Positions 1 to 64,000 of a DNA stretch of 64,000 nt are shown in pieces; position 1 is the first letter of the stretch; every line of letters begins with the position of its first letter. The position numbers and the translations under genes are program-made. This DNA comes from an uncultured Flavobacteriales bacterium (GTDB lineage: Bacteria > Bacteroidota > Bacteroidia > Flavobacteriales_G > Salibacteraceae). The notes beneath the pieces are model-generated. The model saw nothing but the letters and a program-made list of their open reading frames with translations. It was not told the origin of the DNA and made no database searches. The stretch spans positions 30,792 to 94,791 of the forward strand of contig CAJXZP010000006.1 of assembly GCA_913062955.1 (NCBI GenBank). The letters are read 5' to 3'.

Positions 1-2
1 AG

Positions 3-278
3 GATAGCTATAGTTTCAAAAACTTATTGAATGAATCGGGTACTGGAAAACGCACCTATAATTATTCGGAAGTGAAGGGTGCCTTCCCTCCGAGATCGGG
101 TTATACCATTCGAGATTCAGAATACAAACTCATCCAATACGATAACGGAAATCAAAACTTATTTCATTTAGGTACCGATCCCTACGAAACTACGGATCTT
201 ACTTTAGGAAGTTTAACGGCAGATGCGGAATTAGCTCGTCAAGAATTAATGACTCAAGCCGATGTTATTCGTCAGTAA
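3..278 (+). CDS. C-terminal end of a sulfatase-like protein (truncated by window start)
   Basis: Frame is open from base 3 (DSYSFKNLLNESGTGKRTYNYSEVKGAF...RDSEYKLIQYDNGNQNLFHLGTDPYETTDL); the 'YKLI..D...ELF.L..DP.E..DL' pattern is typical of sulfatase C-termini. Confidence 0.6.
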   Translation, partial: DSYSFKNLLNESGTGKRTYNYSEVKGAFPPRSGYTIRDSEYKLIQYDNGNQNLFHLGTDPYETTDLTLGSLTADAELARQELMTQADVIRQ

Positions 279-1775
279 TCAGGAAATAGTTTGAAATGCT
301 TGCCCTAAATGAGTAATAATATCGGAAGCAATCACACTTTCTCTACTCCCCTTTTTCAGGGCCAAATCCCCCGCCAATCCGTGAATATACACGCCCAAAA
401 TAGCCGCCTGTTTAGGTGCATATCCTTGGGCCAATAATCCGGTCAATATACCCGTAAGTACATCGCCACTTCCAGCGGTAGCCATTCCTGAATTCCCGGT
501 AGAATTGAAGTATACTTCTCCGTCTGGACAAACGATGGACGACTTGGCTCCTTTCAGAATTACAAAGACTTTATGGGTTTTACAAAAAGCCTGAGCGATT
601 TGTAATCTATCATAACCTCCTTTCCATTTCCCAACTAACCTTTCCCATTCTCCTAGGTGCGGTGTAAATATAGAACCCACAGGAACCTTTTTTAGCATTT
701 CTTGATGGTTCGCTAATATATTTATGGCGTCAGCATCTATAACTAGAGGGTTTTTAGATTGATCTAATATATTATTTAGCACATAAACAACTCCTTTACT
801 CTGACCTAAACCCGGTCCAATCCCGACCGATTGGTAGGCAGATACATCCATTTCATCCGAAACAAAATCAGACGCACCATCAATAACAGTCATGACTTCG
901 GGTACAGAAACTTGCATTATATCATTCCCGTTTTTAGGAATATGTGCGGTGACTAATCCTGCTCCCGACCTCAAACACGCTTTGGAACATAAAACAGATG
1001 CTCCCATTTTCCCCGTACTTCCGGTAACCAAAAGTGCGTGTCCAAAAGTGTTTTTATAGGCAAAATAATCCCCTTTTTGATGCATCAATTTAACCACAAA
1101 TTTGGAGGTTATAAAATACGATGCAGGCTCCTTAGAAAGGAACTCCGAACTCCATTCAATGGGCAACACGATTAACTCCCCTACATACTTTTGGTTTTCG
1201 GGAAACTGAAAGCCCAATTTTTCCATTTCAAAAGTCAAGGTATGATCCGATTCAAAGATGACTCCCTCATTAGAGTCATTATCCTCCGTAAATAATCCAG
1301 AGGCAATATCGATACTTACTTTCGGTGCTGAAACCGTATTTATAGATTTAATTAACTCCCCTAGCCAGCCTGAAATCTCACGAGACAAACCCGAACCAAA
1401 AATGGCATCCATGACCACTCCCGTAATTTCAACCTCTGTAAAGTTGTTTTTATTCACTTCAGAAATAGCTACACTAACCGCCTCTACCCTTTTTCGGTTG
1501 ATCTGATTATCGGCTGATAATGTCCCTAAATCCACACACCAAACCTTTACGGAATAGTCTGCTTGAATCAGCATTCGGGCAATAGCCAAGCCATCACCAC
1601 CATTATTACCTGGCCCGCAAAAAACATCAAAATGGGTTTCGGGATGAAACGTCTTTTTCAACCATATAAATACTTGATTGGATGCCCGTTCCATTAAATC
1701 AATAGACAAGATGGGTTCGTTATCAATGGTATATTGATCCACCAGTTTGATTTGGTTTGCGGTAAATATTTTCAT
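279..1775 (-). CDS. nnr: Bifunctional NAD(P)H-hydrate epimerase / ADP-dependent NAD(P)H-hydrate dehydratase
   Basis: N-terminal YjeF_N (FCGPGNNGGDGLAIAR) and C-terminal carbohydrate-kinase-like domain (NSGMATAGSGDVLTGILTGLLAQG). Confidence 0.93.
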   Translation of the reverse strand: MKIFTANQIKLVDQYTIDNEPILSIDLMERASNQVFIWLKKTFHPETHFDVFCGPGNNGGDGLAIARMLIQADYSVKVWCVDLGTLSADNQINRKRVEAVSVAISEVNKNNFTEVEITGVVMDAIFGSGLSREISGWLGELIKSINTVSAPKVSIDIASGLFTEDNDSNEGVIFESDHTLTFEMEKLGFQFPENQKYVGELIVLPIEWSSEFLSKEPASYFITSKFVVKLMHQKGDYFAYKNTFGHALLVTGSTGKMGASVLCSKACLRSGAGLVTAHIPKNGNDIMQVSVPEVMTVIDGASDFVSDEMDVSAYQSVGIGPGLGQSKGVVYVLNNILDQSKNPLVIDADAINILANHQEMLKKVPVGSIFTPHLGEWERLVGKWKGGYDRLQIAQAFCKTHKVFVILKGAKSSIVCPDGEVYFNSTGNSGMATAGSGDVLTGILTGLLAQGYAPKQAAILGVYIHGLAGDLALKKGSRESVIASDIITHLGQAFQTIS

Positions 1776-1786
1776 GGCAACTAGAC

Positions 1787-4081
1787 TTAACTTTTTCTAA
1801 GCTTCACTACTATTGATTTGGATGCCGGTGTATTACTAATTTCGGCTTTATTCTTTAAAGATACTAAAACATTTGCTTCTGGGAAATACGTTGCCGTACA
1901 CTTTTCTGGAATATCGTACGGATAAACGATAAATTTCTCGGCAACTCTCTTTACCCCATCATCTTCACAAATAATATCCACAATGTCATTGGCATTAAAC
2001 CCTTGCTTTTCAATGTCATTTTTATTCATTAGGATAACCCTACGCTCGTTATAAATCCCTCTATAGCGATCATGTAACCCATATATGGTGGTATTAAACT
2101 GGTCATGGGTTCGAATGGTCATCATGGTAAACTCCTGGTCGGAAATAGCTACTTGAGATACTTTATTTATGGTGAAATTTGCTTTCCCCGTTTTAGTAGG
2201 CGTAAAATCACCTTCGCGAGAATTATTCGGTAAATAAAAACCTCCAGGTTTACGAATGCGTTCATTAAAATTTTCAAATCCCGGAATGGTTGCTTCAATT
2301 TTATCTCTTACTAAATCATAATTCGTATTAAAACCCGCCCAATCTGTCTGTGATTTTTGTTTAAACGTAGCCTGGGCTATTTTGGAAACAATAGCTAATT
2401 CACTTAACAAATGCTTGGACAGGGGATCTAATTTCCCTTTAGAAGAATGCACCACTCCCATGGAGTCTTCTACACTCACAATCTGAGGCTTACCATTTTG
2501 AACATCTTTTTCAGACCGAGTGATACAGGGTAAAATCAAGGCTATTTTTCCATGAACAATATGGCTTCTATTTAGTTTAGTAGAAACGTGAACCGTTAAA
2601 TTACATTTTCGTAAAGCTTCCGCAGTAAATTCAGTATCCGGTGTAGCCGAGATAAAATTTCCTCCCATCCCTATAAAAACCTTTGCTTTATTTTCATGCA
2701 TGGCTTCAATAGCTTCCACAACATCAAACCCGTGTACTCTTGGAGGCTCAAAATTGAACTCTTTTTTTAGGTTATCCAGAAATTGAGGCTTTGGTTTTTC
2801 CCAAATCCCCATGGTTCGATCGCCTTGCACATTACTATGTCCACGTACCGGACAGGTACCCGCTCCTTTTTTCCCAATGCTTCCTTTTAAAAGTAACAGA
2901 TTGACTACTTCCCGGATATTATGAACCCCATTTTTATGTTGCGTCAAGCCCATTGCCCAACAAATAATTATTTTTTTATTCTCAATTAATAATTGAGCAG
3001 CTTCTCTCACTTCCTTTTCTTGAAGTCCTGCTTGTTTTACTAAATCACTAAAATCATGACTTTCAAGATCGGCTATTAAGGCCTCAATCCCCGAAGTTTT
3101 TTGTTCAATAAAATCCAGGTCAAACACTTTTCCCTTATTTTTATTTTCAGCTTCTAGTAATAAAATCATCAAAGCCTTAAGTAAGGCCACATCTCCATTT
3201 ATTTTTACCTGTAAAAATAAATCCGTAAGTTTCACCCCTTTACCTAATAAATGCCCTAGCTTTTGTGGATTTTTAAAGTTCATTAAACCCGCTTCGATTA
3301 ATGGATTCACTGAAATAATCTTGCCCCCATTCTTTTTGGTATCTTCTAAAGCAGATAACATTCTAGGATGATTGGTGCCGGGATTTTGTCCCATCACGAT
3401 TACCAATTCAGCATGTTTAAAATCTTCCAGTGTTACCGAACCTTTTCCAATACCTAGTGTTTCTACCAAACCAGCACCACTCGATTCGTGGCACATATTG
3501 GAACAATCCGGAAGGTTATTCGTTCCAAACTCTCTCACAAATAACTGATACATATAAGCCGCCTCATTACTTGTTCTACCTGAAGTATAGAAAACCGCTT
3601 CATGAGGCGAATCTAAGTTATTCAATTCGCTACCAATAAGATCAAAAGCTTCTTTCCAGTCTATCGGTTTGTAATGCGTATCTCCTGGTTTCAAAACCAT
3701 AGGATGTGTTATTCTTCCCGACTTTCCAATACGGTAATCGGACCAACTTCCAATTTCGTTAACCGAATGTTTGGCAAAAAATGCGGGGTCTACCTTTTTG
3801 GTAGTGGCCTCTTCTGCAATCGCTTTAGCTCCATTTTCACAATATTCACCTAATCTCGAACGTTTACCATCTGGATCTGGCCAGGCACAACCCGAACAAT
3901 CAAAACCATCTTTTTGATTCATACTATTAAGAACCGTTAGGGCTCTGGGCAAATTCATTTCGTCCAGTACATGTTTAAGCGCAGAGGTAACTGCTTTTAA
4001 ACCTGCGGCTGTAGATTCTACTTCGCCAGACTTAAGTCCTGTAAACTCTACTGGTGGTTGTGCATTCGTTCTCTTTATCAT
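1787..4081 (-). CDS. FdhF/YdeP-family molybdopterin-dependent oxidoreductase
   Basis: FDCSGCAWPDPDGKRS...CENGAKAIAEEAT, SNMCHESSGAGL, VMGQNPGTNHPRML, GTCPVRGHSNVQGDRTMGI. Confidence 0.88.
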   Translation of the reverse strand: MIKRTNAQPPVEFTGLKSGEVESTAAGLKAVTSALKHVLDEMNLPRALTVLNSMNQKDGFDCSGCAWPDPDGKRSRLGEYCENGAKAIAEEATTKKVDPAFFAKHSVNEIGSWSDYRIGKSGRITHPMVLKPGDTHYKPIDWKEAFDLIGSELNNLDSPHEAVFYTSGRTSNEAAYMYQLFVREFGTNNLPDCSNMCHESSGAGLVETLGIGKGSVTLEDFKHAELVIVMGQNPGTNHPRMLSALEDTKKNGGKIISVNPLIEAGLMNFKNPQKLGHLLGKGVKLTDLFLQVKINGDVALLKALMILLLEAENKNKGKVFDLDFIEQKTSGIEALIADLESHDFSDLVKQAGLQEKEVREAAQLLIENKKIIICWAMGLTQHKNGVHNIREVVNLLLLKGSIGKKGAGTCPVRGHSNVQGDRTMGIWEKPKPQFLDNLKKEFNFEPPRVHGFDVVEAIEAMHENKAKVFIGMGGNFISATPDTEFTAEALRKCNLTVHVSTKLNRSHIVHGKIALILPCITRSEKDVQNGKPQIVSVEDSMGVVHSSKGKLDPLSKHLLSELAIVSKIAQATFKQKSQTDWAGFNTNYDLVRDKIEATIPGFENFNERIRKPGGFYLPNNSREGDFTPTKTGKANFTINKVSQVAISDQEFTMMTIRTHDQFNTTIYGLHDRYRGIYNERRVILMNKNDIEKQGFNANDIVDIICEDDGVKRVAEKFIVYPYDIPEKCTATYFPEANVLVSLKNKAEISNTPASKSIVVKLRKS

Positions 4082-4621
4082 TAAGATCTTTTGTATTTTA
4101 TGATAGCCATTTAATAGCAGCCAAATTTCCTAAAAAAATATCATTTATGGGTACTATTTTTTGGTATCTTGGGATACTGTATAAAAACCACATCTTTATT
4201 TCAAAAAATCTAAGGCACCTTTCGGGTCGTAAAGTACTAAAGAATAATCTATTTGATAGATTTTGAACACTTTCATTGGTAACTGGAACGCCCAATAAAG
4301 ACCGGCTTAGAGAGCTAGAAAAGGTTTTTTTGATTGGAGATACCCATGCATTTGGTACGGCTACCTTTTACGAATTCATGAAACCCGTAAACATAAGAGC
4401 TCTTTCCATTTCATGTCAATTCATTTTCTCCGAAAAATTTGAAACAACTAATCAATAAAATTAAATTCATGAATCTACATTATTGAAACTAGTAATTCCG
4501 AAAGGTTAAGTGTCTCTAAAATGATCATTAAATAGCTTATTTGGCCATTCGCTTAGTGAATAATATTCTTAATCTTGTATTTGTTAAAATACAAATTAGT
4601 TGAAATAAAGTCCAAGTCTTA

Positions 4622-5701
4622 ATGATTTCAAGAATATTAAAAGCAGCAAACAAAAAGCTTAACCCAAAGCATCTCTTTTTCGGACCTGAATGGATCATTC
4701 TTGGGGTAAATAATATCTGTAATTTACATTGTAAAATGTGTGATGTTGGTACCCAGAATCTCGAAACAAACTTTGCACAAAACCTGGTGGGATCTCACCC
4801 ACTAAACATGCCTTTAGACCTTTTTAAACAGGTTGTTGATGACACAAGTAAACATTACCCGAACGCCAAAATTGGCTATGCTTTTACCGAACCGTTGATT
4901 TATCCAGACCTTAAAGAATCCTTGATATACGCGCATCAAAAAGGACTACAAACCACCATTACCACTAATGCTTTGAGTCTTAAACGAAAAGCACAAGATT
5001 TAATTGACGGCAACCTGACGGAATTATTCGTATCTCTAGATGGGTTACAGGACACACATAATTACATTAGAGGACACAAAAGCTCTTTCCAAAAAGCCTT
5101 AGAAGGAATTGAGCATCTCCTTACCTTCCCAAATCCACCTCAAATATCTGTGTACTGTGTGATTACGGAATGGAATTACACAGAATTATTTGAGTTTGTA
5201 AAATATTTCGATAAACTCCCCTTGAAGCACATCGGTTTTATGCATCAAAACTTTATTACCGAAGAAGTCGCATCCAACCATAACCAAGACTATGGAAGTT
5301 GGCTTCATGCCACTCACTCTAACATTGAAGAAACCGATTTTTCAGCGATTGACATTGAAATTCTTCAAGATCAAATCCTTAAAATCAAAAACGGAAACTT
5401 CGAAAAACCACCTTCATTTAGCCCCGAACTAATTAATTTAAGGGAGTTAAAAACCTATTACGAAAACCCAGAGGTAAAAATTGGAAAAACCTGTAACGAT
5501 GTTTTTACCAATATTATGATAAAAACGGATGGGACTGCAATTCCTTCGCATGGAAGATGTTACAATAAAACAATGGGCGATTTAAACCATCAATCCCTAC
5601 CCGAAATATGGAATAGTAATGAATATGCGCAATTCAGATCTGAAATTGTAAAAAATGATGGGTTATTCCCGGCATGCAATCGTTGTTGTAGTGCTTTTTA
5701 A
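4622..5701 (+). CDS. Radical SAM protein with SPASM-like Cys-rich C-terminus
   Basis: CX3CX2C motif (NNICNLHCKMCDVG); C-terminal cysteines KTCNDVF...HGRCYN...PACNRCCSAF. Confidence 0.85.
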   Translation: MISRILKAANKKLNPKHLFFGPEWIILGVNNICNLHCKMCDVGTQNLETNFAQNLVGSHPLNMPLDLFKQVVDDTSKHYPNAKIGYAFTEPLIYPDLKESLIYAHQKGLQTTITTNALSLKRKAQDLIDGNLTELFVSLDGLQDTHNYIRGHKSSFQKALEGIEHLLTFPNPPQISVYCVITEWNYTELFEFVKYFDKLPLKHIGFMHQNFITEEVASNHNQDYGSWLHATHSNIEETDFSAIDIEILQDQILKIKNGNFEKPPSFSPELINLRELKTYYENPEVKIGKTCNDVFTNIMIKTDGTAIPSHGRCYNKTMGDLNHQSLPEIWNSNEYAQFRSEIVKNDGLFPACNRCCSAF

Positions 5702-5780
5702 TCGCCTTTCTCTTTTAGGTAAATACCCACAATCTGCAAAAATTCATTTAATCTTGCAGTAGCGATTAAAACGTATTATT

Positions 5781-7967
5781 TTGGAGCAGTCTACCACCAT
5801 TTTATTCCTAACACCACCGTTCACACAATTGAACACCCCCTACCCGGCTACGGCCTATTTAAAGGGTTTTTTCAATACATTGAATGTATCTACCCAACAA
5901 ATTGATTTAGGATTAGACGTCACCTTACGCATATTTTCAAAATCGGGGTACACATCCATTTTTGAAATTTTAGATACCCACGAAATTGATTTATCAGAGA
6001 ACGCCAATCGTATCTATACCTTAGCTACCAGTTATCAAAGTACCATTGATGCGGTTATTTCCTTTCTGCAAGGAAATAACCCAACATTAGCCCATAGTAT
6101 TGTTACCCGTTCCTACCTACCCGAAGCTTCTCGATTTAGCCATTTAGAAGACCTGGATTGGGCTTTTGGCGATTTGGGCATACAAGACAAGGCAAAACAC
6201 TTAGCAACGCTTTATCTGGAAGATATGGCGGATTTAATTATGGAAGCCATTGACCCTGATTTTGGCTTTAGTCGGTATGCGGAGAAAATTGCCATAGCAG
6301 CGAGTAATTTTGATGAAATTCATGAACTCGTAGAGTCGGAGCCCCATTTTATTGATGCCCTCATTATCGATGAACTGGAAAAAAGTCTGACACTTCATTC
6401 ACCCAAAATGGTGGCTATTTCCATTCCATTTCCAGGGAACCTATATGGCGCTTTAAAGGTTGGGCAACACATTAAAACACACTATCCCCACATTATAGTG
6501 GTTATGGGAGGAGGATATCCCAATACGGAGTTACGCTCATTGAGTGATACTCGAATGTTTAAATACACGGATTTCATAACCTTAGATGACGGAGAAGCGC
6601 CTTTATCCATACTACTTGAACATGTGGAAGGGAAACGAAATATAAAGTCACTAAAACGTACCTTAACCGTCATAGACAACGAAGTTCAATACCTAAACGG
6701 AGCACCAGAACCTGATTTTAATCATTGGGAAGTAGGTACTCCTGATTATACCGGACTTCAACTCAGCAGGTATATTTCAGTTATTGAAATAGCCAACCCG
6801 ATGCACCGTCTTTGGAGTGATGGCCGTTGGAACAAATTAACTCTTGCTCATGGTTGTTACTGGGGGAAATGTACTTTTTGCGATATCAGCTTAGATTATA
6901 TCAAGCGTTATCAACCGGTTACGGCTTCGTACTTATGTGATCAAATAGAGACCATTATTGCACAAACAGGCGAAACAGGGTTTCATTTTGTAGATGAAGC
7001 AGCCCCACCGGCACTTTTAAGGGATTTATCCTTAGAAATTCTCAAACGAAACATGACCATTACCTGGTGGACCAATATTCGTTTTGAAAAAAGTTTTTCA
7101 CCTGGATTAACACAATTAATGAAGTTAGCAGGTTGTATCGCGGTGTCTGGAGGGTTAGAAGTGGCCTCCGATCGATTGTTAAAACTAATCAAAAAAGGAG
7201 TGAGCATCGAAAAGGTGGCTAAAGTCAACCATAGCTTCACGAAAGCAGGAATAATGGTTCATGCCTATTTGATGTACGGATTCCCTACGCAAACCAAACA
7301 AGAAACAGTGGATTCGCTAGAGGTTGTGCGGCAACTGTTTGAAGCCGGAATTATTCAATCGGCCTATTGGCATCGATTTTCTATGACTGCGCACAGTCCG
7401 GTTGGATTAAACCCAGAGGACTTTGATGTAGAACAAGTCAATCCAGAAATAGGAACATTTGCGAACAACGACCTTATCCACTCCGATCCAAAAGGTACCG
7501 ACCACCAATTGTTTAGCGAAGGCTTAAAAAAGTCATTATTTAACTTTATGCATGGGATTGGATTTGATTTCCCTTTACAAGATTGGTTTGCATTTAAAAC
7601 CCCGAAAACGAAACATCCAAAAAATGAAATTTCGAACTTCTTAAAAAACCAAGAATTCATAGAAACAACTTCAAAAAGCAAGGTGTTATGGACTGGATAC
7701 CAATACGTAGCTATCTCAGTTATAAATGACAAAAAGGCATCTATACGTATTCAAACAAAATCAAAAAGCTTGGAGTTCACCCTTCCAAAGGCGCAAGCCA
7801 CTTGGATTATAGAATTAGTAAATAATGCTCATTTCTCTAACGAAACTGTGCCGACCTATGGCGAAATGGAAGCCGATTTTAATGCCAAAAATCTGGGTTA
7901 TTTCCTTCTATTTTGGAACGAACCTACCCTACTATCTCTACGTGAAAACGGATTGTTAATTTTGTAG
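5781..7967 (+). CDS. B12-binding-domain-like radical SAM protein (TTG start)
   Basis: N-terminal PPFTQLNTPYPATAYLKGF and VVMGGGYPNTEL (B12-binding-like fold); rSAM cysteines HGCYWGKCTFCDISLDY. Confidence 0.82.
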   Translation: MEQSTTILFLTPPFTQLNTPYPATAYLKGFFNTLNVSTQQIDLGLDVTLRIFSKSGYTSIFEILDTHEIDLSENANRIYTLATSYQSTIDAVISFLQGNNPTLAHSIVTRSYLPEASRFSHLEDLDWAFGDLGIQDKAKHLATLYLEDMADLIMEAIDPDFGFSRYAEKIAIAASNFDEIHELVESEPHFIDALIIDELEKSLTLHSPKMVAISIPFPGNLYGALKVGQHIKTHYPHIIVVMGGGYPNTELRSLSDTRMFKYTDFITLDDGEAPLSILLEHVEGKRNIKSLKRTLTVIDNEVQYLNGAPEPDFNHWEVGTPDYTGLQLSRYISVIEIANPMHRLWSDGRWNKLTLAHGCYWGKCTFCDISLDYIKRYQPVTASYLCDQIETIIAQTGETGFHFVDEAAPPALLRDLSLEILKRNMTITWWTNIRFEKSFSPGLTQLMKLAGCIAVSGGLEVASDRLLKLIKKGVSIEKVAKVNHSFTKAGIMVHAYLMYGFPTQTKQETVDSLEVVRQLFEAGIIQSAYWHRFSMTAHSPVGLNPEDFDVEQVNPEIGTFANNDLIHSDPKGTDHQLFSEGLKKSLFNFMHGIGFDFPLQDWFAFKTPKTKHPKNEISNFLKNQEFIETTSKSKVLWTGYQYVAISVINDKKASIRIQTKSKSLEFTLPKAQATWIIELVNNAHFSNETVPTYGEMEADFNAKNLGYFLLFWNEPTLLSLRENGLLIL

Positions 7968-8046
7968 TGAATAAAACCGATTTCGGATAGAACTATTCTA
8001 TATAATTTTTCTTAAATTAGCCAAAGCATCACTAAAATCAATCAGT

Positions 8047-8634
8047 ATGGCGTCTAGAAACTTCTTAGATAGCATTAACTTTCAGATTACCAGTCCGAAA
8101 CAGGGAACTTTATTGGTTTCTGAACCCATGCTTCCGGACCCCAACTTTTTTAGATCCGTCATATTACTGACCAAACATGACCCTTCGGGTACCGTTGGAT
8201 TCGTTTTGAACCACATTAGCGTGATAAATGTGGACAATGTACTTCCGGAGTTTACTGTAGAAGGAATCCCCATTTTCATTGGTGGCCCGATAGGAAACGA
8301 CCAATTATTTTTTATTCATACCCTTGGAGAACAAATTTCAGACTCCCAGAAAATTATTGATGGTCTGTATCTTGGTGGAGACATGAGACAATTGGAATCC
8401 TTATTAATAACTGGAATTGCCACTTCTGATCAGGTTCGTTTTTTTGTCGGTTATTCTGGCTGGGAAGAGGAGCAGTTATCGCTGGAAGTAGAAGACAATG
8501 CATGGATTGTAGCGGAAACAACCCCGCAACAGGTAATGCGCGATTCAGATGAGTATTGGAAAGAAGTAATGGCGGGATTAGGTAAGAATTTCGAGGTATT
8601 GTCACGCTTTCCATCCAATCCCGATTTAAATTAA
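8047..8634 (+). CDS. YqgE/AlgH family protein (UPF0301)
   Basis: KQGTLLVSEPMLPDPNFFRSVILLTKHDPSGTVGFVLN...FIGGPIGNDQLFFIHT. Confidence 0.93.
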   Translation: MASRNFLDSINFQITSPKQGTLLVSEPMLPDPNFFRSVILLTKHDPSGTVGFVLNHISVINVDNVLPEFTVEGIPIFIGGPIGNDQLFFIHTLGEQISDSQKIIDGLYLGGDMRQLESLLITGIATSDQVRFFVGYSGWEEEQLSLEVEDNAWIVAETTPQQVMRDSDEYWKEVMAGLGKNFEVLSRFPSNPDLN

Positions 8635-8781
8635 ATTTCCTTAATCCAAGTTCATTGTAACTGAGAACGGTCTGTCCCATTTTTGCGTCTTAACAAAATG
8701 GGATAAAAGGCATGCTCAAAAGGGTCATCTACCCTATTCTTTGACTATTCTTGCATCCATTGATTTATTAAAACCATTGGA

Positions 8782-9687
8782 ATGAAACATTTGTATATTG
8801 TACTATTCTTAATTTTTAGTTTTGTAGCACGTACGCAAAACTACGTAGACATCGCAAAAACACATTACGCTAACACCCCTGTAAATCAGTTTGACTCGAC
8901 CACCAACGGCACACGAGTTCAGGAATATGGATTAGATTTTATTTATCCTATTCAACTAAAAAATGGAAATGCGATACTCACCGGATTCTACGCAGAAAGA
9001 ATTTCGACCCACACCTCCCCTGATCACAGCAATTTAACAGCTGTGGGTACCGTTTTACTAAAAGCGGGAATTAATATAAAACACACGGATAAAATTTCCG
9101 TAACCTATATGTTACTCCCCAAGTTATCTTCCGATTTTAAGGATTTGGGAATTAAAGATTTTCAATTAGGGGCCTTGGCATTAATGAAATACAAAAAAAG
9201 CGAAAACTTCACCTACCAGGCAGGACTGTATTACAATGGAGAGCTATTCGGTCCGTTTTTGGTTCCTATCCTAGGTTTCTATTACCTAAGTCCCAACAAA
9301 AAATTTGAGACCAATGTCAAAATACCCGTCAGTATAGATCTTAACTATGCCATTCAACCATGGCTTAAAGGAGGGATCAATTTTGCGGCATTCGTCCGAA
9401 CCTTTCATCTAAATGAGTCCTATAAGGGTAATCCTGACAATTACCTTACAAAGACCACCAATGAAATTTACGGTTACTTACAATTCGAAACCAAAAAGGG
9501 TCTAATTTTGCAAACTAAAGTAGGTTACTCCATTGGACGGAATTATCGAGTTTATGATATTGAAGACCGTGTGACATGGGGATTTTCAGCTTTTAAATTT
9601 GGAGATGATCGCACACAATTGAATACCGATTTTTCGGACGGTATGATTTTAAAGGCTAAATTGATTTATCGATTCAGCTTGGATTAA
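8782..9687 (+). CDS. Predicted outer-membrane beta-barrel protein (DUF6268-like)
   Basis: Signal peptide MKHLYIVLFLIFSFVARTQ, alternating beta-strand pattern, terminal aromatic-rich strand (LIYRFSLD). Confidence 0.6.
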   Translation: MKHLYIVLFLIFSFVARTQNYVDIAKTHYANTPVNQFDSTTNGTRVQEYGLDFIYPIQLKNGNAILTGFYAERISTHTSPDHSNLTAVGTVLLKAGINIKHTDKISVTYMLLPKLSSDFKDLGIKDFQLGALALMKYKKSENFTYQAGLYYNGELFGPFLVPILGFYYLSPNKKFETNVKIPVSIDLNYAIQPWLKGGINFAAFVRTFHLNESYKGNPDNYLTKTTNEIYGYLQFETKKGLILQTKVGYSIGRNYRVYDIEDRVTWGFSAFKFGDDRTQLNTDFSDGMILKAKLIYRFSLD

Positions 9688-9708
9688 ACACACCACCAAA
9701 CCAAAATT

Positions 9709-10230
9709 ATGTTACCAGAGTATTTAGAGTCATTAAAAAAGGCAGGACAAAGTAAAAAGGCCATTTTACGTCAAACCAAGCGAATGCGTAAAATGCGGAA
9801 AGGCGAAGTAGATGATTTGATTCATCCGCTTCATGAAAAAGCATTTGAAAAAGTGGATTGTTTACAATGTGCGAATTGCTGTAAAACCACAAGTCCAATT
9901 CTCACCGAAAAAGATACCAAAAGAATATCTAAACACCTCGGTATGAAAGGTGGTGATTTTGCTCAAAAGTATTTGTACTTAGATGAAGATCAGGAATATG
10001 CTCTAAAAACCGTTCCCTGTCCTTTCCTTGGAGACGATAACTTTTGTGGGATTTACGATGTACGCCCAAGAGCCTGTAGTGATTACCCACATACCGATCA
10101 AGTAAATCAAGTTGGAATTTTACAACTCACGCAAAAAAATGCGACTATATGTCCTGCTGTGGCGGATATCTTTATTGAATTAGAAAGAGTAACCGAAGAA
10201 GTATACGGTAAGGTCAAAAGAAAAAATTAG
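9709..10230 (+). CDS. YkgJ-family cysteine cluster protein
   Basis: VDCLQCANCCKTTSPIL ... CPFLGDDNFCGIYDVRPRACSDYPH. Confidence 0.9.
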   Translation: MLPEYLESLKKAGQSKKAILRQTKRMRKMRKGEVDDLIHPLHEKAFEKVDCLQCANCCKTTSPILTEKDTKRISKHLGMKGGDFAQKYLYLDEDQEYALKTVPCPFLGDDNFCGIYDVRPRACSDYPHTDQVNQVGILQLTQKNATICPAVADIFIELERVTEEVYGKVKRKN

Positions 10231-10261
10231 ACCTTCTCATCGAAAGTCACTTGAAATAGCC

Positions 10262-10297
10262 AAAAAAAAAGCCTCTCCGTGAAAGAGGCTTTTTTTT
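10262..10297. terminator. Bidirectional intrinsic terminator
   Basis: A-tract, AGCCTCT...AGAGGCT stem, T-tract. Confidence 0.85.
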
Positions 10298-10545
10298 GGG
10301 TATAAAAATCATTTTTTGTTGTTGAATAAGTAATCACCGTGCTTACCCTACAAGAATGATTATTTTGCCTTTGAACGACTTTCCCTAAAGAAATGAGGAT
10401 ATTACGTATATTTCTAAACCTCACTTATTGTATGGCCGTAAAACACGCTAAAGTCCCTAGAATCCAGAAGACGTAACAGTCCCTTCCCTTCCAAAAGAAA
10501 AAGTGTTCATTCCCATTTTCAGGGAATCCAAAAAGAAGGAATAGT

Positions 10546-12051
10546 TTAGTATCTAGCTCTAATACTGGACTCTAGTTTTCTATTGTAATCATCTGTTAAC
10601 CATTTTAGGTAATTAATGGTACTATTACAAATGCAATAAGAATACTTTTTGATTCGAGCGTTGGTATCATCTTTCAAATAGCGAATAAGAAACAGCGCAT
10701 CAAATAAATCATCTGCGTTTTCAACACATAATTGTGTTTGCTGCTCTACCGAACGTTCTAATGCTACTTTAGGACGTAAACATTCGTGAATTACTTGCTT
10801 GTATTCCTTTTCAATATCAAAATCAATATTTTTAGATTTACTAAAATGCTTTCGAACACTCTCTGGCATTTCGTACATGAAACTTCTTTGAATATCATCA
10901 TCATTCAAAATATTGTTCAAATACTGTAAGGGAGATCTGAAAATTCGTTGCCAATCCAAAGGCGCCCCCCATAAACCAAAACGAGCTACATTATTCCCTA
11001 AATCAATCACTTGAAACTCCTGTACACCAGGAAGAATACGAGACCCCCTACCAATCATTTGATAATATAGGGTTAATGATTTAGTCGCTCTATTTAAAAT
11101 AATGGTTTCTACGGTTGGTTCATCAAATCCCGTAGTTAAAATCCCTACAGAGCTTAATACGGCATTGGGCGTGACCTTAAACCAATGAATAATATCCTTA
11201 CGTTCTTGTCCATTATGCGTATTATCCAAATGTCGAACGTCATAGCCCGCATGTCTGAAGGTCTCTAATACGTGCTTGGAAGTTTGGATTCCATTATTGA
11301 AAATCAAGGTTTTTTTACCTAAAGATTTCTCTTCATAAATGTTCAATAACTTCTCTTGCATAATAAAGTTACCATACAGTCTTTCGGAGGAAGCCACGGT
11401 ATAATCCCCATTTGCTCCAATTTTCAGAGAACTCAAATTCACTTGCAATGTAGTAGTAACAGCATTAGCCAAGTATTTCGCCTTAATCAAACCCGAAATA
11501 GACTCTCCCACAAACAATTCATCATAATTGTCCTTCATAGGAAGTTTCATATTGGAACTCAACGGGGTAGCTGTTACTCCAAGAATAGACGCATGTTCAA
11601 AATACTTAAACAGCTTTCTAAAGGAGTTATAATGGGCCTCATCAATAATCACCAATCCAATGTTATCTACATTGGTTTCGTTATCTCTTAATCGATTATT
11701 TAACGTTTCCACCATAGCCACAAACGACACATACTCCTCTTCAAAAGGAATATGCTTCACCTTGCTATCAATAATCATATTGGAGACGTCAAAATCGTCT
11801 AACATTCTGGATGTCTGTGCACACAGCTCAATACGGTGAGTTAGAATAAGAACCTTCTTTTTCTTTTCCTCAATAAAACGTTTTGCAATTTCCGAGAAAA
11901 TCACCGTTTTCCCACCTCCTGTTGGTAATTGATAGAGTAAATTAAACCCATCCTCCTCATCATTCAGTTTACCAATGATATGATCAATGGCACCCTGTTG
12001 ATATGGATATAATCGTTTTATTGCTTTTTCCTCTAAAACCGTTACCGACAT
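10546..12051 (-). CDS. DEAD/DEAH-box (SF2) helicase, Type III res/RadD-like
   Basis: YQLPTGGGKTVIFSEI (Walker A), IIDEAHYNS, ILTTGFDEPTVETIILNRATKSLTLYYQMIGRGSR. Confidence 0.88.
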   Translation of the reverse strand: MSVTVLEEKAIKRLYPYQQGAIDHIIGKLNDEEDGFNLLYQLPTGGGKTVIFSEIAKRFIEEKKKKVLILTHRIELCAQTSRMLDDFDVSNMIIDSKVKHIPFEEEYVSFVAMVETLNNRLRDNETNVDNIGLVIIDEAHYNSFRKLFKYFEHASILGVTATPLSSNMKLPMKDNYDELFVGESISGLIKAKYLANAVTTTLQVNLSSLKIGANGDYTVASSERLYGNFIMQEKLLNIYEEKSLGKKTLIFNNGIQTSKHVLETFRHAGYDVRHLDNTHNGQERKDIIHWFKVTPNAVLSSVGILTTGFDEPTVETIILNRATKSLTLYYQMIGRGSRILPGVQEFQVIDLGNNVARFGLWGAPLDWQRIFRSPLQYLNNILNDDDIQRSFMYEMPESVRKHFSKSKNIDFDIEKEYKQVIHECLRPKVALERSVEQQTQLCVENADDLFDALFLIRYLKDDTNARIKKYSYCICNSTINYLKWLTDDYNRKLESSIRARY

Positions 12052-12265
12052 ACTTAAAATTTTCTACGAATAAAAGGTGGCAAAGGTAAGGAATCTATTA
12101 AGTTTTTTAATAAAACTATTCAATGTTTTAAACAGTTTGGTTAACATTAACATTTTTTTCGTTCTGGACCGTTTAAACATTCTGATACTCAAAAAAATGG
12201 GGGGCAACAAAAATCTAAAGATTTGTGGTTTAAACCGCCATAATCCTTCAAAACCCTTGCAATAA

Positions 12266-12281
12266 TCAGTTGGCCAACTGA
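12266..12281. promoter_or_regulatory. Perfect 16-bp palindrome upstream of tnaA (candidate operator)
   Basis: TCAGTTGG|CCAACTGA. Confidence 0.5.
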
Positions 12282-12314
12282 CCTAAATCATAAAAAGCCT
12301 CCTACTTCCCTATT

Positions 12315-12322
12315 TATATTTG
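12315..12322 (+). promoter_or_regulatory. Bacteroidota-type -7 element of tnaA
   Basis: TATATTTG matches TAnnTTTG, 13 nt before the ATG. Confidence 0.5.
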
Positions 12323-12335
12323 GTGCAAAAAAAAG

Positions 12336-13715
12336 ATGACCATCAAAACTATTATCGAGCCATTTAAAATAAAAATGGTAGAACCCATACGTATGAGTTC
12401 TGAAGAAGAAAGAATGGAATATTTAGAAATAGCCCGAAACAACCCGTTTCTGTTACATTCCGAAAATGTTATTATTGATTTGCTCACCGATAGCGGCACT
12501 TCGGCTATGAGCGCCAAACAATGGGCTGGAGTAATGGAAGGGGACGAATCTTATGCGGGCTCACGCTCTTGGTTAAAAATGGAAGCCGAAATTAGAGAAC
12601 AAACCGGTTGTGAATATATTCTACCAACTCATCAGGGTAGAGCTGGAGAACGTATTTTATATGGCCATTTAGGAGGTGCAGGTACCATTTTTATCAGTAA
12701 CACCCATTTTGATACTACACGAGCAAATATTGAATTTTCCGGATCTAGCGCTATTGACATTCCTATAGCAGAGGGTAAAGAACCGTCTTTAGAATATCCA
12801 TTTAAAGGAAATATGGATACGGAAAAGTTGGAAGAATTAATTACCCACCACATGCCTCAAAATATTGGGGCTGTCATATTGACCGTCACCAATAATAGTG
12901 GTGGTGGACAGCCGGTGAGTATGGCCAACGCCAAAGCGGTAGGTGAAATATGTAAAAAGCACGATGTTCTTTTTATAATGGATTCCTGTAGAATTGCTGA
13001 AAACGCCTATTTTATTAAACATAGGGAGAAAGAATTTGAAAACCATACCTATAAGGATATTGCCAAAGAAATGTACCGTTTAACGGATGGAGCCGTTATG
13101 AGTTTAAAAAAAGATGGCTTGGTCAACATGGGTGGTTTTATAGCTTTAAAAGACCCCGAACTTGCAGAAGCATGCAAAAACCTACTCATCATTACCGAAG
13201 GGTTTGCCACTTACGGTGGACTATCTGGAAGAGATATGGAAGCCATAGCCCAAGGTTTAAAAGAAGTATTCAGACCCGACTATTTAAGGTACCGAATAAA
13301 AAGCACGGGTTTTTTAGGCGATAATTTACATAAAATGGGCGTTCCTATTATGCGCCCCACAGGAGGACATGCTGTTTATATTGACGCCAAGGCCTTTTAC
13401 TCACATCTCCCGGTAGATCAATACCCCGGGCAGGCATTAGTACTTGATTTATATAAAAAGGGAGGGATCAGAGCCGTAGAAATTGGGTCTGTTATGTTTG
13501 GCACCTACGATGCGAACGGAAAATTAATACCCTCCCCAATGGAATTGGTTCGATTAGCTATGCCCAGACGAGTATATACCCAAAGTCATGTGGAATATAT
13601 ACTGGAGGTGTTCCAAGAGCTCATCCGCGAAAAAGACAACGCCAAAGGGGTTCGGATTGTAAAAGAACCCAAATTCTTAAGACATTTCACGGCACATTTT
13701 GAAGTCATGGGATAA
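12336..13715 (+). CDS. tnaA: Tryptophanase (tryptophan indole-lyase)
   Basis: Beta-eliminating lyase family throughout: IDLLTDSGTSAMSAKQWAGVMEGDESYAGSRS, PTHQGRAGE, FATYGGLSGRDMEA, GIRAVEIGSVMFG, PRRVYTQSH; closer to TnaA than to tyrosine phenol-lyase by GIRAVEIGS. Confidence 0.85.
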   Translation: MTIKTIIEPFKIKMVEPIRMSSEEERMEYLEIARNNPFLLHSENVIIDLLTDSGTSAMSAKQWAGVMEGDESYAGSRSWLKMEAEIREQTGCEYILPTHQGRAGERILYGHLGGAGTIFISNTHFDTTRANIEFSGSSAIDIPIAEGKEPSLEYPFKGNMDTEKLEELITHHMPQNIGAVILTVTNNSGGGQPVSMANAKAVGEICKKHDVLFIMDSCRIAENAYFIKHREKEFENHTYKDIAKEMYRLTDGAVMSLKKDGLVNMGGFIALKDPELAEACKNLLIITEGFATYGGLSGRDMEAIAQGLKEVFRPDYLRYRIKSTGFLGDNLHKMGVPIMRPTGGHAVYIDAKAFYSHLPVDQYPGQALVLDLYKKGGIRAVEIGSVMFGTYDANGKLIPSPMELVRLAMPRRVYTQSHVEYILEVFQELIREKDNAKGVRIVKEPKFLRHFTAHFEVMG

Positions 13716-13871
13716 TTTGTACTCAAAATGAAACTTTCTGTTCCAAATTACGTTTGATTAGGAGTAAAGGAGAAAGCGATTTCCCCTACGCCACCACAGA
13801 AGTTCATTAATGAACTACAAATCAACACGTATTTCAAAGCTTATCCATTTAGGATGCGCTTTTTTTAAAAC

Positions 13872-13907
13872 AAAAAAAAGCCAAGGAATGCTATTCCTTG
13901 GCTTTTT
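13872..13907. terminator. Bidirectional intrinsic terminator between tnaA and recQ
   Basis: AAAAAGCCAAGGAAT-GCT-ATTCCTTGGCTTTTT. Confidence 0.9.
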
Positions 13908-13926
13908 AAAACTCTAATTTATTTCC

Positions 13927-16113
13927 TTACAAGGCGTAATTCGACATAAATTTAATTCGCATTAACCTAATTTCTTCGAGTGTATAATCATCCTCACCCA
14001 GTTCAGCCAGAGCATCTTCTACCGAATCTGATTCTGCTTCTAGAAAATACTCAATAATCTCCTCTTGGTAATCTTCGTCTAAAACATCGTCCAGATAATA
14101 GTCAATATTTACCTTGGTACCGGATGCCACAATATTTTCCAGTTCAATAATGAATTCATCATCCGTTAACGAACGTGTTTTAGCTAAATCACGTAAAGGA
14201 ATTTTTTTATCAATACCTTGGATAATGGCAATTTTCGCAGCCGACTTATTGGCTATTTGTTTAATAACAACATCCTCAGGTCTATCAATTTCCTTTTCCT
14301 TTACATAAGCTTCAATTAACTCAATAAAGGGACGACCAAACTTCCTGGCTTTACCTTGACCTACTCCAATAATATTGTGCAACTCTTCCATGGTCATTGG
14401 ATATTGAGTGGCCATATCTTGAAGGGAAGGATCTTGGAAAATCACAAACGGGGGGAGTTTCTTTTGTTTCCCCATTTTCTTACGTAAGTCTTTCAACCTC
14501 GCAAACAGCTCTTGGTCACCTGCAGCAACACCTTTAGATACTACAGAGCCTCCTCCTTTCATTAACTCACTGTAATCGTGATCTACAATGAACAAAAACG
14601 AATAGGGCTTTTCAATATAATCGTTTCCTTTATCCGTTACATAAAGAGTCCCATACTCTTCAATTTTTTTACCGATAAAATTATTTACATAAGCTTGACG
14701 GATGGCTGCCATCCAAAATTTTTCGGACTTATCCTTACCACTAGCAAAATGTTTATTTTTTACTAAACGGTTGGCTTTAATCGTTGGACTTTCCGTCCCA
14801 ATTAATACCTCTACAATTTGCTTGGTTTTAAATTGCCCTTTTAAATCGGATACCACTTGCAACAAGTGTTGCAATTCTTTTTGACCTTCCACCCGTTCTT
14901 TCGGGTTGGTAATATTATCATCTAGCTGCTCTTTTCCTGCTTTGGTTTCATCCCAGTCTTCACCGAAATAGTGCAACAAGAATTTACGTCTAGACATAGC
15001 AGTTTCCGCATAAGAAACAACTTCATACAACAATTGTTTACCTACCTCTTGCTCGGCCACAGGTTTCCCTGCCATGAATTTTTCGAGCTTTTCAATATCT
15101 TTATAATCGTAATAAGCAATACATCTACCTTCACCCCCATCACGTCCCGCTCTACCGGTTTCTTGATAATAACCTTCTAAACTTTTTGGAATGTCATAAT
15201 GCATGACAAAACGAACATCTGGTTTATCGATCCCCATTCCAAAAGCAATGGTAGCTACAATAATATCCACATCTTCCATCAGGAACATATCTTGATATCT
15301 GGCTCTTCGAGAAGCTTCCATCCCCGCATGATAAGGAAGAGCTGAAATACCATTCACCTGTAAGGTTTCTGCTACTTCTTCTACTTTCTTCCGACTCAAG
15401 CAATAGATAATTCCAGATTTTCCTAGATTCTCCTTTATATACTTGATGATTTGCTTTTCGGGCTGAATTTTTGGAAGTACTTCGTAATATAAATTGGGAC
15501 GATTAAAGGAAGCTTTGTAAATATCAGCTCCGGTCATTCCCAAATTCTTTTGAATATCGATTTGAACCTTCGGGGTCGCGGTAGCTGTTAAAGCCATAAT
15601 TGGAATAGTATCATCAATCTGCTTGATCATTTCCCTAATTCTACGATATTCTGGACGGAAGTCATGCCCCCACTCCGAAATACAATGCGCTTCATCCACC
15701 GCAACAAATGAGATTTTGAGCGACTTAAAGAAATCTACATTATCTTGTTTATTCAAAGACTCCGGAGCGACAAATAAAATTTTTGTCACACCCGACACTA
15801 AATCTTCTTTCACTCGTTTGGCATCCCCCCTACTTAAGGATGAATTTAGGTAATGTGCCACACTATCATTGGTCACAAACCCTCTTAATGCATCCACTTG
15901 ATTTTTCATCAATGCAATAAGTGGCGAAATAATGATGGCCGTTCCTTCCTGAATAAGAGCAGGTAATTGATACGTCAATGATTTCCCCCCACCGGTGGGC
16001 ATAATCACAAAGGTATCATTGCCTTTTAACACGCTCTGAATAATTTGCTCTTGATCTCCTTTAAAATGGTTAAAACCAAAATATTTCTTTAATGGTATCT
16101 TTAAATCTTCCAT
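13927..16113 (-). CDS. recQ: ATP-dependent DNA helicase RecQ
   Basis: VIMPTGGGKSLTYQLPAL, VDEAHCISEWGHDFRPEYRRI, GYYQETGRAGRDG, HRDC-like C-terminal region. Confidence 0.95.
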   Translation of the reverse strand: MEDLKIPLKKYFGFNHFKGDQEQIIQSVLKGNDTFVIMPTGGGKSLTYQLPALIQEGTAIIISPLIALMKNQVDALRGFVTNDSVAHYLNSSLSRGDAKRVKEDLVSGVTKILFVAPESLNKQDNVDFFKSLKISFVAVDEAHCISEWGHDFRPEYRRIREMIKQIDDTIPIMALTATATPKVQIDIQKNLGMTGADIYKASFNRPNLYYEVLPKIQPEKQIIKYIKENLGKSGIIYCLSRKKVEEVAETLQVNGISALPYHAGMEASRRARYQDMFLMEDVDIIVATIAFGMGIDKPDVRFVMHYDIPKSLEGYYQETGRAGRDGGEGRCIAYYDYKDIEKLEKFMAGKPVAEQEVGKQLLYEVVSYAETAMSRRKFLLHYFGEDWDETKAGKEQLDDNITNPKERVEGQKELQHLLQVVSDLKGQFKTKQIVEVLIGTESPTIKANRLVKNKHFASGKDKSEKFWMAAIRQAYVNNFIGKKIEEYGTLYVTDKGNDYIEKPYSFLFIVDHDYSELMKGGGSVVSKGVAAGDQELFARLKDLRKKMGKQKKLPPFVIFQDPSLQDMATQYPMTMEELHNIIGVGQGKARKFGRPFIELIEAYVKEKEIDRPEDVVIKQIANKSAAKIAIIQGIDKKIPLRDLAKTRSLTDDEFIIELENIVASGTKVNIDYYLDDVLDEDYQEEIIEYFLEAESDSVEDALAELGEDDYTLEEIRLMRIKFMSNYAL

Positions 16114-16223
16114 TACTAAACATTTAAATAGCGATTCGCTACACTTTTAAGTATTAATAACTTAACACCCTATTCCCTAATAATTACTAAAAATACGTAA
16201 TTTTAATAAGAAAGTTCCCTTCA

Positions 16224-18602
16224 TCATGCCCTTACCAAAAATCTATTACATGCCTTGGTAAATTCATCGATCATCACCGGCTTCATTAAAAATTCGGTAA
16301 ATCCACGTAAGAGTGTATCTTCCTTATCTTTTTGTCCCGAATAAGCAGTAATCGCAATAATGGGCACTTTACTATCTATTTTACGTATTTCATCTGTTGC
16401 CTTAAACCCGTCAACAATGGGCATTTTTAAATCCATCAGTATCAAATCGATACCTCTGTTTTCTTTAAACATTTCTATTGCCTCTGCTCCATTTCTAACA
16501 TTCAATATTTCAACGGAATGACCTAACCCTTTAACTAGAAATTCCAGAAGAATAAAATTAACTTCTTCATCTTCGGCAATTAGTATTTGAAATCTGGGCT
16601 CACTCCCCTTATTCTTTATCTTTTCCTCTGTGGGCGAATGTACTGGTTCGTAGGGTAATTTCATAGTAAATTTTGAACCAGAATGTTCATTTGATGTAAC
16701 TATAATTTCACCACCCAACAATTCGGTGTTTTCTTTAGCAATTGAAAGCCCTAAACCCAGACCTCCATACACCCCCTTATCTGTACTTTCTACTTGAGAA
16801 AATCGATCGAATATAATTTTTAAATTCTTCTCAGGAATCCCTATACCCGAATCTTTCACCCAGATTTCAAGATCTTTCTCATTTAGCGCATATCCCAATT
16901 CAATTTCACCTACGTGAGTAAATTTAACCGCATTTTCAACCAAGTTATTTAATACCTTCTGGAGTTTTAATTTATCTGTAAAAATTTCACTTTCTAAATC
17001 GGACAGCCCTTTACTTAATTGCAATGAAATTTTCTTTTCCTTCGTTTTCAATTCAAAAATGGAAAAGATTTCAAGTAACACGGTATTTAAAACCACTTCC
17101 TCTTTATGCACCTTTACTTGGCGGGTTTCCAATTTGGAAATTTCAATAATGTCATCAATTACACGCAATAACTGATCGCTGCTACTTTGAATAATATTAG
17201 AAAAGTAATGCCGTTGATCATCCGATAAATCCGGATCATTCAAAAATTGTGTAAATCCAACAATACCATTCAATGGTGTTCGAATTTCATGCGACATATT
17301 ATTAAGAAACTGCGTTTTTAATCGATTACTTTCCTCTGCTTTGTTCTTTTGTTTAATCAGTTCCTCTTCTACCTTTTTACGTTCCGTAATATCTCTAACA
17401 GCAACTACTCGAAGAACCTCATTTTCATATACAATACTACGGGCTTCCAATTCTAATGGAACTATGGTTCCATCTTTCTTCATAGCCTTTATTTCGTACG
17501 GCAAAGGGTTCTTCTTTTTTACATTTTGATAAATTAATTTTTGATATTCAGGTAATGCGATTTTATCAATAACATTTTCACCTACAATTTCGTTTCTATC
17601 GTATTGTACCAAATCCAAATACGCCTGGTTGGCCTCTTTTATGATCCCTTTATCATGTATAATTATACCTTCCATCGTTAAACTGGAAAATTTTTTAAAT
17701 CGAGCTTCACTCACTTTCAGGTTGGTTAGTACCTGCGACCTTACAATACTTTGCTCTAAATTAACTACCGCAGCTTTCAAAAATTCCAATTCCGAATTGG
17801 TCCACGTTCTTTCGTGTAATCGGTTATCAAAACCTACAAAACCAAAAAACTCTTGTTTAATCATTATTGGAATAAGCAAAATGGCCTGAATATTAAAGGC
17901 CTTAAAAAATGCCTTTTCTCGCTCTTGAAAAGAAGATACCCTTAAATTAATGGCTTCCCCTCTTTTCATAGTTTCCACATAATTGGGATCGAAGTTTTGA
18001 ATATCCAATTTTGTTAAACCTGGTAATTCCTTGGCATTCTTAATAAAAACGGACCGGCCCCATTCCGCAATTTTAGAGGAATACAAATGACCATTTTCAT
18101 CTTCAGAATTTAAAAATATATAGGTATGGTGGGAATTAGCAGCTTCTCCCACGAGTTTCACAAACTCTGTATAGGGAACATCTTCCTCCAACTCCGACAA
18201 TAAAGAGGACAACTTATGTAACGTGAATAAGTAATTTTCATGTTTAGAGATATCCTCCCCAATATAAATCACCCCTCTTTCCGTGGTTGTTTTATGCCAA
18301 GCTATTTTTTTATTTTTTACAAACTGATTTTCAACATCCTTGGCTCCCCCTATTACCTTAGGTGAAAATTCTGAAATTAGATCCCCATCGAAGGATTGCA
18401 CTTTAAAACAGTCCCCCCATTTCTTACCTATTAAGTGTGTTTTACCTTTTCCTGTTATCTCACACGTAGTTTTATTGACCTCTAATATTAGATTATTAGG
18501 GTCCAAATGCACATACATTTTACCGAGTATATCGAGTACATCAATATTTTGGAAAGAAGCCATAATTAAAATTTCAGAGGTAAATAACCGGAATAAAATC
18601 AA
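16224..18602 (-). CDS. Hybrid sensor histidine kinase (PAS-GAF-PAS-HisKA-HATPase-REC); start may be the internal Met at about 18563
   Basis: FLNNMSHEIRTPLNGIVGF (H-box), GSGIGIPEKN-like G-box (VKDSGIGIPEKNLKIIFDRF), REC LILMDLKMPIVDG. Confidence 0.93.
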   Translation of the reverse strand: MILFRLFTSEILIMASFQNIDVLDILGKMYVHLDPNNLILEVNKTTCEITGKGKTHLIGKKWGDCFKVQSFDGDLISEFSPKVIGGAKDVENQFVKNKKIAWHKTTTERGVIYIGEDISKHENYLFTLHKLSSLLSELEEDVPYTEFVKLVGEAANSHHTYIFLNSEDENGHLYSSKIAEWGRSVFIKNAKELPGLTKLDIQNFDPNYVETMKRGEAINLRVSSFQEREKAFFKAFNIQAILLIPIMIKQEFFGFVGFDNRLHERTWTNSELEFLKAAVVNLEQSIVRSQVLTNLKVSEARFKKFSSLTMEGIIIHDKGIIKEANQAYLDLVQYDRNEIVGENVIDKIALPEYQKLIYQNVKKKNPLPYEIKAMKKDGTIVPLELEARSIVYENEVLRVVAVRDITERKKVEEELIKQKNKAEESNRLKTQFLNNMSHEIRTPLNGIVGFTQFLNDPDLSDDQRHYFSNIIQSSSDQLLRVIDDIIEISKLETRQVKVHKEEVVLNTVLLEIFSIFELKTKEKKISLQLSKGLSDLESEIFTDKLKLQKVLNNLVENAVKFTHVGEIELGYALNEKDLEIWVKDSGIGIPEKNLKIIFDRFSQVESTDKGVYGGLGLGLSIAKENTELLGGEIIVTSNEHSGSKFTMKLPYEPVHSPTEEKIKNKGSEPRFQILIAEDEEVNFILLEFLVKGLGHSVEILNVRNGAEAIEMFKENRGIDLILMDLKMPIVDGFKATDEIRKIDSKVPIIAITAYSGQKDKEDTLLRGFTEFLMKPVMIDEFTKACNRFLVRA

Positions 18603-18734
18603 ATCTACGTTATTAAACTACGATGGTACAACAGTTTATAGGTCAAAATGATTCAATATTAATTAATTCATTGGGTCTCGCCCACTTTACCTCAAAATCT
18701 ATTCTCCAAATAATGAAGTCTAGGATTAGTTGTT

Positions 18735-18742
18735 TACTTTTG
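18735..18742 (+). promoter_or_regulatory. -7 promoter element
   Basis: TACTTTTG (TAnnTTTG) 16 nt before the DUF6580 ATG. Confidence 0.45.
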
Positions 18743-18758
18743 CCAAAACGATATTATT

Positions 18759-19322
18759 ATGCTTTCAAAGATGAATCCCAAGATTTCAATTATCTTTATT
18801 ACTGTGTTTGCCGTGGCTATGTCACGCTTAATTCCTCATTGGCCAAATGTAACCGCGGTTGCTGCCATTGCTATTTTTGGAGGAGCTACCTTAAGGAATT
18901 CTTTCGCGGCCGTTTTGGTTCCTATTTCTGCCATCTTTCTTAGTGATCTAATTATTAACAATACTTTTTACAGCGCGTATTACGAAGGCTTTGTTTTATT
19001 TGGTGATTCTGCCGGTTGGATTTATGGAGCGTTTATCTTAATGACCGTTTTGGCTCATTTTAGTATTAAATCTTTTAAAGTAGCCGCTATCATTTCAACG
19101 ACTGTTTTAAGTACGTTGTTATTTTTCTTTTTGACAAATACAGGGGCTTGGTTAAGTTCTCCATTTTATGTAAAAGATGCAAGTGGCCTATTATTGGCTT
19201 ATGAAGCGGGTTTACCGTTTTTATTAAATAGTCTTTTAGGTAACTTATTCTTTGTAGGTGTATTCTTTTATGGATACTCTTTCGTGACTGAAAAAAAGGC
19301 ACAATGGCTTTTAGCTAAATAA
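18759..19322 (+). CDS. Integral membrane protein, DUF6580-like
   Basis: Multiple TM segments; MSRLIPHWPNVTAVAAIAIFGGATLRN...PFLLNSLLGNLFFVGVFFYGYSF. Confidence 0.7.
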   Translation: MLSKMNPKISIIFITVFAVAMSRLIPHWPNVTAVAAIAIFGGATLRNSFAAVLVPISAIFLSDLIINNTFYSAYYEGFVLFGDSAGWIYGAFILMTVLAHFSIKSFKVAAIISTTVLSTLLFFFLTNTGAWLSSPFYVKDASGLLLAYEAGLPFLLNSLLGNLFFVGVFFYGYSFVTEKKAQWLLAK

Positions 19323-19344
19323 AATTTACCATTCATTTTATAGG

Positions 19345-19373
19345 AAGCCTTCACACCAGTGAAGGCTTTTTTT
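19345..19373 (+). terminator. Intrinsic terminator
   Basis: AAGCCTTCAC-ACCA-GTGAAGGCTT followed by T-tract. Confidence 0.9.
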
Positions 19374-19484
19374 ATGCTGTGTTTTTCTTGGAGCCCCCCC
19401 CCTTCAAACCCGTAATCATCACGGGCTATGGCTTCCACAAGGAACAATGAATAATTCGTAGGAGATTTGTGAAAAAAATAGAAT

Positions 19485-19797
19485 GGGAATGCAAAATGTA
19501 GCTTGACCTTTTTCTTCCAATGAATTGGATTAGAATTGCTTTATGACACGCATTTTCCCAATTACATATCATAGCATTAAAAAGCCACTAACTCTTATTA
19601 ATGGCTCTAATTTCTTACTTATTCTTTATAAAACAGTTGCCATAAAGATTTTCTAATTCTGTTTTACAAACAGAATAGAAAACTATAATACTTCGACAGG
19701 CTCAGCACAAGTATGACAACTTGCTTCTTGTTTTTTCATAGCAAAATCAGAGGTCACTGAGCGGTAGCCGAAGTGTCATTTGGCAAGCTGCTGGGAC
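19485..19797 (-). repeat. Rhs-associated repeat copy A (full length)
   Basis: Shares gggaatgcaaaatgtagcttg, ttttcccaattacatatcatagcattaaaaagccactaactct, acagttgccataaagattttctaat and cttcgacaggctcagcacaagtatga with copies B and/or C. Confidence 0.92.
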
Positions 19798-19836
19798 TTA
19801 TTTTTTATTTATCATTTGGCAATGTGCCTGGGGTAT

Positions 19837-20340
19837 TTACAAACTAACTTTAGTCAGTTTAATAAGTTTTGATTTTTCTATATTTAATAAGTAATAGTTG
19901 TGAAAATTATAATTGAAATCTGATTGATTAAAGACAATTTTTGAATAAATCCCTGAAATGTAAAATCCTTCCTTTTTCTCTTTTAGTTCTAATAAAAATG
20001 TTTTAATCCATTTTTTTCTTTCAGTATCGTTTTTTGATATGCTAAAAGATGAATTTAATTCATAAATTAGACTCTTAAAAATATCTGAATCAACATTCAT
20101 TAATTCCCATTTATAAGATTGCCTATCTACTTCCAGTTTAATCTTGAAGTTAGGTAATTCAACTAAATCATCTAAAGAGGGTGTTTTATTTTCAATAATG
20201 AAAATTTCAGTTTTATAAACACCACAATAAAAACTATTAACTTTATTAAGTTCAAAATCATTTGGCAAAATGCTCTCATTTTTACAACCCAAAAAAAAGA
20301 TTATCAAATTAAGTAAAATCAAGACTTTATTTTTTTTCAT
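19837..20340 (-). CDS. Small lipoprotein, candidate orphan immunity protein
   Basis: Lipobox-like N-terminus MKKNKVLILLNLIIFFLGCKNE; located in the Rhs-CT cassette array between repeats A and B. Confidence 0.5.
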   Translation of the reverse strand: MKKNKVLILLNLIIFFLGCKNESILPNDFELNKVNSFYCGVYKTEIFIIENKTPSLDDLVELPNFKIKLEVDRQSYKWELMNVDSDIFKSLIYELNSSFSISKNDTERKKWIKTFLLELKEKKEGFYISGIYSKIVFNQSDFNYNFHNYYLLNIEKSKLIKLTKVSL

Positions 20341-20362
20341 TTGAATTTATTTTTAATGTATA

Positions 20363-20630
20363 GGGAATGCAAAATGTAGCTTGTCTATTTTTCCCTGTGA
20401 ATTGGACTAGAATTGCTTTATGACAAGCATTTTCCCAATTACATATCATAGCATTAAAAAGCCACTAACTCTCAATTAGTCGCTCAATTTTTTTTCTAAT
20501 ACAGTTGCCATAAAGATTTTCTAATCCTGTTTTGCAAACAGGATTGAAAAACTATAATACTTCGACAGGCTCAGCACAAGTATGACCAACTTGCATCTTA
20601 CTTATATTCAGACGGCAAGTTGCGGGACTG
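20363..20630 (-). repeat. Rhs-associated repeat copy B
   Basis: Near-identical to copy A over most of its length. Confidence 0.92.
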
Positions 20631-20643
20631 CTGAATTCCCAGT

Positions 20644-21072
20644 TTAATATTCTAAATATTCAATTGATAATTCGGCATTAGTACCTAGTTCATATATTTT
20701 TATTGACTCATGGATTTCTTGTTCCATAATTTGGGGGTTGCTTCCTATATTGTTTAGAAATAAATATACTCCTTTTTGGTCATCGATGGAAAAAATTGAT
20801 TTATTTACTTTCTTGCTTTTGAATTTTTCGAATATATATTCAAATTCATCATTCTTTTTTCCACTAAAAGCATAAACAATAGCCATGTCATTTTTCTTGA
20901 AAAAGAAACCATGCTTTTCAAAATGTCTAGCTGGCATAACTTGAAATAACATTTGATCATCAATGGATAAGTTGATATGTAGGTTTTTAGCTCCTTTATC
21001 AAAGCATCTGTTAATAGCTTCTGATATTGGTAGTTTATGAAGTGGTTTATTTCTTTTAAATAGGTTAAACAT
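20644..21072 (-). CDS. Hypothetical cytosolic protein, candidate orphan immunity protein
   Basis: 142 aa ORF flanked by repeats B and C, same strand as the Rhs tip. Confidence 0.5.
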   Translation of the reverse strand: MFNLFKRNKPLHKLPISEAINRCFDKGAKNLHINLSIDDQMLFQVMPARHFEKHGFFFKKNDMAIVYAFSGKKNDEFEYIFEKFKSKKVNKSIFSIDDQKGVYLFLNNIGSNPQIMEQEIHESIKIYELGTNAELSIEYLEY

Positions 21073-21116
21073 ATTAATTTTTTAATTCCAATTAAATATA
21101 TGTAATGTATTCTAAC

Positions 21117-21245
21117 ACAGTTGCCATAAAGATTTTCTAATCCTGTTTTGCAAACAGAATTGAAAAACTATAATACTTCGACAGGCTCAGCACAAGCATG
21201 ACAACTTGCATCTTGTTTTTAATCATTTGGCAAGCTGCTTGGGGG
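21117..21245 (-). repeat. Rhs-associated repeat copy C (truncated, lacks the terminator half)
   Basis: acagttgccataaagattttctaatcctgttttgcaaacagaattgaaaaactataatacttcgacaggctcagcacaagcatgacaacttgcatcttg. Confidence 0.9.
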
Positions 21246-21572
21246 AGGTTGAATTTCTAATTCAGAAAAATAACATTCAACTATATATTCATCATAATAA
21301 TTATTCCGAATAATACTTTGATTCTCACAGTTTTCATACAAATAACCAATCATTTTATGATTATTATTTTCCACATTCAAAATTTTCCTCTTAAAATGGT
21401 AGTATAGAAAAGGAGTATAACTTTCTCTTTTTTCACCATTTAGTATTGAATATTTTTGTTTCTGTTTTGCAATATACTTTTCAAGAGTAACTTGATAAAA
21501 AACACTGAAGACCAATACAATAGCAAGTATCCCTATAAAAACAAAAACTGCAATTTTTAAAATTTTCTTCAT
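21219..21572 (-). CDS. Single-TM small protein, candidate cognate immunity protein of the Rhs tip
   Basis: MKKILKIAVFVFIGILAIVLVFSVFYQV TM segment; starts 10 bp after the Rhs-CT stop codon; last residues (PSSLPND) are encoded inside repeat C. Confidence 0.55.
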   Translation of the reverse strand: MKKILKIAVFVFIGILAIVLVFSVFYQVTLEKYIAKQKQKYSILNGEKRESYTPFLYYHFKRKILNVENNNHKMIGYLYENCENQSIIRNNYYDEYIVECYFSELEIQPPPSSLPND

Positions 21573-21581
21573 TTTGTAATA

Positions 21582-22358
21582 CTATTCTATAATTGTCTCA
21601 GTTACTGGATGAAAATAATCGACTCCCTCATAGCCGGCATCTTCTATTGCCTTATCCTCCAAAATTTCTGGTAAAGAATAGGGAATTAACTTATCCACCT
21701 CATTTATGGCATCCTCTTCATTATATCCCGCACCCATATACGCATCGATTAGCAAGTTTTTAACTTGAGCTGTACACCAAGCTCCTCTGGCATTGTTATT
21801 CTTTTGATATCCATGGATTAAATCAAACGCAACACTCTCTACTTCTTTAGGCAAAGAAATTTTCAACCTCTGAACCAGGTCTCCACCTTCTTGATAAATT
21901 TTTACTGTAGCAGCTTCATCAATATATCTATATTCTATTGCACGACCAGAACCATCTGGAACATCAACATATACTGTTCTCCAATCAGCATTATTACCAC
22001 TAGCAGGTAAATACAAGATTCCATTCGCCCCCGTTAATCCATATTCGTAAGTAGTTGAAATACCAATAGCAGTATGTCCTAAAAAGCCATAAGCAGAAAA
22101 ATCTGCCGACATATTATAAATAAAGATGGTATCTCCCAAAGGATCACTATACCAAATCGGATTATTAGCAAAAGTCGCATACTGACTAATAGAAGGATTC
22201 GGCTTAGGATCTAAATTCCATCTTCTTCCTAACCTCGGGTCATATTGCCAAAACATTGCTGTGTAAGAGTTTCCTGCTCCAGCTATTTCATCGTCTTTCT
22301 CCTGTCCGTTAAACCCATAACGGTAAGCATCGGTTAATATAGAAGTAAGGGGATTCAT
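21582..22358 (-). CDS. Orphan Rhs repeat-associated core plus C-terminal variable (toxin-like) domain
   Basis: YRYGFNGQEKDDEIAGAGNSYTAMFWQYDPRLGRRWNLDPKPNPSISQYATFANNPIWYSDPLGD (RHS core), then a unique ~185 aa C-terminus; no YD-repeat shell upstream. Confidence 0.85.
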   Translation of the reverse strand: MNPLTSILTDAYRYGFNGQEKDDEIAGAGNSYTAMFWQYDPRLGRRWNLDPKPNPSISQYATFANNPIWYSDPLGDTIFIYNMSADFSAYGFLGHTAIGISTTYEYGLTGANGILYLPASGNNADWRTVYVDVPDGSGRAIEYRYIDEAATVKIYQEGGDLVQRLKISLPKEVESVAFDLIHGYQKNNNARGAWCTAQVKNLLIDAYMGAGYNEEDAINEVDKLIPYSLPEILEDKAIEDAGYEGVDYFHPVTETIIE

Positions 22359-22361
22359 TTA

Positions 22362-22775
22362 TTAGTGGGGAAGTTTATCCTTAAACACACCATAAATCCA
22401 GGTACCCACAATGGCAAAGAAAATCACCACTAGGGCCATATAGGCTCCTGCGCCCACCAAGGTATATAAAGGTCCGGGACAAGCTCCCGTTAAGGCCCAC
22501 CCCATTCCAAATATAGTTCCACCTACAATGTAGCGAACAATTCCTTTATCTTTTGGAGGGAATTCAATGACTTGACCTTCTAGGTTTTTGACCTTAAAGT
22601 TTTTAATAATTTGATTGCTGATCAACGATAGAAACACAGCTGAGCCAATAACACCGTACATATGAAAACTTTCAAATCGGAACATTTCATAAATACGGAA
22701 CCAAGAAATAATTTCAGCCTTGGTAAACATGATTCCAAATACGATTCCTACCAAAATAAATTTTAAATACTTCAT
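22362..22775 (-). CDS. YeeE/YedE-family (DUF6691) transporter half
   Basis: TIFGMGWALTGACPGPLYTLVGAGAYMALVV. Confidence 0.88.
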   Translation of the reverse strand: MKYLKFILVGIVFGIMFTKAEIISWFRIYEMFRFESFHMYGVIGSAVFLSLISNQIIKNFKVKNLEGQVIEFPPKDKGIVRYIVGGTIFGMGWALTGACPGPLYTLVGAGAYMALVVIFFAIVGTWIYGVFKDKLPH

Positions 22776-22785
22776 AGTTTCTTAT

Positions 22786-23346
22786 TTAAAAAAGGAAAGG
22801 AATAACAAAATGAGTCACTAGGAGTCCGCCAATAAAAAAACCGACCACTGCAATTAAGGACGGGAGTTGCAAGTTGGCCAAACCGCTAATGGCATGTCCA
22901 GAGGTACACCCACCTGCATACCGAGTACCGAAACCGATCAACAAACCTCCAATAACCATTACCACAAAACCTCTTAGCGTAAATAAACTATCCCAACTTA
23001 ATAATTCGGTTGGAAAAATACTAGTCTGGTAACTCTCTAATCCAAAGGGTTGCATGGATTCAATGGTACTTGGACTTAATAATATGGGCTCTCCATCAGA
23101 TAAATATTGAGTGGCAATAAAACCTCCAATAACCGAACCTAATACAAACATTAAATTCCAAATTTGCGCTTTCCAATCAAAATCAAAAAACTTTACTTTT
23201 TTTCCAGCACCTGCTATAGCACAAGCGGTACGCAAAGTACTTGAAATTCCAAATGACTTTCCAAAAAGTACCATTAAGGTATACACAAATGCAATGATTG
23301 GACCTGCCACATACCAGGGCCAAGGTTGTTTCATAAATTCTATCAT
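22786..23346 (-). CDS. YeeE/YedE-family (thiosulfate/sulfur) transporter half
   Basis: GFGTRYAGGCTSGHAISGLANLQLPSLIAVVGFFIGG. Confidence 0.88.
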   Translation of the reverse strand: MIEFMKQPWPWYVAGPIIAFVYTLMVLFGKSFGISSTLRTACAIAGAGKKVKFFDFDWKAQIWNLMFVLGSVIGGFIATQYLSDGEPILLSPSTIESMQPFGLESYQTSIFPTELLSWDSLFTLRGFVVMVIGGLLIGFGTRYAGGCTSGHAISGLANLQLPSLIAVVGFFIGGLLVTHFVIPFLF

Positions 23347-23468
23347 AATCTTCTGTAATACTGACTAATACAATACCTATTTACTTGGTTAAAAACAGGA
23401 ACAAACATAGTCTAAAAAAACAATCTTGTTTTTGGAAAATTCACATCCCCAAAATGGGTAACCGATGA

Positions 23469-26400
23469 CTACTTTTTCTCAAAGTTTATTATTCCTTCCA
23501 ATAAATTATTGGCCATATGGATATCTTTAACTTGCTCAAAAACCAAACTCAATTTACTGTTTTTTTCCTTTAATTGTGCTCTTTTAGGATAGCGTTGAAC
23601 AAAATCTAAAACCTTATGAAAATGAGAACTCTCGTAATAACTCGATTGCTGATCGCTCACAAAATACCCAATCAATTTATTACTTTTTAAAACCAATTTT
23701 TCAAATCCAATGTCCTTTGCTTTCCACTTTAGTTTCACCGAATCAATAAGTAATTCTGTTTCTTCAGGTAAAGGACCAAATCGATCCATCATTTGCTTAG
23801 CGAAAGTGGTTAAATCTCCAATGGTCTTCGCTTCAGCTAAAATCTTATACAGTTTTAATCTTTCGGATACATTTTGAACGTAGGCATCCGGAATCAAAAT
23901 TTCCAAATCGCTTTCTAAAGCGGTGTCTCGAACATATTCCTTTTCCTCGTGTGCGTATAAATCTTTAAATTCTTTTTCTTTAAGCTCCTCAATGGCTTCA
24001 TCTAAGATTTTTTGATACATCTCAAACCCAACTTCATTGATAAAACCCGTTTGCTCTCCACCTAATAAATCACCCGCCCCACGAATATCCAAGTCACGCA
24101 TGGCAATATTAATTCCACTTCCTAAATCGGAAAATTGACTAATGGCTTCCATTCGTTTACGTCCTTCCCCGGTAAGAGCCGACATTGGCGGAGCAATAAG
24201 GTAACAAAAAGCTTTCCGGTTAGAACGTCCTACTCTACCCCGCATTTGATGCAAGTCACTTAATCCAAAATGATGTGCATTATTAATTAAAATGGTATTA
24301 GCGTTTGGAATATCCAATCCAGATTCAATAATGGTCGTAGCCACTAAAACATCGTACTCCCCATTGACAAATGCCAACATTCGTTTTTCAAGTTCTGGCC
24401 CTTCTAATTGACCATGCCCTGTAATTACTCTTGCTCCAGGAACGGCTCTACGAACCAAATTGGCAATTTCTTCCAAATTAGCTACCCGATTATTCACGAC
24501 AAAAACCTGTCCATCACGACCTAATTCGTAACTAATAGCATCCTTAAATATTTGCTCGGTGAAGGTATGTACTTCCGTTTCCACCGGTTGACGATTAGGC
24601 GGAGGAGTACTAATCACAGATAAATCGCGCGCACCCATCATTGAAAATTGCAATGTTCGTGGTATAGGGGTTGCGGTCAGGGTTAAGGTATCCAAATTCT
24701 TTTTTAAGTTTTTCAGTTTATCCTTAACGCCTACTCCAAATTTTTGTTCTTCATCAATAATTAAAAGTCCGAGATCTTTAAACTCTACATCTTTTCCTAC
24801 TATACGATGGGTTCCAATTAAGATATCCACTTTACCCTCTTTCAGTTTACGAATAACATCCTTAGTTTGTGTAGAAGTTCTAAAACGATTTAAATATTCT
24901 ATGGTAACAGGAAAATCTTCCAAGCGTTTGGAGAAACTCCTGTAATGCTGACTCGCTAAAATGGTTGTCGGTACTAATATAGCCACTTGTTTACCATTTA
25001 CTGCGGCTTTGAAAGCGGCACGAACCGCAATTTCTGTTTTACCAAACCCTACATCACCACATATCAAACGGTCCATCGGAGTTTCCGATTCCATATCTGC
25101 TTTTACATCAATAGTGGATTTTTCTTGATCTGGGGTATCCTCATATATAAAAGAAGCCTCCAATTCATGTTGTAAATAGGAATCCGGTAAAAACTGAAAA
25201 CCTTTTACTGTTTTTCGTTCTGCGTATAAACGGATCAAATCGTACGCAATTATTTTTATTCGAGATTTAGTTTTCTGCTTGGTATTTTTCCATGCGGGTG
25301 AACCAATTTTATGTACCGATGGTACTTTTCCATCTTTACCCGAAAACCTCGAAATGCGATGCAAAGAGTGAATACTCACATATAAAACATCGTTATCTCG
25401 ATATATTAGTTTTATAGCTTCTTGTTTTTTCCCATTATTATCCACCTTGACCAATCCCGCAAACTTACCCACTCCATGATCCACATGGGTCACATAATCA
25501 CCCGTTTCTAATTTAGCTAAATCTTGTAAGGTAATATCCTGCTGACTTTTCTTAAAGCCTTCTTTTAAATGGAACCGGTGAAAACGTTCAAAAATTTGAT
25601 GATCCGTATAACACGCAATTTTCAAATCATTGTCAATAAAACCCTGATGCAGGTCCAATAATATAGGCGAAAAATTATGCTGCTTCTCTAAGTCCTCAAA
25701 TATGTTATGTAAACGATCAATTTGTTTGGCCGATGAAGAAGCAATCACATTTTGAATTCCAAGTGACTTATTCTCTTCAAAATTCTCACTTAATAGATCA
25801 AAATTTTTATTGAAATGGGGTTGTGGAGTTTGATTCACCGATAATTTCAACGCATCGGAATAGTAATTATTCATCCCGATCTCCACAATTTTACGGTGGC
25901 CAATAATTTCAATTATTTTCTTCGCCCAGACATAGAGTTTTTCTGGTGGCAATTGGATGGTTTCCTTCTTTTCTGTTTTAGGATACAATTCTACCGCTAG
26001 ATTAAACTCCCGTTCTACTCTATCTAATGCAAACTGGACATCCTTAAACCAAAGGGTGGTTGATGGGGTAAAGAAATCAATAATATTGATTCTATTTTCT
26101 ATCAACACCTGATTTCGCACATCCGGAACGATACTAATGTTATTGTAATTATGATCTGATAATTGCGTGGCTGGATCAAAGCTTCGGATAGAATCTACTT
26201 CATCCCCAAAAAACTCAACCCGGTAAGGTAAGTCATGATTGTACGAAAAAATATCTACAATCCCTCCACGAATAGCATAATCACCCGGTTTAGCTACAAA
26301 ATCCTCATGTACAAATTTATACTCTTCCAGTAACTCATTAATGAAATCTCTTGGAATCTCATCTCCTACTTTTATCTCCAGTGTTTTACTTTTCAACTCT

Positions 26401-26807
26401 TTTCGAGTCACCACCATTTCGGACAAAGCCTCTGGATAGGTAATCACCACCACTTCTTTACGGTGACTTACGGCATCTAAAGTTTCGGTACGTTGTAAAA
26501 CATCCACATCGTTGGTTCTATCTTCTCGATAAGGAGTTCTAGAAGATGCGGGTAAAAAGTGCAATTTACTCTCCGGAAGAATAGATAGAAAATCATTATG
26601 CAGGTAAGCCGCCTCTTCTCTATCATTAGCCACAATTAAATGGCTCCCTCTTAAATGGGTAATGACTCCTTGAACAAACAGGGATAAACCCGACCCTACC
26701 AATCCATTAATTTTGAAATGTCCGGATTCCGCATCCCGTAAATACATTTTAAGTTCAGTGGCTACGGAGTGATCTGCAAACGCTTCCTTCAGAGAATCTT
26801 TAGTCAT
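23469..26807 (-). CDS. mfd: Transcription-repair coupling factor
   Basis: DYVTHVDHGVGKFAGL, DRLICGDVGFGKTEIAVRAAFKA, LIIDEEQKFGV, TLTATPIPRTLQFSMMGARDLSVI, LHQMRGRVGRSNRKAFCY. Confidence 0.97.
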   Translation of the reverse strand: MTKDSLKEAFADHSVATELKMYLRDAESGHFKINGLVGSGLSLFVQGVITHLRGSHLIVANDREEAAYLHNDFLSILPESKLHFLPASSRTPYREDRTNDVDVLQRTETLDAVSHRKEVVVITYPEALSEMVVTRKELKSKTLEIKVGDEIPRDFINELLEEYKFVHEDFVAKPGDYAIRGGIVDIFSYNHDLPYRVEFFGDEVDSIRSFDPATQLSDHNYNNISIVPDVRNQVLIENRINIIDFFTPSTTLWFKDVQFALDRVEREFNLAVELYPKTEKKETIQLPPEKLYVWAKKIIEIIGHRKIVEIGMNNYYSDALKLSVNQTPQPHFNKNFDLLSENFEENKSLGIQNVIASSSAKQIDRLHNIFEDLEKQHNFSPILLDLHQGFIDNDLKIACYTDHQIFERFHRFHLKEGFKKSQQDITLQDLAKLETGDYVTHVDHGVGKFAGLVKVDNNGKKQEAIKLIYRDNDVLYVSIHSLHRISRFSGKDGKVPSVHKIGSPAWKNTKQKTKSRIKIIAYDLIRLYAERKTVKGFQFLPDSYLQHELEASFIYEDTPDQEKSTIDVKADMESETPMDRLICGDVGFGKTEIAVRAAFKAAVNGKQVAILVPTTILASQHYRSFSKRLEDFPVTIEYLNRFRTSTQTKDVIRKLKEGKVDILIGTHRIVGKDVEFKDLGLLIIDEEQKFGVGVKDKLKNLKKNLDTLTLTATPIPRTLQFSMMGARDLSVISTPPPNRQPVETEVHTFTEQIFKDAISYELGRDGQVFVVNNRVANLEEIANLVRRAVPGARVITGHGQLEGPELEKRMLAFVNGEYDVLVATTIIESGLDIPNANTILINNAHHFGLSDLHQMRGRVGRSNRKAFCYLIAPPMSALTGEGRKRMEAISQFSDLGSGINIAMRDLDIRGAGDLLGGEQTGFINEVGFEMYQKILDEAIEELKEKEFKDLYAHEEKEYVRDTALESDLEILIPDAYVQNVSERLKLYKILAEAKTIGDLTTFAKQMMDRFGPLPEETELLIDSVKLKWKAKDIGFEKLVLKSNKLIGYFVSDQQSSYYESSHFHKVLDFVQRYPKRAQLKEKNSKLSLVFEQVKDIHMANNLLEGIINFEKK

Positions 26808-26896
26808 TGGTTGATCTTATCGAATGTTTATGTGAATTGGTGGAGGAGTAAGTAAAACAGAAAGGTTGAATAAATATTCAACCTTTCCCGTTCAAT

Positions 26897-27901
26897 TTAT
26901 TCATCTTCTTTTAAGAAACGCTCTACATCTTTCACCATGTCTTCCGACCCTGTGAAATAGGCTATTCTTTGGTGTAAACCAGTAGGTTCAATTTCCATGA
27001 CTCTATTTTTTCCATCGGAAGCTAAACCTCCTGCTTGTTCGGCAATCATAGCAAACGGATTGCATTCGTATAACAAACGTAATTTTCCATTTGGAGCAGT
27101 CGTGGTTGCTGGATACATAAACAAGCCACCTTTCAACATATTTCTATGAAAATCGGCCACTAATGAACCAATATATCTGGCACTATATGGACGATTACTA
27201 TCTGGGTTTAATTCTTTACAATGTGCTATGTATTTCTTCATACCACTTGAAAAATGAGGATAATTTCCTTCATTAATCGAATAGATTTTCCCTTTTTTCG
27301 GAATCTGCATTAAAGGGTGCGATAGGTAAAAAGTACCTAAAGATGGATCTAGTGTAAACCCGTTCACTCCTTTTCCGGTGGTATATACCAACATGGTAGA
27401 GCTTCCGTAAATAACGTAACCGGCAGCTACTTGTTTGTCTCCTTTTTGTAAAAAATCTCTCATTTCCAAGGGTTGTCCTATGGGAGAAACTCTTCTATAA
27501 ATAGCGAAAATAGTACCGATACTAACATTTACATCAATATTTGAAGACCCATCCAAAGGGTCAATCATCACTACATAATTACCGTTTTGGGCAACATGGC
27601 TATCAAATTGAATAAAATCTTCCTGCTCTTCAGAAGCCATTCCACATACTTGACCTTGCGATTCTAAGGCATCCATAAATACCTCATCTGCAAATACATC
27701 CAACTTCTGTTGTTGTTCACCTTGGATATTCTCGGCACCGTATGCTCCAGTGATATCAGCAATTCCGGCTTTATTAACCTCTCTATTTACTACTTTTGCA
27801 GCTAATACAATGGCACTTAACAAACCGGTTAATTCTCCTGTAGCATAAGGAAAATCAGCTTGTTTCTTAATAATATAATCTTCTAAAGTAACTAACTTCA
27901 T
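26897..27901 (-). CDS. fbp: Class I fructose-1,6-bisphosphatase
   Basis: [56 protein letters not shown]. Confidence 0.96.
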
Positions 27902-28065
27902 AGTGTTTTCTTGAGGTTCAATTTAACGGCAGCAAATATAGTATGGGGCAAGTCTAAAACGAAATTCCAAACCCGTTGAATTCAAACATTTTTCACCATT
28001 TTTTCAGATTAACTTTCGGTGTTAAAATAGCCCAAATATTTGCAAACTAACCGTTATGAAAAGTG

Positions 28066-28073
28066 TATTTTTG
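28066..28073 (+). promoter_or_regulatory. -7 promoter element of ribB(A)
   Basis: TATTTTTG; upstream TTTG at 28039-28042; lies inside the 5' extension of the tracked ORF, supporting a start at 28094. Confidence 0.5.
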
Positions 28074-28093
28074 CGCCACCAAATTTTGAATGT

Positions 28094-29227
28094 ATGAACA
28101 CTGCATTAAATACGATTGAAGAAGCTATAGCTGACATTAAGTTAGGAAAAGTAGTAATTGTTGTTGACGATGAAAACAGAGAAAACGAAGGTGACTTTGT
28201 TGCGGCTGCCGAAATGGTTACTCCAGAAATGATTAATTACATGGCCACTCATGGCCGAGGATTAATTTGTACTCCCATAACGGTAGATCGTGCGGAGGAA
28301 GTTGGATTGCAACTTATGGTAGGTAACACCTCCGACCCCCAAGAAACGGCTTTTACGGTTTCTATTGATTTATTAGGGGATGGAAATACAACTGGAATTT
28401 CTGCATCTGACCGTTCAAACACTATCAAGGCTTTATTAGCGGATGATGCACCCACTCGAACGTTTGGAAAACCAGGACATGTATTCCCGTTGATTGCAAA
28501 AAACGGTGGCGTTTTAAGAAGAACAGGTCATACCGAAGCAGCTATTGATTTAGCCCGTTTGTCTGGATTTGCACCCGCAGGAGTCATTGTAGAGATTATG
28601 AACGAGGACGGATCGATGGCTCGGTTACCAGAACTTAAAATCTTAGCAAAAAAATTAGATTTAAAACTGATCAGTATTGAAGACCTCATTGCCTTTCGAA
28701 TGGAAAATGAGTCTTTGATTGAACGTAAATTTGAGACTTCTCAAAAAGTGGGAGATCACGAATACAAATTGATCCAATATGAACAAACCACTACGGGAGA
28801 TATGCATTTCGCATTAACCTTAGGTGAATTCAATGAAGAAGAATCGGTGTTAGTTCGGGTTCATTCTAGTTACGTACAAGGAAATGTATTTGACGGGTTA
28901 AATTGTTCAACTGGTCCACAACTGCATGCCGCCATGCGTCAAATTGAAAAAGCTGGAAAAGGAGCTATTCTTTACATGCAACAAGAACATTCCGATACCC
29001 CCAACAACGGTATTACAGCCGGAGGTATTGATTCGGTAATTGCTAAAATGAACTCCGAAATAAAAATTGACAATCGTGATTATGGTATTGGAGCTCAAAT
29101 TTTGCGTGATTTAGGAATCAGTAAGATGAAAGTAATGAGTAGCAGAACCATTAAACGAACGGGTATTGTAGGGTACGGACTTGAAGTAACCGATTACGTT
29201 CCTTTAGAGCTCTCACACCATGTATAA
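28094..29227 (+). CDS. ribB: 3,4-dihydroxy-2-butanone-4-phosphate synthase fused to a degenerate GTP cyclohydrolase II-like domain
   Basis: [68 protein letters not shown]-terminal GCHII-like half lacks the zinc cysteines. Confidence 0.92.
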
Positions 29228-30248
29228 ATCACTAATTAGACCGATATTATTCTCCTTCCCTCCCGAAAAGGCGCATCAATTAGTGATGGGCATTTTAAAA
29301 GCCAAATTGGCGGTACCTGGAGTAAGAAGTCTATTCAAATCGATGTTCACCCTGGAGGACAAAAGATTGGAACGGGAAGTTTTTGGCATCAAATTCCCAA
29401 ACCCCGTTGGGTTAGCAGCAGGTTTTGATAAGAATGCCGATTACTACAAGCAAATGTCAGTACTTGGTTTTGGTTTTGTAGAAATTGGAACGGTTACCCC
29501 AGTGGGTCAACCAGGTAATCCAGCGCCAAGAATGTTTCGTTTACCGGCCGATGAAGGTTTGATTAATCGAATGGGATTCAATAATGGAGGTGTTGAGGTA
29601 GCCATTGAAAATTTAAAATCGCGTCCAAAGGATCTTATTATTGGTGGGAATATTGGCAAAAACAAGGTAACACCCAATAACGAAGCCATCAACGATTACA
29701 TAACAGCATTTGATGCCCTTTTTGATTACGTGGATTATTTTGTAGTTAATGTGAGCTCTCCAAATACACCTGGATTAAGGGCGTTACAGGATAAAGGACC
29801 TTTAACTGAAATCTTAAACGAACTTCAAACTCGGAATCAAAAGAAAAGCCATCCTAAACCCATATTGTTAAAGATAGCTCCGGATTTAACAGATTCGCAA
29901 TTAGATGATATCGTTGATATTATTACCGATACCAAAACAGATGGTGTTATTGCAACAAATACGACTATTAGTCGTGAAGGATTAAAAACCGACCAATCGG
30001 TAACGGAAGAAATGGGTGGTTTAAGTGGTAAACCTGTAAAATCAAGATCTACTGCGGTTATAAAATACTTACATACTAAATCAAAGGGATCCTTCCCGAT
30101 TATTGGTGTTGGAGGAATTCAAACGGCTGAAGATGCGATTGAAAAACTAGATGCAGGTGCTTCATTGATTCAGGTTTATACTGGATTTATTTATGAAGGC
30201 CCGGCTATGGTAAAAAATATTTGTAAAGGAATTTTAGCTAAGGGTTAA
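29220..30248 (+). CDS. pyrD: Quinone-dependent dihydroorotate dehydrogenase
   Basis: [63 protein letters not shown]; 8-nt overlap with ribB. Confidence 0.97.
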
Positions 30249-30263
30249 GAAACTAAAAAACAC

Positions 30264-30303
30264 AAAAAAAGCCCTTCATGTAAATTACATGAAGGGCTTT
30301 TTT
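30264..30303. terminator. Bidirectional intrinsic terminator
   Basis: AAAAAAAGCCCTTCATGT-AAATT-ACATGAAGGGCTTTTTT. Confidence 0.92.
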
Positions 30304-30322
30304 AATATGTTAAAACTGCGAT

Positions 30323-30640
30323 TTACATTAAAGCCGTTAATTTTCCTTCTAACACATCTTTAGATGCAGCACCCACTTGTTTATCTGCAACCTCACCATT
30401 CTTGATATACAAAACGGTTGGGATATTTCTAATTCCAAATTTCATGGATACTTGTGGGTTTTCATCCACGTTCACCTTAGCAACCAATGCTTTATCACCT
30501 TGCTCTGTAGATATTTCCTCAACAATAGGCCCAATTAAGCGACATGGTCCACACCATTCTGCCCAAAAGTCAAGTAACACGGGTTTGTCACTGTTCATTA
30601 CTAATTCCTCAAAGTTCGCATCTGTGATTTCAACTGCCAT
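30323..30640 (-). CDS. trxA: Thioredoxin
   Basis: DFWAEWCGPCRLIGPIVEE. Confidence 0.96.
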   Translation of the reverse strand: MAVEITDANFEELVMNSDKPVLLDFWAEWCGPCRLIGPIVEEISTEQGDKALVAKVNVDENPQVSMKFGIRNIPTVLYIKNGEVADKQVGAASKDVLEGKLTALM

Positions 30641-30909
30641 AATTCTATACTTTTAATTTTATTATTCTCTTTTTTAAGCCATGCAAATTTAAACCATCGC
30701 TTTGAAATTGATTTGCAATTTGCAACACAATTCATTTCATTTTTCAAAAATCATCTTATTAATTTATTAACATAATCAATGGCGCTGTTGAAACCTTTCT
30801 AAACCACCACCCTATCTGCCACGAATGAATATTACCCCTCCTTATAATTGTATAAATATTAACGCTCTAATAACACCTCTACTATCCCAATAAAATAAGG
30901 GCAAAGACG

Positions 30910-30917
30910 TACTTTTG
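30910..30917 (+). promoter_or_regulatory. -7 promoter element of ygiQ
   Basis: TACTTTTG ending 4 nt before the ATG. Confidence 0.45.
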
Positions 30918-30921
30918 CAGC

Positions 30922-32985
30922 ATGCAACATCGTCCGTTATCTGATTGGTTACCAATCACAAAAAAAGAAGTGAAAAATAGAGGCTGGGAACAGTTAGATG
31001 TAATTCTAATTTCGGGCGATGCATATGTGGATCACCCTTCTTTTGGTCCAGCCGTGATTGGTCGAATCATAGAGAGTTATGGGTTTAAAATTGGGATTAT
31101 TCCGCAACCCAATTGGCGAGATGATTTGCATGAATTCCAAAAACTAGGTAAACCAAAGTATTTCTTTGCCGTTACTTCGGGCTGTATGGATTCCATGGTA
31201 AATCACTATACCGCAGGCTTACGAAAACGTTCGACCGATGCCTATACTCCTGGAGGAGAAGCAGGATATCGTCCAGACTACGCTACCACTGAATACACGC
31301 AAATTCTAAAGAAATTATTTCCAGATGTACCCGTTGTTATTGGGGGCATTGAAGCATCCTTAAGACGAGTAACCCATTACGATTACTGGTCTGATAAATT
31401 GAGTAAATCTATACTTGAAACCAGTGGTGCTGATTTATTAGTATATGGTATGGGGGAAGCTCCTTTAAGAGAGATTATCACCTTGTTGCAAAAAGGCGTT
31501 CCTTTTGAGCAACTCACCATGGTAAAGCAAACGGCTTACATGAAGCCCATCTCTGAAGAACTTCCAAAAAATAAAAAGTGGGACGATAAGGAATTAACAT
31601 CTCATGATATTTGTGTCAATGACAAACTCAAGTTTGCTGCAAACTTCAAAGTAATTGAACAGGAATCCAATAAGGTAAATGCCAAACGACTTATTCAAAA
31701 ATCTGGGAATAATAACTTAGTTATTAATCCACCTTTTGATACCATGACCGAAAAGGAAATGGATCGAGCATTTGATTTGCCATACACACGACTCCCCCAT
31801 CCTAAGTATAAGTTTAGAGGGCCAATACCCGCATACGATATGATTAAGTTCTCCATCAATATCCATAGAGGATGTTTTGGAGGCTGTAGTTTTTGTACGA
31901 TTTCTGCGCATCAAGGAAAGTTTATTGCGAGTCGTTCCGAAGAATCCATTCTTAGAGAGGTAGAACAAGTTTCGGAGATGGAAGATTTCAAAGGATATTT
32001 GTCTGATTTAGGTGGACCATCCGCCAATATGTACAAGTTAAAAGGGAAGGTGAAATCTATTTGCGATAAATGTGTGGCACCATCTTGTATACATCCTATG
32101 GTTTGTGATAATCTGGACACGAATCATGATCCCATGACCCAGCTGTATAAAAAGGTGGATGCCTTACCAAAAATCAAAAAAGCATTTATTGGAAGTGGGA
32201 TTCGTTACGATTTATTGACACGTTCCTATAATAAAAAGGCAGACAATTCCATAGAGCCTTATATGGAACAAGTACTGAAAAGACATGTTTCGGGAAGGTT
32301 AAAAGTAGCTCCCGAGCATAGTTCGGATGCGACTTTAAAACTTATGCGTAAACCCAAGTTTGAGCACTTTATCGAGTTCAAAAAGAACTTTGACCGAATA
32401 AATGAAAAGTACAAATTAAACCAACAATTAATTCCGTATTTTATTTCTAGTCATCCGGGATCAACGGAGGAGGAAATGGCCAATTTAGCAGGAGACACTA
32501 AAGATATGGGTTTCCAGTTAGAGCAGGTTCAAGACTTTACTCCTACTCCAATGACGGTAGCCACCGTGGCTTATTATTCGGGATACCATCCGTATACCTT
32601 AGAAAAAGTATATACGGCTAAAAAACCATCGGAAAAGAAAAACCAACACCGATTCTTCTTTTGGTATAAGAAAGAGAACCATCAGTGGATTAGAGAAAGC
32701 TTGCGAAAAATTGATCGTTTAGATTTGGCGGAAAAATTATTGACTTTTCCTAAAAAAGGAATTCCAAAAGTTATTTCAAATGAAATCTTAACGGATCCCA
32801 AAGCGACTGATCCGGACCGTAAACAAGGAAAGTCAAAGAAGGTATTCAAGACCAAAACAACCGAAGGAAAGTTCAAAAAACCAGGTAAAGTGGAGTTTGA
32901 TCACCCGAAAAGAAAAAAGCCACAAAAGAAAAGCACACGTAACAATCCAAATGCTAAGACAAACAAAAAACGAGTCGTTCGTTAA
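30922..32985 (+). CDS. YgiQ-family radical SAM protein
   Basis: RGCFGGCSFCTISAHQGK; MCDNLD..., VAPEHSSDATLKLMRKP, YFISSHPGSTEEEM, DFTPTPMTVATV. Confidence 0.95.
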   Translation: MQHRPLSDWLPITKKEVKNRGWEQLDVILISGDAYVDHPSFGPAVIGRIIESYGFKIGIIPQPNWRDDLHEFQKLGKPKYFFAVTSGCMDSMVNHYTAGLRKRSTDAYTPGGEAGYRPDYATTEYTQILKKLFPDVPVVIGGIEASLRRVTHYDYWSDKLSKSILETSGADLLVYGMGEAPLREIITLLQKGVPFEQLTMVKQTAYMKPISEELPKNKKWDDKELTSHDICVNDKLKFAANFKVIEQESNKVNAKRLIQKSGNNNLVINPPFDTMTEKEMDRAFDLPYTRLPHPKYKFRGPIPAYDMIKFSINIHRGCFGGCSFCTISAHQGKFIASRSEESILREVEQVSEMEDFKGYLSDLGGPSANMYKLKGKVKSICDKCVAPSCIHPMVCDNLDTNHDPMTQLYKKVDALPKIKKAFIGSGIRYDLLTRSYNKKADNSIEPYMEQVLKRHVSGRLKVAPEHSSDATLKLMRKPKFEHFIEFKKNFDRINEKYKLNQQLIPYFISSHPGSTEEEMANLAGDTKDMGFQLEQVQDFTPTPMTVATVAYYSGYHPYTLEKVYTAKKPSEKKNQHRFFFWYKKENHQWIRESLRKIDRLDLAEKLLTFPKKGIPKVISNEILTDPKATDPDRKQGKSKKVFKTKTTEGKFKKPGKVEFDHPKRKKPQKKSTRNNPNAKTNKKRVVR

Positions 32986-34283
32986 AGTAATATCAGGTTT
33001 TTTCGGATGGTTTCGGTTAACCATTCGGAAACGTGAGCTTCTTTCGCAAATTCGTTCCATTTTTTAACAGATTCTTGGACCTCATCCATTAATTGATTGG
33101 GTTTCTTGATATTCATTGCTTTTGCCACGGCAAGTAGATCTTGACGAGTAAAGTCCTTTCGCTTTCCGTTAATACTTAGGGCATGTTGACTCACCCACTG
33201 ACTATCTTCTCGGTAGGCATAGCAAACATCATACGCAGGAGATAACTGCCAGACTCCATTTTGGGTTAATGTGAACGCAAAGTTCTTGGTATGATCGTCA
33301 CAATTTTTAGCCATCACATTAAATACCATCCGCTTAAACATTTGAGCCGCATCGGGATAAGACAATCCCAAAACCCGCATGGTTTGGAACAGCTGTTCGT
33401 AGCTAAATGAATGGACCAAATTATAATCATAATGCTGCATGGCGCAGAAAGTTTGAACATGTAATTTTTCATCATGCCCTTTTCTATCAAATCGTTTCGT
33501 CATAAAATGAGCCCGACCATTCTCTTCCAAAAGTTGAGAAGTCATCATATCAATACCACAATGGGTAGCCATCAGGTAATAAGCCATTTCCACCCGTCCA
33601 TAGCCCAAACTTTCACCAAATTGTGCCTCACTCACCCCATCCATTTTTAACAACCAATGCGTAAAACCTTTGGGTGCAATAGTTTGACCAGAGCGTACTT
33701 CCTTTGTTTTTTCATTAAATGCTATAATTGCCTTCGGACGCGCACCTCCAGCAGAAGTTCCAATTTTAAGAATATCCATCATGGCAGATTTCTCATCGGC
33801 ATCCAAATCGGTAGTAAAAGAGGCTCTTTTATTCACCATTTTACGAGCCATATCCACCAAACTATCTACCTCAATTTGGAAAGGGCGTTTCTTAGACTCC
33901 AAACCCGAAGGTTCAAATTCTAAAGCTCCCATTCCTCGAGTTCCAATAAAACACAATTTCTCTACGGGATTCATACTATTGGGAGCTCTTCCATTTTGAG
34001 CCAAATACGAATTGATGAGTTGATTCCCGTAGTTATCGGGTAAAACATCCGCTAACAAACCGGGTAATCCTGAAAATGTGTGTGACTGATTCTTACCGGC
34101 TCTATTTTCAGGAAATGAAAATATCTGACTTCCATTCCCCAAAGGCATGAGGATTGGCGATAAATCAATGTTTTCACGATGAAATTGTGGATCGTATTGA
34201 AAACTCCCTAAACCCGTTTGCTCATTCCATACAATAGCTCCCGCTCTAATACCCCATATATGTACAAAAGCAGTGCTTACCAT
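32982..34283 (-). CDS. hipA: HipA-family toxin kinase
   Basis: GTSAGGARPKAIIAFNE, AKNCDDHTKNFAFTL, SPAYDVCYAY; partner HTH gene immediately upstream. Confidence 0.92.
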   Translation of the reverse strand: MVSTAFVHIWGIRAGAIVWNEQTGLGSFQYDPQFHRENIDLSPILMPLGNGSQIFSFPENRAGKNQSHTFSGLPGLLADVLPDNYGNQLINSYLAQNGRAPNSMNPVEKLCFIGTRGMGALEFEPSGLESKKRPFQIEVDSLVDMARKMVNKRASFTTDLDADEKSAMMDILKIGTSAGGARPKAIIAFNEKTKEVRSGQTIAPKGFTHWLLKMDGVSEAQFGESLGYGRVEMAYYLMATHCGIDMMTSQLLEENGRAHFMTKRFDRKGHDEKLHVQTFCAMQHYDYNLVHSFSYEQLFQTMRVLGLSYPDAAQMFKRMVFNVMAKNCDDHTKNFAFTLTQNGVWQLSPAYDVCYAYREDSQWVSQHALSINGKRKDFTRQDLLAVAKAMNIKKPNQLMDEVQESVKKWNEFAKEAHVSEWLTETIRKNLILL

Positions 34284-34630
34284 GACGAATCGGGTTTAGG
34301 CGTTTTATTGGAATTAGATTTTCTGACCCGATAACGTGTTTTTTGATCCTCTTTCGCTAATTGCATGGGGCTGACCTGAGGCTCTTCAAAAAAAGCTTCA
34401 AAAACGTGTAATTGCTTTAAACTACGCAATACTTGAATAAGGGTAAGGATATTACCCGACTCCCCTCTTTCTAACAAACTTAGTGTTGACCTACTCATTC
34501 CTGCACTTTTTGCCAATTCGGTTTGAGTTAGGTTTTGATTAACACGATGATATTTGATAAACACTCCCATTTTTTGGATAATGGTTACATCTGAATTAAT
34601 CTGGATGCTATTGTATGAAAAACCAGTCAT
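34277..34630 (-). CDS. hipB: XRE/HipB-family HTH antitoxin
   Basis: LTQTELAKSAGMSRSTLSLLERGESGNILTLIQVLRSL; overlaps the hipA start by 7 nt. Confidence 0.9.
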   Translation of the reverse strand: MTGFSYNSIQINSDVTIIQKMGVFIKYHRVNQNLTQTELAKSAGMSRSTLSLLERGESGNILTLIQVLRSLKQLHVFEAFFEEPQVSPMQLAKEDQKTRYRVRKSNSNKTPKPDSSW

Positions 34631-34650
34631 AAGGCCTTAATTTTACATGT

Positions 34651-34768
34651 AATGAATTGTTATTCATTCAAAGGTACAGCATTCAATTGAAATATCAAAC
34701 CTCTATTTAAAGAATGATATTTCATGCATTAACTAATTAATCAATCATTAACGCATGAATTATCATGC
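34651..34768. promoter_or_regulatory. Three operator-like palindromes upstream of hipBA
   Basis: AATGAAT-TGTT-ATTCATT (34651-34668), GAATGA-TATT-TCATGC (34712-34727), GCATGA-ATTA-TCATGC (34753-34768). Confidence 0.6.
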
Positions 34769-34912
34769 ATTAATAAAAAGTAAAAACAATCAGAGTTTTG
34801 TTGCTATTGTAAGGGAGGTATTTTTCAAGTACAAGCAAAACACGGTTTTAAAGAAATGAAGTAGCCGCCCCACTCTGACACCGTCAAATCCAGCAAATAC
34901 GATATAAAATTT

Positions 34913-35689
34913 CTAATTCAGTTCGTTTAACTGAAATAATTCTTGCACGAATGCTACGGAATACATACTCGAAATCGATTTAATAAACTCTGGAAAATCA
35001 ATACCCGAGGATGCATTAGCCTCATCTGAGATCGTACGAATAACGGTTAAGGGAATACCATACTCAAAACAAACCTGAGCTACAGATGCACCTTCCATTT
35101 CTACACATAATACGCCCGGTAAACCTTTCACAATAATTTCTCGCGCAACATCGGTAGATATAAACTGATCTCCGCTGGCAATATCCCCTACAAACAATTT
35201 CGGCTTTTGGATTCCAAACCTCTCCAAGTTTTGATCCGAAATCAATGCGTGAAGTTTTGAATCCTCCAAAACTACTTCTACCGCTTGTTTAGCTTTCTGT
35301 AATTTCTCCGGGTCCGAAACCAAATAGGTTTGATTTAATAGTGGGATTTCAAACTTTTGCATCAAAGGCTGTCCATCCAAGTCATGTTGAATAAAGCGTT
35401 TCCCCACCACAACATCACCAATTTTTAGTGCGGGATGAATAGCTCCAGCCACCCCAGTAAAAAGCACTTCCGTCACCCCATATTCATGAATCAAAGCAGT
35501 AACCGTGGTAGCCGCAGCCACTTTCCCCCATCTAGAGAAAACCACCACAAACTTTTGACCTTTAAACCAACCCGAAAAATATTCTCGCTGTCCAAAAGTG
35601 TCCATCGAAACATCTTCTAATAGTTGAGTAATTCCAGAAATCTCTTCGGGCATGGCCCCCATTATTCCAATTACATTGGTTTTTCGCAT
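34913..35689 (-). CDS. mtnN: 5'-methylthioadenosine/S-adenosylhomocysteine nucleosidase
   Basis: IGIMGAMPEEISGI, VLFTGVAGAIHPALKIGDVVV, CVEMEGASVAQVC. Confidence 0.93.
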   Translation of the reverse strand: MRKTNVIGIMGAMPEEISGITQLLEDVSMDTFGQREYFSGWFKGQKFVVVFSRWGKVAAATTVTALIHEYGVTEVLFTGVAGAIHPALKIGDVVVGKRFIQHDLDGQPLMQKFEIPLLNQTYLVSDPEKLQKAKQAVEVVLEDSKLHALISDQNLERFGIQKPKLFVGDIASGDQFISTDVAREIIVKGLPGVLCVEMEGASVAQVCFEYGIPLTVIRTISDEANASSGIDFPEFIKSISSMYSVAFVQELFQLNELN

Positions 35690-35692
35690 GCT

Positions 35693-36241
35693 TTATTTAC
35701 CTTTTAATATTTGGGTATCATGTCCATTCAGACTAACGCTATTCTTTTCCTCCCAATAATTTCGGATTCTTTCCGGACCTTGTTTAGCCGACCAATCAGA
35801 CAAAATAGAACGGTCTTCTTGATAATCCATTAATGGAACGGCATAACCACAAGAGCTTTGAACCATCGTTACTTTCATTCTCATAATTTGTCGGGAACCG
35901 CTATCTTTAGGGAACAACGCTATATAATCTTCAAATTCTTTATCTCTAGGGTGAAAAACTTCACACGTTCCATATAAGCGTAAAATCATCGGAGCTCCCT
36001 CAAAAGCACAAAACATAATCGTCATTCGATTGCTTTCCATAATATGGGTAGCTGTTTCATTTCCACTACCGGTTAAATTATGCCAAACGACTGTATTCTC
36101 ATCTATCACTCGAAAAGAATCCAAACCTTTTGGAGATACATTGACATGGCCCTCACGCATAGCAGTACCCACAAAAAACATTTTCTGATTTTTAATAAAT
36201 TCTTGATGCTTAACGGATATACTCGGAAACTTTTTTGCCAT
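35693..36241 (-). CDS. Pyridoxamine 5'-phosphate oxidase family protein
   Basis: FFVGTAMREGHVNVSPKGLDSFRVIDENTVVWHNLTGSGNETATHI. Confidence 0.85.
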   Translation of the reverse strand: MAKKFPSISVKHQEFIKNQKMFFVGTAMREGHVNVSPKGLDSFRVIDENTVVWHNLTGSGNETATHIMESNRMTIMFCAFEGAPMILRLYGTCEVFHPRDKEFEDYIALFPKDSGSRQIMRMKVTMVQSSCGYAVPLMDYQEDRSILSDWSAKQGPERIRNYWEEKNSVSLNGHDTQILKGK

Positions 36242-36384
36242 ATGCTCACGGTTTAAAAAATCAAATATAAGCGCTCTTTTTAAAGAAAGTTGTTATCCTA
36301 AAATAACTAATCAACATCCTTTGATATACCAGCTACTATTGTATTTTTAACTCTTTAACATTCACACATTGATTTGTATATAAA

Positions 36385-36834
36385 ATGAAAGTAGCACATT
36401 TTTTATTGGCTGCAGGTTTAGGAATATTCTCTCCTGGACTCACTAGCGCTAACCAACCCTTCCAAGTAGACATAGACATACCTTCTCCTGTTCCTTCCGG
36501 GTTAAGTAAAATACAAAAACAAGAAGCGTTATTGACTTCCAAAAAATGGATTTGTATGGACGTCAGTAAAAAACGACTAACCAAAAAATTAGACTTTGAT
36601 ATTGGAAATGAATTTGGTTTAAGTATTGATAAAAAATACACTTTCAAAAACAACAATTACGATTATAGCAATGGCACCTGGAAAGTGGATGGGAAATTTT
36701 TGTACTTCTTTTACAACGCCCCCGGTACAGAAAACAAAACAGAAACGAGTAAATACAAAATCATTAAACTCAACCAAACGACTTTAATATTGAAACGTTT
36801 AGATCGTCCGAAAGGCAAAATCACTTTTAAATAA
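36385..36834 (+). CDS. Secreted lipocalin-like hypothetical protein
   Basis: Signal peptide; TSKKWICMDVSKK...YTFKNNNYDYSNGTWKVDGKFLYFFYN. Confidence 0.5.
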   Translation: MKVAHFLLAAGLGIFSPGLTSANQPFQVDIDIPSPVPSGLSKIQKQEALLTSKKWICMDVSKKRLTKKLDFDIGNEFGLSIDKKYTFKNNNYDYSNGTWKVDGKFLYFFYNAPGTENKTETSKYKIIKLNQTTLILKRLDRPKGKITFK

Positions 36835-36841
36835 AATTGGA

Positions 36842-37432
36842 ATGAAAAGATTAAGTTTATATGGACTCCTTATAGCTGGAGCTTTAGTTGTTGGGTGTGG
36901 TAGCGGAAGAGAAGTGACACGTGTGGATCCTAACACCCAAATGGATATTAGTGGTCGTTGGAATGATACCGACTCTAGACAAGTAGCCGATGAAATGACG
37001 AGTGATGTTTTAAGCCGTCCTTGGTTAACTCGATTTACCGAGGCCCATGACGGAAATCCACCGGTAGTTATTATTGGAGAGGTTATTAATAAAAGTCACG
37101 AGCATATTTCCTCGGAAACCTTTATTAAAGATATTGAGCGTGCTTTTGTAAATTCAGGGAAAGTTCGTGTAGTAGAAAATGCAGCTTTACGTGAAAAAAT
37201 AAGAATAGAGTTAGAAAGTCAACAAGGAAATGCAACTGAAGAATCTAAAAAGAAACTCGCTAAAGAACTCGGAGCTGACTTCATTATGAATGGTACTATA
37301 AACTCTACGGTAGATGCTTACAAAAACGAAAAGGTAATTGCCTATAAAATCAATTTGGAGCTGGTTACTATTGAAACCACCGAGAAAGTATGGATTGGCG
37401 ACAAAGAGATTAAGAAGTATGTTAAAAATTAA
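36842..37432 (+). CDS. lpoB: Penicillin-binding protein activator LpoB-like lipoprotein
   Basis: MDISGRWNDTDSRQVADEMTSDVLSRPWL...PPVVIIGEVINKSHEHISSETFIKDIERAFVNSGKVRVV. Confidence 0.85.
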   Translation: MKRLSLYGLLIAGALVVGCGSGREVTRVDPNTQMDISGRWNDTDSRQVADEMTSDVLSRPWLTRFTEAHDGNPPVVIIGEVINKSHEHISSETFIKDIERAFVNSGKVRVVENAALREKIRIELESQQGNATEESKKKLAKELGADFIMNGTINSTVDAYKNEKVIAYKINLELVTIETTEKVWIGDKEIKKYVKN

Positions 37433-38843
37433 TAGTTTAAGGGCTACGGCCCTTTTTCTTTTTGTTAGTATTTCGGTAGGAATGACCTCCTGTACCTCTC
37501 CCTCCTTTTATAAAAAGGCATACGGTTTTAATAAGACCATTGCTGCCGGAGATTTTGAGGCCGCAGAAATTATGCTGGAGGAAAACAAAGACAAATTGGA
37601 AGACGGAAAAATTCGATTCCTCTACTTTGTGAATGCCGGGATGGTGGAACACTTAAAGGGAGACTTTGAAAAAAGTAACGCATTTTTTGAGCGAGCTGAT
37701 TTATTTGTAGAAGACTTTCAAAAGAAGGCCTTGGAAGAAGGAGCCTCCCTTCTCTTAAATCCAAATATTAGTACATATCAAGGAGAAGATCATGAGGTTT
37801 TACTTATCAATTATTATAAGGCACTTAATTATTACCTACTCGGAAATACCAATGATGCGTTAGTGGAAGTAAGACGTCTCAATCTCCAATTACAATCTCT
37901 AAGTGATCGGTATAAGGACGACTCTAAATATACCCAAGATGCTTATATGCACTTATTGATGGGACTTATTTACGAAGCCAACAGAGATTATAATGACGCA
38001 TTTATTGCGTATCGGAATGCCTACGAGATATACCAAAGTGATTATTCCGTTATGTTTGGGATCTCTGCCCCGGAACAACTCAAAAAAGATCTCATCCGAT
38101 CGGCTGTTTTATCGGGAATGAGCGATGAAAAAAACAGCTATGAAAAAGAGTTTAATTTAAAGTACGAGCCCACTCCGGGGCAAGGAAATTTAGTTCTGCT
38201 TTGGCACAATGGGATGGGTCCTATTAAAGAGGAATGGGGAATAAATTTTGCCATTGTATATACAGGTAATGGATGGATCAATTTTGTAAGTAAAGAATAC
38301 GGACTTACGTATCCCTTCTATGTAGGGAAGACCGATTTGGGTGCCGTGACGTGGATTAAGGTAGCATTTCCTAAATATGTGGAAAGAACCATGTTGATTA
38401 AAAACGCCACTTTAGAAAATGGAGATGAAAAACATGCGGTTGAACTCGTAGAAAACATCAACGCCATATCCTTTAAAGTGCTAGATCAACGTATGGGACT
38501 CGAATTTAGTAAAGCCCTTTTACGTGTGGCCTTAAAACAAGTGGCTGCCTATAAAATTGGAGAGAAAAATGACAGTCCTGCTTTGGGAGCTGCACTCAGT
38601 TTTGTGGCCTCCGCAACCGAAAGTGCGGATACTCGAAATTGGCAAACTTTGCCCCATAGTATTTATTATGTTCGTGTTCCCTTAAAAGCCGGAAAACATG
38701 AACTTAACTTCGCATTACAAGGAGTGATGGGCAAACATGAGAACCATGAAATACAGGTAAATATTATTCCAGGTGAAACTGTTATTTATCCATTTTACAC
38801 CATGGCAGCATCCGACCCTGAGGCGGTACCTGTACCTAAATAA
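37419..38843 (+). CDS. COG3014-like TPR lipoprotein (start at internal MLKINS, not 37338)
   Basis: Lipoprotein signal FVSISVGMTSCTS; ALNYYLLGNTNDALVEVRRLN; LpoB-adjacent. Confidence 0.78.
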   Translation: MLKINSLRATALFLFVSISVGMTSCTSPSFYKKAYGFNKTIAAGDFEAAEIMLEENKDKLEDGKIRFLYFVNAGMVEHLKGDFEKSNAFFERADLFVEDFQKKALEEGASLLLNPNISTYQGEDHEVLLINYYKALNYYLLGNTNDALVEVRRLNLQLQSLSDRYKDDSKYTQDAYMHLLMGLIYEANRDYNDAFIAYRNAYEIYQSDYSVMFGISAPEQLKKDLIRSAVLSGMSDEKNSYEKEFNLKYEPTPGQGNLVLLWHNGMGPIKEEWGINFAIVYTGNGWINFVSKEYGLTYPFYVGKTDLGAVTWIKVAFPKYVERTMLIKNATLENGDEKHAVELVENINAISFKVLDQRMGLEFSKALLRVALKQVAAYKIGEKNDSPALGAALSFVASATESADTRNWQTLPHSIYYVRVPLKAGKHELNFALQGVMGKHENHEIQVNIIPGETVIYPFYTMAASDPEAVPVPK

Positions 38844-38986
38844 CCACCCATGCATCTTTCACATCCGATTTCTCCTGCTGTTAAAGAAGCCCATTTCGGA
38901 GGAAGTGGGCTCATTAATGCTGACAAAGCAAGTGATAGAAACGGCTATCTATACCCTAATGGAAGTAACTCAATTGGTGCAATTCG

Positions 38987-39982
38987 TTATTCTCTCGAAT
39001 TTGGAGGAACAAGACTCAAACGAAAAGCCTCTTCTTCTTGCATAATTTCTTTCACGGCAATTTTATATTGAATTACATTCTTGGCCTTCTTAATTTTCTT
39101 ATACACTTTTTTAGGATTATTAAAACCAATGGCATAATACTCCCAAAAGTTGTGCATTTTGGACATTAAATGGCTTAAACCTTGCAAAAACACATCGTAT
39201 TCATCAAAAAGACGATTATGGAATTCATACAATTTTTGTACACTATCCTCTGGGAATACCGTGGAGTTAGCTTTGATCATCGAAGGTAAAAACGGATCGG
39301 CTATTAATCCCCTACCCATCATAAAATGGTTAATGCTGGGGAAACGTTTTTCCATTTCTCGGAATACAGCTACCGAGGTAATATCTCCATTGTAATACAC
39401 GGTTTGCTGCGTGTGTTTCAAACAGTTTTCGAACGATTCCAAGTCCACCGCACCTTTATATAATTGTTTCCCTAGTCGGGCATGGATCGCAATATTCTTA
39501 ATGGGGTATTTTGCAAGAACAGGAAATACATCTAGAATTTCCGTGGGCTCATAATATCCCATTCGCATTTTCATAGAAACCGTGATATCGGTTTCACTAT
39601 GCACACGATATAAAATAGCGTCAATCTTTTCAGAATCTTGAATCAATCCGGAACCCATTCCTTTTTTACAAGCCATTGGGTAAGGACAACCCAAATTCCA
39701 ATTCAATTCTTTATAACCCAAACTTTGAACATATTTGGTGACAAACAAAAACTCCTCTGCACTTGCGGTCATTACCTGAGGAATTAACTCAGGCACTCGA
39801 TTATTGGCTGGATCCAAGTCACGTCTGTAGCTACTCTTAATGTCCAACTTTCCATTTAACCGGATATATGGTGCGTAATAGGTATCAATACCTCCAAATA
39901 TTTCATGGAGTGCATTTCGAAATCTAAAATCGGTAAATCCTTGTAAAGGAGATGATATTAACGTTTTGCTCATGTGTTTCAA
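38987..39982 (-). CDS. dus: tRNA-dihydrouridine synthase
   Basis: SPLQGFTDFRFRNAL, LNWNLGCPYPMACKKGMGSGLI, VSMKMRMGYYEP, IAIHARLGKQLYKGAVDL, MMGRGLIADPFL. Confidence 0.93.
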   Translation of the reverse strand: MKHMSKTLISSPLQGFTDFRFRNALHEIFGGIDTYYAPYIRLNGKLDIKSSYRRDLDPANNRVPELIPQVMTASAEEFLFVTKYVQSLGYKELNWNLGCPYPMACKKGMGSGLIQDSEKIDAILYRVHSETDITVSMKMRMGYYEPTEILDVFPVLAKYPIKNIAIHARLGKQLYKGAVDLESFENCLKHTQQTVYYNGDITSVAVFREMEKRFPSINHFMMGRGLIADPFLPSMIKANSTVFPEDSVQKLYEFHNRLFDEYDVFLQGLSHLMSKMHNFWEYYAIGFNNPKKVYKKIKKAKNVIQYKIAVKEIMQEEEAFRLSLVPPNSRE

Positions 39983-40012
39983 ACAAGCGGCAAAAGTAAT
40001 AAGTTCAGGGGG

Positions 40013-40546
40013 TTATTTTAGCGGACCGTCATACTTTTTAGGCAATTGAATTCCATTTCTGTCACTGGTCCATATCAAACTGGTAATCCACCAACGAGAA
40101 CCATCAAAAAACAACTGGTAACTGTTCACTCCTTTCTCTTCGTAATCTAATTCCTTAGCATAATACCCTTGAAAAACAGTGGCTAAACCATTGTACTCCT
40201 CTATAATACTAGAAATTTCATATTCAATAAATCCATCCGTTTCGTAAAACTTCATTCCTAGACGGACAAACTGACCCAAACTGTAAACCTGATGTACGGC
40301 ATTTCCTAAAGAATCATGATTAACTACCGATATTTGCGCTTTCGGATCAAACAACATTCGAAACGCCTCCCAATCTCGTTCTACCCCCTCTTCTCCAGAA
40401 ACGATGGTTAGCCCTTTGTTCACAATTCCTTCAATGGTTAAAGTGTAATCCGGATAATTGATGGTGGAGTCTTGAGCAAATCCAACAAAATTTACCGAAA
40501 CAAAAAAACAAAATAAAAGATTTTTCATATTCAAAATTTTCAGCAT
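40013..40546 (-). CDS. Secreted SnoaL/NTF2-like hypothetical protein
   Basis: Signal peptide MKNLLFCFFVSVNFVGFAQ; GVERDWEAFRMLFDPKAQISVV. Confidence 0.55.
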   Translation of the reverse strand: MLKILNMKNLLFCFFVSVNFVGFAQDSTINYPDYTLTIEGIVNKGLTIVSGEEGVERDWEAFRMLFDPKAQISVVNHDSLGNAVHQVYSLGQFVRLGMKFYETDGFIEYEISSIIEEYNGLATVFQGYYAKELDYEEKGVNSYQLFFDGSRWWITSLIWTSDRNGIQLPKKYDGPLK

Positions 40547-40582
40547 TCCCTATCCATTAACAGGAAGTAACATACCCACAAA

Positions 40583-40972
40583 TTAATTCCAATGTTGATC
40601 AAACTCTAAATTCAATCGGTATAAAGTACTCGAATCATTTTGGAAAAGATCTACGGTATACGATTTACAATTTTGCGCTTCAAAATTTTTGGTTCTACTT
40701 AAACTGATCAGACTAGAAGCTTTACCCGCTTTAATTTTCACCTTGGTTTCATGCGGATAAAACACTTGATTATCTCCGGATTGTAAAATACTGGTATATA
40801 GGGAATCCCCAATAACGTCTACCTCAAGACTCACATCAAAATCACAATAATTAGTCACATTCAAACTCGGTCCTGTGCCATCGCAATCTTCTTTACAGGC
40901 TGAAAACTGGATGAACAATAACACCGCTAAAATCCCCAGAATTTGAATCAGATAAATTTCCAATTGTTTCAT
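40583..40972 (-). CDS. Hypothetical lipoprotein
   Basis: ILAVLLFIQFSACKEDC lipobox. Confidence 0.5.
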   Translation of the reverse strand: MKQLEIYLIQILGILAVLLFIQFSACKEDCDGTGPSLNVTNYCDFDVSLEVDVIGDSLYTSILQSGDNQVFYPHETKVKIKAGKASSLISLSRTKNFEAQNCKSYTVDLFQNDSSTLYRLNLEFDQHWN

Positions 40973-41432
40973 AACATATTCAATTTAAACAATTCACACG
41001 AAACATAAGACTACCATCAAAATTATTTATCCAATTATTCAAATCAAGTAGCGTATTCGAACCGGTATCATTTTGCTTCCTGTTTCCACTCTAAGTTAAA
41101 AATCAATAATTTACGTTCTTTATCCATAGACCACAACCCACAGCTTTCAAATCCAGATTCATTTTCAGAAACCCCGTAACTACTGGACTACAGGCAGATA
41201 CACACACACAACATGCTTTAAACTTTAGTATTTATATGAACCATATATATTAAATTCAATAATTCGTTGCCATTCTTCCGAATCCATTATGCACATAATA
41301 ATGGGAAAATAAATAATAGTTATCCTATTCTACTTTTTAACTTAGGACACTTGCTCAGTACAAAAAGATTGCTTCTTTTGTAACCGATTCTCAAAAGGGA
41401 ATATTTAACTATTTTATTTAATTCATCAACCA

Positions 41433-43040
41433 ATGAAAAAAATTTTATTAGGAACGTTGCTTATTGGAGCAATGTTTGGAAAGGCTATAGCCCAAGAAGT
41501 TTCTGTTGACTGGGGAACTTCATTTGACGCAAAAACGGAAGTCCAAAAAATTATCGGAGAACAAGACGAAGTTATGTATGTCTTTTCCAAAAAAGGAAAA
41601 AAAACCTTTTTACAAGGCTTTACGGGAGAACAAAATGATTTAAAATTTAGTGAACAATTTCTGTTACCCGAATACAATGGCGAGAAAACCACCGTAATTG
41701 ATATGGTAATGACCGATGTAGGGCCACTTGCAATTGGGTATCAGTACAGTAAGAAAACAGGAAAAGTAAAAGTTTACGGCCAGAAATTTACCCTTGGAGG
41801 AAAAATACAGGGTAAGGGAATAGTTATCTTGGAGACAGTAAACCGAGTAAAAGTAAAAAACAACAAGGTGGTTATTGATTTATCAAGAGATAAATCAAAA
41901 ATCATGTTCACCTACATGAGGAATGAAAAGAAAGAGGATATTCTTCATGCGGATATTGTTGTAATTAGTAATGACCTAGATGTACTTTCTACTCGAACCG
42001 TTGATCACAGTTTTGAAGAAGCGAAAGGAGAAGATCGATTCTTTCAATACGAAGTTCATTTAGATAATGATGGCTCATATATTTCATCTGTTCAAGAAGC
42101 TATTTATAGAAAAAATGAAATGCCCGATTATTCATTTACCATTAGAGATTTTGATTCAGAAGGTGAACAAGTAGCCGAAAAAACCATTAATTTTCAAGAT
42201 AAAGGAATTTATAAACCATATATCTTCTTTGATGAAAAAGAGAATTCATTTCGAGTAGTGGGTATGTATGCTGAATTTAAAGGTAAAAAGAATAGAATTC
42301 CGGGGTATTCAGGTGTTTATTCGGCTGTAATTGAAAGAGGTTCTTTAGATGTTTTGGAAAAACAAAGTACTGTTTTCCCAGATGAGTTCTTAAAGAAATT
42401 TTACTCTGAGAAGAAAATTGCCAAGGCAAACTCTAAAGATAAAAACTTGTACGTGAGTTCAGGATTTGGAATTGATCACGTATTTATTACCGGTGAGGGC
42501 AACATGATCGTGAGTGCAGAATATTACACTAAAGAAAGAAAACAGGATAGCAAGGGTAATTATTACACCGTTTGGACCTTTGGAGCCATTATGGTGATGA
42601 GTATTAATCCTGAAGGTGAACTAAACTGGATCAACCATGTTCCCAAATACCAAGTTACTTCGGTAAGAGATCTTCCAATTGGCTTAGGTGGAATTACCAT
42701 TTCGATAAAAATGGCAGAACCAAAAATACTAAACAATTGGTCGTATGTTCCTGGATTAGGGGAGAACCATTTTTACATTTTGTTTAATGACCATAGAAAA
42801 AATACGGGCGAAGAAAAAGAAGGAAAATCTAAGGCTTTAGTAAACCCTAAAAAAAGTATTCCATTTAAAATTACGATGGATCTGGAATCCGGAAAATTCA
42901 CCAAAGAGGCCATGATTTCTGGAGAACAAGAAGAAACATATATGGCTCCAAGAGTAATTCATAGAATTGCAGACAACGAATTTGTAGTTTGGGCTGTAAA
43001 GCGGAAAGAAAACAAATTTGGAAGAGTCAAGTTTGAGTAA
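41433..43040 (+). CDS. Secreted hypothetical protein
   Basis: Signal peptide MKKILLGTLLIGAMFGKAIAQ; long uninterrupted ORF followed by terminator. Confidence 0.65.
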   Translation: MKKILLGTLLIGAMFGKAIAQEVSVDWGTSFDAKTEVQKIIGEQDEVMYVFSKKGKKTFLQGFTGEQNDLKFSEQFLLPEYNGEKTTVIDMVMTDVGPLAIGYQYSKKTGKVKVYGQKFTLGGKIQGKGIVILETVNRVKVKNNKVVIDLSRDKSKIMFTYMRNEKKEDILHADIVVISNDLDVLSTRTVDHSFEEAKGEDRFFQYEVHLDNDGSYISSVQEAIYRKNEMPDYSFTIRDFDSEGEQVAEKTINFQDKGIYKPYIFFDEKENSFRVVGMYAEFKGKKNRIPGYSGVYSAVIERGSLDVLEKQSTVFPDEFLKKFYSEKKIAKANSKDKNLYVSSGFGIDHVFITGEGNMIVSAEYYTKERKQDSKGNYYTVWTFGAIMVMSINPEGELNWINHVPKYQVTSVRDLPIGLGGITISIKMAEPKILNNWSYVPGLGENHFYILFNDHRKNTGEEKEGKSKALVNPKKSIPFKITMDLESGKFTKEAMISGEQEETYMAPRVIHRIADNEFVVWAVKRKENKFGRVKFE

Positions 43041-43063
43041 CCTGCCACTTTTTCAAAGAACAC

Positions 43064-43098
43064 AAAAAAGCGAGAAAAGAAATTTTCTCGCTTTTTTT
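43064..43098. terminator. Bidirectional intrinsic terminator
   Basis: AAAAAAGCGAGAAAA-GAAA-TTTTCTCGCTTTTTTT. Confidence 0.9.
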
Positions 43099-43118
43099 AT
43101 TCGCTCCATTGGTATTTA

Positions 43119-44219
43119 TCACACCAACATAAAATCTCGTTTTTCTAGCTCTACCCCGTTAATGATCAAGGATACCTGATGCAGGCCTATATGTAATTTC
43201 CGAGTTGTGATTACTTTAAAAGATTGTTTCCGTACCACAGAAGTTTTTGAGTTTGCCCCATATTTTTTCTCCGATATTTTGTACACTTTTTTTGACAAGG
43301 TGCCATTGGCTTTCTGATAGTAAACCCCGTACTCTACCCGTAAAAGCTCATCGGTAGTACTGGTATTTTCCAAATTAAACTCAAACTCCAATGACTCCCC
43401 AATTTTCACCGTTGGGGTATTTACCTCGAATCGATGAATTTTAATAGATGCCACAGAACCGAAACCAAACAAAGGCATCACTTGTTTGTCCCCCAGCTTA
43501 AGAAGCGTTCTACAGCCATGTTTAACCAGTTTATCGGTAGCCTCAGAGTGGCCAAGCCACTCCTGTGCAACTTCAATTACTCTTTGTGGGTGATCCTTAG
43601 AAATATCATTGAGGTTATTAGCCACACTTCTTCGTACATACTCCGAAGAATCATTCTTTAAAGCTTCCAATATGGGGAGTAAACCCACCGGATCTTTTTT
43701 AAATGATTCAATGGCCATGGCCCAAGGTAATCGAGGTCGAGAACCTTCACTAGCCAAACGTCTTACGTGTTCTGAACGATGGTATGTCCAACGATACAAT
43801 TGGTGCAACATATCGCGTTCGTATTGAATAATGAACGGACGGATAGCAAATTCACAACTCACAAATTGGGTGATGGTTTCCATAGCCGAAATAGAGACGG
43901 AATATTCCTCCATCCCATAGACTTCCAAAAAATCTGGATAGATAATAAACTCCAAATTATTGGCTTTAAAACCCTGTTCCTTCATGAAAGGTATGGAGTC
44001 CAGAAGCAATTGTACGTTTGCTGAATACGAGTTGGATAATTGCATATGCAAGCATATTGAAATATGTCGCATACGCTGTTTTAACTCTCTTTTCTCCCAA
44101 TACTCATCGTAAATAGAGGCTAAGAAAGTGGTTTCATTAAAAGCGGGATGCACGTATTGGAATCCGGCAATGAAACGGGTGAAAAAGTGTTGATTATAAA
44201 TATTCTTTAATGGTTCCAT
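43119..44219 (-). CDS. HEAT-repeat DNA alkylation repair-like protein (AlkD family)
   Basis: DEYWEKRELKQRMRHISICLHMQL, RLASEGSRPRLPWA, LPILEALKNDSSEYVRRSVANNLNDISKDHP. Confidence 0.83.
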   Translation of the reverse strand: MEPLKNIYNQHFFTRFIAGFQYVHPAFNETTFLASIYDEYWEKRELKQRMRHISICLHMQLSNSYSANVQLLLDSIPFMKEQGFKANNLEFIIYPDFLEVYGMEEYSVSISAMETITQFVSCEFAIRPFIIQYERDMLHQLYRWTYHRSEHVRRLASEGSRPRLPWAMAIESFKKDPVGLLPILEALKNDSSEYVRRSVANNLNDISKDHPQRVIEVAQEWLGHSEATDKLVKHGCRTLLKLGDKQVMPLFGFGSVASIKIHRFEVNTPTVKIGESLEFEFNLENTSTTDELLRVEYGVYYQKANGTLSKKVYKISEKKYGANSKTSVVRKQSFKVITTRKLHIGLHQVSLIINGVELEKRDFMLV

Positions 44220-44268
44220 GATGGTGGTTTACATAGAAATTTAGTGACAGTGTCGTAAAAACAATTAG

Positions 44269-44949
44269 CTACGGATGTTCTGCAAAATACTTGCTAAAAT
44301 CAAATTTACGATCTTCAAATTTTTGGTTCCGGACTTGAAATTCTTGAATTCTATCTATCCTAAAAGCCCGGTATTCGTTACGTAAATGACACCAAGCCAT
44401 GAGTATCCATTTATTCGAAATAGAATACATAGCGACCGGTTCAATTTTACGCTTACTGGTTTCAAAATCGTTTGCTTTACGGTAACTGATATCAATAATT
44501 TGAAAATTGGTAATGGCGATTTGAATTTCAGAAAGTGTATCGCTTGGTAATTTCTCAAATGGTTTGTCCAAAACCACAATCTTATCGTGTAAATGTTCGC
44601 TTTTCTCTAAAACGGAATCTTTAAAAACCGATTTAATCTTGGTCAAAGCATCATCAAAATCACGGATAAACGAAGTGTCTTGACTATTAGCTACCATGTG
44701 TCTGGCAGTAATCAAAGCATTGGCTTGTTGCTCCGAAAATTGAACCGGTGCCACGGTATATCCCTCTACCAAAGAATATCCCTTTCCTTCGATGGTGACT
44801 ACAGGTACTCCAGCTTCTTCTAGCTTTCGGATATCGCGATAAACCGTTCGAATGCTGATATCAAAACGTTCGGAAACCTCGGTGGCAGTTAACAGCCGCT
44901 TTGATTTAAGCAACGTTAATATGGATATTAATCGTGAAAGTTGACTCAT
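44269..44949 (-). CDS. YafY/WYL-domain HTH transcriptional regulator
   Basis: LTATEVSERFDISIRTVYRDIRKLEEAGVPV; WILMAWCHLRNEYRAFRIDRI. Confidence 0.92.
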   Translation of the reverse strand: MSQLSRLISILTLLKSKRLLTATEVSERFDISIRTVYRDIRKLEEAGVPVVTIEGKGYSLVEGYTVAPVQFSEQQANALITARHMVANSQDTSFIRDFDDALTKIKSVFKDSVLEKSEHLHDKIVVLDKPFEKLPSDTLSEIQIAITNFQIIDISYRKANDFETSKRKIEPVAMYSISNKWILMAWCHLRNEYRAFRIDRIQEFQVRNQKFEDRKFDFSKYFAEHP

Positions 44950-45007
44950 ATTGGAGAAACAAAGGTAACCCAGGTATTATTGCCTGCGCTACCCCATTAC
45001 GTCTCTT

Positions 45008-45412
45008 TTATTTCATCGAATGCAAGGCTATTTTATTGCCTTCCGTATCTATAAACAAAGCCATAAAACCATTTTCTCCAATCGCCATTTTAGGTTGGAT
45101 AATTTTTCCTCCTGCAGGCTCTACTTTTGCCAAAGCAATACTTAAATCTTCTCCTGCATCTAGGTACAAGTTTGGACCATCAGTAGTGGGTTTCATACTT
45201 TCGTGTTGCATAATTCCACCTCCAGAACCATATCCGTCTTTATTATGAGGGAAAAAACCATATTTACCATCAGGCATTGGCATATCGGTAATTTCTAATC
45301 CTAAAATAGTCGTGTAGAATGTTTTTGCCCGATCGTAATCAAGAGCAGGAATTTCAAACCATGTCATTGCGTTGTTCATTATGTTTTCGTTTATACGTTT
45401 AACTTGAGTCAA
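45008..45412 (-). CDS. VOC (glyoxalase/bleomycin-resistance) family protein
   Basis: MTWFEIPALDYDRAKTFYTTILGLEI...GGKIIQPKMAIGENGFMALFIDTEGNKIALHS. Confidence 0.92.
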   Translation of the reverse strand: MTQVKRINENIMNNAMTWFEIPALDYDRAKTFYTTILGLEITDMPMPDGKYGFFPHNKDGYGSGGGIMQHESMKPTTDGPNLYLDAGEDLSIALAKVEPAGGKIIQPKMAIGENGFMALFIDTEGNKIALHSMK

Positions 45413-45543
45413 AAGTACCGCCCTCCGTGTCAGAACATGTCAGGGGTATTTTCTTGTTAAAATTCTTAGCAATTTACCTATCTATTCCTGTGACATCAGT
45501 AGCCCTAGGACACCCTTTAAATTCAAAGGGTTATCCGACTCCT

Positions 45544-46440
45544 CTACACCAACCCACCTTTTTTTAAAAGGTCAATATTTACTCCCGTTTCATTCTTATA
45601 TACCCCACTTTTCAATTCTAATCCACCACTCTTGAGATAAGCTAAAAGATTCATTAGTTTGGGCTTAGTCGTTTCTCCCATTAAAACGTTTAATCCCATT
45701 TTTGGAGGTCCAAATTCTTTCATTTTCGCAACGAGGGCATTAAAAAATTCAATTCCGGCTTGGGTTTGATCGGTAGATTGTTCTTTTGTTAAACCCAATT
45801 GCGTCAAAAAGGAGTCCATTTCATCCTCTTTGAACAGAAAACTAAGGTCTGATGTACTTGCCCACGGCATGGGGTAATCCACTTCTTCCTTCCCTTTTTT
45901 AAAAATATCGTAATACAGGAAATAGCCCCCTGCTTTAAGAACTCGACTTATTTCAGAATAGAATTTTTTCTTATTTGGAATGTTCATTTGTACATGTTGC
46001 GTCCAGATTACATCAAAAGAATTATCCTCGAATGGTAACCGAGTGGCGTCTCCTTGTATGAAAGTAGTTTTACGCTCGAGTTTTACAAGTTTAGAAAGTT
46101 CCTTAGCAGTCCTTATGTACTCATGACTAATATCTATGCCTGTGGCTTGACAATTGTAATCGTCCGCAAGCATTCTACATGGTCCGCCAAGTCCACATCC
46201 CACATCCAAAACGGATGCTTCATATAGGTTTACACTCTTAGCCAATTCTTTGGATACCACTGCCCCTCTTACATGAAACTCATCGGCACCCGAAATGTCG
46301 GATCTTTTGACTTTATGGAGGTCGGTACCTTGTTCTTTTAATCGACTAACGATATCTTCATAAAGCCCTTCTTTGAGGTAATGTTTTTCAATACTTTTAT
46401 TGAGATTGTCCATACGGAATGATTTTGGTTTATGTTTCAT
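45544..46440 (-). CDS. Class I SAM-dependent methyltransferase
   Basis: VLDVGCGLGGPCRMLADDYNCQATGIDIS, LPFEDNSFDVIWTQHV. Confidence 0.9.
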   Translation of the reverse strand: MKHKPKSFRMDNLNKSIEKHYLKEGLYEDIVSRLKEQGTDLHKVKRSDISGADEFHVRGAVVSKELAKSVNLYEASVLDVGCGLGGPCRMLADDYNCQATGIDISHEYIRTAKELSKLVKLERKTTFIQGDATRLPFEDNSFDVIWTQHVQMNIPNKKKFYSEISRVLKAGGYFLYYDIFKKGKEEVDYPMPWASTSDLSFLFKEDEMDSFLTQLGLTKEQSTDQTQAGIEFFNALVAKMKEFGPPKMGLNVLMGETTKPKLMNLLAYLKSGGLELKSGVYKNETGVNIDLLKKGGLV

Positions 46441-46622
46441 TCTAAATTAAGGCCATTAAAATAAATAACCGCATTATTAAAGACTCTATAGGTGATTGAA
46501 GGTCTAAAGATAACTGTAATTTCAAAAAAAACAGCAATTTTGTAATACAATTGTGGCGTTTCTTTTTGTTCCTAAAAATGAATTCTGCCGTGTATTTTGA
46601 ATAAAAAAAGTCACCAAAGGCT

Positions 46623-47504
46623 ATGAAAGAAAATAAACAAGAAATAAAGTATTTCGTTGCCACTGAACTAGAAAAACGTCTGCCTTTTGCGATAACCACC
46701 TATGAGGAGATTATGAAGACAGATCATATATTCACTCCTTCCTTACGTGATTTTCACGTGATATTTTGGATAAAGAAAGGTGTGGGAGAATATTTTCTAG
46801 ATTTTAAAAAATATGAGTTTAAGGCAGGTACTATTATCTTTTTGTCTAAAGACCAATTGCATTATTTTTTACCGTTTAAACCGGATGAAACTGAAATCAT
46901 TTCCATTGGTTTTAAACCCGAGGTAATTTACCGCAATGATTTAGGTCTAGAGCATCTTTTCAAGTTCAATTCAAATTCTTATCAAACCGCACGGCAAACC
47001 ATACCTGTTCCTTTAGCTGAAGCAGTTCATTTTCAAAAGTATTTTGATGACCTAATGCTTATTTCTCAAAGTTGGAAGAAAGAATACCAGTACAAAGGGT
47101 TTTACCATAACCTGTGTTTGTTTTTATTGAAATGTGAAATTGTTCAAGAATATCAAAATGAGATTAATGGGGAAGCTCAAAACAACAACTTAGCAGACTA
47201 TTTGGCTTTTAGTCAATTGTTAGAACAGCACTATAAAACAGAATTTAAAGTGGCGTTTTATTTAGAGGAAATGAATATGAGCTTAAAGATGCTCACCAAA
47301 CTCACCAAGGCGTATTATAAAGTATCCCCAAAATCGGTCATAGATGAAAGGAGAATATTAGAGATTAAAAGACTTTTAAAAGGCACCTCTAAGTCCAGTA
47401 AAGTCATCGCATACGAACTCCAGTTTGACGAACCAACAAACATGTTTAAGTTTTTCAAAAAGCATATGGGAGTAACGCCTAAAGAGTTCAAAAACCAAGT
47501 TTAA
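46623..47504 (+). CDS. AraC-family transcriptional regulator
   Basis: N-terminal cupin-like sensor; C-terminal HTH SSKVIAYELQFDEPTNMFKFFKKHMGVTPKEFKNQ. Confidence 0.9.
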   Translation: MKENKQEIKYFVATELEKRLPFAITTYEEIMKTDHIFTPSLRDFHVIFWIKKGVGEYFLDFKKYEFKAGTIIFLSKDQLHYFLPFKPDETEIISIGFKPEVIYRNDLGLEHLFKFNSNSYQTARQTIPVPLAEAVHFQKYFDDLMLISQSWKKEYQYKGFYHNLCLFLLKCEIVQEYQNEINGEAQNNNLADYLAFSQLLEQHYKTEFKVAFYLEEMNMSLKMLTKLTKAYYKVSPKSVIDERRILEIKRLLKGTSKSSKVIAYELQFDEPTNMFKFFKKHMGVTPKEFKNQV

Positions 47505-47675
47505 TCGGAAGGCTCCGATCCATTTACCGACTTAATTTATCATTTACTTCATTCTAAAATTCAAAACTTTAATGGACGATTTTTCACCCTTTAAGGAATT
47601 ATCTACACCTTTTTAGAGAAGGCGATCCTTCGCAAATTTGTCCCCGAATTAATAACGGAAATAAAATTAAGGATT

Positions 47676-48539
47676 ATGAAAAACAGAACAGTATTAGTAT
47701 TAGGCGCAACCGGAAACCAAGGAGGAGCAGTGGTAACAGCATTATTGAAAGACCACCATAAAATTATTGGGGTAGCTAGAAATGTAGAGTCTCCAAATGC
47801 TCAAAAATTAATAGACCAAGGAGTAGAAATGGTTTCAGCAGATTTCACTGACAAGGCTTCTTTAATGGAATTAATGAAAAAAGTAGATACTGTTTTTGCC
47901 ATGACTACCCCTGGTTGGGGAGGGGATATTGCCGCAGAATTAAGGCAAGGGTTCAACATTATAGATGCCGCAAAAGAGGCCAACGTGGAACATTTAATTT
48001 ACAACTCGGTAAGTGATGCAAACACTTCTACCGGCATTGGTCATTTTGATAGCAAATACGAAATAGAAAAACATTTAAAAGCTTCAGGCCTAAATTACAC
48101 CATTGTTGCACCCGCATATTTCTACGAAAACATCTTTTTTCCATATGTATTTGATGCGATTAAAGCAGATGGAGAATTGCGTATTGCCATGCCAGCTGAC
48201 ACCAAACTACAGCAGATTTCCGTTGCCGACATTGGCAAGTTTGTTGGGACCGTGGTAAACCAAGGAGAAAAAATGTTTGGACAAAGAATAAACATAGCTG
48301 GCGATGCCATTTCTGGCGAAGAGGTCGCAAAAGTGCTGACCAAGGTGTTGGATAAAAAGGTTACTTATAACGGTTTCTCAACGGATTATCTAAAACAACA
48401 AAGCGAAGAAATGGCCAAAATGTTCGACTGGTTTAACGAAGTCGGATATTCCGCAAAATTGGAAGATCTAGCCCCTTATCACCTGATGACCTTTTCACAA
48501 TGGGCCGAAAAACAGAATTGGGCGGCTTACCTTAAATAA
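47676..48539 (+). CDS. NmrA-family NAD(P)-binding protein
   Basis: VLVLGATGNQGGAVVTALL; LNYTIVAPAYFYENI. Confidence 0.92.
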   Translation: MKNRTVLVLGATGNQGGAVVTALLKDHHKIIGVARNVESPNAQKLIDQGVEMVSADFTDKASLMELMKKVDTVFAMTTPGWGGDIAAELRQGFNIIDAAKEANVEHLIYNSVSDANTSTGIGHFDSKYEIEKHLKASGLNYTIVAPAYFYENIFFPYVFDAIKADGELRIAMPADTKLQQISVADIGKFVGTVVNQGEKMFGQRINIAGDAISGEEVAKVLTKVLDKKVTYNGFSTDYLKQQSEEMAKMFDWFNEVGYSAKLEDLAPYHLMTFSQWAEKQNWAAYLK

Positions 48540-48604
48540 GGTAATTAATCATTTCAAGGCATCCCGTTTATTAAAAAATCAGAACTAGGATTAAAACAAA
48601 AATT

Positions 48605-48985
48605 ATGAATAAGAGAAATAAAATCATCTTTATCATCGTAAAGGTATTGTTTACCATCATCATCATGATAGGCACTGTAATGTACTTTACTAATCACGAA
48701 TTAGTGGCTTCAAGGATCGCCAATTTGGGTTATCCAACCTATATCATTTATCCTCTTGGAATTCTCAAGTTACTAGGTCTTATGACCATTTGGATTAGCA
48801 AATCGGTGGTCTTAAAAGAATGGGCTTATTCTGGATTATTATTTGTACTTGTACTTGGAGTATCCGCTCATGTAAGTATTCAAGACAATGAGTACTTGCC
48901 GGCATTAATGGGCTTAATATTTGGTCTAATATCGTATGTTTTTCATCGTAAGGAACAAAACATAAAAGTAGTCCTAGCGACATAG
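48605..48985 (+). CDS. DoxX-family membrane protein
   Basis: YPTYIIYPLGILKLLGLMTIWISKSVVLKEWAYSGL. Confidence 0.85.
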   Translation: MNKRNKIIFIIVKVLFTIIIMIGTVMYFTNHELVASRIANLGYPTYIIYPLGILKLLGLMTIWISKSVVLKEWAYSGLLFVLVLGVSAHVSIQDNEYLPALMGLIFGLISYVFHRKEQNIKVVLAT

Positions 48986-49216
48986 GAATTCATCCGTTTG
49001 GAATGGATCAGTTCGCACTTCTTACCGGTGCTGAAAAGGATATGGCAAGGCTAATAGTATAGCCTTGCCATATAATGATAAAAAAGGAGTCCGCTTGAGC
49101 GGAAAACATAGAGGCAATGGATTAAATGACCTTAAATATGGAGCTGGGGTAATTAGTAAAGAACTTAATAGTCCCCGTAACCAAGTTTTTCTGGAACCAA
49201 AATGCCAACGGTTTTC

Positions 49217-49778
49217 TTAATTATTGTGTGTTGTTACTTGGTTATAAACCGCTTTGTACCCCACCAACCTACCGATGGGTGCGAACAGATTAAAAATGAT
49301 TTTTTGGAGCATCCAATTCGGTTGAGCTAATCTAATTTCCTTTTCGAAATGAAGTAAGATAAGTGCGGTTCTAAAAATATTTGGAGCTCCACTTTTATTC
49401 AATTTACCCTCTCTAGCCAACACAAAAAAGCTTTCAAATAAACGGTCAATATTTAATGCCGGGAAAAACTCTTGTACATAATGTGCATCTTCAAGACCTG
49501 GATTGTAAAAACTATGGGGCACATTTTTAGGAATAGATATAATATCTCCCACCGAAGCCACCTGTTCCTTACCATCTATATGAAACAAAAGTTGCCCCTT
49601 TGTCATCGTAAACCGATTCTCCTGATACGGATGGTAATGCGATTTTTCACGTTCAGGTGTCATCGGACTAATGCATTCAATCGAGAGTTGCGCACCGTTG
49701 GTTTCTGCCCCTGTTTTCAAAAAAAACCATCTGTTGACCCGTCCGAATATTGACTATTTTATCGCCTTTCTTTATCAT
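49217..49778 (-). pseudogene. Cupin-domain protein with an apparent +1 frameshift in a homopolymer; intact downstream frame is 49217-49720
   Basis: Upstream frame MIKKGDKIVNIRTGQQMVF joins the tracked ORF LKTGAETNGAQLSIECISPMTPEREKSHYHPYQENRF if one T is removed from T8. Confidence 0.65.
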
Positions 49779-49782
49779 GGGT

Positions 49783-50874
49783 TTATGGTTTATCTGTTGT
49801 CGGTAATTTGTATTTGCCAATGTAAGGTATCACGTCACCCCCTATATACAGGTATCCATTAAATTCTTTTACAGCGCCTGCTTCGGATAGAATTAAACCT
49901 TGCGTATCAAACAGAGTTTCTATTATTTCACCCGTCATCGAAATATTCATAACCATCCCGAAACGTTCTGCTTTTGGCTGCATAAATTCTGGCAATGCGT
50001 AAACAAATTTTTTCATTCCAATTTTCGGATGAATCTTATCTAAGGCTTCACTTCTTTTTGTGGAAAACCCTAGCCAATAGCTACCGTCTTCTCGAATGGA
50101 AATTCCATTAGGAAATCCGGGCAGATTGTCAATGAAAGTTTCTACCTCTCCTGCCTTTTCGCCAACCAACCAGTACTTAAGAACTCTGTATTTGGTGGTT
50201 TCAGCCATCAGCAGATAGTCTTGATTTTTTGATACGACCACTCCATTTCCAAAATAGGTACCCTCAATGAGCGTTTTTACTTTTTTGGTTTCAGGATTAT
50301 ATCTGTATAAACCACCCAAAGGCCTCATTTCCATAATAACCTTTCTTCCATACTTTATAGTGTAAGCAGACTCTTCGGAGGTATTTGAAAAATAAACCAT
50401 TCCATCATCGGCAATATCCAATCCGTTTGGAATAAGAAATGGGTTTCCATTTTCATCGCTTGAAGCCAAAACAGTTACTTCCTTTTGAGGACTTATGCTA
50501 ATCAACCCTTGCCTATGACTCAAAGCCAATAGATTACCGGCTTTATTGAAATGTAATCCGCTTACCCAAGATCCCGAATTATAAAATTCTTCCACTTTCC
50601 CGGATGAATCAATTTTCAGGATCCTACCGTCAATAAAATCTGCATTATGAACACCCGAATACAGATTACCCAAGCGATCAAACAGGATATCCTCGGGTCC
50701 AAACCAACCGTCTAACTGGATCTTCTCACTGCTTAATAAATTCTCATTGACTTGTGTTACCCCTTCAAATTCGGACATTATTCCTGGCTCGTAAGCGAGA
50801 GGTTTAATGGCACAAGAACTTAACATAAGCCCAGATAGCGCGGATGTAACCATCAACATTTTTAATTTTTTCAT
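49783..50874 (-). CDS. SMP-30/strictosidine-synthase-like lipoprotein
   Basis: Lipobox SGLMLSSCA; GPEDILFDRLGNLYSGVHNADFIDGRILKID...VETFIDNLPGFPNGISIREDGSYWLGF. Confidence 0.87.
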   Translation of the reverse strand: MKKLKMLMVTSALSGLMLSSCAIKPLAYEPGIMSEFEGVTQVNENLLSSEKIQLDGWFGPEDILFDRLGNLYSGVHNADFIDGRILKIDSSGKVEEFYNSGSWVSGLHFNKAGNLLALSHRQGLISISPQKEVTVLASSDENGNPFLIPNGLDIADDGMVYFSNTSEESAYTIKYGRKVIMEMRPLGGLYRYNPETKKVKTLIEGTYFGNGVVVSKNQDYLLMAETTKYRVLKYWLVGEKAGEVETFIDNLPGFPNGISIREDGSYWLGFSTKRSEALDKIHPKIGMKKFVYALPEFMQPKAERFGMVMNISMTGEIIETLFDTQGLILSEAGAVKEFNGYLYIGGDVIPYIGKYKLPTTDKP

Positions 50875-51040
50875 AGCTTTATTTTGGTTGATTGTTTTTG
50901 TGGCGCAAAGCCCTATTGATTTTTTGATCGATTCCATTTATTATTTTTTAAGCTTATTATTCCTACAGATGAATTGAGTAGGAAAATCCTAATTTTTCAT
51001 ACCTAGATTTCATTACCTCAGAGGCTTGGTGGGTTGTTAT

Positions 51041-51301
51041 TCATATAGCTTTAAGTTGGACTCCTAGGTTGGGCAAATCAGGCCTTGCTTCCATTCCAAA
51101 ACCTTGACTTCGAGTTGGGGGAATTTGTTTTCCTGTCATCAAAACAAAAGTATAAGCTAAGGCTACGCTAAAAACCAATAGGCTATTTACGGTATGAACG
51201 GGCGGGTTAAGAAAAACACTTAATGGAATAATAAACCCGGTTGTTATGGCTAAAAGCGTGCCTCCAAAATTTACAAAAAAATAAAGTGTTACTGTATTCA
51301 T
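51041..51301 (-). CDS. Small hypothetical membrane protein
   Basis: 86 aa ORF with two hydrophobic segments. Confidence 0.4.
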   Translation of the reverse strand: MNTVTLYFFVNFGGTLLAITTGFIIPLSVFLNPPVHTVNSLLVFSVALAYTFVLMTGKQIPPTRSQGFGMEARPDLPNLGVQLKAI

Positions 51302-51357
51302 AGGGCAAACTTAGGTAGGTCATCTAAGTTTTGCCTTTACATATGTTGAGTGCACAA

Positions 51358-51954
51358 TTATTTTTTCACTTTTTTTCGTATCCGGCTCATTTGGGTGGGT
51401 GTAATTCCTAGGTGAGATGCCAGATGACTTAGCGGAACTCTTTGATCTATTTCAGGGTGTTTCTCCAGCAATTCCAGGTACCTAGAGGAAGCGTTCTTCA
51501 TCACGATGTCAATTTCTCGTTTTTCTTTGTCAATGACCCAGTTTTTTTCAAGATAGGCGATATAGAAGTTTTTTAAATCCTCATTATTATTGATATATTG
51601 CCGATAATTTCTATAGTTGAAGCTGATAATTATACAATCTTCGATGGCTTCTAAAGCAAAATCGGATGGTGAATTGGTCAAATAAGAAACGGTTGAGGCT
51701 ACAAAATTCCCTTCTAAAAATACATTTTTGTTATAGGTGTTACCCTCTTCATCTATGAAGTAGGCAATAATCGCTCCTTGAACTAAAATATGAATATCCT
51801 TGGCTGTTTTACCAATAGGTAGCAAAATTTCATTTTTCTTTAAGTGCTTAATCCTTGCAATGGAATACAGAAGAGAAAGAGACGTTTCACTTACCTGATG
51901 ATACCTGAAAATGACCTCCTTTATAAATTGATTATAGTCCTCTTTTGCTTGCAT
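51358..51954 (-). CDS. Crp/Fnr-family transcriptional regulator
   Basis: cNMP-binding-like LLPIGKTAKDIHILVQGAIIAYFIDEEG; HTH VPLSHLASHLGITPTQMSRIRKK. Confidence 0.92.
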   Translation of the reverse strand: MQAKEDYNQFIKEVIFRYHQVSETSLSLLYSIARIKHLKKNEILLPIGKTAKDIHILVQGAIIAYFIDEEGNTYNKNVFLEGNFVASTVSYLTNSPSDFALEAIEDCIIISFNYRNYRQYINNNEDLKNFYIAYLEKNWVIDKEKREIDIVMKNASSRYLELLEKHPEIDQRVPLSHLASHLGITPTQMSRIRKKVKK

Positions 51955-52302
51955 TGTATTTATTTATATGACTCACACCCGGTCTTGGATAGAACAAATG
52001 GCGATTTTCACGTTTTCATTTTCCATTTAGAACTGGTCACAATTTCTTTTATCCCGGATTATACGAATCCTTCTTTCCGTGCTTAAATAATTAGATGCAA
52101 TATAAAAAAGAGTCGTTACCATCAAGCCTTTAAAATAAAAAGTATTGGTCCTTGATCTATTTGATGTGCTAGAATCCAGATCAGAGGGACACCGTTATCC
52201 ATGTTTTCATATATCGACCATTTTTTTTAAATACTAGTTAAATAGAATTTAGGAAGGATATCACCTCAGTAATTGGGAATAAGTACTGTTTAACACCTCA
52301 TT

Positions 52303-53919
52303 CTACGTAGTTTTAGATTTTAGCAAACTAATGGAAACTGTTGCAAAATCAGAATTCGGAAACTTTTTAAACTTACTCCTAACTGGAGTCAATCCAGCTT
52401 CCTCAATCAGAGTCAGGAACTCCTCTATTTCAAGAATATATTGATCTGAATATCCGTGTGTTAAATCATAAGCAGTTGCGGCTGTTTTTCCAATGTTTTT
52501 AGCCACAATTTCTGGTTTAACCGTATGTAATTCAATTAGCAATAATCCGAACTTCCCAACAAAAGGGGTCCATTTTTCAATATGGATTTTTAATGATTGT
52601 GCAACCAAATTGTTATCGATTCTATCTCCCTTGAACGCATATGCACCAGTGGACGAGCTAATTCTTGAGGATCTATCATTAGGGTCTTTCCAAATTCTAT
52701 TATGGTCCAAAAAGGTTCTTACATTCAGTAAATTTTCTAATTCGATATCATAATTTTCATTCAGGTCCTTAGCTAAAAGCTCCGGATTTCCAATATCTCC
52801 CCAAATAACCTTTGCCCATATATCGGCTTGAATGAGGTTAGCTCTGGTCACTTTTAATGCGGCATGATTATAATCTACTCCAATTACCATCAAAGGATAT
52901 TCATCTAAAATAGTACCTCGATAGGTTTGACTTTCAATGACTGAAAACAAATGTTTTAGAAATGCTCCATTCCCACATCCCATATCAAGGATCCCCCTGG
53001 GTTGTTCCTCAATAGGTTTATTAAAAAGATCGATTATTATTGCATCCACTACTTTAAAGTATGTACTGTGTGCACCACCACTTCCCCATATATTCATTTC
53101 TCTATCCACATGTAATTCATCTGCTTCAGGTATTGAATTACTGAAGATTAGTGGATCTCCAAATATTAAGTCATCTAATTTTCTGAGCGTTGGAATATAA
53201 GAAACTGTTACTCCATAAGCGCTTGCCCTTTTAGCGAAAAACAAACCAAATTCAGTAAATTCATAGGTGCTGTTTTTTGAATTAAACCACCCTAGGTCGG
53301 CTAAAACACTTAGTAATTGATCAAAGACTTGATGGTTTTCATGAAACTCTTCCGAACGGAATTTCGACTCCATAAAATATTTGTGAAACATTCCGGTAAT
53401 CCCTAAGTGAACGGTGGTAGGCCCCACGATAACTCCTTCAATATGTGTTAAAATTTGCTCTTCTATTTGTTTTTGAAACTTATTTTCAGAAAATTCAATT
53501 CCATAGTTAGATTTATATTTCTTATAAATACTAACTAACTTTAAAAATGGTTCGATTTCAAATTTCCTTTGATGAAAACCACCTGACATTTGTAATAAGT
53601 CTACCACATCCTTGTACAGATAAAAATATTTGAACGCTATTTCAGAAGCTTTATTGGTTTCATAACGAACCGAATTAGTTTGATTGTCCACCTCTTGAAT
53701 TAGCCATCCTTGAGAACACAATCCTCGTAAAGCAACATTTAGATACCCTTCATTCGCTTTAAATTTTTTAGCGAGGTCCTTTAATTCTACTTTTTTATTC
53801 TCAATTAAATAATCCGTTACGCCATGTAGTTTTAATGTGTAAGCGGTTGGAGCGATAACGATACCATCTAAATGTCTAAATAATCTATTTCTTAATACTG
53901 ATTTTTGATTGCTATCCAT
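52303..53919 (-). CDS. Class I SAM-dependent methyltransferase with two duplicated N-terminal winged-helix-like modules
   Basis: SAM motif GILDMGCGNGAFLKHLF; duplicated FRHLDGIVIAPTAYTLKLHGVTDYLIE / LTHIEGVIVGPTTVHLGITGMFHKYFME. Confidence 0.8.
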   Translation of the reverse strand: MDSNQKSVLRNRLFRHLDGIVIAPTAYTLKLHGVTDYLIENKKVELKDLAKKFKANEGYLNVALRGLCSQGWLIQEVDNQTNSVRYETNKASEIAFKYFYLYKDVVDLLQMSGGFHQRKFEIEPFLKLVSIYKKYKSNYGIEFSENKFQKQIEEQILTHIEGVIVGPTTVHLGITGMFHKYFMESKFRSEEFHENHQVFDQLLSVLADLGWFNSKNSTYEFTEFGLFFAKRASAYGVTVSYIPTLRKLDDLIFGDPLIFSNSIPEADELHVDREMNIWGSGGAHSTYFKVVDAIIIDLFNKPIEEQPRGILDMGCGNGAFLKHLFSVIESQTYRGTILDEYPLMVIGVDYNHAALKVTRANLIQADIWAKVIWGDIGNPELLAKDLNENYDIELENLLNVRTFLDHNRIWKDPNDRSSRISSSTGAYAFKGDRIDNNLVAQSLKIHIEKWTPFVGKFGLLLIELHTVKPEIVAKNIGKTAATAYDLTHGYSDQYILEIEEFLTLIEEAGLTPVRSKFKKFPNSDFATVSISLLKSKTT

Positions 53920-54116
53920 ATTTTGTTACTAATGAAAACGGTTTGAACTAGAACAATGAAAAACTAAAACACCCACACCTCTAGACTTTACACTTACCCA
54001 AATTTACATTTTCGGTTTGTTTTTTCGGTTATTCAAAGGTAAATGGATTATTAGGAGTTCTTTAGCCCAAATTTTAGGCCTAGTAATTTCTACATCACTA
54101 TTAATGATTATGATGT

Positions 54117-54323
54117 TTAATTGCGTACAACCAGGCCCGTTAGCATTCCACACCATTCATTTTGTCCAGATACACCTTGAATTGCAATGGGGTCAAAAAA
54201 CGGGCTCCCATCTTTCGGATAGGTCATGACACATTTCCTAGATACCAATTTGGGTTTCTTAACTTCAGAGTTACCAGAAACTGAAACAATGGAAGAGGAA
54301 TGAATAAGAGTTTTTCATTTCAT
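54117..54323 (-). pseudogene. Disrupted small ORF (about 68 codons) with in-frame TGA at codon 3
   Basis: MK*KTLIHSSSIVSVSGNSEVKKPKLVSRKCVMTYPKDGSPFFDPIAIQGVSGQNEWCGMLTGLVVRN*. Confidence 0.45.
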
Positions 54324-54511
54324 ACTAATGGTTAGATGAATTCGGTTTCTAAAGTTGGAGGCTGTCGGATATATCCAAGGAGGAAAATAGGGATTAATAA
54401 CCATGTAAAGGAGATAAAAAATTAAGACCTCCCTATAGAGAGACCCCATGGGTAGCAGCAACGCACTAAAATTTACCTGTCATTTCAACGATTAACAGAT
54501 TAAAAATAGTA

Positions 54512-54519
54512 TAAATTTG
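54512..54519 (+). promoter_or_regulatory. -7 promoter-like element upstream of the SDR gene
   Basis: TAAATTTG (TAnnTTTG), about 220 nt upstream of 54741. Confidence 0.35.
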
Positions 54520-54740
54520 CGCCTATAAAAAGACCACTTGTTGAATTCCAATTCACATATTCATTCTACATATATTCAAGGGCTGACCATCATTCCTGAA
54601 GTTGAAGGATTGCCTTTTCAAATGGCAAGAATAAAAAAGGCGTATTTATTCTTTCGAATCAAAATCAATTCAATTTGGAATAAATGGCGTTAATTCAACG
54701 ATCCAAATTTTTCAATTAAGTTTCGCATAAACAATTACGA

Positions 54741-55859
54741 ATGTCAAAAAATAAAATGAATGTAATCCTTACAGGAGGAACAGGAACCTTAGGTTCTCAA
54801 ATCATTTATGAATTATTGAAGCTAGAAAATTTAAATACCATTTTTCTTCCGGTCAGACAAAAGAATGGGAAATCAGCCCTATCTCGGATTAAAACCATCC
54901 TGGAAAGTGATGCTGCGCCCGCATTTATTTCTGAAAACAAAAAAGGGATCTTAAAAAAGATCAAAGTGTTGGATATGGATACCTTTTTTAAACCGGAGGA
55001 TTTCTTATCAAAAACAGAAACGAACTTCTTTATCCATTCGGCAGGATCTGTTAATTTATCTACCCATAAATCTCAAAAAGAAATAATTTACAAAGGTGTT
55101 TTTGAATTCACTAAAGAGGTATTTGATACCTTTTCCAATTACATTACAAAATTCACTTATATCAGTACGGCCTTTAGTATTGGAAATATTGGAGGATTAA
55201 TTGAAAATGATTATCACACTAAAAAAAGTCCAAATCACCGTAATTTTTACGAGGAATATAAACACTTGACCGAGAAATTTCTTTTACAAAAAGGGAAAGA
55301 AAAAAATATAAATATCCAAATTTTAAGACCGAGTGTTCTTGGGGGAAATATATTTGAAAAATCAACGTATTTCATATCTAACTATATGGTCTACTATCTT
55401 TTAGGTAAATTTTTCTACCAAAACCCGTTAAATGAAAATTCTATTCGAATTGCTGCGAATTTCAATACAGGGCTCAATATTATCCCCGTTGATTATGTAG
55501 CTCAAGTAATTACGAAAGTTTTCCAAACCCAGATCGAACAACTCAATATAGTACACTCCAAAAGCACCCCTATTATATCGGGAATGAGTAAAATTATTAA
55601 AACCGTAGGGTTTCATAATTTTACATTCATGAATTCTTCAAGTGGTGGATTACTATTAGAAGGAAAGAACAGATTGGAAAACATCTATTACAAAACCATT
55701 GGACTCCATTTAAATCAGTATCTAATATCTGAACCATATGAATATGACACCACATTATTAGAGTCAATAATTCCGATCCCTAAGTACAATATTGAAGACT
55801 ATTTGGAAGCGACCATTCGATTTGCAAAATCAAAAAATTTCAAAGGAGAAGGATGGTAA
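54741..55859 (+). CDS. Stand-alone thioester-reductase-like extended SDR
   Basis: ILTGGTGTLGSQIIYELL (Rossmann), YISTAFSIGNIGG, FYEEYKHLTEKFLL (YxxxK), LRPSVLGG. Confidence 0.82.
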   Translation: MSKNKMNVILTGGTGTLGSQIIYELLKLENLNTIFLPVRQKNGKSALSRIKTILESDAAPAFISENKKGILKKIKVLDMDTFFKPEDFLSKTETNFFIHSAGSVNLSTHKSQKEIIYKGVFEFTKEVFDTFSNYITKFTYISTAFSIGNIGGLIENDYHTKKSPNHRNFYEEYKHLTEKFLLQKGKEKNINIQILRPSVLGGNIFEKSTYFISNYMVYYLLGKFFYQNPLNENSIRIAANFNTGLNIIPVDYVAQVITKVFQTQIEQLNIVHSKSTPIISGMSKIIKTVGFHNFTFMNSSSGGLLLEGKNRLENIYYKTIGLHLNQYLISEPYEYDTTLLESIIPIPKYNIEDYLEATIRFAKSKNFKGEGW

Positions 55860-55926
55860 AACCGGATTTGGGATGTTGTTTTTTTCCAATTTCTATAACG
55901 TAGAAAACCGAAACTTAAATCTGAAA

Positions 55927-56268
55927 TTATTTGGACTTCTCTTCCGAAGAATAGATTTTATGGGTGGCTTGTTTAAGCTCGGATTGGGGTAAAAAGGAAT
56001 CCGAGATAGTCAATATGGCATGTAAGTTATCTTGCAGTTTATCGAGTTCCAACTCCCCGGGTTTCACAGCGGTTTGTAATAAGTGCAGCGCCATATCGGC
56101 CAATAATAGGCGTTGTTTTTCCAACCATTTTTCATCGCCTTTTTTGGCCATATTTTGGAGATAACTCACCTCCACTTTGTGATGTAGTTCCCAACTGGTA
56201 TCGATAAGCTGTAATCTTTCTTCTTTGGTCATTCCCTTATGATTACTAGCCTTAAACCTTTTGGGCAC
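55927..56268 (-). CDS. Hypothetical protein
   Basis: 113 aa ORF; start overlaps the end of the downstream-tracked 56252-56458 ORF in an operon-like run. Confidence 0.5.
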   Translation of the reverse strand: MPKRFKASNHKGMTKEERLQLIDTSWELHHKVEVSYLQNMAKKGDEKWLEKQRLLLADMALHLLQTAVKPGELELDKLQDNLHAILTISDSFLPQSELKQATHKIYSSEEKSK

Positions 56269-56458
56269 GCATTATATGACGTTCCATTTTGCGAATCCGA
56301 TTCTCGGTCATGGCATTGCTACGCGAAACCACCGCCCAAATGGCTGCAGGCAACCAACCAATCAAGGTGACTTGAAGGATTAAACATACAATACCCGATA
56401 AAATTTTACCTCTTAAAAAGAACGATAACCACGGAACGAGAACAGCTATTAAAATCAT
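56252..56458 (-). CDS. YqaE/Pmp3 family membrane protein
   Basis: PWLSFFLRGKILSGIVCLILQVTLIGWLPAAIWAVV. Confidence 0.78.
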   Translation of the reverse strand: MILIAVLVPWLSFFLRGKILSGIVCLILQVTLIGWLPAAIWAVVSRSNAMTENRIRKMERHIMRAQKV

Positions 56459-57036
56459 ATGGCCAGGCTTTTATTCAAAAAATAATTCTTTTGGTTTTGC
56501 TCGATTACTTTTTTAAGATTATTCAAATTTTCAGCTTCTTGATCGCACATCATACCGTTTAAAAAAGAAATCATGGATTGAGAAAAAATACCATTTCCCA
56601 AAGTAGTTGTTTTGGAACGAATATGGGTTTTCCCGTCTTTTTCTGTCATGAATAACTCGTAATCCATATTCATAAAATCCATGGTAAATGTCATGGCCAT
56701 ATACGCTTGGGGTATACTAGCGGTAATGGTTTCTTGCATCACCATTTCTTCCCCATTTTCGATTACATAAATATTAGAAACAGCGCCTACAGTGCTAGCT
56801 TCACCGCTAACTAACTCTAATCTATCAATTACATGTAACCATTCCGATATTCTCGATTCATCTTCCATCACCGCCCACGATTCGGCTACCGACTTGTTGA
56901 CCACCACTTCATTTTCATAAGTAATTGAAGGATTTAACAAACCGTTCCCGAAAAAAATGAGAACTAAAATCACAATAAAAAACAACAGGTATTTTAAATA
57001 TTTCATAATTAGAAAAATTATCTTGAATTCGAACAA
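56455..57036 (-). CDS. SRPBCC-family protein with N-terminal TM segment
   Basis: EVVVNKSVAESWAVMEDESRISEWLHVIDRLELVSGE. Confidence 0.78.
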   Translation of the reverse strand: MFEFKIIFLIMKYLKYLLFFIVILVLIFFGNGLLNPSITYENEVVVNKSVAESWAVMEDESRISEWLHVIDRLELVSGEASTVGAVSNIYVIENGEEMVMQETITASIPQAYMAMTFTMDFMNMDYELFMTEKDGKTHIRSKTTTLGNGIFSQSMISFLNGMMCDQEAENLNNLKKVIEQNQKNYFLNKSLAI

Positions 57037-57130
57037 AGGTAATTAGTTTAATCCGATTTCATATATTTCCTGTATTCACACCACACCTACCCTATGGTTT
57101 TGACCATTATGGAAGGAGCCCTTACAACGT

Positions 57131-58339
57131 TTATAATTCGGGATTCACAATTTTACCCATAAACAAAATGGCTTTGGTATCGTTGTCAATGATGTAAATC
57201 AAAAAAGGATGATCTGCCATAAAGTTTTTAGGCAGTGGCGTTTGAGAGGGTGCCATTTTTTCAATCATGACTACCGCAGTGGCAGCTGCTGCTTCGCTAC
57301 CTTTTTCATCCACTTCAATAAATGCTTTGTGCACCACATTCGAAATATATAAGCCATTAATTGGTGACATTTTCGAAAAATCAGCCCCGGAAGAAAAAGC
57401 ACTTACCATACCCATTTCTTTCAAATACTCCTTAAGTCCCAAATTGAGCGTAAGTTTAAACTTAGGTAAATCCAAGTATACCTTCTTTGGTTTAGATGAC
57501 ATTACTTTTTGAATTTGAGTCGTGGACAATTGTTTTTCTACCACTGTCATTTTTTCCGGATCTTTGGGTAACACCACTACCATACTTTGTTTATTTCCTT
57601 GGTAGGGTAAACTAATCATCTGAAAATCCAAATTTTCCATGTATTTAAAGTCTCCAAACGAATGCATAAAAGGTATTTCATTGGATTCGGTTTCATTTCG
57701 TTTGAAGGTCCGGTCACGGGTTTCTTTTACATCAAACTCTGCCAACCAATCGCCTTTAAAATAAATGGCATTGGTCAACACCAAACGGGTATCTGGAGTA
57801 ATCATTCCTTTAGATAATAAATTTACAATACGGTCATTGGTTTTGGTGGCTACCCAATTATTAATTAGCAACCGCTCTTGCTCGGACCTATTTACAAAAT
57901 CCATGGTTTTTAATTCTGCCTGGTAAGCATTTTCATTAATGCCTACAAAATCTTTCTGTAAGGGGTATGTTTTTTCTCCCCACAATTGATTGGCAATGGC
58001 CAACTCCACATTCTCTTTGGCATTCTCCAGCATTTGGTTGGTATAGTTCCCATATCCATAATGAAAAAAACCTTCATTCGCATCAAAACGCATGGTTTTG
58101 GCCATTTCTATTTGAGTGGAGCCATTGGCACCAGCGTAAGTCATAGCCAAGGCAGATGAAATACTATAAGGACTAAGAAAAATATTACCTGTGGATTTCT
58201 CCGTGATTTTTTGGTACAGATCAAAAGCAAACTGGTTGTTTTGCTGGGCATAATATGCCGGATCTGGAAGACGTTTTTTGGGAGTAGCGGAAGCCATGGC
58301 AACAACGATCAATACCAAAGGAAATAAATGCTTTTTCAT
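57131..58339 (-). CDS. Serpin-family serine protease inhibitor
   Basis: NIFLSPYSISSALAMTYAGANGSTQIEMAKTM, LTNAIYFKGDWLAEFD, HKAFIEVDEKGSEAAAATAVVM, DHPFLIYIIDNDTKAILFMGKIVNP. Confidence 0.96.
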   Translation of the reverse strand: MKKHLFPLVLIVVAMASATPKKRLPDPAYYAQQNNQFAFDLYQKITEKSTGNIFLSPYSISSALAMTYAGANGSTQIEMAKTMRFDANEGFFHYGYGNYTNQMLENAKENVELAIANQLWGEKTYPLQKDFVGINENAYQAELKTMDFVNRSEQERLLINNWVATKTNDRIVNLLSKGMITPDTRLVLTNAIYFKGDWLAEFDVKETRDRTFKRNETESNEIPFMHSFGDFKYMENLDFQMISLPYQGNKQSMVVVLPKDPEKMTVVEKQLSTTQIQKVMSSKPKKVYLDLPKFKLTLNLGLKEYLKEMGMVSAFSSGADFSKMSPINGLYISNVVHKAFIEVDEKGSEAAAATAVVMIEKMAPSQTPLPKNFMADHPFLIYIIDNDTKAILFMGKIVNPEL

Positions 58340-58659
58340 AATTCAATTTTTAGAAGTCAAACACTCATGCACGAATGTTTCACGGGATAAAACTAATTGA
58401 AAATGGTAATTCAAAGCCCTATAGGGCATGAATTTTCTATCCTAATTTTCAACACAAATCATTTTCCATAACCCTAAGCTTCCCTTGCTTTCGCATGTCA
58501 GAAAATGGCCAAATAGAACGATAACCAGAATGACTTTTGATCCATCTAAATTGTGAAACACGCAGTTCATACACGTATCCCAATACAAAAGATAAAAATT
58601 ACAATACCTATTTTTGAAATAGCCAGATCTATGGCATAAAGAACTTACTTAAACAATCA

Positions 58660-60396
58660 TCAAATTCGAAAACGGATCAAAGTATCGCTATACCAGACCT
58701 GTAATACAAATGTTTCTCCAGCGGTCACCATTTTAGGTTCTTTAAACATGTATGCCGCTTGTCCCCAATGTACCATTTCGCCATCAGGCCCAGTCGATAA
58801 CGTCAATTTTTCGTTCATCCGTAGGTTAAACCAAAAAACTACCCCATTGACCATTCCCGATTTGTTAATACTCACTTTCATCTCTACCACTTCAGGATCT
58901 GTATCGGGAGTTACCGGAGGTAAGGATGCGAAATCATAACTCTTCATAGGAAATATTTCGCTAAGCTTGGTATGTGCCAACAAATTGAGTTGAATCCGTT
59001 GATATACATCCTCGGTTCGAAATACGTTGAAAGCACTAAGGTCAAAACCAGAAATATCACGTACGGGGTGCACTCGGTGATGCTCCTTCGTTTCAATTAA
59101 AACCGCCCGAAAATCGGCCCCAGCTGGAATAACTTTTGCTCCCGGTTTCACCAAATTCTGGAGCGCATGACGCAACGAAGGAATTACCCCTTCTCCCACA
59201 ATGGCGGTGTCTAGTATTTCAGAAACCAAAACATCTGCCTTTTCGGGCATATCTTCTCCAATGACTAAAGCATTGCTTTTCTTTTGAATCACGTTGATTT
59301 GGTGTTCCAATCCATTATCCTTCACCACTTTTATAGCCACATCTGCCAAAACAGGAACCAGTTCACAGGCTGTGACCTTTGAAGCACCAGCCCGAACTGC
59401 CATCATAGCGAGTAATCCCGACCCGGTACCGATATCCAAAACGGTATCTCCTTTTTGCACAGCCGCTTTCAAAGCCGAATCGTAGGCATCGTTTCGCGAT
59501 CCATCGGCAAGCATATCAAAATGCCAAGCTGCAATCCGAGAAGCACTCATTTTTTTTAGGTTCAGTTTAGCAATTTCGTTTTTCGGATCCAAATCAAGTG
59601 CGAGTTCATACTGTTTTTTTGCTAAATCCAATTCACTCCTATCCCGATGAAGATTCCCTAAAAGAACATGGACTTCCACATCATTTCCCAATATTTTCAT
59701 GGCCTTATGATAATGATTCAAAGCTTGGTTGAGATCCCCTGTCGTGTGTAAAACCATGCCCATATTCTTGTGGGCTAATCCATGATTGGCATCCAACTTC
59801 AATGCTTTCTCAAGGCTTACTCTGGCTTGTTCATAATCGCCTCTATTGGCATAAATATGGCCCAAATTAGAATGCGCAGCCACCAGATCCGGACTATGTT
59901 CTACAGCCCGTATAAATGCATGAACGGAATCGTCTATCTTTCCATTGGAATAGAGAATGGAACCTACATTATAGTGTGCTTCAGCAATCTTAGGATTGAT
60001 TTCCAATGTTTGGTAAAAGGCCTCTAACGCATCTTCTTGTTGGCCTGCATGCAATAACAAATTGGCTAGCAGAAAACGGGCATTCACATTCATTGAATCT
60101 CCGTCCACCGCTTTCCGAACAAAAGCCAGCCCCATCTCCATATTACCCAATTGGGCATGCGAAGAACCTAGCGAGGATAAGGTTTCTGTATTGCTAGGCT
60201 TTAGGTCATGCGCTTGCGCCAGAATTTGAACAGCTTCCTGTGTTCGACCTAGACCTAAAAGTACATTTCCCAACTTACTTAATGCCGGTTCATACTTTGG
60301 GTTCAAAGTAATTAGTTTCCTATAGATTTCTTCGGCTTCATGAAGTTGGCCACTTTGATGAAGTCCCATGGCACGCTGAAATTCGATTTCCGACAT
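58660..60396 (-). CDS. TPR-repeat protein fused to a PRMT7/9-like protein arginine methyltransferase domain
   Basis: At least six TPR units, then VLDIGTGSGLLAMMAVRAGASKVTACE, double-E loop VSEILDTAIVGEGVIPSLRHA, THW-like loop MVHWGQAAYMF. Confidence 0.88.
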   Translation of the reverse strand: MSEIEFQRAMGLHQSGQLHEAEEIYRKLITLNPKYEPALSKLGNVLLGLGRTQEAVQILAQAHDLKPSNTETLSSLGSSHAQLGNMEMGLAFVRKAVDGDSMNVNARFLLANLLLHAGQQEDALEAFYQTLEINPKIAEAHYNVGSILYSNGKIDDSVHAFIRAVEHSPDLVAAHSNLGHIYANRGDYEQARVSLEKALKLDANHGLAHKNMGMVLHTTGDLNQALNHYHKAMKILGNDVEVHVLLGNLHRDRSELDLAKKQYELALDLDPKNEIAKLNLKKMSASRIAAWHFDMLADGSRNDAYDSALKAAVQKGDTVLDIGTGSGLLAMMAVRAGASKVTACELVPVLADVAIKVVKDNGLEHQINVIQKKSNALVIGEDMPEKADVLVSEILDTAIVGEGVIPSLRHALQNLVKPGAKVIPAGADFRAVLIETKEHHRVHPVRDISGFDLSAFNVFRTEDVYQRIQLNLLAHTKLSEIFPMKSYDFASLPPVTPDTDPEVVEMKVSINKSGMVNGVVFWFNLRMNEKLTLSTGPDGEMVHWGQAAYMFKEPKMVTAGETFVLQVWYSDTLIRFRI

Positions 60397-60673
60397 ATTC
60401 TAATATTAGAGTTTTTAATTAAGACCATGAAATTAATACAATTTACTAATTCTACAACCTGTTATATTTTCATCTCCTATCTACTAAATCCCGTTTTCAA
60501 TAGTTGCAACATCCCCTCCTCCATACCGTTAGAATCTGCGGTCAATAAAATTCCTTAGCCATGGTACTCTTTGTTGCTTCTTTTTTAATTTTGACCTATT
60601 TTCACATTTAATGTGAATTGAATCGCTGGTTGTTTACTAATTAATCGTTTATTGTAAATCAATTACCCAAGAA

Positions 60674-61141
60674 ATGAGATCTCTATTTTTAATAATTACC
60701 GTATTCCTATTGGTCCAAACCAGTTGTAAAAAAGACCCCGTTCTTACCATTTCCGACTTTAAAAGCTTGAAGGTAACTGATTTAGCAAATGGAATCTGGG
60801 AATTGGAACATCATAATTTCCAAGGTATTAGAAACACTGCTCCCACGGATAACCTAGCCAAATACATAACGTTTAACTCGGATAGTACTTTTATTGGCTA
60901 TACCGGCTGTAATTCTATTGAGGGTATTTACTACGCTAATGACTCTGGAAATATTTTCTTCTTTTCGCTGCTTAATTCTACAGGTGCCCCTTGCCCATCG
61001 GGAACGGGTGAATGGCATGATATTATGACGAACCAATTGTTGGCTGCCAAAACGTTTAGTATCACCAATAACACCTTAATTATTGTAGCGTCTTCTACCG
61101 ATACCATTGACCAATTACACTTTACCAAAATGCCTCAGTAG
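60674..61141 (+). CDS. META/HslJ-like or hypothetical lipoprotein
   Basis: LLVQTSCKKDP lipobox; GIWELEHHNFQGI...YITFNSDSTFIGYTGCNSIEGIYYANDSGNI. Confidence 0.6.
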   Translation: MRSLFLIITVFLLVQTSCKKDPVLTISDFKSLKVTDLANGIWELEHHNFQGIRNTAPTDNLAKYITFNSDSTFIGYTGCNSIEGIYYANDSGNIFFFSLLNSTGAPCPSGTGEWHDIMTNQLLAAKTFSITNNTLIIVASSTDTIDQLHFTKMPQ

Positions 61142-61146
61142 TGAAG

Positions 61147-61573
61147 TTACTCTTTTCTAAATTTGCTATTGGATTTGGATCTACTCATCGCCATAAGGGA
61201 TGCGCCACCAAGAAAAGGGCCATAGGCCAAAACAAAGGTTTCTTGTCCCCTCTATAAACCACTTAAGCTCCCTACCGTGAAACCATTCCACAAATCATAA
61301 AAACCAATCCGGTGAAAAATAGTGCCTAGCTTTTTGGGCCACTTGCTTTTCTAATTGAACCTGTACCGTATTACGTTTTACCGAATCCAATATTATTCCG
61401 ATTCCAACGGTATCTCCACCTCTTTGTTTAAGTTCCTTACGGATCTACGAAAAAGCAACTCCTTTTTGTCGTTTAGGTAGAAATTCCCTTTCCAATTCAA
61501 ACACATCTATTTTTTGAATATTTCCAATTTCTGTTTCGGATAGGTTTGCTGAATGGGGAGTAATTGAATGCAT
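61147..61573 (-). pseudogene. Degraded membrane-protein gene (not in ORF track)
   Basis: MHSITPHSANLSETEIGNIQKIDVFELEREFLPKRQKGVAFS*IRKELKQRGGDTVGIGIILDSVKRNTVQVQLEKQVAQKARHY, then shifted frames FFTGLVFMICGMVS and TVGSLSGL*RGQETFVLAYGPFLGGASLMAMSRSKSNSKFRKE*. Confidence 0.75.
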
Positions 61574-61609
61574 GTTTCAAATTTTAGGTTAAAATAAAAA
61601 TCAATTTAA

Positions 61610-61621
61610 TTACCATGGTAA
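61610..61621. promoter_or_regulatory. MarR-operator candidate (perfect palindrome)
   Basis: TTACCATGGTAA, identical to 62117-62128; -7 element TACATTTG at 61633-61640. Confidence 0.7.
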
Positions 61622-61647
61622 ATAAAATAGGATACATTTGCATCTGA

Positions 61648-62097
61648 ATGGCGAATATAGAAAAGGACATGAATACAAAATTTGCAAATGACACGCACCG
61701 TGCCATGAGTAATATTGTGTATTCCGCAAGTTGGATCAAGTCGCAATTTGAAGGGATTCTAAAACCCTATGGTCTATCCTCTCCCCAATTTAATATTCTT
61801 CGTATTTTAAGAGGCGCCAAGGATTGGTTAAACATGCACGAAATAAAAAACCGCATGGTGGAAAAATCGCCAAACACCACTCGGCTGTGCGACAAGTTAG
61901 TAGAAAAGGAATTGATTTATAGGGAACGAAATGAACACGATAAACGCCAGGTTTATTTAAAAATTTCGGATAAGGGGTTGAATTTTATTAAACCCATTGA
62001 TAAAGCGAATGAAACCCAGCCCATGCAATTTTTAAATAATATTACCGAACAAGAAGCCCGCACCTTATCGAATATTTTGGATAAGTTACGGGGTTAA
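61648..62097 (+). CDS. MarR-family transcriptional regulator (start may be 61669)
   Basis: LSSPQFNILRILRGAKDWLNMHEIKNRMVEKSPNTTRLCDKLVEKELIYRERNEHDKRQVYLKISDKG. Confidence 0.93.
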   Translation: MANIEKDMNTKFANDTHRAMSNIVYSASWIKSQFEGILKPYGLSSPQFNILRILRGAKDWLNMHEIKNRMVEKSPNTTRLCDKLVEKELIYRERNEHDKRQVYLKISDKGLNFIKPIDKANETQPMQFLNNITEQEARTLSNILDKLRG

Positions 62098-62116
62098 AAA
62101 AAATTTACATCATTAC

Positions 62117-62128
62117 TTACCATGGTAA
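62117..62128. promoter_or_regulatory. MarR-operator candidate (second perfect copy)
   Basis: TTACCATGGTAA 37 nt upstream of the DoxX start codon. Confidence 0.7.
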
Positions 62129-62165
62129 ATAATGGAAATAAACGCTAAACAATTAAAACAACAAC

Positions 62166-62522
62166 ATGAAAAACAAGGATTTATTAATTTACAGAATCTC
62201 CACCGGCATACTCACTTTACTGATGTCATTTAGTGCCATAATGTATTTTGCACAACATGATATGGTTAGTGAAACTTTTAGTTTACTAGGATTTCCAACC
62301 TACATTATTTATCCGCTCGCTATTGCGAAATTTCTTGGATTAACCGCAATCTGGAGCAATAAATCGGCCGCATTAAAAGAATGGGCTTATGCCGGATTTA
62401 CGTTCAACACTTTATTAGCAGCTAGTGCCCATATTGCCATTGGTGACGGGGGCAGTGCTGCCGCAATTGTTGGATTAGTATTGATTGCTTTATCTTACGT
62501 TTTCAGTAAAAAAATAGCGTAA
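62166..62522 (+). CDS. DoxX-family membrane protein
   Basis: FPTYIIYPLAIAKFLGLTAIWSNKSAALKEWAYAGF; paralog of 48605-48985. Confidence 0.85.
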   Translation: MKNKDLLIYRISTGILTLLMSFSAIMYFAQHDMVSETFSLLGFPTYIIYPLAIAKFLGLTAIWSNKSAALKEWAYAGFTFNTLLAASAHIAIGDGGSAAAIVGLVLIALSYVFSKKIA

Positions 62523-62524
62523 TT

Positions 62525-62563
62525 AAAAAAGGCCAACTATGGGTATAGTTGGCCTTTTTTTTT
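62525..62563. terminator. Bidirectional intrinsic terminator
   Basis: AAAAAAGGCCAACTAT-GGGT-ATAGTTGGCCTTTTTTTTT. Confidence 0.92.
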
Positions 62564-64000
62564 AATTCTTGGCTCTGTTTCGATACGCTGCAAATATGGT
62601 GAGCATGACCACCGAAACAAGTACATATGCCCAAGTAGGTACTGGCATGGGGTCTCCTTGCGCATACGAGTGTAATCCGGATAAGTAATAGTTCACGCCA
62701 AAAGAAGTCATTATTATACTAAAAAATGCGATCACACTTGCGGCATTAAACCAAAAACGATAAGGTTTAATAACCGGAATCAAACGTAAGTGTAATACAA
62801 TAGCGAAAGCTAAAATAGAAATCAATGCCCACGTTTCCTTTGGGTCCCAGCCCCAATAGCGGCCCCAACTTTCATTTGCCCACACGCCACCCAAAAAGGT
62901 TCCAATGCTTAACATATAGATTCCAATGGTCATAGACATTTCGTTTAGGTAGGTCATTTCTTTAATCGCCAGTTTCACACTTTCTTTGGGGGTATTCGAG
63001 AATATCATCAACCCTAGCGAAGTGAACCCCAAAAGAGCCGATAGCGCCAATGGGGCATAACTGCCTACAATAATGGCCACATGAATTTTTAACCAATACG
63101 ATTTCAATACCGGGACTAGATTGGTGATTTCAGGATTTAACCAATCTAGAAAAGCAACAAACAATAAGGTACCGGTAAACAAGGTGGCTAAGGGTAAAAT
63201 GAAATCTGTTTTTTTATGGAAAAACAACCCAAATAAAATGGTGGTCCAGGAAACCAGAATGGTCATTTCATAGCCATTGCTCCAAGGTGGATATCCACCA
63301 GCAAACCACCGCACTATCATGTTTAATGTTTGAATAATGAATAAAACAACGGTTAAAATGACGAACGCTTTTTGCCCTTTATCAATGGCGGTGTTATCCT
63401 TAAATAATTTGGTAATTGCTAGGAATAACAAAGCCAGCCCTACCAACCAATAACTGTAAAACAGGTGGAAAAACAACTGCAATTTATTGTACCCTAACTC
63501 TGCATTTATTTGTGCGACAGACGGTACTATTTCATGGGCATAACGCTGTTGGTACTTCGCAATGTATTGGATGTTTTTAAGTACGGTGAAATAATCACCT
63601 GTAATTCGGGCCGAATCGCTACTGCTATAAATAAGCGGTAATATATGGCGTACAAAGACTGAGTCTTCAGCCGACACGCCCAATAAAACAGATTTATCGG
63701 TATACCATGCATGATCTAAATCATTCGGCTTGGGAAACATCTTCATGTACGAATCTGTCAATGCTTGGTATAAAATATTGAAACGTTCGTCTACCTTAAT
63801 CACCTCTTCCATATGTTGGGATCTTTGATCGGGCTTGGTATTATACGATTCATCCACCATTTCTTGAAGTAAGTATTCTCCTTCTTCGGTAAAGAAATCT
63901 TTCAAGGCCACATATTCGGTTCCTTCTTTACCTACAGTTTCTAATATCAACTTCCCTTTGGTGGCGTCCACCTTTATTACCGGAGCAAATGTCCAGAATT
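62562..64000 (-). CDS. Cytochrome c biogenesis protein CcsA/CcsB-type, possibly ResB-CcsA fusion (5' end beyond window)
   Basis: WWD-like domain GGVWANESWGRYWGWDPKETWALISILAFAIVLHLR; WFAGGYPPWSNGYEMTILVSW; frame stays open to the window edge. Confidence 0.92.
   Translation of the reverse strand, partial: FWTFAPVIKVDATKGKLILETVGKEGTEYVALKDFFTEEGEYLLQEMVDESYNTKPDQRSQHMEEVIKVDERFNILYQALTDSYMKMFPKPNDLDHAWYTDKSVLLGVSAEDSVFVRHILPLIYSSSDSARITGDYFTVLKNIQYIAKYQQRYAHEIVPSVAQINAELGYNKLQLFFHLFYSYWLVGLALLFLAITKLFKDNTAIDKGQKAFVILTVVLFIIQTLNMIVRWFAGGYPPWSNGYEMTILVSWTTILFGLFFHKKTDFILPLATLFTGTLLFVAFLDWLNPEITNLVPVLKSYWLKIHVAIIVGSYAPLALSALLGFTSLGLMIFSNTPKESVKLAIKEMTYLNEMSMTIGIYMLSIGTFLGGVWANESWGRYWGWDPKETWALISILAFAIVLHLRLIPVIKPYRFWFNAASVIAFFSIIMTSFGVNYYLSGLHSYAQGDPMPVPTWAYVLVSVVMLTIFAAYRNRAKN

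Follow-up and report, generated by a model that had tools for sequence, protein, structure and literature searches.

We propose, with a probability of about 0.6, that the locus at positions 19,485 to 22,358 of the window is the remnant of an Rhs polymorphic-toxin cassette array in which each cassette ends in a REP associated with a REP-associated tyrosine transposase (RAYT), and that these REPs, together with the Rhs core, are the points at which cassettes are exchanged. The repeat family itself is tied to Rhs cassettes. The window, the whole 64,000-nucleotide stretch that we analysed, comes from contig C6 (94.8 kb), which belongs to a draft genome of 3.9 Mb in 131 contigs (G000).

The array lies entirely on the minus strand, with a YeeE/YedE-mfd block on one side and, on the other, a gene for a small membrane protein (18759-19322). 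It is headed by an orphan Rhs tip gene of 258 aa (21582-22358), whose residues 12-75 (22134-22325) match the RHS-associated core profile TIGR03696 (Rhs_assc_core) at 33.0 bits against a cut-off of 32.5, and whose residues 76-258 are unique and form the presumed toxin domain. The N-terminal delivery part is missing, the open reading frame beginning just before the core. Nine nucleotides behind the tip is g3 (21219-21572; 117 aa), which has an N-terminal hydrophobic segment, followed by repeat copy C (21114-21236; 109.7 bits with our covariance model R1). Then come g2 (20644-21072; 142 aa), which reads as a cytosolic protein with no export signal, and copy B (20498-20621; 104.8 bits), and finally g1 (19837-20340; 167 aa), a lipoprotein with the lipobox LIIFFLGC, and copy A (19630-19747; 77.5 bits). 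Copy B continues into a downstream part with a terminator-like stem (20363-20497), which it has in common with the downstream part of copy A (19485-19629; direct repeats D2 and D7). The original prediction, made from the letters alone, had described just this arrangement: an RHS core with a unique C-terminus, three same-strand small genes (single-TM, cytosolic and lipoprotein) and a copy of an imperfect repeat behind each; profile searches, open reading frames and sequence reading bear out all of it.

It is established that immunity proteins are encoded immediately behind Rhs toxin domains. The tip and g3 are therefore a putative displaced toxin-immunity pair, the immunity role of g3 following from its position. 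Neither g1 nor g2 has its own tip, and we regard both as putative orphan immunity genes from cassettes whose tips were lost. The draft genome contains only two Rhs cores, both in tip-only genes, and the assembly yielded no Rhs gene of full length.

Searches of Pfam, NCBIfam and PADLOC placed none of the four window proteins in an immunity or toxin family, so that the comparison of the small proteins with immunity families proposed with the prediction came back empty; apart from the Rhs core there were only sub-cut-off matches, such as that of g2 to DUF3801. It is accordingly possible, though unlikely, that g1 and g2 are unrelated genes that lie by chance between REPs, and that only the tip and g3 are linked to Rhs. 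This explanation would account for the lack of family matches and for the fact that the single clear relative of g2 (34% identity, in G015) is not adjacent to an Rhs gene. It fits less well with the size, co-orientation, lipobox and patchy distribution of these genes, which resemble the small genes behind Rhs tips in G001, G018, G092 and G094, or with G094, where lipoprotein genes separated by repeats likewise stand between an Rhs cassette and a RAYT. The C-terminus of the tip (183 residues) gave one 18-bit match among 395 genomes of the class and is otherwise without relatives; a related-locus search of genome contigs also found none. Its His-then-Cys order (GHTAIGI ... ARGAWCTAQV) prompted the idea of a permuted papain-like enzyme of the NlpC/P60 or LRAT type, which we did not keep. 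A single-sequence AlphaFold model of the domain has a pLDDT of 41 and a pTM of 0.32, and for that reason we make no enzymatic claim.

The repeat is a hairpin element of 100-125 nt. Copies B and C are 97% identical over 93 nt, copy A differs chiefly by a 1-nt slip in the hairpin, and the identity of copies A and B extends for a further ~110 nt downstream. The aligned copies have a core hairpin, TTTTTCAATTCTGTTTGCAAAACAGGATTAGAAAA, an outer pair TTGCCA...TGGCAA and a sharp right end, TTTATGGCAACTG; the predicted stem has 15-18 pairs, with 95% of cells paired. Covariation in the hairpin was sought and was not significant, and the repeat has no match in Rfam. The canonical REP foot GT[AG]G is not present, GTAG and GTGG both being absent from the foot of the hairpin in the aligned copies. 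Many copies are followed by a terminator-like stem.

We used R1, built from eight copies that included B and C, and not A, to search the draft genome. It found 11 places, far beyond chance: the window and contig C52 have three each, C90 has two, and C91, C29 and, weakly, C3 have one each. About half of these REPs do not adjoin an Rhs tip, the non-Rhs places being those on C90, C91, C29 and, weakly, C3. The two C90 REPs (45-142 and 1790-1892), which lie away from any Rhs gene, have ~50 nt in common past their right ends (CGTCAAGTTTAACTTTAT...), implying that the duplication took in more than the REP. On C52, an orphan lipoprotein gene (10164-10610) stands between two inverted REP-like matches and a direct REP (9957-10898), with no adjacent Rhs tip.

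The identity of the repeat is suggested by C52, which carries the second Rhs cassette of this genome. Its order is orphan Rhs tip (3812-4795), immunity-like gene, repeat, an ORF at 5572-6132, repeat. The ORF encodes a RAYT (NF047646, 97.5 bits, cut-off 80; it also matches Y1_Tnp), and the repeat copies that flank it are at 5278 and 6144. A second copy of the RAYT 3' end and its repeat opens contig C91, where 165 of 169 nt are identical to C52; the identity ends exactly at GGCAACTG, the point at which other copies also diverge. Moreover, R1 matches occur immediately upstream of homologous RAYTs in two other genera (G005, 69% identical; G018, 60%). Because copies flank the C52 RAYT and precede the RAYTs of G005 and G018, the repeat is best read, from sequence, as the REP that belongs to this clade of RAYTs. 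In its YIHNNP motif the RAYT agrees with TnpA_REP subclass 2.6 of Bacteroidetes, as does the repeat in its non-canonical foot; the published REPs of that subclass are likewise atypical, and the RAYT's NHFH is one residue off the published NH[LIV]H (PMC6006769).

The same cassette resembles the window array in another respect. The 3' end of g3 lies inside copy C, which supplies the protein's tail, PPPSSLPND, and the stop codon, and the tail of the C52 immunity-like protein, PPPSTLPND, is likewise encoded by a repeat copy; the two proteins have only this tail in common. A 214-aa gene in G002, another member of the genus (contig C7, 4960-5604), ends in CPPPQHLAK, again with a REP over its 3' end as in g3, and no adjacent Rhs tip was seen. 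Also encoded near REPs, on C52 (6448-9894) and on G002 C7 (881-4480), are large, repetitive surface proteins whose N-termini closely resemble each other (TTHVVDSLNNAG / TVHVVDSLNDAG).

A comparison with congeners gave further evidence on both the site and the repeat. G001, a congener whose genome is complete in one contig, carries two Rhs genes of full length, with open frames of 3,180 and 3,213 aa, and has displaced tips and small genes downstream of them; a TANFOR-type N-terminus (PMC7073777) was not detected in them with Pfam or NCBIfam. A further model, R2, trained mainly on G001 copies, gave 15 matches in this genome, one of which is an antisense overlap of another, leaving 14 distinct sites: seven in one array, six in the other, and one that follows a solitary orphan Rhs tip (TIGR03696, 34.5 bits) with its small gene. 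All 14 strong sites are thus behind Rhs cassettes, and there were none elsewhere among the best 150 first-look candidates that were scored. Because most of the training copies came from the G001 arrays, recovery of the array copies is expected; the informative part of the result is the absence of other strong sites. The prediction had named a genome-wide repeat with no association with Rhs cassettes as the finding that would count against it, and G001 shows the opposite. Two weak matches are taken as chance: an R1 site outside the Rhs cassettes of G001 (3999432, 36 bits) and an R2 match in the window (30205-30300, 27 bits). No above-cut-off RAYT was found in G001, though the repeat has been kept.

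The mfd-YeeE neighbourhood of G001 contains no array. In G002, the syntenic interval has RecQ and membrane-protein genes on one side and YeeE on the other, as in G000. Here an Rhs-core remnant of 56 codons leads into an inverted REP (27.7 bits), followed in turn by a lipoprotein gene of 132 aa, unrelated by BLAST to g1, g2 or g3, and by one REP with a different hairpin sequence. From these two congeners we conclude that the content of the site varies between members of the genus and is bounded by the same repeat family.

To see how widely RAYTs and Rhs genes are associated, we surveyed 100 relatives, reading up to 9 kb on each side of 53 above-cut-off RAYT loci, with 27 sub-cut-off Y1 loci as the control and an Rhs-core HMM built from 65 sequences. 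An Rhs core lay no more than 4.5 kb upstream and on the same strand in 7 of 53 cases (G000, G018, G045, G071, G087, G092 and G094), at distances of 0.9-3.9 kb; G003 had one weak core 8.5 kb from its RAYT. None of the 27 control loci had an Rhs core, although 7/53 against 0/27 is by itself only a weak contrast. From the Rhs counts per genome, 0.13 would be expected for a same-strand window of 4.5 kb upstream (P ~4e-11 under independence) and 0.52 for either side and strand (P ~5e-7 under independence), values that ignore the clustering of variable genes and use a window size set after the matches were known. The seven include G000, the source of the hypothesis, and number six without it.

Two of these loci carry repeats of their own. 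In G092, repeats of quite different sequence follow each of two Rhs tip-immunity pairs and also flank the RAYT, at its 5' end and downstream; the cores of the two tips match over 528 nt at 98% identity. In G094, repeats unrelated to the window REP are found between an Rhs pair and two lipoprotein genes, and recur downstream of the RAYT. A further 97-nt repeat of different sequence, with an inverted CAAACATGTT/AACATGTTTG core, occurs once or twice per Rhs cassette in G014 (C4 11182-11278, 13999-14184 and 16901-16997), a genome in which no RAYT scores above the cut-off. C52 (228-6132) and G071 C280 (10748-19536), which come from different families, have their genes in the same order, namely tyrosine recombinase, RadC, DUF1016-type nuclease, orphan Rhs tip and RAYT, with 44-74% protein identity between the blocks.

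Orphan tips recombine with full-length genes through the common core (PMC3967940). The cassette unit has the form Rhs core, unique C-terminus (CT), small putative immunity gene and REP, the last often with a terminator-like stem. As the REP is a second common sequence, on the 3' side, cassettes could be exchanged or deleted by recombination at core and REPs; the core on the 5' side and the REP on the 3' side would then be the points of cassette gain, swap and deletion. The fusion of Rhs core and REP in G002 is the expected remnant of a core-to-REP deletion. Homologous recombination is probably a likelier engine than the RAYT, whose part would be to seed and spread the REPs. Of the cassette array with a recombination-site repeat that was originally predicted, the displaced tip with putative immunity cassettes stands; the repeat appears to be a RAYT-associated REP, not a dedicated site.

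A simpler explanation is that the REPs are passengers, placed by the RAYT in intergenic 3' regions and copied by tandem duplication and core recombination, and acting at most as terminators or insulators. We consider this possible but rather doubtful. The REPs at non-Rhs 3' regions (C29, C90 and C3) and the terminator-like stem after many copies are what it would lead us to expect, and Rhs core repeats can drive recombination alone (PMC3967940), G092 having a long, nearly identical pair of cores. Three observations argue against it: the Rhs core in G002 passes straight into an inverted REP, unrelated repeats hold the same position in G092 and G094, and g1 and g2 are separated by REPs despite having no core. 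A more active role for the enzyme, in which RAYTs have been co-opted and the HuH enzyme acts on the cassette-end REPs, moving the core-CT-immunity-REP units as single-strand IS200-like cassettes, is speculative and seems to us quite unlikely; if true, it would provide a host-relevant function for RAYTs and a dedicated shuffling enzyme for Rhs arrays.

We also considered whether a site-specific tyrosine recombinase moves the cassettes by acting on the repeat, a mechanism of the type proposed for rAID clusters and known for integrons, and find this highly improbable. In G071 a tyrosine recombinase does precede the Rhs tip and the RAYT, and C52 has a remnant of one; the repeat, too, stands behind each gene and is able to fold. 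However, the C52 copy consists of only the C-terminal 116 residues, none is recognisable beside the window array from reading its ORFs, and in G005 and G018 the repeat accompanies the RAYT with no recombinase seen adjacent. An integron cassette array was rejected as well: the two ends of the repeat read TTGCCA...TGGCAA, which, judged by eye, are not attC core sites, and no integrase is recognisable nearby.

Several known systems resemble the locus in part. The rAID clusters of Bacteroidales (PMC12247911) have co-oriented short genes with conserved intergenic motifs, taken as orphan immunity genes. They are headed by a tyrosine recombinase, whereas the window has an Rhs tip and, in its ORFs, which were read and not searched with profiles, no recognisable recombinase beside the array; we therefore do not count it as an rAID cluster, although the gene arrangement agrees. 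Orphan rhs-CT/rhsI modules (PMC3150448; PMC3967940), known from Rhs and CDI loci, are displaced tips that keep part of the RHS core, each with a small gene behind it; they lie downstream of the full-length gene or apart from it, with exchange through the common core, and the sections of these papers that we draw on describe neither a REP at the cassette end nor a RAYT. The window array differs in that two of its small genes are tip-less and a full-length Rhs gene is missing from the assembly. Polyimmunity loci (PMC3482391) likewise contain tandem immunity-like genes of different kinds that vary between relatives, but are described as close-packed and never interrupted by a toxin, whereas in the window REPs put ~100-340 nt between the genes and a toxin tip is present. 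In the sequential effector displacement of Vibrio T6SS clusters (PMC5361080), old immunity genes are similarly kept after effector loss, with no specific integration sites, in contrast to the common repeat at every boundary here. Finally, REPtrons (PMC6006769, PMC8266576, PMC3116915) match in having a RAYT above the NF047646 cut-off, flanked by palindromic repeats with copies elsewhere, and the G000 system resembles subclass 2.6 of Bacteroidetes with its atypical structures; the REPs of G000 differ in their low copy number, in their concentration at toxin-immunity cassettes and in not being canonical GTAG/GTGG-tagged REPs.

Arrays of orphan Rhs and immunity cassettes are thus already known, and the bounding of Rhs cassettes by REP and RAYT is the part that appears new: our literature search, of open-licence PMC articles, found no report of such a link.

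The capture and shuffling of orphan tips and immunity genes are usually ascribed to unspecified recombination, and RAYTs are termed domesticated transposases whose job and mechanism of dissemination are unclear. A recurrent link between Rhs and RAYT, with REPs as 3' cassette borders in several bacterial families, makes it possible to test both questions at a single locus. Where a small gene near Rhs is followed by a REP, annotators also have a mark for cryptic immunity genes that lack homologues.
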